Program-made: the position numbers and the translations under genes
In this document: one piece after another, positions 1 through 43,607 of the stretch
Position numbering within the stretch: position 1 is the stretch's first letter
How the letters are laid out: each line of letters opens with the position of its first letter
NCBI GenBank assembly: GCA_029863705.1
Contig: JAOTUU010000007.1
Coordinates: forward strand, 1 to 43,607
Reading direction: 5' to 3'
Source of the DNA: Gammaproteobacteria bacterium
GTDB taxonomy: Bacteria; Pseudomonadota; Gammaproteobacteria; Steroidobacterales; Woeseiaceae
Length of the DNA: 43,607 nt
The notes under the pieces: model-generated
What the model was told of the DNA's origin: nothing
Databases searched by the model: none
What the model saw: the letters and a program-made list of their open reading frames with translations, nothing else

Positions 1-309
1 CCCACTTGTTGTCGTTAGCGGTTTTACGTTTGGCATGTCCATGAAACTTGTAATGCCGCCTGCCGCAGCGGCAGCCGATTCCGTCGCGAGATCGCCTTTT
101 GCTGTCAAACCCGGCTCGCGAAAATGTACCTGGTCATCAATCATTCCGGGAATCAGGTAAAAGCCTCGCGCATCGATTACGTCAACATTGTCTGTTGCGG
201 CAATACTACCGGCGATCTTGTCAATTCTGTCGCCGCTAATCAGCACGTCGGCATCACGTATCTCGCCTTCATTGATCAGGCGGGCATTGGTAATCAATAA
301 CTTGTTCAT
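1..309 (-). CDS. pyrC: Dihydroorotase, N-terminal part (runs off the window start)
   Basis: Reverse-strand translation from ATG at 309: MNKLLITNARLINEGEIRDADVLISGDRIDKIAG...GMIDDQVHFREPGLTAKGDLATESAAAAAGGITSFMDMPNVKPLTTTSG; amidohydrolase/dihydroorotase signature. Not in the ORF track because it is truncated. Confidence 0.8.
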   Translation of the reverse strand, partial: MNKLLITNARLINEGEIRDADVLISGDRIDKIAGSIAATDNVDVIDARGFYLIPGMIDDQVHFREPGLTAKGDLATESAAAAAGGITSFMDMPNVKPLTTTSG

Positions 310-471
310 ATGACGATTATGAGAGGGTCGCGCGACAAAAGCCATGCAAGGTCATGTTGAACAAGGCGCTCACTTGTCGTGCTGCCACAGATTTGAAGCT
401 ACGAGGCGAAATTTTGCGAGTGGCGGCCGGGTGTGCGATAACCGCCCTTGCATGACAAAAACGAGCGACAG

Positions 472-1989
472 ATGAGCGATATCAGCTACCCGGAGCGAAT
501 TCGAAATGCGCCAGTTTATGACGTGGCCATCGAGTCGCCGCTCGATTTTGCGCGCAATTTGTCGGCTCGTCTGAATAACCGCATCTGGCTGAAGCGCGAG
601 GACCTGCAACCGGTCTTCTCGTTCAAGTTACGCGGTGCTTACGCCAAACTCGCCTCGTTATCCGATAACGAGCTGGCCAACGGTGTCATCTGCAGCTCCG
701 CCGGCAACCACGCGCAAGGCGTCGCGCTCGCCGCTCAGCGTCGCGGCGTTCGAGCGGTCATCGTCATGCCCGTCACGACGCCATCCATCAAGGTAGACGC
801 CGTGCGTTCTCTGGATGGTGAGGTCGTCTTGTACGGCGATAATTACGACGATGCCTATACACGCGGGCGAGAACTGGAACAGCAACTCGGCCTGGTTTTC
901 ATTCATCCGTTTGACGACCCGGACGTTATTGCCGGCCAGGGCACGATTGCCGTGGAGATCCTCGGGCAAGCCAAGGAAAATATCGATGCCATCTTTGTCC
1001 CGATAGGCGGCGGAGGTCTTATTGCTGGCATTGCCACATACATCAAGTCTGTGAATCCGGACATTCGCATCGTCGGCGTCGAACCCGCCGACTCGGCAGC
1101 GATGCGCGATTCGCTGCAGGCGGGCTACCCGGTTGTTTTGGATCACGTTGGCATTTTTGCGGACGGCGTCGCCGTACGACGCGTGGGCGATGAGACATTT
1201 CGACTATGCCAGAAATCGGTGGATGAGATCGTCACCGTCGACACCGACCAGATCTGCGCGGCCATTCGCGATATCTTTGAGGACACACGATCTATCGTGG
1301 AGCCTGCGGGTGGCCTCGCTGTAGCCGGCGTTAAGAAATACATCGCTCACAACAAGCTCGAGAATCAGTCGATCATCACGATCAATTGCGGTGCTAATGT
1401 GAATTTCGATCGCCTTCGGCATATTGCCGAGCGCGCTGCAGTTGGTGAACAGACAGAAATGTTGCTCGCCGCCGAAATTCCGGAAGAACCAGGCAGCTTT
1501 CGCAACTTTTGCGAAATCATTGGGCGTCGCGGCATTACCGAATTCAACTACCGCTACAGCGACACCAGCACGGCGCACATATTTGTCGGCGTTCAGCTAC
1601 GGCATGGCCTCGAAGAACGCCATCAACTTTTGGCCGAGTTAAGAGATGCTGCTTATCCTGTCGAGGATCTCAGCGATAATGAAATGGTGAAACTGCATGT
1701 ACGCCATATGGTGGGTGGTCGCTCAACCGGGGTAGCCCACGAACGTCTATTTCGCTTTGAATTTCCGGAACGACCGGGCGCACTCCTCGATTTCCTGAAC
1801 GCGATAGGCACCAACTGGAATATCAGCTTGTTCCACTACCGCAACCATGGCTCGGATTACGGCCGAATCCTCGCAGGCATAGACGTGCCCGAAGAGGAAA
1901 CTGCGGAACTGGAAGCGCATCTTGCCGACCTCGGCTACCCGTACTGGGAAGAAAGCGACAACCCTGCTTACGCCATATTCCTGTCCTGA
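472..1989 (+). CDS. ilvA: Threonine dehydratase (biosynthetic, PLP fold plus C-terminal ACT-like regulatory domains)
   Basis: [57 protein letters not shown] (PLP Lys motif), [20 protein letters not shown]-terminal tandem ACT-like segments. Start placed at internal ATG 472 rather than 448. Confidence 0.92.
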
Positions 1990-2157
1990 CGTCGTCTTCC
2001 AGCACGCTGTTTTCGGTATATGCGCTGCCATTATTCCATTTTCATCGCAACCAATCGGCCCCGCCGGGCATCAGAGGTATGTAACAACGCCACGGTGAAG
2101 ACGAGATTCGCGTAACAAACTAATTAAATCCCTTATGCTGTTTGTTTCGTAATATTT

Positions 2158-2189
2158 GGCGGTGACCTCACAGTCACCGCCATTTTTTT
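2158..2189 (+). terminator. Intrinsic terminator downstream of ilvA
   Basis: Perfect 9-bp stem GGCGGTGAC-CTCACA-GTCACCGCC followed by ATTTTTTT. Confidence 0.85.
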
Positions 2190-4287
2190 ACCACATTTCG
2201 CGCAACCGGGTAGCAACATCCAGCTGCTTGCCGGAAACAACCACTCGCTGACTGACACCTGCCTCAGCGCGTCCATGAAAACAGGTGACCAGTGTTTTTA
2301 ACATCCCGTCTGTAAGAAAACGGCTGCGCGCACCATAGACATGCTTGTCACCATCGCGCCGTTGCTGCGTGACGTGATACTTGAGAGGTGCAATCAGGGC
2401 GAGCGACTGTTTGGCGCGCGTCATCGCAACGTACAAGAGGCGCCGCTCCTCTTCGATCATCTCGGGTTTTCCTGTTGCGAATTCCGAAGGAAAAACGCCG
2501 TCTGAAACATTCAGGATATAGACGGCATCCCACTCCTGCCCCTTGGCGGAGTGCACGGTCGATAACACCAGGTAGTCTTCGTCCAGCAAAGGGTCGCCGG
2601 CCAGATCGCCCGCCGCACTTGGCGGATCGAGTGTCAATTCAGTCAGGAATCGCTCACGCGTCGGATAGCGACCGGAAATCTGCTCGAGTTGTTCGAGGTC
2701 CGCCTCACGAGTGTCGAGACCGTCATACAGACGTTCGAGCTGCGGCTGATACCACCGCCGAACCTGTGTGAACTGTGCTTGCCAGCCGCTATCGCTGGTC
2801 TCCGCCGCCGACAACGATTCCATCAACTGGCAAAAGCCCTGCCAGTCATTGCGGGTTGCCGACGGTGGGCGGAATTCACGCAGTGAGCAGAAACTGAATT
2901 CATTGAGCGCCAGATATTCGTAGCCGCGGGAGGCGTAGGCCGGTCCCATACCTGGCAGTAATTTCAGAACCCGAAACGCCGCCACTTCATTTTTCGGGTT
3001 CTCGGCCCACTTGAGAACGGATAGAACGTCTTTTACGTGCCCGGCCTCAAGGAACTTCAGACCGCCATATTTCACGTAAGGGATTTTTCGCCGCACAAGT
3101 TCGAGCTCGAGCCTGTCACTGTGATGTGAACCACGAAACAAGACGGCCTGATCCATGAGCTGCATTCCCATCTCACGATTTTCAAGAATCGACTCTACAA
3201 CGTACTCAGCTTCGGCATCGCTGTCTTCGACCGTGACATAGTGCGGCTTGTCGCCATGCTTGCTGTTGGAATACAGGTTCTTGCGATATTGCCGCTCACT
3301 TTCGGCAATCAGAAAGTTTGCGGAGTCGAGAATGGGCTGGCTGGATCGATAATTTTCTTCGAGCGAAACAACTTGCGCTGTTGGCATGAACTGATCAGGG
3401 AAGCCGAGGATGTTCTCCACCTCTGCTGCCCGAAATGAGTAAATCGACTGCGCATCGTCTCCAACAACCGTGACACCTGTGCCGTCCGGCTTCAGGGCCC
3501 GTAGTATTTGCGCTTGCACCAGATTGGTGTCCTGGTATTCGTCCACAAGCACATGGTCAAACCAGGATCCAATCTCCGCTGCAAATTCGTCATCCGCGAC
3601 GAGGTGGCTCCAGTACAGCAGCAAGTCGTCATAATCGAGTGCCTGGATATTTTGCTTGCGCTCGACGTAGTGACGAAACAGCTCCCGTAACTCCGGCTCC
3701 CAGTCCGCACACCACGGGTAGGTTTCATTCAAAACATCGAGCAGTGGCTTCTGCGAATTAACACATCGCGAGTAAATTGCCAGGCAAGTGTCTTTCTTGG
3801 GAAAACGGCGCGACTTTTTTGAAAGTGCCAGCTCATGCCTGGCAACATCGATCAGGTCTGCTGCATCGCCTCTGTCGAGCACCGAAAAACCGGGATCGAG
3901 ATTGAGGTTGGCCGCAAATTGCCGGAGCAGGCGATTCGCGACGGAGTGAAACGTGCCAGACCATGGAAGTACGCCAGCCGCGACAAGTTTCGTCCTGCCG
4001 CCATCAAGCATTCGCCGGACAATGCTATCGACACGACGCGTCATCTCCTGCGCTGCCCGCCGAGTAAACGTCAGCAGCAGAATGCGTTCGGGGCTCACGC
4101 CCTGGATGACCAGATGCGCCACGCGATGCGCAAGCGTCATGGTCTTGCCGGTGCCTGCTCCGGCAATAATAAGGAGAGGACCCGCTTGAAAGGAGCTGTC
4201 AGCTGGCTTTACGCCGTATGCAGCCGCCTGGCGCTGTGCCGGGTTCAGCAAATCCAGATAGTCATCAGTACGCTCAGCTGCTTGCAC
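2188..4287 (-). CDS. UvrD/Rep/PcrA-family ATP-dependent DNA helicase (SF1)
   Basis: 699 aa with GAGTGKT, LTFTRRAAQEM, VDEYQDTN, VVGDDAQSIYSFRAA, ENYRSS, STVHSAKGQEWD, LLYVAMTRAK motifs. GTG start. Confidence 0.9.
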   Translation of the reverse strand: MQAAERTDDYLDLLNPAQRQAAAYGVKPADSSFQAGPLLIIAGAGTGKTMTLAHRVAHLVIQGVSPERILLLTFTRRAAQEMTRRVDSIVRRMLDGGRTKLVAAGVLPWSGTFHSVANRLLRQFAANLNLDPGFSVLDRGDAADLIDVARHELALSKKSRRFPKKDTCLAIYSRCVNSQKPLLDVLNETYPWCADWEPELRELFRHYVERKQNIQALDYDDLLLYWSHLVADDEFAAEIGSWFDHVLVDEYQDTNLVQAQILRALKPDGTGVTVVGDDAQSIYSFRAAEVENILGFPDQFMPTAQVVSLEENYRSSQPILDSANFLIAESERQYRKNLYSNSKHGDKPHYVTVEDSDAEAEYVVESILENREMGMQLMDQAVLFRGSHHSDRLELELVRRKIPYVKYGGLKFLEAGHVKDVLSVLKWAENPKNEVAAFRVLKLLPGMGPAYASRGYEYLALNEFSFCSLREFRPPSATRNDWQGFCQLMESLSAAETSDSGWQAQFTQVRRWYQPQLERLYDGLDTREADLEQLEQISGRYPTRERFLTELTLDPPSAAGDLAGDPLLDEDYLVLSTVHSAKGQEWDAVYILNVSDGVFPSEFATGKPEMIEEERRLLYVAMTRAKQSLALIAPLKYHVTQQRRDGDKHVYGARSRFLTDGMLKTLVTCFHGRAEAGVSQRVVVSGKQLDVATRLREMW

Positions 4288-4307
4288 GCCCGCACTCCAC
4301 CCTAAAG

Positions 4308-4327
4308 ATATGTATTTTTATACAGTA
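4308..4327 (-). promoter_or_regulatory. Candidate LexA (SOS) box upstream of the helicase gene
   Basis: Reverse strand TACTGTATAAAAATACATAT, compared with consensus TACTGTATATATATACAGTA; left half perfect, right half CAT instead of CAG; about 20 nt upstream of the helicase start. Confidence 0.45.
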
Positions 4328-4610
4328 CTGGATGTATTTACAAGGGTCGGATGCCTGTTGATGAAAGTCGAACGGGTATCACCCCGGCCATGCAGACGAA
4401 AAAAAACATCGGATCGGCCGACTTTTCCTATTCATTGATCGAATAGTCGACACCACGAACGCGCAGACGAACGACTCGTCGCAGTCGGATAGCCTGATAG
4501 ACATCAGTGACTGTGATCACGCCCACAACGAGCTAACACGGGTACAGTGTAGTCTGTTTGTATAGAATCCCGCATACTCCGACTGCTTTTCTACCAATCA
4601 AAATGGCTGC

Positions 4611-6974
4611 ATGACGTACGACATCGCACTTGTCCTTGGCATTCTTGTCGTCTCGCTGATTCTGTTTATCAGCGAAGTCATCCGCATGGATCTTGTCGCC
4701 TTGCTTGTGCTCGGCGCGCTGGCTATTACCGGACTCGTTGACTCCAATCAGGCTTTCGCGGGTTTCTCGAATAGCGCCGTCATCACCGTCTGGGCAATGT
4801 TCATCCTCAGCGAAGGCCTCACCCGAACCGGTATCGCGGACATCATAGGCCGCCAGGTCATGCGCATTGCAGGGCGCCGCGAGTTCGCGATGATCCTGGT
4901 TATCATGATTACCGGCGCCGTGCTTTCCGCCTTCATGAATAACATTGGCGTTGCGGCACTGATGTTGCCGGTCGTCGTCGAAGTGTCGCGACGCACCCGA
5001 ATTCCTGCCTCCAGGCTGCTGATGCCACTTGCGTACTCAACATTACTGGGCGGCCTCACAACCCTGATTGGCACACCGCCAAACCTGCTCATCAGCGAAT
5101 CCCTGGTGCTGGGTGGATACGCACCGTTCAAGCTATTCGATTTCACGCCCATGGGCGGCGCCGTCATGGTTATTGGTGTGTTGTTTGTCGCACTATTCGG
5201 CAGATTCTTGCTGCCGAAGAAACGGGCAGAGCACGGCAAACACGTCAGTCAGCGCAGCTTACGTGCGCGTTACAAGCTGCACGAACGGACGTTCATGCTG
5301 CGAGTACCGACAAGCTCAATACTTGTGGGCAAGACCCTTGCCGACAGCCGCATTGGCACCTCGACCGGCCTGATTATCCTCGCGGTTGTTCGACAGGGTC
5401 GTAGCAAACCCTTGCCCGGCAGGCAGACGGTTCTGCGCGGTGGTGATGGCATCCTTGTGCAAGGCCGCATCGATCAGTTTCGTGAGTTGCGGCGCTGGTC
5501 AGATCTCGTCATCGAACGCGAAGCGCCAGTTTTGAAGTCTATGGTCGCTGAGAAGCTCGCCTACGCTGAAGTGACGATTACCGACACCTCACCACTCGTA
5601 TCTGAGCTCGTACGCCACGCAAATTTTCGTTCGCGCTTCAACGTCTCTGTTGTCGGCGTAAGGCGCAGAGATCAGTACCGCCTCACGAACCTTGCCTATG
5701 TCCCATTGCGCAAGGGCGAACGAGTATTGGTCCACGGAGAAGTCGACGCGGTCGCGCAGCTGGAGAAGTTTTCGGATTTCTCGGAAGTTGAGATCCTCTC
5801 ACCTGAGCGGCTTGATGAGGTCTACCGTACCGACGAGCGGATGTTTGTTGTGCGCCTGCCCAAGGAGAGCGAACTCGCCAATGCCACTTTAAGCAAGCGC
5901 CGCTTGTCCGATGTTTTCGATTTTCGCGTGGTGGCCGTTTTCCGCGAGGGTTCGCTTACGGTCATGCCACAAGCGGATGACGATCTCCTGGGCGGAGACC
6001 TGATACTCATTGAGGGTCAGCCGACAGACCTGGATGTATTGCGCGGGCTGCAGGAACTTGAGATAGAGACCAGTGTTTCACCGAACCTCGGAGCGCTCGA
6101 GTCCGAGCGCCTGACACTGATGGATGCAACGTTGGATCCGCGCACGAGCCTGGCCGGTCGAACAGTCGGTGAACTTAATTTTCGGGAGCGTTACGGCATC
6201 GAGCTCGCAGGCATCTGGCGCGAAGGTGAAACCGTCGGCACCGAGTTAGCCGATGAACGTTTACAAATTGGCGATGCGTTACTCTTGCTGGGTCCCCGTG
6301 ACCGTTTGCAATTGCTGTCCGCTGAATCCGACTTTCTTATTCTGACCCCACTGGGTCAGGAGCCACCCGACACGCGGCGCGCTCCCCTCGCAGCGGCCAT
6401 AATGCTGGGCGTTGTGCTCGCGGTGATGCTCGGCTATGCACCCATTGCAGTGGCCGCTGTCATCGGTGGCACCGTCATGGTGTTAACCGGCTGCCTCAAT
6501 ATGGAACAGGCTTATCGCGCCATCGACTGGCGAGCGATATTCCTCATAGCCGGTATGTTGCCATTGGGCACCGCGATGCAGGATTCCGGCGCGGCAATGT
6601 ACCTTGCAAACCAGGTGATGGCATTCCTTGGCGACGCTGGTCCGTGGCCGGTTATTATGGGTCTGTATATCCTGACGGCTATGGCGACAATGATCATTCC
6701 TACTGCCGCACTGGTTGTACTGATGTCGCCTATCGTGCTCTCAGCGATGGGCGATATGGGGCTGCAACCCGAGACCGCGATGATGGCCGTTGCGATGGCT
6801 GCCTCGGCAAGTTTCACGAGCCCAATATCACATCCGGCTAACATTCTTGTAATGGGTCCCGGTGGCTACCGCTTCGTAGATTATCTCAAGGTCGGTGTGC
6901 CGCTGACCATTGTCGTATTTATTGCGGTCATGTTTCTGTTGCCCATAATATGGCCGCTGCAGGCCATTCAGTAG
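4611..6974 (+). CDS. SLC13/ArsB-NhaD-type permease with central RCK_C (TrkA_C) domains
   Basis: 787 aa; hydrophobic halves flanking a soluble region of about 380 aa; GTPPNLLISE motif typical of the SLC13/CitMHS family; RCK_C-like repeats in the central region. Confidence 0.85.
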   Translation: MTYDIALVLGILVVSLILFISEVIRMDLVALLVLGALAITGLVDSNQAFAGFSNSAVITVWAMFILSEGLTRTGIADIIGRQVMRIAGRREFAMILVIMITGAVLSAFMNNIGVAALMLPVVVEVSRRTRIPASRLLMPLAYSTLLGGLTTLIGTPPNLLISESLVLGGYAPFKLFDFTPMGGAVMVIGVLFVALFGRFLLPKKRAEHGKHVSQRSLRARYKLHERTFMLRVPTSSILVGKTLADSRIGTSTGLIILAVVRQGRSKPLPGRQTVLRGGDGILVQGRIDQFRELRRWSDLVIEREAPVLKSMVAEKLAYAEVTITDTSPLVSELVRHANFRSRFNVSVVGVRRRDQYRLTNLAYVPLRKGERVLVHGEVDAVAQLEKFSDFSEVEILSPERLDEVYRTDERMFVVRLPKESELANATLSKRRLSDVFDFRVVAVFREGSLTVMPQADDDLLGGDLILIEGQPTDLDVLRGLQELEIETSVSPNLGALESERLTLMDATLDPRTSLAGRTVGELNFRERYGIELAGIWREGETVGTELADERLQIGDALLLLGPRDRLQLLSAESDFLILTPLGQEPPDTRRAPLAAAIMLGVVLAVMLGYAPIAVAAVIGGTVMVLTGCLNMEQAYRAIDWRAIFLIAGMLPLGTAMQDSGAAMYLANQVMAFLGDAGPWPVIMGLYILTAMATMIIPTAALVVLMSPIVLSAMGDMGLQPETAMMAVAMAASASFTSPISHPANILVMGPGGYRFVDYLKVGVPLTIVVFIAVMFLLPIIWPLQAIQ

Positions 6975-6986
6975 GACGACTCCAGC

Positions 6987-8201
6987 GTGACAGAAACCAT
7001 TGCGATCGTCGGTGCCGGCCACGCGGCGGGCCAGGCCATTGCAACGCTAATTCAAAAAAAGTTCGACGGGCGAATTGTACTCATTGGGGACGAGCCGTAC
7101 TTGCCGTACCAGCGTCCTCCGCTATCGAAAAAGTATCTTGCGGGTGAGCTAGCGACCGAACGCCTGTACGTAAAACCCGCGGCCTTTTATGACGATGCGC
7201 AAATTGAGTTGCGATTGAATACGCATGTTTGCAACATAGACCGCGGCGCACGACAGCTAACGACCAATGACGATGGCGAAGTCGCCTACGACAAACTCAT
7301 CCTGGCACTGGGTTCGCGTGTTCGAAAATTGCAAGTCAAGGGCAGCGAGCTCGAGGGCATTCACTATCTGCGGGGTATAGCTGATGTCGATGCAATCCGT
7401 GCGGCTGCATCCACAGGTGAGCGTGTTGTAATCGTGGGCGCTGGTTATATCGGCCTGGAGGTGGCCGCCGTGTGTCGTCAGCGGGGTCTGGACGTCACTG
7501 TAATAGAAATGGCTGAGCGTGTAATGAGCCGCGTTGTGTCGTCGGAGGTATCGGACTTTTATCAAAAAACGCACAACAGTCATGGCGTCAAACTGATGCT
7601 CTCAACTGGCCTCAGCAGCTTCCATGGCAATGGCAAGGTGCACTCCGTCATGACCAGCGATGGACAAACATTGGCAGCCGATTTTGTCGTCATTGGTGTT
7701 GGCATTTTGCCCAATGTCGAGCTCGCCGAATCCGCCGGTCTCGAGGTTAACGACGGTATCGTCGTTGACGACCAATGCCGAACGTCGGATTCGAACATCT
7801 ATGCTGTTGGTGATTGCACTTCACACCCTAACGCAATTTACGATATGCAATTGCGACTTGAGTCGGTGCACAACGCCCTTGAACAAGCGAAAACCGCCGC
7901 CAGCAATATTTGCGGTGTGGAAAAGCACTACTCACAGGTGCCGTGGTTCTGGTCCGACCAGTACGAGCTCAAGCTTCAGATCGCAGGGCTATCTCAGGGT
8001 TACGATAGGGCGATTTTGCGAGGTGACCCCGAAAGCGAGAGTTTCTCTTGTTTGTATCTGAAGGACGGCATACTCATCGCGGTCGACGCCATCAATGCGC
8101 CGAAGGACTTTCTGCAGTCAAAAGTGTTGATCGCCGAACGCGCACGAATCGACCCTCAACTATTGGCCAACGCTGACGTCGCGCTCAAGGATCTGAGCTA
8201 G
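6987..8201 (+). CDS. FAD-dependent NAD(P)H reductase (ferredoxin/rubredoxin reductase family)
   Basis: IVGAGHAAGQA dinucleotide-binding motif, LPYQRPPLSKKYL, VVIVGAGYIGLEVAAV, IYAVGDC; GTG start 12 bp after the permease stop. Confidence 0.85.
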   Translation: MTETIAIVGAGHAAGQAIATLIQKKFDGRIVLIGDEPYLPYQRPPLSKKYLAGELATERLYVKPAAFYDDAQIELRLNTHVCNIDRGARQLTTNDDGEVAYDKLILALGSRVRKLQVKGSELEGIHYLRGIADVDAIRAAASTGERVVIVGAGYIGLEVAAVCRQRGLDVTVIEMAERVMSRVVSSEVSDFYQKTHNSHGVKLMLSTGLSSFHGNGKVHSVMTSDGQTLAADFVVIGVGILPNVELAESAGLEVNDGIVVDDQCRTSDSNIYAVGDCTSHPNAIYDMQLRLESVHNALEQAKTAASNICGVEKHYSQVPWFWSDQYELKLQIAGLSQGYDRAILRGDPESESFSCLYLKDGILIAVDAINAPKDFLQSKVLIAERARIDPQLLANADVALKDLS

Positions 8202-8889
8202 CCTCCAGTTCCGCGCGCGGAATTTCGATCGACAATTCGCCGTCGACGGCGACCGGCCCAAGCTCCACCGAATACGCTTTCGCACTGAGCGCCTCGACTC
8301 CTTCAGACCTGAGCCCTGCGAATTCGCCGCTGCCGCCGGCCACGCTTGCCGTTCCCAGCGCACCGGGTCCCGCCGTAACATCGCCTCGCCATATTCCACG
8401 CCAGCTGTCGGCTGAGCTCCAGTACGCAGGAATAACGATTTCACGGAAGTAACTCCAGAGGTTCTCGCTCTGTGCGACGAACAAGCTGCCGCGCTCGGGC
8501 ATGTAGATATGCCAAACGCTGTCAACAATCGCCTGCCCGTTCAGGATGTTCGTACTTTCCGAGTCAGACGAGAACTTGATGCCGATTCCGGCAGCTTGTC
8601 CACGACTATCAGTCAGGACTGTCGCTAACGCCCGGGTCTTGCGAATCGGCGCTTCCCACAATTGCAAAACCTTGGCTGGGTGAGGATCGATTCTCGACTC
8701 ACCGTCATTGGTATAAATGAGCATATCTTGTACAGCGGCCGAATAACCGAGCTTGACGACATCGTTGTCGGTCACCGTTATTGGCGACAAGCGCTGCTGC
8801 GCCATGAACGGGTTGAAGTACAGCAAGCCAAGGAATACAACTGCTCCGACGGCCATCCCGACTATCAATGCGAACAAGTACTTAATCAC
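8185..8889 (-). CDS. Hypothetical membrane-anchored protein (paralogue of the upstream neighbour)
   Basis: 234 aa ORF with N-terminal TM segment (MIKYLFALIVGMAVGAVVFLGLLYF); start overlaps the stop of the next gene (4 bp); segment SVWHIYMPERGSLFVAQSE resembles the neighbour's EWVLHLPARGSIYVSMQPE. Confidence 0.7.
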   Translation of the reverse strand: MIKYLFALIVGMAVGAVVFLGLLYFNPFMAQQRLSPITVTDNDVVKLGYSAAVQDMLIYTNDGESRIDPHPAKVLQLWEAPIRKTRALATVLTDSRGQAAGIGIKFSSDSESTNILNGQAIVDSVWHIYMPERGSLFVAQSENLWSYFREIVIPAYWSSADSWRGIWRGDVTAGPGALGTASVAGGSGEFAGLRSEGVEALSAKAYSVELGPVAVDGELSIEIPRAELEASSDP

Positions 8890-9458
8890 AATTCTTCCCG
8901 CTGGGCGACGAGAGCCGTGATGAGCTCGATGCGGCCTGCCGGGGCATCGACAGATTCCGTCGTGTCCGCTACCCAGCGTTCGGATATTGCACCGCGCATA
9001 AGGTCAAATTCACGAGTGCCCGACTGCAACGTCCCGACTCGATTGCCACCCTCTTGAGGCTCCGGCTGCATCGAAACGTAAATCGAACCACGAGCCGGCA
9101 GGTGAAGGACCCATTCAATCACGTCGCCCGGAATATCGTCATTAGCCGCCATTCTGCTGGCAACGCCTACGACAACGTCCTTGGTATTGCGGATCTTGAA
9201 AAGCTCGACGCGCAGATTGGCAAATTCTTCGTCGTCCGGCCACTGCAACCCTGGTGGCAACGGAGTCTGTTGCGATGGCGCGCCTATCAGAATGCGATCC
9301 ATGGGCACGTTGGCATAGAAAGTCTCGGTGTTGCCCTGATTCGGCTGCACAACGACCAGCGATTGTTCCCGGCTCTGGTCAACCACGGGCACATAGTACA
9401 GGCCAGCAGCTGCAGCCACGATGCCCAGCAAGATTCCTGCAATAAAAGTCTTAAACAT
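8886..9458 (-). CDS. Hypothetical membrane-anchored protein
   Basis: MFKTFIAGILLGIVAAAAGLYYVPVVDQSREQSLVVVQPNQG...; start placed at internal ATG 9458 because TM anchor begins there. Confidence 0.7.
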   Translation of the reverse strand: MFKTFIAGILLGIVAAAAGLYYVPVVDQSREQSLVVVQPNQGNTETFYANVPMDRILIGAPSQQTPLPPGLQWPDDEEFANLRVELFKIRNTKDVVVGVASRMAANDDIPGDVIEWVLHLPARGSIYVSMQPEPQEGGNRVGTLQSGTREFDLMRGAISERWVADTTESVDAPAGRIELITALVAQREEL

Positions 9459-9553
9459 ATTGAGGAGTTTAGTTAAATTGGCGTTACGGTCATACTCCTC
9501 ACTACCAATTTGTGACAGACCGCACAACACAAGGCCTCGAATACGGCATCAAA

Positions 9554-10297
9554 ATGACAAAACCGATATGCCTATGGTCAGGGCCGCGTAATGTATCGAC
9601 GGCTTTGATGTACAGTTTCGCGCAACTTGAGGACGTACAAGTGGTCGACGAGCCTCTTTACGGCCACTATTTGCGTGTCAGTGGTGCCGATCATCCAGGA
9701 CGAGATGAGATACTGGAGAAGATGAACTGCGATGGCGACGCGGTCATGCGCGACATGCTCGATATTGCTGGTTCAGACTGCGCAAAACACCTGGTTATCA
9801 AGCATATGGCGCACCATCTCATCGCTATCGACCTGGGTTTTTTGCAGCGCACGGAGAACGTTCTTCTTATCCGGGATCCACGGGAGATGTTGCCATCACT
9901 AACCGTGCAACTACCACATGCCCGGTTAGCCGATACCGGCCTGGAGCAGCAGTGGCATCTGTTTGAAGACCTGGTCTCATCGGGTCAACAACCGGCTGTT
10001 CTCGATTCACGAGAGTTGTTGTTAGATCCGGCGGGTGTATTAAAACAGTTGTGCGGCCACCTCGAAATCGGATTCAGCAAAGAGATGTTGCATTGGCCGG
10101 TTGGGCCGCGCGCCGAAGACGGCGTTTGGGCGCCACATTGGTATCATGCAGTACACGAAAGTACGGGCTTCGCGCCATATAAAGCAAAGACCGATTTTCC
10201 CCCACACCTCGAGCCCCTGCTCAATGAGTGTGCCCCCTGGTACGACCGCTTGTTTGAGCAAGCCTTTCGCGCGAACACCGAAGGAGACGCACAATGA
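9554..10297 (+). CDS. Sulfotransferase-like P-loop protein
   Basis: MTKPICLWSGPRNVSTALMYSFAQLEDVQVVDEPLYGHYL... with P-loop-like SGPRNVSTAL and LLIRDPREML; 4-bp overlap with the downstream aminotransferase. Confidence 0.75.
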   Translation: MTKPICLWSGPRNVSTALMYSFAQLEDVQVVDEPLYGHYLRVSGADHPGRDEILEKMNCDGDAVMRDMLDIAGSDCAKHLVIKHMAHHLIAIDLGFLQRTENVLLIRDPREMLPSLTVQLPHARLADTGLEQQWHLFEDLVSSGQQPAVLDSRELLLDPAGVLKQLCGHLEIGFSKEMLHWPVGPRAEDGVWAPHWYHAVHESTGFAPYKAKTDFPPHLEPLLNECAPWYDRLFEQAFRANTEGDAQ

Positions 10298-11202
10298 ATC
10301 TACCCGATCCACGTAACCGGGACATCGTGATCTTTGTCGGCGATAAACTTCTTCCACGCGACGAAGCGAGGGTATCGGTATTCGACAGCGTAGTTCAGGG
10401 TGGCGATGCGGTGTGGGAAGGACTGCGGGTTTACAGAGGCCGGATTGCGGCGCTCGAGGAACATCTCGAACGTCTGCAGAACTCTGCAAAGACACTCGCG
10501 TTTAGTGCAGTGCCACCATCCAGTGAGATACGTGATGCCATCTTTCGGACGCTCGAAGCGAACGGCATGAGTGACGACGTGCATATTCGCCTGACGCTAA
10601 CTCGAGGCGAGAAAATAACATCCGGCATGAACCCAAATTTTAACCAGTCAGGATGCACGCTGATCGTGCTTGCGGAATGGAAGCCTCCTGTCTATTCCGA
10701 TTCGGGAATACGGGTCATCACTGCCTCAACGCGACGCAACACGCCTCAATGTCTCGACTCCAAGATTCACCACAACAATTTGCTGAACAACATTCTCGCG
10801 GCCATTGAGGCAAACGTTGCCGGGGTCGACAGCGCGATCATGCTCGACATTAATGGCTTTGTGTCGGAGACCAATGACACGAACATCTTTATTGTAAGCA
10901 AAGGAGTTGTCTATACACCCTTTGCAGATGCCTGTTTGCCCGGCTTAACGCGGCGCATGATTTTGGATATCTGCCAAACGAATAAAATTCCCGCCGAAGA
11001 GCGCAACTTATCGCTGACAGAGCTGTACACAGCAAGTGAAGTTTTCACCAGCGGCACAATGGGTGAGTTAACGCCAATTCTCGAAGCTGACGGCCGGGTT
11101 ATCGGGGACGGCACGGTAGGAGAAAAAACCAGTGCGTTGCAGAAACTTCACCGCGCTTTCGCGTATGAGCATGGCACGCCATTGCCATTCGCCGATGCCT
11201 AA
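10294..11202 (+). CDS. Class IV PLP aminotransferase (branched-chain / D-amino-acid aminotransferase-like)
   Basis: VFDSVVQGGDAVWEGLRVYRGRIAALEEHLERL; catalytic Lys region LDSKIHHNNLLNNILAA; GFVSETNDTNIF; TSGTMGELTPI. Confidence 0.85.
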   Translation: MNLPDPRNRDIVIFVGDKLLPRDEARVSVFDSVVQGGDAVWEGLRVYRGRIAALEEHLERLQNSAKTLAFSAVPPSSEIRDAIFRTLEANGMSDDVHIRLTLTRGEKITSGMNPNFNQSGCTLIVLAEWKPPVYSDSGIRVITASTRRNTPQCLDSKIHHNNLLNNILAAIEANVAGVDSAIMLDINGFVSETNDTNIFIVSKGVVYTPFADACLPGLTRRMILDICQTNKIPAEERNLSLTELYTASEVFTSGTMGELTPILEADGRVIGDGTVGEKTSALQKLHRAFAYEHGTPLPFADA

Positions 11203-12911
11203 TCTGAACTAAAGTAACTCTCCAGATACTCGTCGAGGCTGATTTCGTCGCTTTCCTCGATTGCGCGTTGGCGCTCCACGGACTGTGCCGTTTCTTGTTC
11301 GAACTCAACTACACGATCATCGGATAGCGGCGTGATCTCAGACCAGTAATCGCGATGGTTACTCGCCAGTGAGAGCGCATATTCAAAAAAGCTGCAGTCT
11401 TCTTTGCGCAATTCTGCGAGCAGGCGAGCCGACGGTGTAGTCTCCACATCGTTCACCATGTCAAGCATGAGGCGAGTTGCCTGCGCATAGCTTTCACCGC
11501 CTTCTTCGCGGTCGATGAGTTCCGCAATCGCGCTGATCTTGTCCAGTATTTCGCGCGCCCAGACTGCAAGCTCTACCTCTCGGCCGTCTCGATGCAGACG
11601 AAACTCCGGGTCGCGCCCGTGTTTCGCCGTCTGTGTCTGGTTGCGCTTTGTCTCGTTCAGAGACGCATCGTCAAACGGCGCACTATCCTCCAGCAAACAA
11701 TAGATCAGGAACGCCTCGATAAATCGCATCGTATTCTGGTTAATACCAGCAGGGTCATTAAAATTGATATCGAGCGATCGAATCTCTACATACTCAATGC
11801 CGCCTCGTCGCAGAGCGGCCGTTGGCCGCTCGCCACTAACGGCCACTCTTTTCGGCCGTACTGAGCTGTAGTACTCATTCTCGATCTGAAGTTGATTGAC
11901 ACTTAGCTGCCTGTACTTGCCGTCAACCTTGACGCCAATTTTTTCGTAGTCCGGCTCTGGCGTTCTGATCGCGCTACTGAGATCACGAATGTAGCTGTCC
12001 AGGCTATTCAGGGAGATATTGATACGCGACTGATTCTGGTTGCTGTAACCAAGATCACTCATGCGCAGCGATGTTCCGTATGGTTCGTACCACGTTTCTG
12101 CGTTGAGTGATGGCATGTCGAACTCATCTTCTCTAGCGAAGGACTTGCACATTGCAGGTGATGCACCGAATAGATAGAGAACCAGCCAACCGAAACGCCG
12201 AAAGTTTCGTATCAGGCGCAGGTAATGATCAGAGCGAAATTCATCTTCTCTCCGATCGTCGCCGATAATTTGCTGATAGCGAGGCCAGAAAGACTCCGCG
12301 AGGGAATAGTTAAAATGCACGCCCGCTATCGTCTGCATCTGTCTGCCGTAGCGCAGCCCCAGCCCCCGCCGATAAATTGTCTTCATCTGACCCACATTCG
12401 ACGTGCCGTATTTCGCCAGCGGTATTTCCATATCGCCCGGAATGCGGCATGGCATGCTGGCAACCCAGAGCATTTCGTCGCCGAGGCGATCATAAGTAAA
12501 TTGGTGAATGTCGCAGAGAAAGTGCAGTGCTTCCCAGGTACTTGAGAAAGCGGGCGTTACGAATTCGAGCAGCGCCTCGGAAAAATCCGTCGTGATGTAG
12601 CGATGACTCAATGCGGATCCAAGTCGAACGGGATGCGGAGTACGTGACAGATAGCCATCACTGCCTATGCGTAGAGATTCCTTCTCAACGCCGCGGAGGC
12701 TACCTGCGAACAAAACCCCAGCCGCATTGGTCAGTTCGCTATGTCGTTTGTCGAATCCCTGGCTCAATCTAATGGTCTCTATTATGTTTGGATTCCTGGC
12801 GGTGCTCACGAGGCCGACCGCCAAGCTCGCTTGTTTTACCACAAGCGCGCCCTCTTCGCGTATTTGCGAGGTGACTTCAATGCGTCGGAAAAAGCCATCT
12901 ACAGCTGACAA
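11199..12911 (-). CDS. gshA: Glutamate-cysteine ligase (proteobacterial GshA type)
   Basis: RGVEKESLRIGSDGYLSRTPHPVRLGSALSHRYITTDFSEALLEFVTP resembles the E. coli GshA N-terminus. ORF starts at TTG; true start uncertain. Confidence 0.88.
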   Translation of the reverse strand: MSAVDGFFRRIEVTSQIREEGALVVKQASLAVGLVSTARNPNIIETIRLSQGFDKRHSELTNAAGVLFAGSLRGVEKESLRIGSDGYLSRTPHPVRLGSALSHRYITTDFSEALLEFVTPAFSSTWEALHFLCDIHQFTYDRLGDEMLWVASMPCRIPGDMEIPLAKYGTSNVGQMKTIYRRGLGLRYGRQMQTIAGVHFNYSLAESFWPRYQQIIGDDRREDEFRSDHYLRLIRNFRRFGWLVLYLFGASPAMCKSFAREDEFDMPSLNAETWYEPYGTSLRMSDLGYSNQNQSRINISLNSLDSYIRDLSSAIRTPEPDYEKIGVKVDGKYRQLSVNQLQIENEYYSSVRPKRVAVSGERPTAALRRGGIEYVEIRSLDINFNDPAGINQNTMRFIEAFLIYCLLEDSAPFDDASLNETKRNQTQTAKHGRDPEFRLHRDGREVELAVWAREILDKISAIAELIDREEGGESYAQATRLMLDMVNDVETTPSARLLAELRKEDCSFFEYALSLASNHRDYWSEITPLSDDRVVEFEQETAQSVERQRAIEESDEISLDEYLESYFSSD

Positions 12912-12977
12912 ATCCTGCTTTCAATAGGTACTATGCAACTCTTCCATGCAAATCCAGTCTGCAAAGGTATAACCTCC

Positions 12978-13376
12978 ATGAACGACTCCCGATTGCGCCG
13001 GTTGCGCGACCTCAAATCCGATTCCGCGACACTCATCAGTGAAGGTTGCAAAATATCGGGTCTAATCACCGGCAGCGGCGATTTCCTGATCAATGGAGAA
13101 ATAGAAGGTGACTGCGACCTCAGCGGCACGGTGACTCTAGCCGCCAACGGTTTGTGGAAGGGCTCCATCAAAGCAGGCAATGTAATCGTGGCCGGCCATG
13201 TCGAGGGCGATATCGCTGCCGATGGCAAAGTCGAGATTACCGACAGCGCACGCATCACCGGAACGGTAGCGGCAGCAGCAATCGCCGTAGCGGAAGGAGC
13301 CGTCGTTGAAGGCGTCATGAACACGACTGGCTCGGCCAAACCAGTGGAATTTGTTGAAAAGCGCCAAGGCGACTAA
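12978..13376 (+). CDS. Bactofilin / polymer-forming cytoskeletal protein
   Basis: Repetitive beta-helix pattern: SEGCKISGLITGSGDFLINGEIEGDCDLSGTVTLAANGLWKGSIKAGNVIVAGHVEGDIAADGKVEITDSARITGTV. Start may instead be ATG 12933. Confidence 0.85.
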   Translation: MNDSRLRRLRDLKSDSATLISEGCKISGLITGSGDFLINGEIEGDCDLSGTVTLAANGLWKGSIKAGNVIVAGHVEGDIAADGKVEITDSARITGTVAAAAIAVAEGAVVEGVMNTTGSAKPVEFVEKRQGD

Positions 13377-13546
13377 ACGCTCATTTCTACTGCAATTGTG
13401 CGATTTCGACCATTTATTATATTTGTTGTCCTGAGTCGCCCCATTATTTGGTCCGCTCTGGAAATAATCTTTGCCTGTCTTGCCCGGTGCTACACTGGTA
13501 CGGAGAAACGGCCTAACAACAATAATAAAAGGTCTGTAGGCAAGTT

Positions 13547-16012
13547 GTGCAGAACAGAAAACAAATGATCGGCAGCAGAATACCGCGATATCTACGGTTT
13601 GTACTGACGCTGGGCACAGCCGTTGCGGTCATCATGCTGTCAATGTTTTACGGCCAATACCGCTGGCTCGCAAAAGAAATTACCACAGCCAGCGCGGCAG
13701 CGCACAGCACACTTCTGCGAGAAAGTTACGAACGCCGTGCACGTGCGCAATTACATGCCATAGCGGACGACCTCACTTCGATCGATGAATCCTCAAATGA
13801 CCTCTCGGTATTGCCGATTCTCAATCGGGCAATCAAGCAGCACGATTCATTAGCAGGTCTGCGGTTCGTCAGCAGTGATTCCGATGTCCAGCAAACGGGG
13901 AGCATTCCAGTAAGCCAGGCGTCAGACCCGGTTGTCTGGTTGCCCGACCATTTATTGATTTCATACAAGGTGGTTCACCACGATCAGTACATGGGCGTAT
14001 TGTCCGGTTCGTTCGAATTGCTGTCATTGCAAGCAGAGTCACAGAAGTTCGCTGTCGGGTTGCTCGCCAAAGAGTCAGAAAGCCGACATCTGACTTATTT
14101 CTGGATTGGTGCAGGCACGCTGATTACGCTGCTGGTTTGTGCCGTTTTTGTCTGGCTGATCGTTCGCAGCCATACCTCGAGAATCCGCGAGCTTTGTTTG
14201 CAAGCCGAAAAATTGAGTGAGGCTGACTTCGGAGAACCATTGGCCATCGTGCGCGGCGATTCGCTCGGCGAACTTGCCACCGTATTCAACGACATGCGCG
14301 ACAAGTTACGCTCGACCACAATATCGCGCGACTATCTTGATAATGTGTTGTCAGGAATGAGCGAGGCGATCGTTATTACTTCACTCGATGGAACCATAGA
14401 GAGAATAAACAAGGCAACAGCCCGGCTCCTCGACTATGAGGAAGGAGAACTGCAGGGCAAATCCATTGATTTTATCCTCGATCGGAAGAAAACCAAGACT
14501 CTAATTGAAGGCGAGCCCTCCGACTTGCCCAAGGAAGCTTTTTTCGAAAACAAATTCGGCGACTCAATTCCGGTTTCTTACACCTGCTCTGTTGTTCCCG
14601 GCAAGGATCGACAATCAGATCGAATTTACGCAGCACAAAATATAACCGAGAGACGACGAGCCGAGCAACGCATTCGCTACCTGGCTCGCATCGACGCGCT
14701 CACCAAAGTTCCAAATCGCATGCAATTCCAACACCTTTTGCAACGCGCGATAGCGAGGGCGAGGCGCGCTGGCAAACCATTGTGTCTGTTCTATATTGAT
14801 ATCGATCACTTCAAGGAGATCAACGATACGTTCGGACACCTGGCCGGCGATGCAACTCTTGAAACCGTTGCAGAAAGGCTAACGTTGGCCATGCCGGAAA
14901 GTTCCGTAATCGGCCGGCTCGCGGGCGACGAGTTCGCGGTTATTGTGAACGACCTTGGTCCCGATTCTGCGGGAAAGGCTGATACGAACCAACTTGCCAA
15001 GGTGCTGCTCAATCGACTCGCGGATCCGTTTTATGTGCAGGGTCACGAAGTGTTCATGACCGCGAGCATGGGTATTGCATACTACCCTGCCGATGCGCCG
15101 AATGTAATCGACCTTATTCGTAATGCGGACGCCGCTTTATATAGCTCCAAGAAAGCTGGTGGCAACGTCTTTTCCTATTACAAACCGCAGATGAATGAGG
15201 CGGCGGTTGAGAGGCTCATGACCAAGAGCAGACTCAAACGTTCGTTTGAGCGCGATGAGCTACTTGTCCACTACCAGCCAAAGTACAACCTCAGGACCGG
15301 TGAAATATTCGGTGCCGAAGCGCTTGTTCGTTGGGAACTTCCGGACCGTGGCCTGATTCTGCCTGCTGATTTCATTCCAATCGCAGAAGATTCCAACCTG
15401 ATTATCGAAATCGGCGAGTGGGTACTCGACAAGGTTTGCGAAGATTTTCGTCTTTGGCAAAGGTCAGTTTCATCACCGGGACGCGTATCGGTCAATCTTT
15501 CGCTGAAGCAACTGAGGCAACCCAACTTCACAAAACGTATCAGTTCTATCATGCGCGGCCATGAGGTTTCACCGACATCTCTCGAGCTTGAAATTACCGA
15601 GACGACCTTAATGGAAGACCCGGAGCGCACGATCAAACTACTCGATCAGCTGTACTCATTGGGGTTGCACCTGGCGGTTGACGATTTTGGTACGGGATAC
15701 TCTTCACTGAGCTCGTTGCAGCAGTTTCCGATCAGCACCTTGAAAATCGATAAGTCTTTTGTCCGTGACATCGCCAGCAATCCGGACGATGCGACTCTTG
15801 TTAGCACGATCATCCAGATGGGTCAGAACTTGAATCTGGATGTCGTCGCGGAAGGTGTTGAAACTGAAGACCAACTTAATTTCCTGCAAAGCCTTCACTG
15901 TACTCAAGTACAGGGTCTGCTGTTTGGTAATCCGATGAGTTCGGACAACTATCTCGAACTGCTTATTTCCCAGGCGGAGGGGACAGATACGCACAGAGCA
16001 CTGTTCGCCTGA
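13547..16012 (+). CDS. Membrane-bound HAMP-PAS-GGDEF-EAL cyclic-di-GMP signalling protein
   Basis: Two TM segments, HAMP-like linker, PAS (AIVITSLDGTIERINKATARLLDYEEGEL), GGDEF domain with RLAGDEFAV, EAL domain with GAEALVRWE and DDFGTGYSSL. Confidence 0.9.
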   Translation: MQNRKQMIGSRIPRYLRFVLTLGTAVAVIMLSMFYGQYRWLAKEITTASAAAHSTLLRESYERRARAQLHAIADDLTSIDESSNDLSVLPILNRAIKQHDSLAGLRFVSSDSDVQQTGSIPVSQASDPVVWLPDHLLISYKVVHHDQYMGVLSGSFELLSLQAESQKFAVGLLAKESESRHLTYFWIGAGTLITLLVCAVFVWLIVRSHTSRIRELCLQAEKLSEADFGEPLAIVRGDSLGELATVFNDMRDKLRSTTISRDYLDNVLSGMSEAIVITSLDGTIERINKATARLLDYEEGELQGKSIDFILDRKKTKTLIEGEPSDLPKEAFFENKFGDSIPVSYTCSVVPGKDRQSDRIYAAQNITERRRAEQRIRYLARIDALTKVPNRMQFQHLLQRAIARARRAGKPLCLFYIDIDHFKEINDTFGHLAGDATLETVAERLTLAMPESSVIGRLAGDEFAVIVNDLGPDSAGKADTNQLAKVLLNRLADPFYVQGHEVFMTASMGIAYYPADAPNVIDLIRNADAALYSSKKAGGNVFSYYKPQMNEAAVERLMTKSRLKRSFERDELLVHYQPKYNLRTGEIFGAEALVRWELPDRGLILPADFIPIAEDSNLIIEIGEWVLDKVCEDFRLWQRSVSSPGRVSVNLSLKQLRQPNFTKRISSIMRGHEVSPTSLELEITETTLMEDPERTIKLLDQLYSLGLHLAVDDFGTGYSSLSSLQQFPISTLKIDKSFVRDIASNPDDATLVSTIIQMGQNLNLDVVAEGVETEDQLNFLQSLHCTQVQGLLFGNPMSSDNYLELLISQAEGTDTHRALFA

Positions 16013-16113
16013 CAGCTTCACTAGAGCCGGGCAACATGATTTAATAGCCGCACGTCACCTAAGCTGGAATTCCCGAAACTCGTTTTCGGCCAGCACAAAC
16101 AGAAGCTGAACTT

Positions 16114-16500
16114 ATGAACAAGTTTTTTCGACCCGCGCTAGGCGCAATCCTCGTTCTCGCGTCCTTTACGGTATTTGCATGTGATTATCCGGAACGGCCA
16201 TTTATTCCGGATGGGGCAACAGCCTCAAAAGAAGAATTGCTGGCCGCCAAAAATGGCGTTCAGACCTTTCTTGCATCAGTAGATGAGTATCTGCAGTGCG
16301 TCGAGCTAGAGGAACTGGCGGCATTAGCATCAATGGACGAACCGACGCCGGAGGAGCGTGCGGAGCGGGATAAATCGCTGAATAGGAAGTTCGATGCGGC
16401 CAACGAGGAAAAGGTGATGGTTGGTGAGCAATTCAATGAGCAGGTTCGTGCTTACAACGCGGAGAGAAAGGCTGCGAAGGAGTCAAAGCCTGAGTCGTGA
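16114..16500 (+). CDS. Hypothetical secreted/periplasmic protein
   Basis: 128 aa with signal peptide-like MNKFFRPALGAILVLASFTVFA; acidic/alpha-helical remainder. Confidence 0.6.
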   Translation: MNKFFRPALGAILVLASFTVFACDYPERPFIPDGATASKEELLAAKNGVQTFLASVDEYLQCVELEELAALASMDEPTPEERAERDKSLNRKFDAANEEKVMVGEQFNEQVRAYNAERKAAKESKPES

Positions 16501-16533
16501 GGTTTTGATTGGCGATCGCTGAGCCGGAGCCAA

Positions 16534-16755
16534 CTACAGCTTATTTATTTCGTGCCGCAAGTCGTATTTGTTCTCCGTAACTATGCGCTCGAGAACTCGA
16601 ATTCGTTCTTCGAGCTTATCGATCTGCGCCAACGCTTCTTCGAGCTCCGGACTATCGTCTTTGTTCGCAGTACGCGCTACGATGAATTTCTGCAAAGTCT
16701 GTGCTCCCATGACGATGGCGACAATAACAATAACGAAAACGAGTGTGCCATTCAT
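16534..16755 (-). CDS. PspB-like small membrane protein
   Basis: 73 aa: TM plus coiled coil LEEALAQIDKLEERIRVLERIVTENKYDLRHEINKL; last gene of the psp gene run. Confidence 0.65.
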   Translation of the reverse strand: MNGTLVFVIVIVAIVMGAQTLQKFIVARTANKDDSPELEEALAQIDKLEERIRVLERIVTENKYDLRHEINKL

Positions 16756-16787
16756 CGGTGACTCCCTTGGTTTGAGTAGTTCATTTC

Positions 16788-17198
16788 TCAGAGATTTCTG
16801 AATTCCCGGTCGAGATTGTAACGGGAAGACGTCACATATTTCTCCAAATGTGCCATCCGTTTATCGAGTGATTGGCAACGACGCCGAATATCGCTCACCG
16901 TTGTTGATGGCACCGGTCGCGGTGGCGCTGAACGCGTTCTGCGCCGGCGTTTCCGATCAGCTCGGTTCGCTGGCCGACTTGAATCCGCAGGAACGAGAAA
17001 CACTATCGCCAGGTAGGTAATGACAGCCATCGGCATAGCCATTAAGAAAGCAATAAACGCAAGCAGGCGAGTGACGCGCAGGTTGAACCCGAAGTAATCC
17101 GCAAACCCTGCACAAACACCGCCAAGCAACGCCCGATCTGTGCGCCGACAAAATCGTCTCTCGTACATTCTCTCGTACATCGATGCTTCAACGGTCAT
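16788..17198 (-). CDS. pspC: PspC-domain protein with extended C-terminal coiled coil
   Basis: RRTDRALLGGVCAGFADYFGFNLRVTRLLAFIAFLMAMPMAVITYLAIVFLVP (PspC domain), C-terminus LDKRMAHLEKYVTSSRYNLDREFRNL. Confidence 0.85.
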   Translation of the reverse strand: MTVEASMYERMYERRFCRRTDRALLGGVCAGFADYFGFNLRVTRLLAFIAFLMAMPMAVITYLAIVFLVPADSSRPANRADRKRRRRTRSAPPRPVPSTTVSDIRRRCQSLDKRMAHLEKYVTSSRYNLDREFRNL

Positions 17199-17488
17199 GG
17201 GCGACTCCAGTTATCACGGCGGGTGCGGCGCCAGAATTCGAATTCGGAATAATTGCCGGAGTAGATCAGCGGTTTGTCCCGAATGATGAGCGTCGCTGCA
17301 ATGTATATTGCAACGGTCATCCAAAAGAACAGTAAAAGACAAATAACTGCGATTACCCGAATAGTCCCCGGTCGAAAATTGAATCGATCCGCAAGACCCG
17401 CGCAAACGCCGAAAATCCATCCGCTTTCACGATCTCGATAAAGACCGCGCAGCGGCCCGTAGTCGATATTCCAGGTACGTTGAGTCAT
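17195..17488 (-). CDS. Second PspC-domain protein (short)
   Basis: YRDRESGWIFGVCAGLADRFNFRPGTIRVIAVICLLLFFWMTVAIYIAATLII. Confidence 0.8.
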   Translation of the reverse strand: MTQRTWNIDYGPLRGLYRDRESGWIFGVCAGLADRFNFRPGTIRVIAVICLLLFFWMTVAIYIAATLIIRDKPLIYSGNYSEFEFWRRTRRDNWSRP

Positions 17489-18172
17489 TTATCCTTCCGC
17501 AGCGCTACTGTTTTCACCAGCCACCCTTGCCTTCAGGGCATCCAACTCTTCTTTGACCGCATCTTCAGCCTCAAGGCTCGCAAACTGATGATTGAGGTCC
17601 TTGGGCAGGCCAAGATCATAAGCTTCGACACGGCCTTCCACATCATCGATACGGCGGGTGTACTGCTCGAAGCGAATCATCGCGTCATCAATCTGGTAGT
17701 CATAAATCTTTTTTCTTGCTGCCAGACGGCTACTTGCTGTCTTGTGCCGTGCAAGCAACGATTTCTGACGTGTCTTGGCATCCTCCAGCTTGCCTTCCAA
17801 CCGTGCTATATCTTCATTCAGCTTACTGAGACCCTCGTCGACGGCCAGGTAGTCCTGTTTTAGCACCTCGGTGGCAGACGCTACGCGAGACTTCTCGATT
17901 AAAGCCGCCTTGGCCAGGTCTTCACGTCCTTTTCGAATAGCCAACTCGGCTTTTTCATCCCAATCGCGCAACTCGCGGTCAAGTGACTCGAGTTTGCGAT
18001 TCAGGTCTTTCTTGTCCGCAATAGACCGAGCTGCTGCCGAACGAACTTCAACCAGCGTGTCTTCCATTTCCTGGATCATCAAACGCACGATCTTCTCGGG
18101 ATCTTCCGCTTTGTCGAGAATTGCGTTGATGTTTGAGTTCACGATGTCGCTGAATCTCGTGAATATGCCCAT
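17489..18172 (-). CDS. pspA: Phage shock protein A
   Basis: MGIFTRFSDIVNSNINAILDKAEDPEKIVRLMIQEMEDTLVEVRS; canonical PspA N-terminus. Start at ATG 18172, not the track start 18202. Confidence 0.95.
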   Translation of the reverse strand: MGIFTRFSDIVNSNINAILDKAEDPEKIVRLMIQEMEDTLVEVRSAAARSIADKKDLNRKLESLDRELRDWDEKAELAIRKGREDLAKAALIEKSRVASATEVLKQDYLAVDEGLSKLNEDIARLEGKLEDAKTRQKSLLARHKTASSRLAARKKIYDYQIDDAMIRFEQYTRRIDDVEGRVEAYDLGLPKDLNHQFASLEAEDAVKEELDALKARVAGENSSAAEG

Positions 18173-18211
18173 GGCCCTTTCCTCGTAATTGGTGAAACTC
18201 ATGATTAGTAC

Positions 18212-18227
18212 TGCAGCATCCGTGCCA
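18212..18227 (-). promoter_or_regulatory. Sigma-54 promoter (-24/-12) of the psp operon
   Basis: Reverse strand TGGCACGGATGCTGCA, compared with consensus TGGCACGNNNNTTGCW; GG-N10-GC spacing exact. Confidence 0.9.
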
Positions 18228-18297
18228 ACTCGTATCTGGGCTGATAACTATTTGTATTTGAAAGTAAAAAAATAATATTCGATCCGTTGGCTGGCTA

Positions 18298-18320
18298 CTA
18301 ATTATGGCGATAATAACTAA
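18298..18320. promoter_or_regulatory. Candidate PspF upstream activator site
   Basis: Imperfect inverted repeat CTAATTAT-GGCG-ATAATAACTAA located about 70-110 bp upstream of the sigma-54 element, between pspA and pspF. Confidence 0.3.
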
Positions 18321-18359
18321 TGTCTGGCTTTTTTTACTATTCTCTGGTGAAATTAGCCA

Positions 18360-19373
18360 ATGTCTGTACGTACACCTGGCCAGCAAATAATCGGGGAGGC
18401 GCCGGCCTTTCTCGAAATGCTCGAACACGTGTCCCGCGTAGCTCCGCTGAACAAGCCTGTGCTGGTTGTTGGCGAACGCGGCACCGGCAAGGAGCTGATC
18501 GCCTCACGGCTGCATTTCCTGTCAGAGCGCTGGGAGCAGAATGTTGTAAAGGTGAATTGCGCAGCTCTGACGGAGTCGATCCTGGAATCAGAATTATTCG
18601 GCCACGAAGCCGGTGCATTTACCGGGGCGACGCAGACCCATATTGGTCACTTTGAGCGCGCGGACAGCGGCTCGATGATCCTCGATGAGTTGGCGACGAT
18701 CACCCCTCGGATGCAGGAGAAGATCCTGCGTGCAATCGAGTACGGCGAAATTCAACGGGTCGGCGGCAGTGACACACTGCGTGTCGATGTGCGGATTGTC
18801 GGCTCGACAAACTCGGACCTGCAATCTCTCGCTGCAAGCGGAGGGTTCCGTCGGGATCTACTGGATCGCCTGGCGTTCGATGTCATTACGATTCCACCAT
18901 TACGAGAACGCCTCGAGGATATCTTAACTTTGGCTCACGCATTCGCCGTTAACATGGTCAGCGAAATGAAGCAGGCCTATTTCCCGGGCTTCGCACCCAA
19001 AGCAGCCTCAGCACTATTGCGGCACAAATGGCCTGGCAACGTACGCGAATTGAAGAACACCATAGAGCGATCTGTGTATCGATCAAGCGACCCTGAACAG
19101 CCGATTTCGGTTATCGCTTTCGACCCATTCGATTCGCCATTCAAGCTTGCTGATACGGTTGACAGCAAGGCTCCTGAACCTCGAGTGCAGCGAGAACCGC
19201 TGCTGCCGACAGACTTGCCACAGCGGCTCAGAGAAACCGAAAGAGACCTGTTGAATGCGGCTCTGAAGAAAGCACGCTTCAACCAGAGCATGGCGGCAGA
19301 TCTATTGGGGCTCAGCTACCATCAGTTTCGCGGCAAACTCCGCAAGCACAAAATCTCCGGTCGCCCCTCCTAG
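18360..19373 (+). CDS. pspF: Psp operon transcriptional activator (sigma-54 enhancer-binding protein)
   Basis: GEAPAFLEMLEHVSRVAPLNKPVLVVGERGTGKELIASRLH, ELFGHEAGAFTGA, HKWPGNVRELKN, Fis-type HTH at the C-terminus; divergent from pspA. Confidence 0.93.
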   Translation: MSVRTPGQQIIGEAPAFLEMLEHVSRVAPLNKPVLVVGERGTGKELIASRLHFLSERWEQNVVKVNCAALTESILESELFGHEAGAFTGATQTHIGHFERADSGSMILDELATITPRMQEKILRAIEYGEIQRVGGSDTLRVDVRIVGSTNSDLQSLAASGGFRRDLLDRLAFDVITIPPLRERLEDILTLAHAFAVNMVSEMKQAYFPGFAPKAASALLRHKWPGNVRELKNTIERSVYRSSDPEQPISVIAFDPFDSPFKLADTVDSKAPEPRVQREPLLPTDLPQRLRETERDLLNAALKKARFNQSMAADLLGLSYHQFRGKLRKHKISGRPS

Positions 19374-19381
19374 CCGACCAC

Positions 19382-20308
19382 TTAGCTCTCGTCGCGGTAC
19401 CGTCGAACGTATATCGCCGCGGTGATAAAAAGGCCGCAAACGATAAGTCCGGTCCAGACTTCGATGCTGGTCAGGAACTTGCCGTAATCCAGCCACGACA
19501 CCAGGCTGAGGTTCTCCGACAGTATTGACTCCAGGTCGTCCTCGTCGAATCCCGAATGCGAGATCGAGTCGAAGATCGGCATCGTGACAATACTGAGCCG
19601 GGTCAGGATTGCTTCGCCGAGAGCCCACGATCTGAAAACGATATATTCGAGAATGGGCAGGATAGCGATCGGCAAAACTGCACGCAGGAGCGGGCCGCGT
19701 TTTGCCCAAGCCGATATGAACAGAAACCAACCCAGAAGCGGAGCCATCCAGATCGGCACCGCGATTAATATCGTGGTCACGGCGATCCACGTATCGAACA
19801 ATGGTACAGCGCCCCAGATAAACCGCATCGGATTCGCGCCCTCCGCAGCCAACCAAATGCTAATGATGATCAGGTTCAGGAGATGCGAGATTATGACTGC
19901 GACCATTGTGGCCAACGGTATTGCAATAGCCGCCGTTAACAACTTTGACACAACGGTTTCGGCATCAGTAATCGGCAACGAGCGCCAGAATAGAATGCTC
20001 TTGTCCTTGCGCTCCGCGTACAGGGCATCGAGGCAATAAAAAATCGCAAGAAACCACATCGCAATCAGGAACACGGACGTATTGCCTAACAGGAATCCAG
20101 CGAGCGCAACCCGCCGTACCGATTCGGGCACCGTTGCATCAGCGATCTTCTCAATATCGGGGTTGAGTATTTCGCCAAACGCGGCAACCGCTATGACCAT
20201 CGCCACTGCCAGCAGTGTTGTGATCGTCGCTACTGCCGCAGGTGTAATCCAGATCGAGCGATGTTCCCAAAGCTCGCGTCGCACCAGCGCCAATTGGTTC
20301 GTAATCAT
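19382..20308 (-). CDS. ABC transporter permease (ABC-2 type)
   Basis: 308 aa, multiple TM segments; 4-bp overlap with upstream ATPase gene. Confidence 0.8.
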   Translation of the reverse strand: MITNQLALVRRELWEHRSIWITPAAVATITTLLAVAMVIAVAAFGEILNPDIEKIADATVPESVRRVALAGFLLGNTSVFLIAMWFLAIFYCLDALYAERKDKSILFWRSLPITDAETVVSKLLTAAIAIPLATMVAVIISHLLNLIIISIWLAAEGANPMRFIWGAVPLFDTWIAVTTILIAVPIWMAPLLGWFLFISAWAKRGPLLRAVLPIAILPILEYIVFRSWALGEAILTRLSIVTMPIFDSISHSGFDEDDLESILSENLSLVSWLDYGKFLTSIEVWTGLIVCGLFITAAIYVRRYRDES

Positions 20309-21162
20309 GCTGCTGCCCCCTTAACTTTCGCGACGAACAAATCGGCTACCGACGGAGTGTGCAGCTCTCCGAACGCTGCCACCTTGTCCCGATCGATCCC
20401 CTCGAATGTCATGACTTTCTTGCCGAAAACGTCGCGCTCGTAGATCGGACCGAGTTGCCGCGCCTTGTCGGCGTTCTCGCCAGACGTCACAAGCTCCACA
20501 AATTTGCCTGCCAGGGACTCCATGCTGGTGTTCAGAAGCAGACGACCGTCGTTGATGAACATGATGTCTGTCATCAGGTTTTCGATTTCCTCGACCTGGT
20601 GTGTGGTAATGAAGATCGTTCGCTCACCGTCGAAATAGTCGTTTAGCAGGTTGCTGTAAAATTCTTTACGAAAAATGATGTCCAGACCGAGTGTCGGCTC
20701 ATCCAGAACAAGGAGCCGCGCATCCACTGCGGTTATGATCGACAGGTGCAGCTGAGTGACCATGCCCTTGGACAATTCGCGGACCTTGGCGTCTTTTCGT
20801 ACCTTGGTGCGCGCCAGTAACTCTTCCGAGCGTTTTCGCGAATAATTCGGATGCGTTGCTTCTACAAAATCGAGCAACTGCTCCACCTTGATCCAGCGCG
20901 GCAGCACGGCCACATCGGCAATGAAACAAATGTTCTTCATAAGTTCCTTGCGCTGCCGAAACGGATCCAGCCCCAGGACGGACAAGTCACCATCACAATC
21001 CGTGAGGCCAAGTAAGGCTTTGAGTAGCGTGGTCTTGCCAGCACCATTAGGACCAAAGAGTCCTGTGATCTTGCCCTTCTCGATCTCAAAGCTGACGTTG
21101 TCCACGGCACGAACAGGCCCGAAACTCTTCGATACGTTTCTGGCGGTGACCAGACTAGTCAT
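20305..21162 (-). CDS. ABC transporter ATP-binding protein
   Basis: MTSLVTARNVSKSFGPVRAVDNVSFEIEKGKITGLFGPNGAGKTTLLKALLGL; LVLDEPTLGLD. Start set at ATG 21162, overlapping the gntR end. Confidence 0.9.
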   Translation of the reverse strand: MTSLVTARNVSKSFGPVRAVDNVSFEIEKGKITGLFGPNGAGKTTLLKALLGLTDCDGDLSVLGLDPFRQRKELMKNICFIADVAVLPRWIKVEQLLDFVEATHPNYSRKRSEELLARTKVRKDAKVRELSKGMVTQLHLSIITAVDARLLVLDEPTLGLDIIFRKEFYSNLLNDYFDGERTIFITTHQVEEIENLMTDIMFINDGRLLLNTSMESLAGKFVELVTSGENADKARQLGPIYERDVFGKKVMTFEGIDRDKVAAFGELHTPSVADLFVAKVKGAAA

Positions 21163-21538
21163 CCTTATCTCCTGCGTCTTTTGCCTTTTGTTCTTGTTCA
21201 CTCAAGGCCGCTACGTCGAGCCCGAGCCGCTGGATAGTGGCAAATATCACTGGCCACTCCTTCTCAATAAATCGTTGCCGCTCGTCCTTAAGCAATTGCC
21301 GCCGAGCGCCATCGTTCACGAACATGCCGCGACCGCGCTTCTTCTCGACCAGGCCTTCATCCACGAGTTCCTGGTAGCCCTTTAGAACTGTTAGCGGGTT
21401 AAGACGATATTCGGCAGCGACATTACGCACAGAAGGCAACGCATCACCGTCACCGAGCACGCCCTCCAGGATCATCGCAACGACCCGATCCCGCAGTTGT
21501 CGGTAAATGGGCTGATCTTCATTCCATTTCGGGTCCAT
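21155..21538 (-). CDS. GntR-family transcriptional regulator (YtrA-like, short C-terminus)
   Basis: MDPKWNEDQPIYRQLRDRVVAMILEGVLGDGDALPSVRNVAAEYRLNPLTVLKGYQELVDEGLVEKKRGRGMFV; located with the ABC genes. Confidence 0.9.
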   Translation of the reverse strand: MDPKWNEDQPIYRQLRDRVVAMILEGVLGDGDALPSVRNVAAEYRLNPLTVLKGYQELVDEGLVEKKRGRGMFVNDGARRQLLKDERQRFIEKEWPVIFATIQRLGLDVAALSEQEQKAKDAGDKDD

Positions 21539-21595
21539 CGTTTAAGTGCCCTGCCTGTAGTTGCCGCCTGTTTGGAGCGACAGAGGTTGTTGTTT

Positions 21596-21629
21596 AAAAA
21601 GGCGCCAGCCTGCATGCGCAGGCTGGCGC
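21596..21629 (-). terminator. Hairpin terminator/attenuator between the 54-aa ORF and gntR
   Basis: Perfect 12-bp stem GCGCCAGCCTGC-ATGC-GCAGGCTGGCGC (21602-21629); on the reverse strand followed by C-TTTTT. Confidence 0.75.
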
Positions 21630-21704
21630 AACAAGTCCGTCGCTGCTTTACTCGCCTTGGGGACGGAAACTGAATGTGTGTTTATGCCCAGCGTAACGAC
21701 CCTT

Positions 21705-21869
21705 TTAGCCTTTGAAACTGACATGAATTTCAATGACATCCGCTGCGCTCTTGGCCGCCGCTTCTTGCGTCGTTGCTTCGGCCTGAGCTGCCACAAGCGC
21801 AATTGTCATGAGTGCCATCATTGTCAGGCCAACAATTTCGTTCAGGTAGCGTCGAATCAGGTGTTTCAT
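21705..21869 (-). CDS. Small membrane/secreted protein, 54 aa, first ORF of the GntR-ABC operon
   Basis: Manual reverse-strand translation: MKHLIRRYLNEIVGLTMMALMTIALVAAQAEATTQEAAAKSAADVIEIHVSFKG*. Hydrophobic N-terminal segment; GGAG about 11 nt upstream; downstream of a promoter/operator. Below the ORF-track length cutoff. Confidence 0.6.
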   Translation of the reverse strand: MKHLIRRYLNEIVGLTMMALMTIALVAAQAEATTQEAAAKSAADVIEIHVSFKG

Positions 21870-21907
21870 CGCAGTGGCTCCACAGGTTCTGTTTTGCTAG
21901 TGAGCTA

Positions 21908-21929
21908 GTGTTATAGTTGACTATAACAC
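21908..21929. promoter_or_regulatory. Palindromic operator, probably for the GntR regulator
   Basis: Perfect inverted repeat GTGTTATAGT-TG-ACTATAACAC. Confidence 0.75.
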
Positions 21930-21947
21930 CAATATTGCCCTTTGCAA
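21920..21947 (-). promoter_or_regulatory. Sigma-70-like promoter of the 54-aa ORF/gntR/ABC operon
   Basis: Reverse strand TTGCAA-16 nt-TATAGT; the -10 element lies inside the palindromic operator. Confidence 0.5.
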
Positions 21948-22081
21948 GCCTTTTTTCACAATTTTGCTAACCCGAACGGCTTGCGCGCCACGTTTGTAGA
22001 GATATGGCCGCGGCTACCCACGTAATGACCCACGCTGAATTTCGGGTTCCCCGAGCGGCCGCTGTCCCCTATGCTCTGAAA

Positions 22082-22639
22082 ATGGACGAAACACCTGAGG
22101 ACAGCGCCCTGATGCTGCGTTACCGCGACGGCGATGTGGCGGCGTTCGAGCTGCTTTACCAACGCCACAACGATGCCCTCTATCGCTATTTGTTAAGGCT
22201 CTGCCATCACCGTGACACCGCCGAGGACATTTTCCAGGATGTTTGGGGGAAGATCATCAAGTCGCGGCAAAACTACCGGCCAACTGCGAAGTTCTCGACC
22301 TTTCTTTATCGAGTGGCGCACAATTGTTTCATCGATCATATCCGCCGCAACAAACGACACTCCCACACCGTCGATGTCGAGCCGGACAATCAACCCGATC
22401 CCGGAGATCAGCCTGAGGCATTGGCAGAGAGGAGTATGGCGAGGCGCAGGCTTGATGCCGCATTGACGGAGCTGCCAGAAGAGCAACGCGATGTATTCTT
22501 ACTGCACGAAGAGGCAGGGCTGAATCTCGACCAGATTGCGTCAGTCACTGGCGCCAATCGTGAAACCGCGAAAAGCCGGCTTCGTTACGCTGTAAAAAAA
22601 TTGCGCGTAGCCATAAATGAGCCAGCGGAGACGTCATGA
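22082..22639 (+). CDS. ECF-type RNA polymerase sigma factor
   Basis: MDETPEDSALMLRYRDGDVAAFELLYQRHNDALYRYLLRLCHHRDTAEDIFQDVWGKII (sigma region 2) and LPEEQRDVFLLHEEAGLNLDQIASVTGANRETAKSRLRYAVKKLR (region 4). Confidence 0.9.
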   Translation: MDETPEDSALMLRYRDGDVAAFELLYQRHNDALYRYLLRLCHHRDTAEDIFQDVWGKIIKSRQNYRPTAKFSTFLYRVAHNCFIDHIRRNKRHSHTVDVEPDNQPDPGDQPEALAERSMARRRLDAALTELPEEQRDVFLLHEEAGLNLDQIASVTGANRETAKSRLRYAVKKLRVAINEPAETS

Positions 22640-23370
22640 CCGAAGATCGAATCAGACCAGAGTCAGATGGCGAAGTGGACTCGCTCGTCACCCAGACCTA
22701 TAGAGAGGTAGCGAGTGAGCTCACACCGGAGCACCTCAACAGGGCTGTAATGAAGCAGGCTGCCGATGCAGCACGCCCTCGTTACCTCAGGTCTGTGTCC
22801 TGGACGCGCCCTATGGCCTGGGCAGCGACGATAACCCTCTGTGTCGCCCTGGTGCTCGAAGTTACGAACGCGCCTGTTCCTGAAACCAGCGATGTTGTGT
22901 TGCCGTCCGGTCGACTCGACGCGCCTGCACCTGCGGCTTCAGCGGCACCCGCACCCAAGCTGAATAGACCTGATCCGGTCAAAGCTGAGGCGCTCCCTGA
23001 AGCCATGCAGGACGCTGAGGTGCCTGCGGAGAGGAAACGTACAGCGAAAATAAGTAAAGATCTTCGCCAGCAAGTCGCGGCTAAGCCAGCCAGTGCAGAA
23101 GAGTTTTCCATGAAAGATGACGATATGCTGGGCCGGGCCAGGGAAATCGCGACGCTGCAGACCGGCGACATAAGGGAATCCGATCAAGTATTGGGTGCCA
23201 CGACGATTGCTGCGGGTTCTGCAGAGCCCTCCTGCAGTGAAACCGACGTCGCAAAGCCCGACTCCTGGCTTCTTTGCATACAAAAGCTCGAGGATGCCGG
23301 TCGAATGGCCGAAGCGGACGAGCAACGTGCACTTTACAATGCCGCCTACCCGGAAGACGAACCACTTTAG
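22636..23370 (+). CDS. Probable anti-sigma factor / membrane protein partner of the ECF sigma
   Basis: 4-bp overlap with the ECF gene; N-terminal cytosolic segment, one TM ([17 protein letters not shown]), Ala/Pro-rich periplasmic region. Confidence 0.55.
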
Positions 23371-23465
23371 TTTCGGTATCTCACGAGTGCCGCGCGACGC
23401 GGGCGGTGCTAGAATCGCCGCCGCAAAGCTACGCTTTTCCACTGCGGCCACCCAGGAATCAGAAA

Positions 23466-24443
23466 ATGAAGTCACCAGTTCGCGTCACCATAACCGGCGC
23501 TGCCGGCCAAATCGGCTACCAGCTCGCCTTTCGGATCGCCTCCGGTCAGATGCTCGGCGCTGATCAACCCGTCATACTGCAACTACTCGAGATTCCGCCA
23601 GCCCTGCCGGCACTCCGTGGTGTGGTCATGGAACTCGATGATTGTGCTTTCAGCACCCTTGCCGGGATAGTCGCTACAGACGACCCGAGCGTGGCTTTCA
23701 AGGACAGCGATTATGCGTTACTGGTCGGCGCCCGCCCGCGAGGACCTGGCATGGAGCGCAAAGATCTGCTCGAAGCAAACGCGGCAATCTTCTCCGTGCA
23801 GGGTAAGGCGATGAACGACAATGCGAGCAAGGACATTCGCGTACTGGTTGTGGGTAACCCGGCGAACACGAATGCGCTCATTGCTCAAAGCAACGCGCCT
23901 GATCTTAATCCACGCAACTTCACGTCGATGACTCGCCTCGACCACAATCGCGCTTCTGCGCAGCTTGCTGCAAGAACAGGCAAGCACGTTAATGATGTGC
24001 AACGCATGACGGTTTGGGGCAATCATTCCGCTACACAATACCCGGACATCCATCACACGTTAGTTGACGGCACGCCTGCGCTGGATCTGGTCGACCAGAC
24101 GTGGCTGGTGGACGACTTCATACCGGTCGTACAACAGCGCGGCGCGGCAATTATCAAGGCCCGTGGCGCGTCGTCAGCCGCTTCGGCCGCATCTGCCGCC
24201 ATTGATCACATGCGCGATTGGGTGTTGGGCTCCCCGGATGGCGACTGGGTCAGCATGGGAATTCCGGCTGATGGCAGTTACGGCATTGAGTCCGGCGTCG
24301 TTTATTCCTATCCGGTTCATTGCCGTGATGGCGATTACGAAATCGTTCAGGATCTGGCGATTTCTGAATTCAGCCGTGAACGCATGGATGCAACAGAGGT
24401 CGAATTGCGCGAAGAACGGGCAGCGATTGAGGAACTGCTCTAG
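23466..24443 (+). CDS. mdh: Malate dehydrogenase
   Basis: [62 protein letters not shown]...[10 protein letters not shown]...[14 protein letters not shown]. Start at ATG 23466. Confidence 0.95.
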
Positions 24444-24526
24444 CTGTGATTACTAGCACGGCATTCCCGGCGCCTTGATGATAGGGTTTGTCGTGCTGGT
24501 CAGTTGAATTAATCAAGGGGTTTGAA

Positions 24527-27100
24527 GTGTCTAGTTTGCTTGTGAGTCTAGCCTGGTTGCTGCTGTTCGTCGGCGGCGGCATATTTCTCGCCTACCGGCG
24601 TGTCGATTTACGTATGTCCACTGTTGCAACGGGGCTTGCCTTACTCGCCTACACGGTCTTCGGCAACGGTGGTTGGATCTTGCTGCCGATTTTGTGGTTG
24701 TTGTTCGCTGCCATGCTAATTCCGAATTTCATTGAACTGCGGCGGGAGAAGATCACTAAACCTCTGCTGGCTGTCTACCGCAAGATGTTGCCTTCAATGT
24801 CTGATACCGAGCGAGAGGCACTGGAGGCTGGCAACGTCTGGTGGGATGGTGAGTTGTTCTCAGGAATGCCCGAGTGGGATCGCCTTATGTCTTACCCGGC
24901 GCCAGCTTTATCCGATGAAGAGCGGGCTTTCCTTGATGGCCCGTGCGAAGAGCTGTGTCGAATGCTCGACGACTGGGAGATTTGTCACGAACTAGCAGAT
25001 ATGCCGAAAGAGGTCTGGGACTTCATTATCGAACAACGCTTCTTTGCGATGATTATCCCGAAGCAATATGGGGGCTTGGAATTCTCGGCGTACGCGAACG
25101 CGATGGTTATCACCAAGCTGGCCAGCCGCAGCCCAACAGCGTCATCGACCATCGGCGTGCCCAATTCTCTCGGTCCGGCCGAACTGCTGCTGCACTATGG
25201 CACCGAGGAACAAAAGGACCACTACCTTCCCGGCCTCGCTGCTGGCACCGAAATCCCGTGCTTTGCTTTGACGTCACCCGAGGCCGGCTCAGATGCTGCC
25301 TCACTCGTCGATAGCGGTGTCGTTTGCAAAGGCACGTGGAATGGCAAACAGACGATCGGCATTCGACTCAATTGGAACAAGCGCTACATCACACTGGCGC
25401 CTGTCGCGACGGTGCTCGGCCTTGCGTTCAAGCTCTACGATCCTGACCACCTGATCGGTGACAAGGTTGACTACGGCATAACAGTGGCATTGATTCCAAC
25501 GGATCTTCCGGGTGTCGTCGTCGGTCGTCGCCATCATCCAATGACAATTGCATTTTTGAACGGCCCTACAACCGGTACTGACGTATTTGTGCCCCTCGAC
25601 AGCATCATCGGTGGCCAGGACAGGGCCGGCAAAGGCTGGAAGATGCTCATGCAATTGCTAGCTGTCGGTCGCGCGATCACGTTGCCATCGACTGGTGCCG
25701 GTGGTGGCCAAGCCGCCAGTTACGCATCCGGCGCATATACGATGATTCGTAAGCAATTCAATACATCAATCGCAAAATTTGAAGGTATTGAAGAAGCCCT
25801 GACGCGTATTGCTGGCCACACCTACATAATGAACGCTGCGGTGTCGGTTACGGCCGGCGCAATTGATCAGGGTGAAAAGCCTGCGGTGCCGTCAGCAATA
25901 CTCAAGTATCACTGCACAGAGCTCGGCCGAAAAGTCAGCAGCGACACAATGGATGTTCACGGCGGCAAAGCGCTGAGCCTGGGACCAAATAATTACATTG
26001 GCCGCAGTTTCATGGCCGCACCGATCGCGATAACCGTGGAAGGTGCAAACATCCTGACGCGCAGCCTGATCATCTATGGCCAGGGGGCTATCCGTTGTCA
26101 CCCATTCGTACTACCGGAAATGCATGCTGCGGCAGACGAGGACACCGATCGGGGGCTTGTCGAATTTGACAAGGCCTTGTTTGGCCATATCGGCTACGCG
26201 ATAAGCAACCTGGCACGCTCGCTCTTCCTGGCGCTGACGCACGCCAAAGTCAGTCGCGTACCACTGAATACGCCGACACGTCGCTATTACCAAAACATCA
26301 ATCGCTACAGTGCCGCATTCGCGCTCGCGTCCGACTTCGCGATGCTCACGCTGGGCGGCGCGCTGAAAAAGCGTGAACTGTTATCGGCGCGACTTGGCGA
26401 TGTGTTGAGCTCAATGTATCTCGCATCGACTGTATTAAAACATTTCGAGAACCAGGGGCGACGGGCAACCGACTTGCCGCTTGTCGAGTGGTCTGTCCGA
26501 ACACTGATGTACCAGGCACAAGAGGCATTGCACGCATTCTTGCGAAATTTCCCGAACCGCTGGGTCGCCGCTTTTTTGCGAGTATTCATTTTCCCGCGTG
26601 GCAGAACCTATTCGGCTCCTTCAGATGAGATCGGCCACAAGGTCGTGCAAATAATGACCCGTTCGGGCGAAGCGCGCGAGCGCCTTAGCCGCGAAGCGTA
26701 TACGACACTTGAACCAGGCAATCCACTTGGGCTCCTGCAGGAAGCGCTTGAGTTGTCCGAAAAATATTCGCCGATGGAGCGCCGCCTTCGACAGGCAGAG
26801 CGAGAGGGCTTGATCCACCCCGGTGCCCTCGGTGGCCAGATCGATGAGGCAGAGCATGCTGGCGTTATCAATAAGAAGGAAGCCGCTGAATTGCGCGACT
26901 ATCATGGCAAAGTCTCTGCAATGTTAGCTGTCGACGATTTCTCGTCCGAGGAGCTTGCACGGGGTCAGAGCTCTCCTCCAGCAGCGGCTGCCGCCACTAT
27001 CCCACAAAAGACTACAGTGAAGGCACCGAACAAAGCGGCGCCAGGCAAGAAGAAAGCTCGCAAGAAGGCCAAGAGAAAGAAAAAAGTAAGTAATTCGTAA
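24527..27100 (+). CDS. fadE: FadE-type acyl-CoA dehydrogenase with N-terminal TM segments and a Lys-rich C-terminal tail
   Basis: FAMIIPKQYGGLEFSAYANAMVITKLASRS, GTEIPCFALTSPEAGSDAASL, MDVHGGKALSLGPNNYIGRSF; GTG 24527 preceded by AAGGGG. Confidence 0.88.
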   Translation: MSSLLVSLAWLLLFVGGGIFLAYRRVDLRMSTVATGLALLAYTVFGNGGWILLPILWLLFAAMLIPNFIELRREKITKPLLAVYRKMLPSMSDTEREALEAGNVWWDGELFSGMPEWDRLMSYPAPALSDEERAFLDGPCEELCRMLDDWEICHELADMPKEVWDFIIEQRFFAMIIPKQYGGLEFSAYANAMVITKLASRSPTASSTIGVPNSLGPAELLLHYGTEEQKDHYLPGLAAGTEIPCFALTSPEAGSDAASLVDSGVVCKGTWNGKQTIGIRLNWNKRYITLAPVATVLGLAFKLYDPDHLIGDKVDYGITVALIPTDLPGVVVGRRHHPMTIAFLNGPTTGTDVFVPLDSIIGGQDRAGKGWKMLMQLLAVGRAITLPSTGAGGGQAASYASGAYTMIRKQFNTSIAKFEGIEEALTRIAGHTYIMNAAVSVTAGAIDQGEKPAVPSAILKYHCTELGRKVSSDTMDVHGGKALSLGPNNYIGRSFMAAPIAITVEGANILTRSLIIYGQGAIRCHPFVLPEMHAAADEDTDRGLVEFDKALFGHIGYAISNLARSLFLALTHAKVSRVPLNTPTRRYYQNINRYSAAFALASDFAMLTLGGALKKRELLSARLGDVLSSMYLASTVLKHFENQGRRATDLPLVEWSVRTLMYQAQEALHAFLRNFPNRWVAAFLRVFIFPRGRTYSAPSDEIGHKVVQIMTRSGEARERLSREAYTTLEPGNPLGLLQEALELSEKYSPMERRLRQAEREGLIHPGALGGQIDEAEHAGVINKKEAAELRDYHGKVSAMLAVDDFSSEELARGQSSPPAAAAATIPQKTTVKAPNKAAPGKKKARKKAKRKKKVSNS

Positions 27101-27106
27101 GTCTTC

Positions 27107-28483
27107 ATGCCGACTCGCTCCGGACCTGTCTATGAAGTCTCCTTTATCGTAGACGCGAGTGTCCGCGATGACTTCGACAACTGGCTCCGCGAGCACGTTA
27201 GCGAAATAAGCCATGTAGCTGGCATCGCAGATTGCAGCTATTTCCCAATGGCAGGTCGTGACGACGGGCGCAGCGGCTGCGTGTGTCTTTATGTTTTCGA
27301 CAGCGATGATGCCCTGGACAATTTTCTGGAGGGTGTCGGCACCGATATACCAAGCGATGTAACGTCCCGGTTCCGAGGTCTGGTTACGACCGCAGCTCGT
27401 GTTCTCAGAGAGGACAGCACTCTCGATCTGGCGCCGGCAGAGTCAGCCGATTGCCTTAACTGCGGGACACGGCTGAAAGGGCAATATTGCGGCAATTGTG
27501 GGCAACGGTCCCGCAGTAGGCTGATTAGTCTCTGGGAACTGATCAGCGATGCCTTCGGCGACCTGTTTGAGCTCGACTCTCGCCTTTGGCAAACACTGGT
27601 TCCTCTGATGATTCGGCCGGGTCAGCTAACCCACGATTACCTGCAAGGGCGACGCGCGCGTTACATGCCGCCCTTTCGCATGTACCTCGTCCTGAGCCTG
27701 CTGTTCTTCGTAATTGCCTTTTTCGACCCGCGCGAGGAGCTTGGTTTGCTCTTTGAGCCCCAGCCGGAGCAAACCAGCGCCGCCGCAGCTGATGGCGAGA
27801 TTGCTGTGCCGGATGAGGCAATTGATGAAGCTCAACAGGTCCTCGACGAACTCGCAGCAGATGGTGTTCTGCCGGATGTAGAATTATCTGAAACTGCCGA
27901 TACCCATGGCGGCGGTTTCATCCTCAAGCTCGACGACGACGGTGAGGAAATCGAGGTCGACGGTGATTGCGACGTTGAGTCCTCGGAGCTTGAGGAACTG
28001 CCTGGCTGGATCGCCCGGCGCTTAACCCCGGAACGCCTGAAGCGCATCTGCGAAAAAACCCAGATTGATGGCGGTAAGGCATTCGTAGACAAACTGGTCG
28101 ACAATATTCCAGCCGCCTTGATCGTCCTGTTGCCGTTGATGGCACTCGTATTGAAAGCTTTGTATCCATTATCCAAACGCTATTATGTCGAGCATTTGCT
28201 GTTCTTCGTGCATTTTCACGCGTTCTTCTTCCTCATCCTGACGCTGCAAATTTTGTTGATGCGAATATCGACAATGCTCGTCATACCCGAGGCGATACCT
28301 ATAGTGACCGTTGTTGTCACGTCATTCTATGTGCCGGTGTATCTATTCAAATCGATGCGGCAGGTCTATGGGCAAGGCTGGTTCGTGTCCTTGCTCAAAT
28401 TCGTTGTTCTCGTGTTTTCCTACCTGATCGGCTTTTTCGCCACAATGATGGGGGCGCTCGCGATCGCCGCATTTTCGATATAA
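27107..28483 (+). CDS. DUF4286-like N-terminal domain fused to DUF3667-like zinc-ribbon membrane domain
   Basis: N-terminus MPTRSGPVYEVSFIVDASVRDDFDNWLREHVSEISHVAGIADCSYF; zinc ribbon CLNCGTRLKGQYCGNCGQR; FELDSRLWQTLVPLMIRPGQLTHDYLQGRRARYMPPFRMYLVLSLLFF. Confidence 0.65.
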   Translation: MPTRSGPVYEVSFIVDASVRDDFDNWLREHVSEISHVAGIADCSYFPMAGRDDGRSGCVCLYVFDSDDALDNFLEGVGTDIPSDVTSRFRGLVTTAARVLREDSTLDLAPAESADCLNCGTRLKGQYCGNCGQRSRSRLISLWELISDAFGDLFELDSRLWQTLVPLMIRPGQLTHDYLQGRRARYMPPFRMYLVLSLLFFVIAFFDPREELGLLFEPQPEQTSAAAADGEIAVPDEAIDEAQQVLDELAADGVLPDVELSETADTHGGGFILKLDDDGEEIEVDGDCDVESSELEELPGWIARRLTPERLKRICEKTQIDGGKAFVDKLVDNIPAALIVLLPLMALVLKALYPLSKRYYVEHLLFFVHFHAFFFLILTLQILLMRISTMLVIPEAIPIVTVVVTSFYVPVYLFKSMRQVYGQGWFVSLLKFVVLVFSYLIGFFATMMGALAIAAFSI

Positions 28484-28559
28484 CCGCATTTTGGGGATGT
28501 GCAATGCGCTCCGAACACTTATTATTGGGTACCTGATTTGTCGTCGGAAGAGCGGAACA

Positions 28560-29072
28560 GTGAAAATAGTCAGCCCAATTCTTAAGTTCGCTATTTTTAG
28601 CGCGGCCATTTTGTCGATTGCATGTAGCCAGCAGGATGCGCCGCAGCCCGAAGCTGCGGCCGGCGACAAGCATGTTGCGACCGAGACTACCGAGGCTTCA
28701 TCGCCGGCGGTGATGCCTCGAACCGCTTCCCCCGAGGGCGCCAGCGTTTTTTTCATTAGCCCGGCTGATGGCGACACGGTTGCAAGCCCTGTCAGCATCG
28801 AATTTGGCATCGAAGGCATGAGCGTTGTAAAAGCCGGCGACAAGCAGCCACATTCCGGTCATCACCACCTGCTGGTCGACACGGATCTACCCGATTTTGG
28901 GCTCCCGATTCCGGCGGATGAGCACCATATCCACTTCGGCGACGGCAGTACTTCGACCGAAATAACCCTTGAGCCGGGCACACATACACTGCGTATGTTG
29001 TTGGGCGACCACCTGCATATTCCTCACGATTCGCCCATAATGTCGGATCCGATTACCATTACCGTCAAATAG
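28560..29072 (+). CDS. DUF4399-like lipoprotein
   Basis: GTG start; lipobox-like AAILSIAC; HSGHHHLLVDTDLPDFGLPIPADEHHIHFGDGSTSTEITLEPGTHTLRMLLGDHLHIPHDSPIMSDPITITV. Confidence 0.7.
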   Translation: MKIVSPILKFAIFSAAILSIACSQQDAPQPEAAAGDKHVATETTEASSPAVMPRTASPEGASVFFISPADGDTVASPVSIEFGIEGMSVVKAGDKQPHSGHHHLLVDTDLPDFGLPIPADEHHIHFGDGSTSTEITLEPGTHTLRMLLGDHLHIPHDSPIMSDPITITVK

Positions 29073-29130
29073 ATGGTTGAGTGATAGCGTCCGGAACACT
29101 AGAATTCCCGGGCTACAGACTTTTCAACTC

Positions 29131-30615
29131 ATGAATCAAACCAGCCAAAATAAGAATATAGGAATAAGCGGACTTGCCGCTTATATACCGCCGTATCGCG
29201 TCTGGCTGGAAGACTGGTGTGGCTGGACGGACAGCCAATGGCCAAAGATCCGCGAGGTCGTTGGGCGCAGCTTTCGGGTGCGTGGTCCGGATCAAAGCGT
29301 CTATACAATGGCCGCGACCGCTGTCATGAGGCTCATCGAGCAGTACGACGTCGATCCGACCCAGATCAAGTTCCTTGGACTGGGCACGGAGTCGAGCACC
29401 GACAACTCAGCCGGCGCAATTATCGTCAAAGGCATGATCGACCGGGCCCTCATTGCTCGTGGCAAAGCCCCGATTGCAAGAAGCTGCGAGGTCCCTGAGT
29501 TCAAGCACGCCTGTCTGGGCGGCGTCTATGGCATGAAGGGCGCCATTCGACACCTCGCACTTGATGGCGCCGGTGGGCAGGCAATCGTCGTTTGCGCTGA
29601 CATCGCCGAATACGCGCGCGGCTCCAGCGGCGCACCGACACAGGGCGCCGGAGCGGTAGCGATGCTGCTTGAGGAAGACCCAAAACTGGCCATTGTCGAT
29701 CTTCCCGCGTCGGGGTCGGCATCGGACTACCGGATCATGGACTTCCGTAAACCGATGTCACGTTTTTGTGGGCAAAGTCGCGCTGAGACGCACCAGGTTC
29801 AGGACTTCCCGGTTTTCAATGGCAAGTACTCGACAACCTGTTACATCGACGAAACGCTGCACGCACTGAATGACATGTATACGAAACGGGGCATCAATGC
29901 CGCCGAATACATGCGCTCATTACGGACTGTATTCATGCATCGACCCTATCGGCGCATGCCCGAAACCGGTTGGGCTATCTCTTACCTGTTCGGGCTCAGC
30001 CAGGGCGACGCCGAAGATCGTGCAGAGCTGGCTTCGTATTGTTATGAGGCGGGCATCGATGCTGCCGCGCTGCACAGTGAAATGATCAGCACACCGGATG
30101 TGGCTCAGCTTGCCAATGCCGAGCAGCTGCAATTTGAGGTGTATCCCCTGACGATGGCCGTGCATAAAGTTTTTCGTGCATCACGCCGCTATCGACGAGA
30201 AATTCTCGACAAGCTCGCGCTCGGCAGTGACACGATGCTCGATCTCGGCAACCTGTATACGGCCGCGCTCCCTGCCTGGATGGCTGCCGGTTTCGAACAA
30301 GCGCTCGATGAAGATTCGCTCGCGGCGGGTGAGGAAGTACTAACGCTCGGTTATGGCAGTGGAGACGCGGCAGAGGTTATTCCGTTCTTCATGGCTGAAG
30401 GGTGGCGCGAGGCCACCGCAGCAATTCGTTTCAGTGAGGCAATGGACTTCACGATCGACCTCAACGCTGATCAATACGCGGCACTGCACGATGGCCGCCG
30501 CGTCAATGGCCTCGACTACGTCCCAAGAGACGAATTCGTGATTGATCGTGTAGGTGTTGCCGACGAACGGCACTTCAGCGACATGGGAATCGAATACTAC
30601 AAGTACGTGAGCTAG
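29131..30615 (+). CDS. Hydroxymethylglutaryl-CoA synthase
   Basis: GLAAYIPPYRV, GLGTESSTDNSAGA, catalytic Cys motif EFKHACLGGVYGMKGAIRHL. Start at ATG 29131. Confidence 0.88.
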   Translation: MNQTSQNKNIGISGLAAYIPPYRVWLEDWCGWTDSQWPKIREVVGRSFRVRGPDQSVYTMAATAVMRLIEQYDVDPTQIKFLGLGTESSTDNSAGAIIVKGMIDRALIARGKAPIARSCEVPEFKHACLGGVYGMKGAIRHLALDGAGGQAIVVCADIAEYARGSSGAPTQGAGAVAMLLEEDPKLAIVDLPASGSASDYRIMDFRKPMSRFCGQSRAETHQVQDFPVFNGKYSTTCYIDETLHALNDMYTKRGINAAEYMRSLRTVFMHRPYRRMPETGWAISYLFGLSQGDAEDRAELASYCYEAGIDAAALHSEMISTPDVAQLANAEQLQFEVYPLTMAVHKVFRASRRYRREILDKLALGSDTMLDLGNLYTAALPAWMAAGFEQALDEDSLAAGEEVLTLGYGSGDAAEVIPFFMAEGWREATAAIRFSEAMDFTIDLNADQYAALHDGRRVNGLDYVPRDEFVIDRVGVADERHFSDMGIEYYKYVS

Positions 30616-31184
30616 TCGCCGCAGTAGTTTTCGAGCATTCCCTTGTGCTCCGTCAGGAGCGTTTGCCACTCCATTTTGAACCACGGCGTAAACCGCTCCG
30701 GTGACGCATCCATTTCAGTAGCCAGCGCCTCGGCCGAAACATAACGGATGTCGGCGATCTCGTGGGCGTTTGCCCGCACCGATTCCCCAACCTTACCAAG
30801 ATAAACCTGGCACAGCTCATGCTCGGATCCGAGGTCGCTATATCTGGCCTCATAACTGAATTTGTAGACGTACTCGAGCGATGTTTCGATGTTCAGTTCG
30901 TCCAGCAACCGGCGCTGCGTTGCCACTTGCATCGACTCCCCGCGGCGAGGGTGGCTACAACAGCTGTTTGACCAGAAACCCGGCCACAGCCGCTTCGACT
31001 GACTACGCTGTTGCAGCAACAGCTCACCTTTGTCATTGAAAAGAAACAGGGAAAACGCGCGGTGCAACACACCGGCTCCATCGTGGCAATCAGCTTTGGG
31101 CAGGAAGCCGATTTCGTTATCGTCAGCATCGACAAGAATCAACTCTTCGGCCTCGGACGACACAATTCGATGTGCGCTATTCAC
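30612..31184 (-). CDS. idi: Isopentenyl-diphosphate delta-isomerase, type 1 (Nudix)
   Basis: LHRAFSLFLFNDKGELLLQQRSQSKRLWPGFWSNSCCSHPRRGESMQVATQRRLLDEL. Confidence 0.92.
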   Translation of the reverse strand: MNSAHRIVSSEAEELILVDADDNEIGFLPKADCHDGAGVLHRAFSLFLFNDKGELLLQQRSQSKRLWPGFWSNSCCSHPRRGESMQVATQRRLLDELNIETSLEYVYKFSYEARYSDLGSEHELCQVYLGKVGESVRANAHEIADIRYVSAEALATEMDASPERFTPWFKMEWQTLLTEHKGMLENYCGD

Positions 31185-31197
31185 TCCCCACCTCTTC

Positions 31198-33408
31198 TTA
31201 TTGGCTCAGATTCAGGGTTTTGAACCCCGCCGATGCAAGTGCACTACGAACCTCTGGGACTCTGCCAGGGCAAAGCGCAATAATCGAACCGCCACCACCA
31301 CCACCGGTCAACTTGGCTCCACTTGCGCCTGCCGATCGAGCTATCTGTACCATGCCCTCAAGCTCGGCCGTCGAAACCTGGATAGCACTCAGTAGTCCCT
31401 GGCAGATATTCATTAGCATGCCGAGCTCCGCATAATCAGCCCTGACGAGTGCGTTAGCGCCAGCCTGGCTCAACACGTCGATTTCATCGAACAATGCCTC
31501 ATAACGTGCCGGGTGTTCATCGTGTCGCGCACGAACACCGGCAACCTGTTCGACGGTCAACCCGGGCGAGCTGCTACAGGCGATGATGATCGGTGGCGGC
31601 TCCGGCAGTGCAAGATGCTCGACATGCAGCGACTCGGCATTACGAAATGTCATCGGAACCGCATAGGTCGCTATCGTGTTATCGATGCCCGATGGCGTAC
31701 CGTGTGCGAGCTTCTCGCACTCGAACGCGATCGCGTTTACCCGCGAATCATCCAAACCCAACTCAAGCTCCGCATCAAACGCACGCACGATAGCTACGGC
31801 GAGAGCAGCGGATGACCCCAGTCCCATCGCCCGAGGCAAATCCGAGCGCAGGTGAATCTCGTATCCCGGTCCCGCGACATCGAGTTCACGAAGAATCAGA
31901 TTCAGCGCTGCGGCAATACCAGAGGAATCGTCGGCGTCAACCCGCTCAGAGACGCCCCATTCCGGTATCGATATGTTGACACCAGCATCACTCTTGCTGA
32001 CCTGTGCCGACACCGCGTCGGGTATGGGCAATGCCAGCGCGTGTCGGCCATAAACAACGGCGTGTTCGCCAAGCAAAATAACTTTGCCCGCCGCTGTTGC
32101 GCATGATTCGCGCCGCTGCGATATCAGATGCCGTCCGGCTAATATTTCTTGTGCCTTCTGCACCTTGATATCACCGCTGGCAATCAGTTCGTTCAGTACC
32201 TCGTCGAAACACTCGTCCGGCACACCGGCGGTCGCGGCGACACTACGCGCGTGCAAGCGCATATGTCCGTCCTGAATGCCCGTCGTCGCCAGCGCCTTCA
32301 AAGCTGCAAAATTCTGGGCCAATCCGACGGCCGCCATCAATTCAGCAAGCTCGATTGCCGACTCCACGCCGGCCAATCGGATTGCCGCTGCCACCGCAGG
32401 ATTTGCGTCCAGGTTGCCACCCACAACCCCCACTTTCAGCGGAATCTCGATGTCACCCTGGAGTTCGCCGTTGTCGGCGACGGACCAGGTTGTGAGCGGT
32501 TTATAGGTGCCTGTTAGTGCTGCGAACGCATGTGCACCGGCCTCAATCGCCCGCCAATCGTTGCCGGTCGCAATGGCGACAGCATCCACGCCGTTCATGA
32601 CACCCTTGTTGTGGGTCGCCGCGCGATAAGGGTCTGCGCCAGCGATTTGGCTGGCAAGCACAATACGATCACGAACCTGGTCTCCGCTGGTATCACCCGT
32701 GGCAAGATCAGCGGGCCGGTATCGAACTCGTGCTGATACCAGAGACCTGTCGGCGAGATTCGAAAGGATTGCCAACGCAACTCTACCACCACAAAGTTCC
32801 GCAATTTGCGACGCTACTGCCTCGCAAATCGTATTGACCAGGTTAGCTCCCATCGCATCGCAGGTATCAACCAGCATGTGTACAGCAATCGCGGTGGTGT
32901 CATCGTCTAGCGATATTAATCGCGACACGACCTCCCGGACACCGCCGCCGCGAGTAACGAGCCTAGGATGAACCGCGTTAGCCCGTTCGAGCAACTCGGC
33001 GCTGGCCGAATTCAGCTTGGATAGCGCCAATTCCGTGTCGTCGACGTTCGTGACGTGTATTTGTCCGACAAGCAATGACTCGGAACAAGATGCGGTGAAC
33101 CCGCCTGAACTGCGCGCCAATCGCGCGGCATTACTCGTGGCGGCAACTATCGAGGGTTCCTCGACAACCATCGGCACGATGTAATCCTGATCGTTGACGA
33201 CGAAATTGGGCGCGACCGCCATGGGCAAACCGAAAACGCCAACGACATTCTCGATCATCCTATCCGCTACAGCAGGCGGCAGTACGTGCTTGCCCTGCTG
33301 CAACAGCTCCGCATCTGCAGCCGACAACCATCCCTGTTGCTCGAGTGCTCGAATGCGCTCGGCAATGCTTAGCCGGTAGAGACCTTTGATTCGGGAATCG
33401 CTCAACAA
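31198..33408 (-). CDS. Fusion protein: class II HMG-CoA reductase (about aa 1-430) and mevalonate kinase (about aa 437-736)
   Basis: HMGR: ENVVGVFGLPMAVAPNFVVN, EEPSIVAATSNAA, DTCDAMGANLVN, HNKGVMNGVDAV, DGHMRLHARS. MK: AAGKVILLGEHAVVYG, PRAMGLGSSAALAVA, GTPSGIDNTIATY, AKLTGGGGGGSIIALC. Single uninterrupted frame. Confidence 0.93.
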   Translation of the reverse strand: MLSDSRIKGLYRLSIAERIRALEQQGWLSAADAELLQQGKHVLPPAVADRMIENVVGVFGLPMAVAPNFVVNDQDYIVPMVVEEPSIVAATSNAARLARSSGGFTASCSESLLVGQIHVTNVDDTELALSKLNSASAELLERANAVHPRLVTRGGGVREVVSRLISLDDDTTAIAVHMLVDTCDAMGANLVNTICEAVASQIAELCGGRVALAILSNLADRSLVSARVRYRPADLATGDTSGDQVRDRIVLASQIAGADPYRAATHNKGVMNGVDAVAIATGNDWRAIEAGAHAFAALTGTYKPLTTWSVADNGELQGDIEIPLKVGVVGGNLDANPAVAAAIRLAGVESAIELAELMAAVGLAQNFAALKALATTGIQDGHMRLHARSVAATAGVPDECFDEVLNELIASGDIKVQKAQEILAGRHLISQRRESCATAAGKVILLGEHAVVYGRHALALPIPDAVSAQVSKSDAGVNISIPEWGVSERVDADDSSGIAAALNLILRELDVAGPGYEIHLRSDLPRAMGLGSSAALAVAIVRAFDAELELGLDDSRVNAIAFECEKLAHGTPSGIDNTIATYAVPMTFRNAESLHVEHLALPEPPPIIIACSSSPGLTVEQVAGVRARHDEHPARYEALFDEIDVLSQAGANALVRADYAELGMLMNICQGLLSAIQVSTAELEGMVQIARSAGASGAKLTGGGGGGSIIALCPGRVPEVRSALASAGFKTLNLSQ

Positions 33409-34406
33409 AGTTGTCCTGTGACCTGCACGCCGAGTGGATCGGCGCTTACTGCAAGGTGCCGGAAATTTTGTTCTTTTGCACGATCAATAAATTCAATAAT
33501 CGATTCTGCGTCGCTGGACAGGACGATTCCGATATCGCCGCCACCTGCGCCACAGGGTTTGTAGACAAGGCCTGCCGTTTCAGCTGCCGCCACCATCTCT
33601 GCATGACCGGCGTCAAAAATGCCGAGTTCATGATCGTTGCTGAATTCCCGCAGCACCTGGATATAATCCCGATACTCAAACAGAACTTTCTGCGCGTTAC
33701 CACTGCCCCAGGCCGACGCCACGCGCCTTGATGCGTACATGAGCGCGGCTCGCGACGGCCGCGGGTCACTCTTGATGAGGTGTTTCAGTTTGGCACTGGT
33801 ACTTGCTGGAACACCGCTCCAAAACAGGCCGAAAACCAGGCCGTCCGGCCAAGCGACAGGGTGGCCGGTACCTTCGCCCATCGTGTACTCGATCAGCCCC
33901 CCGCGGCTGCAGCACGCTATGTCCACGCCGCTACCCAGACCTTTCTGAAACGCTCGATGCGCGGCGAAAGCGATCCTGCTGGCGTCTTCATCAACATCGC
34001 CCACATGGCACAACGCAGCAGCGAATGCGGTCATCAACGCGGCACTGGAGCCGATACCAATTTTGGCACCACTTTCCGCGTCGACGAAGTCGCTTGTGTC
34101 CAGGCGAATCGAAAAGTGCCTGTTTGTTTCGACGTAGGCGGTTCGCCACAGGTCTTCCACCAGTTTGAAGTCCTCACCGCCTGCCAGCCATTCCACCACA
34201 CCATCCGCGACCCTGAAACGAGCCGTCGACTCCGCATGGCCGGGCGCCGCAACGACGTGATGTTCTTCATTGTTGTTTTCGACCGTAACTCGTGCACGGC
34301 GATCGACAGCCATGCACACGGCCGGCGCACCGTCGAGAACCGCGTACTCACCAGACAAAACTACCTTGCCAGGTGCGCTTGCCACTATCGGCATTGCGTC
34401 GCTCAT
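33402..34406 (-). CDS. Phosphomevalonate kinase (GHMP kinase)
   Basis: SAPGKVVLSGEYAVLDGAPAVCMAVDRRA, GIGSSAALMTAFAAAL, GLGSGVDIACCSRGGLIEY, KPCGAGGGDIGIVL. Confidence 0.85.
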   Translation of the reverse strand: MSDAMPIVASAPGKVVLSGEYAVLDGAPAVCMAVDRRARVTVENNNEEHHVVAAPGHAESTARFRVADGVVEWLAGGEDFKLVEDLWRTAYVETNRHFSIRLDTSDFVDAESGAKIGIGSSAALMTAFAAALCHVGDVDEDASRIAFAAHRAFQKGLGSGVDIACCSRGGLIEYTMGEGTGHPVAWPDGLVFGLFWSGVPASTSAKLKHLIKSDPRPSRAALMYASRRVASAWGSGNAQKVLFEYRDYIQVLREFSNDHELGIFDAGHAEMVAAAETAGLVYKPCGAGGGDIGIVLSSDAESIIEFIDRAKEQNFRHLAVSADPLGVQVTGQLC

Positions 34407-35365
34407 GCAGTCGACTCCAATGCAGCGCCTTCGCCGAGACCACTAAGCATGACGGCTTCGACGCCCGTCGTTTCCGCCAGCGCTACGTGAACTTGCGACA
34501 CGGCTTCGGGCGTACAAACGGCCTTTACCTGCGGCCCCGCATCGATCGTAAAAAATACCGGCACGCCATCTTCCTGCAAATTCCTTATCGTCTGCATGCA
34601 AGCCAGCGTCACACTATTCCAGTAAATCATCGGTGGACGCGAACCCCACATTACCGAGTGCATCTTCAGGCAGTTGTGTTCGGCGACCGTGGCCAGGGCG
34701 GAAAAATCCCGGCCGGCAATAGCCTCGCGCGCAGCTGCCAGATCCTGCGGCTGCTGCTCTACCCAACGCTCGAAAAATGGTGATGTCTTGCGGCTGATTT
34801 CCATCGCCTCGGTCGAACCAACGGGCTTGGGTCCTGTTGCCGTAATGGCGACCACAACCTGTAGCGGCCAATCGGCGGCCGCCCTCAGGCTGGATACTGA
34901 AACGTCCCGGGGACGATTCTCCAGTTCGACGAAGCCGCCGTACAACGACCTTGCTGCAGAACCGGATGCACGACCGGCGAGGCTCGCCAACTCATCGGTG
35001 CTTCGTTTTCGCTCTGCCAATGCATCAGCCGCAACGGTGAGCGCAGCAAACGCAGACGCCGAGGACGCAAGGCCCGCAGCAATCGGGAAATTGCACTGGC
35101 TCGTCACGCGCACCGGGCGGCGTCGCGCACCGAGCACGGTGCCGAGGCATCGCTGGATCCTTGGCAACATTCCGCCATCTGCCTGGCCGTTAATAATCAA
35201 CTCATCGTCAAGTAACGTGTCGTCGTATTCGACGCACATGGTCGTATACAGTTCGGCAAGCGTTACCGAAATCGAACCAACCGCGGGGAGGTTACGACCT
35301 GCGTCGCGCTTCCCCCAATACTTGATCAATGCGATATTCGGTTGGGCTCTGGCTATTGCCCGCAT
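34403..35365 (-). CDS. mvaD: Diphosphomevalonate decarboxylase
   Basis: ARAQPNIALIKYWGKRDAGRNLPAVGSISVTL, QCNFPIAAGLASSASAFAALTVAA, SGSAARSLYGGFVELE, FFTIDAGPQVKAVC. Confidence 0.9.
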   Translation of the reverse strand: MRAIARAQPNIALIKYWGKRDAGRNLPAVGSISVTLAELYTTMCVEYDDTLLDDELIINGQADGGMLPRIQRCLGTVLGARRRPVRVTSQCNFPIAAGLASSASAFAALTVAADALAERKRSTDELASLAGRASGSAARSLYGGFVELENRPRDVSVSSLRAAADWPLQVVVAITATGPKPVGSTEAMEISRKTSPFFERWVEQQPQDLAAAREAIAGRDFSALATVAEHNCLKMHSVMWGSRPPMIYWNSVTLACMQTIRNLQEDGVPVFFTIDAGPQVKAVCTPEAVSQVHVALAETTGVEAVMLSGLGEGAALESTA

Positions 35366-35395
35366 AAGCTACTTCGTCCTGCTAAAGGGATGCGA

Positions 35396-35401
35396 ATTAT
35401 A
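35396..35401 (-). promoter_or_regulatory. -10 element (TATAAT) of the reverse-strand mevalonate operon
   Basis: Reverse strand GGGCTATAATTCGCATCC, about 30 nt upstream of the mvaD ATG; no convincing -35. Confidence 0.5.
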
Positions 35402-35462
35402 GCCCAGCCGCCCTACGCAAAGGTCGGCAAATCGGTGTACGCTACATGGCCCTGAGCACACG

Positions 35463-36365
35463 GTGGAACGACCTTTGTCAGTATTGTTCGAGAATCGCAT
35501 AGCGCACTACACCGAGCGCGTGGCATTAAAGCTGGATGAGGTTCTGCCGCCATCCTCGCAGGAACCGGAGCGCTTGCACGACGCGATGCGCTACGCCGTG
35601 TTCAACGGTGGCAAGCGGGTTCGGCCATTACTCGTATACGCGGCCGGGGAGTGTCTCGGCTTGCAGGAGAGCTTGCTGGATGCGCCTGCCGCGGCAATCG
35701 AACTCGTTCACGCCTTTTCTCTGGTGCACGACGATCTTCCCGCAATGGACGATGACGACCTGCGACGTGGCAAGCCAACGCTGCACCGAAAATACGATGA
35801 AGCCACCGCCATACTCGCCGCCGACGCGTTGCAGCCATTGGCTTTCAGCGTCCTCGCCAACGCCAGCGGCGTCGCACCCGCGACGCGAATCAGGCTCGTC
35901 AAGCTCCTCGCGGATGCCTGCGGATCCATCGGCATGACAGGCGGGCAGTCGCTCGATCTGGCTGCTGAAGGACAGTCACTCGACGCTGCACAAATCGAGC
36001 ACATGTACGAACTGAAGACCGGCGCGCTGATTCACGCGTCGGTTGTGTCAGCGTCAGCGATATGCGCTGATTTATCTGCCGAACGTAGCTCGGCCCTCGA
36101 TGCGTTCGGACGCACGATCGGTATCGCATTTCAAATCAAGGATGACATCCTTGATGTTGAAGGAACAACGGAAATCATCGGCAAGCCATCCGGATCCGAC
36201 CAGCGCCTCGACAAAGCGACCTTTCCCGGACGGGTAGGCATCGCGGATGCGCGACAACGTTGTGACGAATTGCTGAACGGCGCATTGCAACATCTCGACG
36301 ATTTCGGTACCGACGCCGAACCATTGAGCTGGCTTGCCCGCTTCATTGTTGAGCGTGGCAACTAA
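35463..36365 (+). CDS. ispA: Polyprenyl synthetase (geranyl/farnesyl diphosphate synthase)
   Basis: GGKRVRPLLVYAAGE, LVHDDLPAMDDDDLRRGKPTLHRKYDEA (first Asp-rich motif), FQIKDDILDVEG (second). GTG start. Confidence 0.92.
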   Translation: MERPLSVLFENRIAHYTERVALKLDEVLPPSSQEPERLHDAMRYAVFNGGKRVRPLLVYAAGECLGLQESLLDAPAAAIELVHAFSLVHDDLPAMDDDDLRRGKPTLHRKYDEATAILAADALQPLAFSVLANASGVAPATRIRLVKLLADACGSIGMTGGQSLDLAAEGQSLDAAQIEHMYELKTGALIHASVVSASAICADLSAERSSALDAFGRTIGIAFQIKDDILDVEGTTEIIGKPSGSDQRLDKATFPGRVGIADARQRCDELLNGALQHLDDFGTDAEPLSWLARFIVERGN

Positions 36366-36369
36366 TGTT

Positions 36370-37542
36370 GTGACTGCCGCGACGCGCACAATACTGCATG
36401 TCGATATGGATGCGTTCTACGCTTCTGTTGAACAACGCGACAACCCGGAACTTCGCGGCAAACCGGTGGTTGTGGGCGGTGGCAGCAACCGGGGAGTCGT
36501 TGCCGCCGCAAGCTACGAAGTCCGCGAGTTTGGTGTGCGCTCGGCAATGCCAATGCGCGAGGCATTGCGGCGCTGCCCTGACCTGGTCCGCGTGGCACCG
36601 CGAATGTCGCGATACAAAAAAGTCTCCGCAGAAATTTTCGAGGTTTTTCGGGAATTCACACCACTGGTCGAAGGTCTGTCGCTCGATGAGGCGTTTCTGG
36701 ATGTTACTTCCAGCCAAACACTGCATGGGACAGGCATCGATATTGCGAGGTGCATCAAACAAACGATCAACGAGCGCACTGGCCTGACGGCATCGGTCGG
36801 CGTTGCCGAAAACAAGCTGGTCGCGAAAATTGCATCCGACCTGAATAAACCGGATGGGCTTGCCGTCGTCACTGCGGACAATTGCCACGAGCAGCTCGAT
36901 CCTTTACCGGTTTCCGTCATACCGGGTATCGGTAAACAGACCCTCAGCCGATTGCATAAAGTCGGAATTCGGACTGTCGCGGACCTGCGTCTCGCACATG
37001 ACCGGGACATCGAGCCAATATTTGGACGGTACTCGCGGAGGACGCGTGATCGTGCCGCCGGCATCGATAGTCGACCTGTCATGCCGTCACGTGAGGAGAA
37101 GTCGATCAGCGCCGAGGAAACGTTTGAACAGGACCTTGTCGATCGCGGCGATATGGACAGCGAATTGCTCGCGCTCTCGGAGACCACGGCACAGCGACTG
37201 CGCAAAGCAGAACTGCAGGCCGGCACTGTTCATATCAAAATTCGGCAAGCCGATTTTCAGACATTTACGCGGCAAAAACGCCTCCAGCCGCCCGTTAACA
37301 GTACCGACCAGATCTACCACACGGCACGAAGCCTGCTCGGCACATGGCTAAGCAGCAACCCGGACGCAAAGGTCCGATTGCTCGGCGTCGGCGGGAGCAA
37401 GTTGTCGCCAGCTGAGCAACGCGATTTATTCGCTGACGAGCAAGGATCAACGGACAATCCGCTCGATCAGGCAGTCGACAATATCCGCGATCGCTTCGGC
37501 AAGCTGTCAGTAAGCCGCGCCAGGACCTTGGAACGGCCATGA
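36370..37542 (+). CDS. dinB: DNA polymerase IV (Y family)
   Basis: ILHVDMDAFYASVEQRDNPELRGKPVVVGG, SLDEAFLDVT, ASVGVAENKLVAKIASDLNKPDGL. Start ambiguous: GTG 36370, GTG 36355 or TTG 36334. Confidence 0.92.
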   Translation: MTAATRTILHVDMDAFYASVEQRDNPELRGKPVVVGGGSNRGVVAAASYEVREFGVRSAMPMREALRRCPDLVRVAPRMSRYKKVSAEIFEVFREFTPLVEGLSLDEAFLDVTSSQTLHGTGIDIARCIKQTINERTGLTASVGVAENKLVAKIASDLNKPDGLAVVTADNCHEQLDPLPVSVIPGIGKQTLSRLHKVGIRTVADLRLAHDRDIEPIFGRYSRRTRDRAAGIDSRPVMPSREEKSISAEETFEQDLVDRGDMDSELLALSETTAQRLRKAELQAGTVHIKIRQADFQTFTRQKRLQPPVNSTDQIYHTARSLLGTWLSSNPDAKVRLLGVGGSKLSPAEQRDLFADEQGSTDNPLDQAVDNIRDRFGKLSVSRARTLERP

Positions 37543-37580
37543 CTGATGTAGAATCAGTGTCTTAGTCAGGGCGCAGGTTT

Positions 37581-39239
37581 ATGTATACCCGTTTTTTTGG
37601 TCTCAATGAGAAGCCGTTTTCAATAACGCCTGACCCGCGTTACCTGTTCATGAGCGCGCGCCATGGAGAAGCTCTCGCCCATCTCGTTTATGGCGTCACT
37701 GAAAGCGGCGGATTCATGCAGTTAACCGGCGAAGTGGGTACCGGCAAGACGACGCTCGTCAGAACATTGCTGCTCAATCGAATGCCGGCCAATGCGAATG
37801 TGGCTGTCGTGCTTAACCCGCAACTATCCGCGCTTGAGTTTCTCGTCACGATTTGCGAAGAATTGCACGTTCCGGTGCCTGACGATCGCCACAGCATCAA
37901 GGCGCTCATCGACACGCTAAACGCCTATTTGCTGGAGGTTCACGCGGATGGCCGGCGAACAATTCTCGTCGTCGATGAAGCGCAGAACCTTGCTCCCGAT
38001 GTGCTCGAACAGCTTAGATTGCTGACTAACCTGGAGACGGCCAAGCAAAAGCTGTTGCAGATTGTGCTGATCGGCCAACCGGAGCTGCGCGAATTGCTGG
38101 CACGTAACGACCTGCGCCAACTCGCCCAACGAATTACCGGACGCTACCACCTCGAACCCTTATCCAGAGAGGAAACCGAACAATACATCGAACATCGCCT
38201 TAAAGTTGCCGGAGCTTTGGGCGAGGTGTTCGACACCGGCGCCAAGCGCGAAGTATTCCGGCTGACACAAGGCGTGCCGCGGCTCATCAATGTCATTTGC
38301 GACCGTGCTCTTCTCGGCGCATTCAGCATAGAAAGCCGGCGCGTGAATCGTCGCATCATCCGTAGAGCAGCCACAGAAATCACGGGTAAGGCAGAGACCG
38401 CAAACACACTGCGACGGGCTTTGCCTGTCGTTGGCATTATCGCCGCCGTAGTCATCTCGGCTGGGTTCCTGTCCCTGCTGGAAGAGCGCAAACCCACTAT
38501 CGATGCCGCCATCGAAGCTGCTGTTCCGGCGATAAAAGAGCCGGCTGACATCGCACCGACATCGGAGCCGGAGCCAGAGCCAGTCGCAGAAGAAGCGCAA
38601 GCGTCGCTGGACGATCAACTGCAACTTGCCCAGGAATTGACCAACCCTCAATCAGCCTTGGCTGTGCTGCTCAATTTATGGGGTCTCGAATATCGTGGCG
38701 GCGGCCAGTCCGGCTGTGCTCAGGCAGCGGCCGCCGGTTACAGCTGCCTGAATCAACGTGGCTCCTGGGGCAACCTGAAGCAATTCGATCGCCCCGCGGT
38801 GCTGACCCTGGTCGACGCAAAGGGGCAAACACACAACGTCGTGCTGATCAGGATCGAAGAACAGACGGTTGAGCTTTCGATTGGCGGTGTGATGGTCACT
38901 CACCCTGTCGGCGAAGTCTCTGACATGTGGCTCGGCCAGTACATGCTTCTTTGGCGGCCACCGAATGGTGTTGCAGTGTCAATGGCGCCAGGTTCGCGTG
39001 GTCCGAGTGTCCTCTGGCTGCGAAAAAGCCTGGCGGAAATAGATGCGCGATATCGCACAGACTTGCCTGACTCAGATCAGTTTGACGAGGATCTGCAGCA
39101 AAAAGTCCGGGCATTCCAGCGGGAGCATCGTCTCGATGTCGATGGCGTGGCAGGCCAGCAAACCCAGATTATTATTAACACGCTTCTCGCGGTGGACGAC
39201 ACGCCTCGTCTGACGGTTCCGCGATTGGCCCAGGAATAG
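37581..39239 (+). CDS. gspA: ExeA/GspA-like AAA ATPase with C-terminal peptidoglycan-binding domain
   Basis: MYTRFFGLNEKPFSITPDPRYLFMSARHGEALAHL, TGEVGTGKTTLVRTLL, LVVDEAQNL; C-terminal DLQQKVRAFQREHRLDVDGVAGQQTQIIINTL (PG-binding motif). Confidence 0.85.
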   Translation: MYTRFFGLNEKPFSITPDPRYLFMSARHGEALAHLVYGVTESGGFMQLTGEVGTGKTTLVRTLLLNRMPANANVAVVLNPQLSALEFLVTICEELHVPVPDDRHSIKALIDTLNAYLLEVHADGRRTILVVDEAQNLAPDVLEQLRLLTNLETAKQKLLQIVLIGQPELRELLARNDLRQLAQRITGRYHLEPLSREETEQYIEHRLKVAGALGEVFDTGAKREVFRLTQGVPRLINVICDRALLGAFSIESRRVNRRIIRRAATEITGKAETANTLRRALPVVGIIAAVVISAGFLSLLEERKPTIDAAIEAAVPAIKEPADIAPTSEPEPEPVAEEAQASLDDQLQLAQELTNPQSALAVLLNLWGLEYRGGGQSGCAQAAAAGYSCLNQRGSWGNLKQFDRPAVLTLVDAKGQTHNVVLIRIEEQTVELSIGGVMVTHPVGEVSDMWLGQYMLLWRPPNGVAVSMAPGSRGPSVLWLRKSLAEIDARYRTDLPDSDQFDEDLQQKVRAFQREHRLDVDGVAGQQTQIIINTLLAVDDTPRLTVPRLAQE

Positions 39240-39242
39240 ACT

Positions 39243-39848
39243 ATGTCATTTATTCTTGACGCGTTGAAAAAATCCGAAAGCGAGCGGCAACAGCAGTCGA
39301 ACTCCGAGTTTGCCAGCGTGCCATCCAGTTCGGGCAACCCCAACCCTCTAAAATGGTTGTGGATTCTCGGCGCATTGCTGCTGGTCAACGTAGCGGTCCT
39401 GCTTGGTCTGTTACTGCGTGATGATGCACCAGCAGAGGATGCCGTGATTGCCACTTCGTCGAGCAAAAACGAAGCAACGGTCGCCGAACCGAGCTTTGAG
39501 GAACAGGTCGCAGCCGCCAAACTGATTCAGCCACAGCCTGCCGCAGTCACACAGGCCGAGCCATCCAGACCGGCGGTAACTGCTGCACCGAAATCGACAC
39601 CATCTTCCTCAGGCGCGCGACTACTCACAATTGATGAAGTTCGCCTGGACGGTACGGTACAGCTGAGCGACCTGCACCTCGATATTCATGTCTACAGCGA
39701 CGTTCCTGAGGAGCGGTTTGTTTTTATCAATATGGCGAAGCTGCGCGAACAGTCGCAGCTTGAGGAAGGCCCAACCGTCGCTGAAATAACCCGCGACGGT
39801 GTCATTCTTGAGTATCAGGGCACCACGTTCCTGATGCCCCGTGAATAA
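39243..39848 (+). CDS. gspB: General secretion pathway protein B (ExeB/GspB-like)
   Basis: MSFILDALKKSESERQQQ signature; TM then Pro/Ala-rich linker; C-terminal GspB-like domain; directly after gspA. Confidence 0.85.
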   Translation: MSFILDALKKSESERQQQSNSEFASVPSSSGNPNPLKWLWILGALLLVNVAVLLGLLLRDDAPAEDAVIATSSSKNEATVAEPSFEEQVAAAKLIQPQPAAVTQAEPSRPAVTAAPKSTPSSSGARLLTIDEVRLDGTVQLSDLHLDIHVYSDVPEERFVFINMAKLREQSQLEEGPTVAEITRDGVILEYQGTTFLMPRE

Positions 39849-39856
39849 ACGGTCAC

Positions 39857-41683
39857 TTGGCTGACACCGTTACCAAGTATCTGGACGGCGCCGCCCTTGC
39901 TGACGCGCTCACATCGGGTATCCACAAGGTAATCGGTGCACAGGAATTTCTTAATCGCATAAACGTCTTTCCAGTCGCAGATGGTGATACCGGCACCAAC
40001 CTGAGTTTGTCACTTGGCGCCGCCCTGGCCACAATCAAGCAGTCCCGGGACAAACACCTGGGCACCCTGTTAGCGGCGATAGCCGATACGCTGCTGGATA
40101 GCGCTCGCGGTAACTCCGGCGCCATCCTCGCCCAGTTTTTTCAGGGCATGAGCGATTCGGCCGGCGAATTGACGCGTTTTACAACGTACACGTTTAGCAA
40201 AGCCGTGCACCTGGGCAGCGACTATGCCCATGATGCGCTGTCGAACCCTCGCGAAGGCACAATTCTGTCAGTTATGGCCACATTCGCCGAATCCCTCGGT
40301 GCGCAGGCCAGCAATAACCACGAAGGTGACTTCCCAACGGTAATGAAGAGTGCGCTGCAACAGGCGAAAATCGCCTTGGCCAATACACAGGAGCAACTCG
40401 ATGAGTTGCGCAAAGCGGGCGTTGTGGATGCGGGAGCGAAAGGCTTCGTCGAACTCGTGCACGGCATGGCCGATTACGTTCGTCATGGGCGAATTGCCGA
40501 AGAGCCCGACCTAACCGTACTTCACGGTGAAGACGTATCTATGTTGACGGTCGGCTCTGGTGCAGACTCGGAGTACCGTTACTGTACGGAATGTCTTGTC
40601 ACGGGACTGGACATTGATCGGCGCAAGCTACGCGAGGCGCTGTCCGAACTCGGCAATTCCCTGGTGCTCGCCGGCACCAAACGCAAGGCCAAGATCCATA
40701 TTCACGTCAACGATCCGGAGACTGTATTCGATACCGGTCGTGAATACGGCGACGTTAGCGGCGAGAAAGCGGACGACATGCATCGTCAGCTACACACCAG
40801 CCACGATGCAAAGCGTAAATTTGCCGTGATTACAGACTCGGTTGCCGACATTGCCGACGAGGATATGGAGCGCCTGGATATACACATCGTGCCCGCTCGA
40901 ATCCAATTCGGAAATCGCGGCTATCTCGATAAGGTCAGCATCACGACGGAGGAATTCTTTGCCGAACTCTCCACCAATCCGAACCACCCGACAACGTCGC
41001 AACCATCGCCAGGCGATTTCCGCCGTCAGTTTCAATTTCTCGCAAGCCATTTTTCGGACGTAATCTCTATCAACCTGACTGCCGCAGCCAGCGGCACGTT
41101 TGCCGCAGCAAAACTCGCTGCCACAAGAACCAACGCTCGCGGAAAAATCCACGTTATCAACTCTTCGAATGCATCAGCAGGCCAGGGACTACTCGTCGTC
41201 TTCGCCGCCGAATGTGCAAAATCTGGTGCGAGTGCAGAGAAAACGGTGGCGGCAGTTGAGGCACTGGTACCGAAAACACGCACCTTCGCGATTCTCGCAG
41301 ATTTGCGCTATGCCGTACGTGGCGGCCGCCTTCCCGCCTGGGTAAAGACAATTGCCGATGTACTACGGCTCGTACCAATACTTCGAACGACAACAGACGG
41401 TCGAATAGCGACTGCCAGTTTCATGCTCGGCAAACGAAACCGCATAGCGCGTTTCGTGCGCCATGTTGCTCGCCGGGTTGCAAACGATGGCGCCCTGAAC
41501 GTAACTATCGCTCACGCAGTTTGTCCGGATGATGCGGCCGAACTCGAGCATTACCTTCGCGAGCAAATTGCCGATATCTCTCGCCTGTCGATAACCAACC
41601 TTGGCACTGGTTTGGGTGTTCACGGTGGCCCGGGCACATTGATAGTCTCGACACAGCCGCACACCGAGCCACCAATAGGCTAG
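39857..41683 (+). CDS. DAK2 (FakA-like kinase) - FakA middle domain - DegV (FakB-like fatty-acid-binding) fusion protein
   Basis: NRINVFPVADGDTGTNLSLSLGAAL, SARGNSGAILAQFFQGM (DAK2); YRYCTECLVTG...IHIHVNDPETVFDTGREYGDVSGEKADDMHRQ (FakA middle); FAVITDSVADI...PTTSQPSPGDF (DegV). TTG start (upstream in-frame TGA). Confidence 0.85.
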   Translation: MADTVTKYLDGAALADALTSGIHKVIGAQEFLNRINVFPVADGDTGTNLSLSLGAALATIKQSRDKHLGTLLAAIADTLLDSARGNSGAILAQFFQGMSDSAGELTRFTTYTFSKAVHLGSDYAHDALSNPREGTILSVMATFAESLGAQASNNHEGDFPTVMKSALQQAKIALANTQEQLDELRKAGVVDAGAKGFVELVHGMADYVRHGRIAEEPDLTVLHGEDVSMLTVGSGADSEYRYCTECLVTGLDIDRRKLREALSELGNSLVLAGTKRKAKIHIHVNDPETVFDTGREYGDVSGEKADDMHRQLHTSHDAKRKFAVITDSVADIADEDMERLDIHIVPARIQFGNRGYLDKVSITTEEFFAELSTNPNHPTTSQPSPGDFRRQFQFLASHFSDVISINLTAAASGTFAAAKLAATRTNARGKIHVINSSNASAGQGLLVVFAAECAKSGASAEKTVAAVEALVPKTRTFAILADLRYAVRGGRLPAWVKTIADVLRLVPILRTTTDGRIATASFMLGKRNRIARFVRHVARRVANDGALNVTIAHAVCPDDAAELEHYLREQIADISRLSITNLGTGLGVHGGPGTLIVSTQPHTEPPIG

Positions 41684-42351
41684 GTCTCGAGCGTTGCCCC
41701 TGCAGAGGCTATGAGGTTTACGCCCTCGTTACGCGGATTATTGACCTCTCGACCGACAGGCCAGGCTTTGAGACTGAGCGTCTCTTGCGTCGCATTCTGA
41801 ATAGTGTCGTCGCCCCCGGCTAGCCATGCATCGGCCCGAGCGGGATCAAGAACGATCGGCATCCTGTGGTGCAATGCTGACATAAACTCATTTGCGGCTA
41901 CCGTAATGAGCGTTGCGCTATACAGAGTTTCATCGCTGTCTTTGTATTGCCAGTGTTCCCATAGCCCAGCGAAAGCGAACGGAGATCCATCGACCAGCGA
42001 AATGAAGTACGGTGTTTTACCTGTGCTTTCTGTGTGCCATTCGTAGAAACCGTCGGCAAGCACCAAACAACGGCGTTTTCGATACGCCGCCCTGAATGAC
42101 GGCTTCTCCGCAACAGTTTCGGCACGTGCATTTATCATGCGATTGCCGATCGACGGATCTTTCGCCCAGGACGGCACGAGTCCCCAGTGTAATGATTTTA
42201 GTTTCCGACCGCCGTCCTGATCGAGGCATATCGCGGCAATGTCTTGTGTAGGCGCAATATTGTAGCGGGGCTTGATGTCCAGCGAGCCGCTCGCCCCGAA
42301 CAAGGCTGCCGTTGCTTCACTGGGAGAATAGAAAGCAAAGCGACCGCACAT
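41680..42351 (-). CDS. SOS response-associated peptidase (SRAP/YedK/HMCES family)
   Basis: MCGRFAFYSPSEA (Cys2), RYNIAPTQ, HWGLVPSWA, MINARAETV, GFYEWH, HHRMPIVL. Start at ATG 42351 required for Cys2. Confidence 0.93.
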   Translation of the reverse strand: MCGRFAFYSPSEATAALFGASGSLDIKPRYNIAPTQDIAAICLDQDGGRKLKSLHWGLVPSWAKDPSIGNRMINARAETVAEKPSFRAAYRKRRCLVLADGFYEWHTESTGKTPYFISLVDGSPFAFAGLWEHWQYKDSDETLYSATLITVAANEFMSALHHRMPIVLDPARADAWLAGGDDTIQNATQETLSLKAWPVGREVNNPRNEGVNLIASAGATLET

Positions 42352-42353
42352 GG

Positions 42354-43127
42354 TTACTCCCGAATTCCGATACCGTGCCGCATCAGGTACAAACACCCTG
42401 AAAACAGCAGCGTGACAAAGACCAACAAAATAACGTAGGCCGATCCGATGCCAATATCCGACGTGCCCAGAATGCTATAGCGAAATGCATTGACCATGTA
42501 GAGAATGGGATTCGCGCGAGATACGTTTTGCCAAAACTCCGGCAGCATCGAAATTGAATAGAAGACTCCCCCCAGATAGGTCAACGGTGTCAGTACGAAG
42601 GTTGGCACGATAGCGATGTCATCGAACTTCTTGGCAAACACAGCGTTAATAAAACCGGCGAGCGCAAACACTGTAGATGACAGCAGTACGACGGAAACCA
42701 TGATGAACGGATGTCGTACTTCAAGTTTGGTAAAGAATAGAGCGATAATGGTTACTAACATTCCAACCAGCACACCGCGAAGCACGCCGCCAGCGACATG
42801 CCCAATTACAATTGCCGCATTGGACATCGGCGACACCAGCATTTCCTCTACATGGCCGCCAAATTTAGCGCCGAAGAATGACGACACGACGTTGCCATAA
42901 GAGTTAGTAATAACGGACATCATGATCAGGCCCGGTGCGATGTACTGCATGTAGTCGAAGCCGTCCATGACGCCGATACGTCGGCCGATCAGGTTGCCAA
43001 ATATGATGAAATACAGGGTCATCGTAATAGCGGGCGGCACAATGGTCTGTATCCATATACGAACGACGCGCGTGAACTCCTTGCGAATGATCGTCATCGT
43101 CGCGACCGCATTCAATGAAATGTTCAC
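42354..43127 (-). CDS. ABC-2 type transporter permease (YadH-like)
   Basis: IWIQTIVPPAITMTLYFIIFGNLIGRRIG, YMQYIAPGLIMMSVITNSYGNVVSSFFGAKF, LGGVFYSISMLPEFWQ. Confidence 0.9.
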   Translation of the reverse strand: MNISLNAVATMTIIRKEFTRVVRIWIQTIVPPAITMTLYFIIFGNLIGRRIGVMDGFDYMQYIAPGLIMMSVITNSYGNVVSSFFGAKFGGHVEEMLVSPMSNAAIVIGHVAGGVLRGVLVGMLVTIIALFFTKLEVRHPFIMVSVVLLSSTVFALAGFINAVFAKKFDDIAIVPTFVLTPLTYLGGVFYSISMLPEFWQNVSRANPILYMVNAFRYSILGTSDIGIGSAYVILLVFVTLLFSGCLYLMRHGIGIRE

Positions 43128-43607
43128 TGCTCAGCCATCTCTTCGAAGTCATCATGCTTGTTTTCGATGAGCCGCATGAACAGTTCTTCGAGCCTGTTCG
43201 CCTTGTTACGCAGACTCAAAACCTTTATCTCCTGGGCGTTAAGCTGCCTGAACAAATCGTTTAGAGAATTTGCCGACCCCTTACCCACCTCAAGTTCGGT
43301 GTCATCTCGAAGTACCGTGTCGAAGCCCTCCAGCGTCGGCGCCACGCTGATTGGTTTAGCAAGGCTAAGCACAAACACTTCACGTTGTAACTTTCTAAGC
43401 ACGACGGTCATTTTTGCATCTTCGATGATGTCACCCTCGTCGATAATGGCTACGTGCCGGCAAAGTGATTCTGCCTCCTCAAGGTAATGTGTTGTCAGGA
43501 TTATCGTCGTGCCAGCATCATTTATGGCCCGCAAAAAATCCCACATTGAGCGGCGAATCTCGATATCGACGCCGGCCGTAGGTTCATCGAGGATCAGCAA
43601 CTTCGGC
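43124..43607 (-). CDS. ABC transporter ATP-binding protein, C-terminal part (YadG-like; runs off the window end)
   Basis: PKLLILDEPTAGVDIEIRRSMWDFLRAINDAGTTIILTTHYLEEAESLCRHVAII; 4-bp overlap with permease. Confidence 0.88.
   Translation of the reverse strand, partial: PKLLILDEPTAGVDIEIRRSMWDFLRAINDAGTTIILTTHYLEEAESLCRHVAIIDEGDIIEDAKMTVVLRKLQREVFVLSLAKPISVAPTLEGFDTVLRDDTELEVGKGSANSLNDLFRQLNAQEIKVLSLRNKANRLEELFMRLIENKHDDFEEMAEQ

What the first reader, a model, noticed from the sequence alone, without database searches (positions are those of the whole stretch)
31198..33408. In-frame fusion of class II HMG-CoA reductase to mevalonate kinase
One uninterrupted 736-aa frame carries a complete HMGR domain (catalytic Glu, Lys, Asp and His motifs present) and a complete GHMP mevalonate kinase domain (all three motifs). 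The enzymes catalyse consecutive steps, so the fusion could couple or channel mevalonate. The junction (about 32090-32130) has only a few linker residues, and no in-frame ATG/GTG/TTG was seen there that would yield a separate kinase. The known bacterial fusion in this pathway that I recall is thiolase-HMGR (MvaE); I do not know of a characterised HMGR-MvaK1 fusion.
Basis: partly seen in the sequence, partly recalled or inferred. Interest (0 to 1): 0.75.

Follow-up and report, generated by a model that had tools for sequence, protein, structure and literature searches.

The report
Fused HMG-CoA reductase–mevalonate kinase enzyme
A gammaproteobacterium and many of its relatives make the isoprenoid building block with one protein that joins two consecutive enzymes of the mevalonate pathway (and in one genus apparently three), an arrangement that is real and widespread in genomes but for which I found no published description.

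Summary
Confirmed, with corrections. The 736-aa frame lies on the minus strand (31198-33408). It joins a complete class II HMG-CoA reductase (residues 1-425) to a complete GHMP mevalonate kinase (about 435-736) through a short disordered linker. The fusion is not an assembly accident. It is stop-free across the window's genus and many gammaproteobacterial families; it is the only HMGR and only mevalonate kinase found in the genome; all 48 fusion-bearing relatives lack Dxr (MEP pathway), while 10 of 12 relatives without it have Dxr. Its cofactor helix (H147, R149, R153) is NADPH-type, so the database label 'degradative' misleads. New here: (1) one genus has PMK-HMGR-MK in a single 1133-aa frame, and one MAG has HMGR-MK-IDI; (2) four relatives, by repeated loss, lack the last two helices of HMGR's mobile flap, so the kinase follows the catalytic-His helix almost directly, whereas 46 stand-alone HMGRs keep them; (3) myxobacteria carry HMGR and MK as adjacent genes, some in frame and parted by one stop codon. 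Best reading: a bifunctional NADPH-dependent HMG-CoA-to-phosphomevalonate enzyme. Proximity and stoichiometry are likely benefits; true channelling is untested.

The parts
31198..33408 (-). HMGR-MK fusion gene, 736 aa, TTG start at 33408, stop 31198-31200
32134..33408 (-). class II HMG-CoA reductase domain, residues 1-425 (flap helices 378-393, 398-411, 416-430 in the model)
   Evidence: Pfam PF00368, TIGR00532; PDB matches over residues 3-426; model m05a9aaa0c52d
32107..32133 (-). linker, residues 426-434; residues 428-434 have pLDDT below 50
   Evidence: alignment of the junction
31201..32106 (-). mevalonate kinase domain, residues 435-736
   Evidence: PF00288, PF08544, TIGR00549; nearest solved relatives 6mde/4hac/8teb
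32263..32265 (-). catalytic His382 on the first flap helix
32950..32970 (-). cofactor helix H147-x-R149-x-x-x-R153, NADPH-type; aligns with D146/L148/L152 of the NADH enzyme of P. mevalonii
32083..32085 (-). kinase Lys442 (GKVILLGEH motif)
31681..31683 (-). kinase Asp576 (HGTPSGIDN motif), presumed catalytic base by homology
33402..34406 (-). phosphomevalonate kinase-like GHMP kinase; its stop overlaps the HMGR start by 7 nt. Assignment rests on best family (TIGR01220, 100 bits, below its 166-bit cut-off) plus position
34403..35365 (-). diphosphomevalonate decarboxylase (4-nt overlap with PMK)
   Evidence: TIGR01240 above cut-off
30612..31184 (-). type 1 isopentenyl-diphosphate isomerase, next gene downstream
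   Evidence: NF002995, TIGR02150 above cut-off
29077..30615 (+). HMG-CoA synthase-like, convergent with the operon
   Evidence: PF01154, PF08540; TIGR01835 below cut-off
35463..36365 (+). farnesyl diphosphate synthase family, divergent from the operon
   Evidence: NF045485 above cut-off

Best explanation
The gene encodes one bifunctional polypeptide that turns HMG-CoA into 5-phosphomevalonate. The N-terminal class II HMGR domain reduces HMG-CoA with two NADPH to mevalonate, and the C-terminal GHMP kinase phosphorylates mevalonate with ATP. It is the only HMGR and the only mevalonate kinase found in the genome and lies on what appears to be its sole isoprenoid route. Linking the two gives a fixed 1:1 ratio and closeness, so that the essentially irreversible kinase step pulls the reversible HMGR step forward and limits free mevalonate. 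The kinase hangs on the end of the mobile flap that carries HMGR's catalytic His. Shown: the single frame, both complete domains, invariant catalytic residues, sole copy, Dxr absence, operon context. Inferred: the two activities, NADPH use, absence of separate products, the kinetic benefit. The fusion probably arose by stop loss between adjacent in-operon genes, an arrangement still seen in myxobacteria.
For: Both domains score above curated equivalog cut-offs. All HMGR catalytic residues in 79/79 fused domains; NADPH-type helix Arg in 79/79 and His in 77/79, versus Asp and mostly Leu in stand-alone NADH-type homologues of other proteobacteria (motif rule from PMC13370337 and PMC10070635). Frame open without stops in the window's genus and in many families; 88 fused loci, some overlapping. 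One HMGR and no second close MK per genome. Dxr absent from all 48 fusion carriers among 60 relatives, present in 10 of 12 non-carriers (Fisher p about 9e-10, not corrected for kinship). Mevalonate operon with overlapping genes. Model: two well-formed domains, mean pLDDT 86, matching P. mevalonii HMGR and M. mazei MK.
Against: No biochemical or protein-level data. The kinase could be partly made from an internal start in some members (GTG416 here, no Shine-Dalgarno). Some lineages (Rhodanobacter, Dyella, two other sampled gammas, one Planctomycetota-labelled MAG) carry both the fusion and Dxr or Dxr-like genes, so sole-route status is not universal. The relative placement of the two domains is not confidently modelled (pTM 0.62).
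Confidence: 0.88

Rival explanations
1. The fusion creates true functional coupling: mevalonate is channelled, or the kinase's state is coupled to opening and closing of the HMGR flap on which it sits.
For: Short, length-constrained spacing between catalytic His and kinase Lys (60-62 aa through most of the order's own family, 53-77 in nearly all others). Repeated loss of flap helices 2 and 3 only in fused members, leaving the kinase Lys 27 aa after the His in L061. PMK added to the same chain in one genus.
Against: The linker is predicted disordered; no conserved inter-domain surface was tested; spacing may just reflect ancestry; proximity and stoichiometry suffice to explain selection.
Confidence: 0.2
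2. The kinase is also, or mainly, made separately by internal initiation or proteolysis, so that the fusion is incidental.
For: GTG codon 416 in the window; weak SD-like sequences before some in-frame start codons in 22 of 88 loci.
Against: No start position or SD is conserved; some members have no in-frame start close to the kinase apart from the ATG of the catalytic GHM motif (L052, L059, L062, L093). Short-flap members leave little room.
Confidence: 0.08
3. The HMGR half works in the degradative direction (mevalonate to HMG-CoA), as the TIGR00532 name 'degradative' suggests.
For: Best NCBIfam name is the degradative HMGR equivalog.
Against: NADPH-type cofactor helix, mevalonate biosynthetic operon, fusion to MK, and absence of Dxr. 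Close solved relatives include the NADPH-bound S. pneumoniae enzyme, so the name covers more than catabolic enzymes.
Confidence: 0.03
4. Assembly error or lost stop in this MAG.
For: The genome is a 402-contig draft with 5.5% contamination.
Against: Same open frame in dozens of independently assembled species, including isolate genomes of Rhodanobacter and Dyella.
Confidence: 0.005

Closest known systems
Class II HMG-CoA reductase of Pseudomonas mevalonii (1qax and others)
   Same: 45-46% identity over the full HMGR length, same catalytic Glu/Lys/Asp/His, same three-helix flap
   Different: Stand-alone and NADH-dependent (D146/L148/L152); here H147/R149/R153 and a kinase on the C-terminus
Streptococcus pneumoniae HMGR (5wpj/5wpk)
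   Same: Class II enzyme solved with NADPH; Y..S...R helix comparable to H..R...R here
   Different: Stand-alone
Methanosarcina mazei mevalonate kinase (6mde, 4hac) and MKbur (8teb)
   Same: Best-scoring solved mevalonate kinases, 30-34% identity, same fold and motifs
   Different: Stand-alone; the M. mazei enzyme is known for feedback resistance (PMC5817203 abstract), not tested here
Enterococcus MvaE (acetoacetyl-CoA thiolase-HMGR)
   Same: A mevalonate-pathway fusion containing class II HMGR (PMC10070635)
   Different: Thiolase is N-terminal and its step is not adjacent to HMGR's; here the partner is C-terminal and catalyses the very next step
Myxobacterial adjacent HMGR and MK genes (Corallococcus, Myxococcus, Pyxidicoccus, Hyalangium)
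   Same: Same order HMGR-MK; in some, same frame with one stop codon between
   Different: Two ORFs; MVD and PMK follow downstream instead of preceding

Membership tests
Class II HMG-CoA reductase | Full-length HMG-CoA_red domain above class II family cut-off | tested here: met
   PF00368 343 bits; TIGR00532 393 bits vs cut-off 260; class I models score only 24-25 bits
Class II HMG-CoA reductase | Catalytic Glu, Lys, Asp, His | tested here: met
   E84, K268, D284, H382; 79/79 fused domains
Class II HMG-CoA reductase | Three-helix C-terminal flap domain | tested here: met
   Helices 378-393, 398-411, 416-430 in the model; lost in four relatives
Class II HMG-CoA reductase | HMGR activity | not testable with these tools
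   needs an enzyme assay
NADH-type (degradative) HMGR | Dx(V/L)xxxL cofactor helix | tested here: not met
   H147, R149, R153 instead
NADPH-type HMGR | (H/Y)xSxxxR cofactor helix | tested here: inconclusive
   His and Arg at the outer positions match, but the middle Ser is Arg here and variable in the fused family
Mevalonate kinase (GHMP superfamily) | Family score above cut-off and three GHMP motifs | tested here: met
   TIGR00549 231 vs 163 bits; GKVILLGEH, GLGSSAA, GAKLTGGGGGG motifs
Mevalonate kinase (GHMP superfamily) | Catalytic Lys and Asp | tested here: met
   K442 and D576 invariant in 41 fused sequences
Mevalonate kinase (GHMP superfamily) | Phosphorylates mevalonate | not testable with these tools
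   needs an enzyme assay
MvaE (thiolase-HMGR fusion) | N-terminal acetoacetyl-CoA thiolase domain | tested here: not met
   No thiolase domain in Pfam or NCBIfam scans

The most novel reading that the evidence does not exclude
A modular mevalonate 'assembly line': an HMGR-MK core that in some bacteria gains PMK at its N-terminus (PMK-HMGR-MK, three consecutive steps from HMG-CoA to mevalonate diphosphate in one chain) or IDI at its C-terminus, and in which the kinase has functionally replaced HMGR's flap helices, coupling HMGR flap motion with the kinase.
Probability: 0.25. Interest if true: 0.8.

Novelty: new variant of a known kind. Interest (0 to 1): 0.5.

Why it matters
HMGR is the classic control point of the mevalonate pathway, and mevalonate kinase is the next step and a common feedback target. 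A natural, old and widespread fusion of the two on the only isoprenoid route of many gammaproteobacteria gives a ready system to ask whether joining these steps changes flux, leakage of mevalonate or inhibition, and it offers a compact enzyme for isoprenoid engineering. The members without flap helices 2 and 3 make a direct test of what those helices do. It also warns that the automatic name 'HMG-CoA reductase, degradative' mislabels a likely biosynthetic enzyme.

Tried and rejected
Assembly artefact or lost stop: rejected by dozens of species with the same frame. Separate kinase from a conserved internal start: no conserved start or SD. Degradative role: rejected on cofactor helix and context. 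Independent fusion events: the HMGR tree with all rows needs two changes of state, but with long-branch rows L047, L115, L123 and the fragment L095 left out the fused set is one side of a branch with support 84, and the MK tree gives one side with 88/89, so a single origin is favoured but not proven. G006's apparent lack of the kinase is just a contig end. Plasmid collection: no fused copy, only partial matches that look like stand-alone HMGRs among those listed. Literature: searches for a described HMGR-MK fusion found none in the open-access library; one evolutionary paper looked up (10.1093/molbev/msy120) was not held.

Full report
What is there. Pfam finds a complete HMG-CoA_red domain (15-387) and both GHMP kinase domains. 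NCBIfam gives class II HMGR (TIGR00532) and mevalonate kinase (TIGR00549), both above curated cut-offs. Solved relatives align over residues 3-426 (HMGR) and about 435-731 (MK), so neither half is truncated and only about 9 residues lie between them. AlphaFold2 with 41 fused sequences gives two well-formed domains (mean pLDDT 86) separated by residues 428-434 with pLDDT below 50; Foldseek matches the halves to P. mevalonii HMGR and to MKbur/M. mazei MK.

Context. The gene sits in a compact minus-strand operon: diphosphomevalonate decarboxylase, a PMK-like kinase, HMGR-MK, IDI, with 4- and 7-nt overlaps between the first three and a 13-nt gap before IDI. An FPP synthase is divergent and an HMG-CoA synthase convergent. 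The same order recurs in most of the fused relatives.

It is real and conserved. Among 60 relatives, 48 carry the gene; in the complete copies it is one frame without stops (57-69% identity in the genus, 48-54% in other families of the order). The few partial copies look like contig ends; for G006 this was checked. In a class-wide sample the fusion appears in further families, while other hits are stand-alone HMGRs; a phylum-wide sample finds only one more fused genome, again in this class. Named records include Woeseiaceae MAGs, Nevskia, isolates of Rhodanobacter and Dyella, and two MAGs labelled Myxococcales and Planctomycetota whose labels I did not verify. The window's genus includes MAGs labelled Woeseiaceae (loci with equal scores and lengths, e.g. 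L013/L053 and L011/L051).

It is functional by genetic logic. No second close HMGR or MK was found in fusion-bearing relatives. Dxr, the MEP-pathway marker, is absent from all 48 fusion-bearing relatives and present in 10 of the 12 without the fusion; the other two are incomplete genomes. Fisher p is about 9e-10, without correction for kinship. Outside this order the rule weakens: Rhodanobacter genomes, Dyella (a below-cut-off match), the Planctomycetota-labelled MAG and two sampled gammas have both. HMGR catalytic residues are present in all 79 fused domains aligned, and kinase K442, E565, D576 and glycine motifs are invariant in 41 sequences.

Cofactor and direction. In class II HMGRs NADH enzymes carry Dx(V/L)xxxL and NADPH enzymes (H/Y)xSxxxR on the cofactor helix (PMC13370337; P. 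mevalonii residues D146, L148, L152 in PMC10070635). The window's H147, R149 and R153 align with those three positions. Arg at the last position is found in 79/79 fused sequences and His at the first in 77/79, whereas the middle Ser is not kept; stand-alone homologues sampled from other proteobacteria (L029-L032, L139-L150) have Asp and mostly Leu, and three of the four tested genomes with such genes carry a full Dxr. I infer NADPH use and a biosynthetic role; the database word 'degradative' does not fit.

Junction. The distance from catalytic His382 to kinase Lys442 is 60 residues; it is 60-62 in most close relatives and 53-77 in all but two of the fused sequences measured. Start codons occur in frame near the junction in many members, including GTG416 here, but no position or Shine-Dalgarno is conserved, and some members have none close to the kinase. 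Four members (L061, L153, L154, L155) have lost flap helices 2 and 3; in L061 the kinase Lys follows the His by 27 residues, and the L061 model shows only the first flap helix before the kinase, with the joint itself poorly modelled. On a tree made without the junction columns these four need three changes, that is, repeated loss. All 46 stand-alone HMGRs that could be measured keep at least 44 residues after the His. Class I HMGRs have only the first flap helix (PMC10070635), so such a minimal flap is workable. I infer that the fused kinase makes the rest of the flap dispensable.

Larger fusions. In the only two genomes held of one genus of the order (G043, G056) PMK, HMGR and MK are one frame (L130: PMK 5-376, HMGR 383-804, MK 827-1129), confirmed by family scans. 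PMK there scores 157 bits against a cut-off of 166. The two genomes differ by 355 synonymous and 45 non-synonymous codons in these domains, with no length difference over 1130 codons, so the joined frame has been kept over real divergence. HMGR could also start at an internal GTG preceded by GGAG, so the triple protein is likely but not certain to be the only product. One MAG (L110) has HMGR-MK-IDI in a single 998-aa frame; this rests on one assembly.

Origin. In myxobacteria HMGR and MK are adjacent separate frames, in some (L096, L097, L099-L102) in the same frame with one stop codon between. A single fusion event is favoured by the MK tree (88/89) and by the HMGR tree once long rows are removed (84), but is not strongly supported.

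Mechanism and limits. I am confident that this is a bifunctional HMG-CoA-to-phosphomevalonate enzyme. The benefit most likely lies in fixed stoichiometry and closeness, so that ATP-driven phosphorylation pulls the reversible HMGR step; that is inference from known chemistry. Channelling or flap coupling is possible but untested. Literature searches in the open-access library found no description, which does not prove that none exists.

Noticed in passing
L130:3665-7063 (+), L129:3561-7799 (-): PMK-HMGR-MK triple fusion in both genomes held of one genus of the same order (1133-aa frame).
   Followed up: yes
L110:7809-10802 (+): HMGR-MK-IDI triple fusion in one uncultured gammaproteobacterial MAG.
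   Followed up: partly
L061:2292-4367, L153:2734-4893, L154:2262-4391, L155:2771-4939: Fused HMGRs that lost flap helices 2 and 3, with the kinase starting right after the catalytic-His helix; the tree needs three changes.
   Followed up: yes
L096:7971-10292, L099:7950-10352: Myxobacterial HMGR and MK in the same frame separated by a single stop codon, a plausible proxy for the pre-fusion state.
   Followed up: partly
Rhodanobacter (L079, L109), Dyella (L086), G098, G789: Genomes that carry both the HMGR-MK fusion and a Dxr or Dxr-like gene; in Dyella the match is below cut-off. Why two routes are kept is unexplained.
   Followed up: no
L088, L090: Fused genes in MAGs labelled Myxococcales and Planctomycetota; L090 has a rearranged order (HMGR-MK, IDI, MVD, PMK). 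Horizontal transfer or mislabelled bins not resolved.
   Followed up: no
29077-30615 (+): The HMG-CoA synthase scores far below its NCBIfam cut-off (160 vs 360 bits), a divergent member.
   Followed up: no
27107-28483 (+): In-frame combination of DUF4286 and DUF3667 in one 458-aa protein.
   Followed up: no
39857-41683 (+): DAK2/FakA-like domains fused to a DegV (FakB-like) domain in one 608-aa protein: both halves of a fatty acid kinase-like pair in one chain.
   Followed up: no
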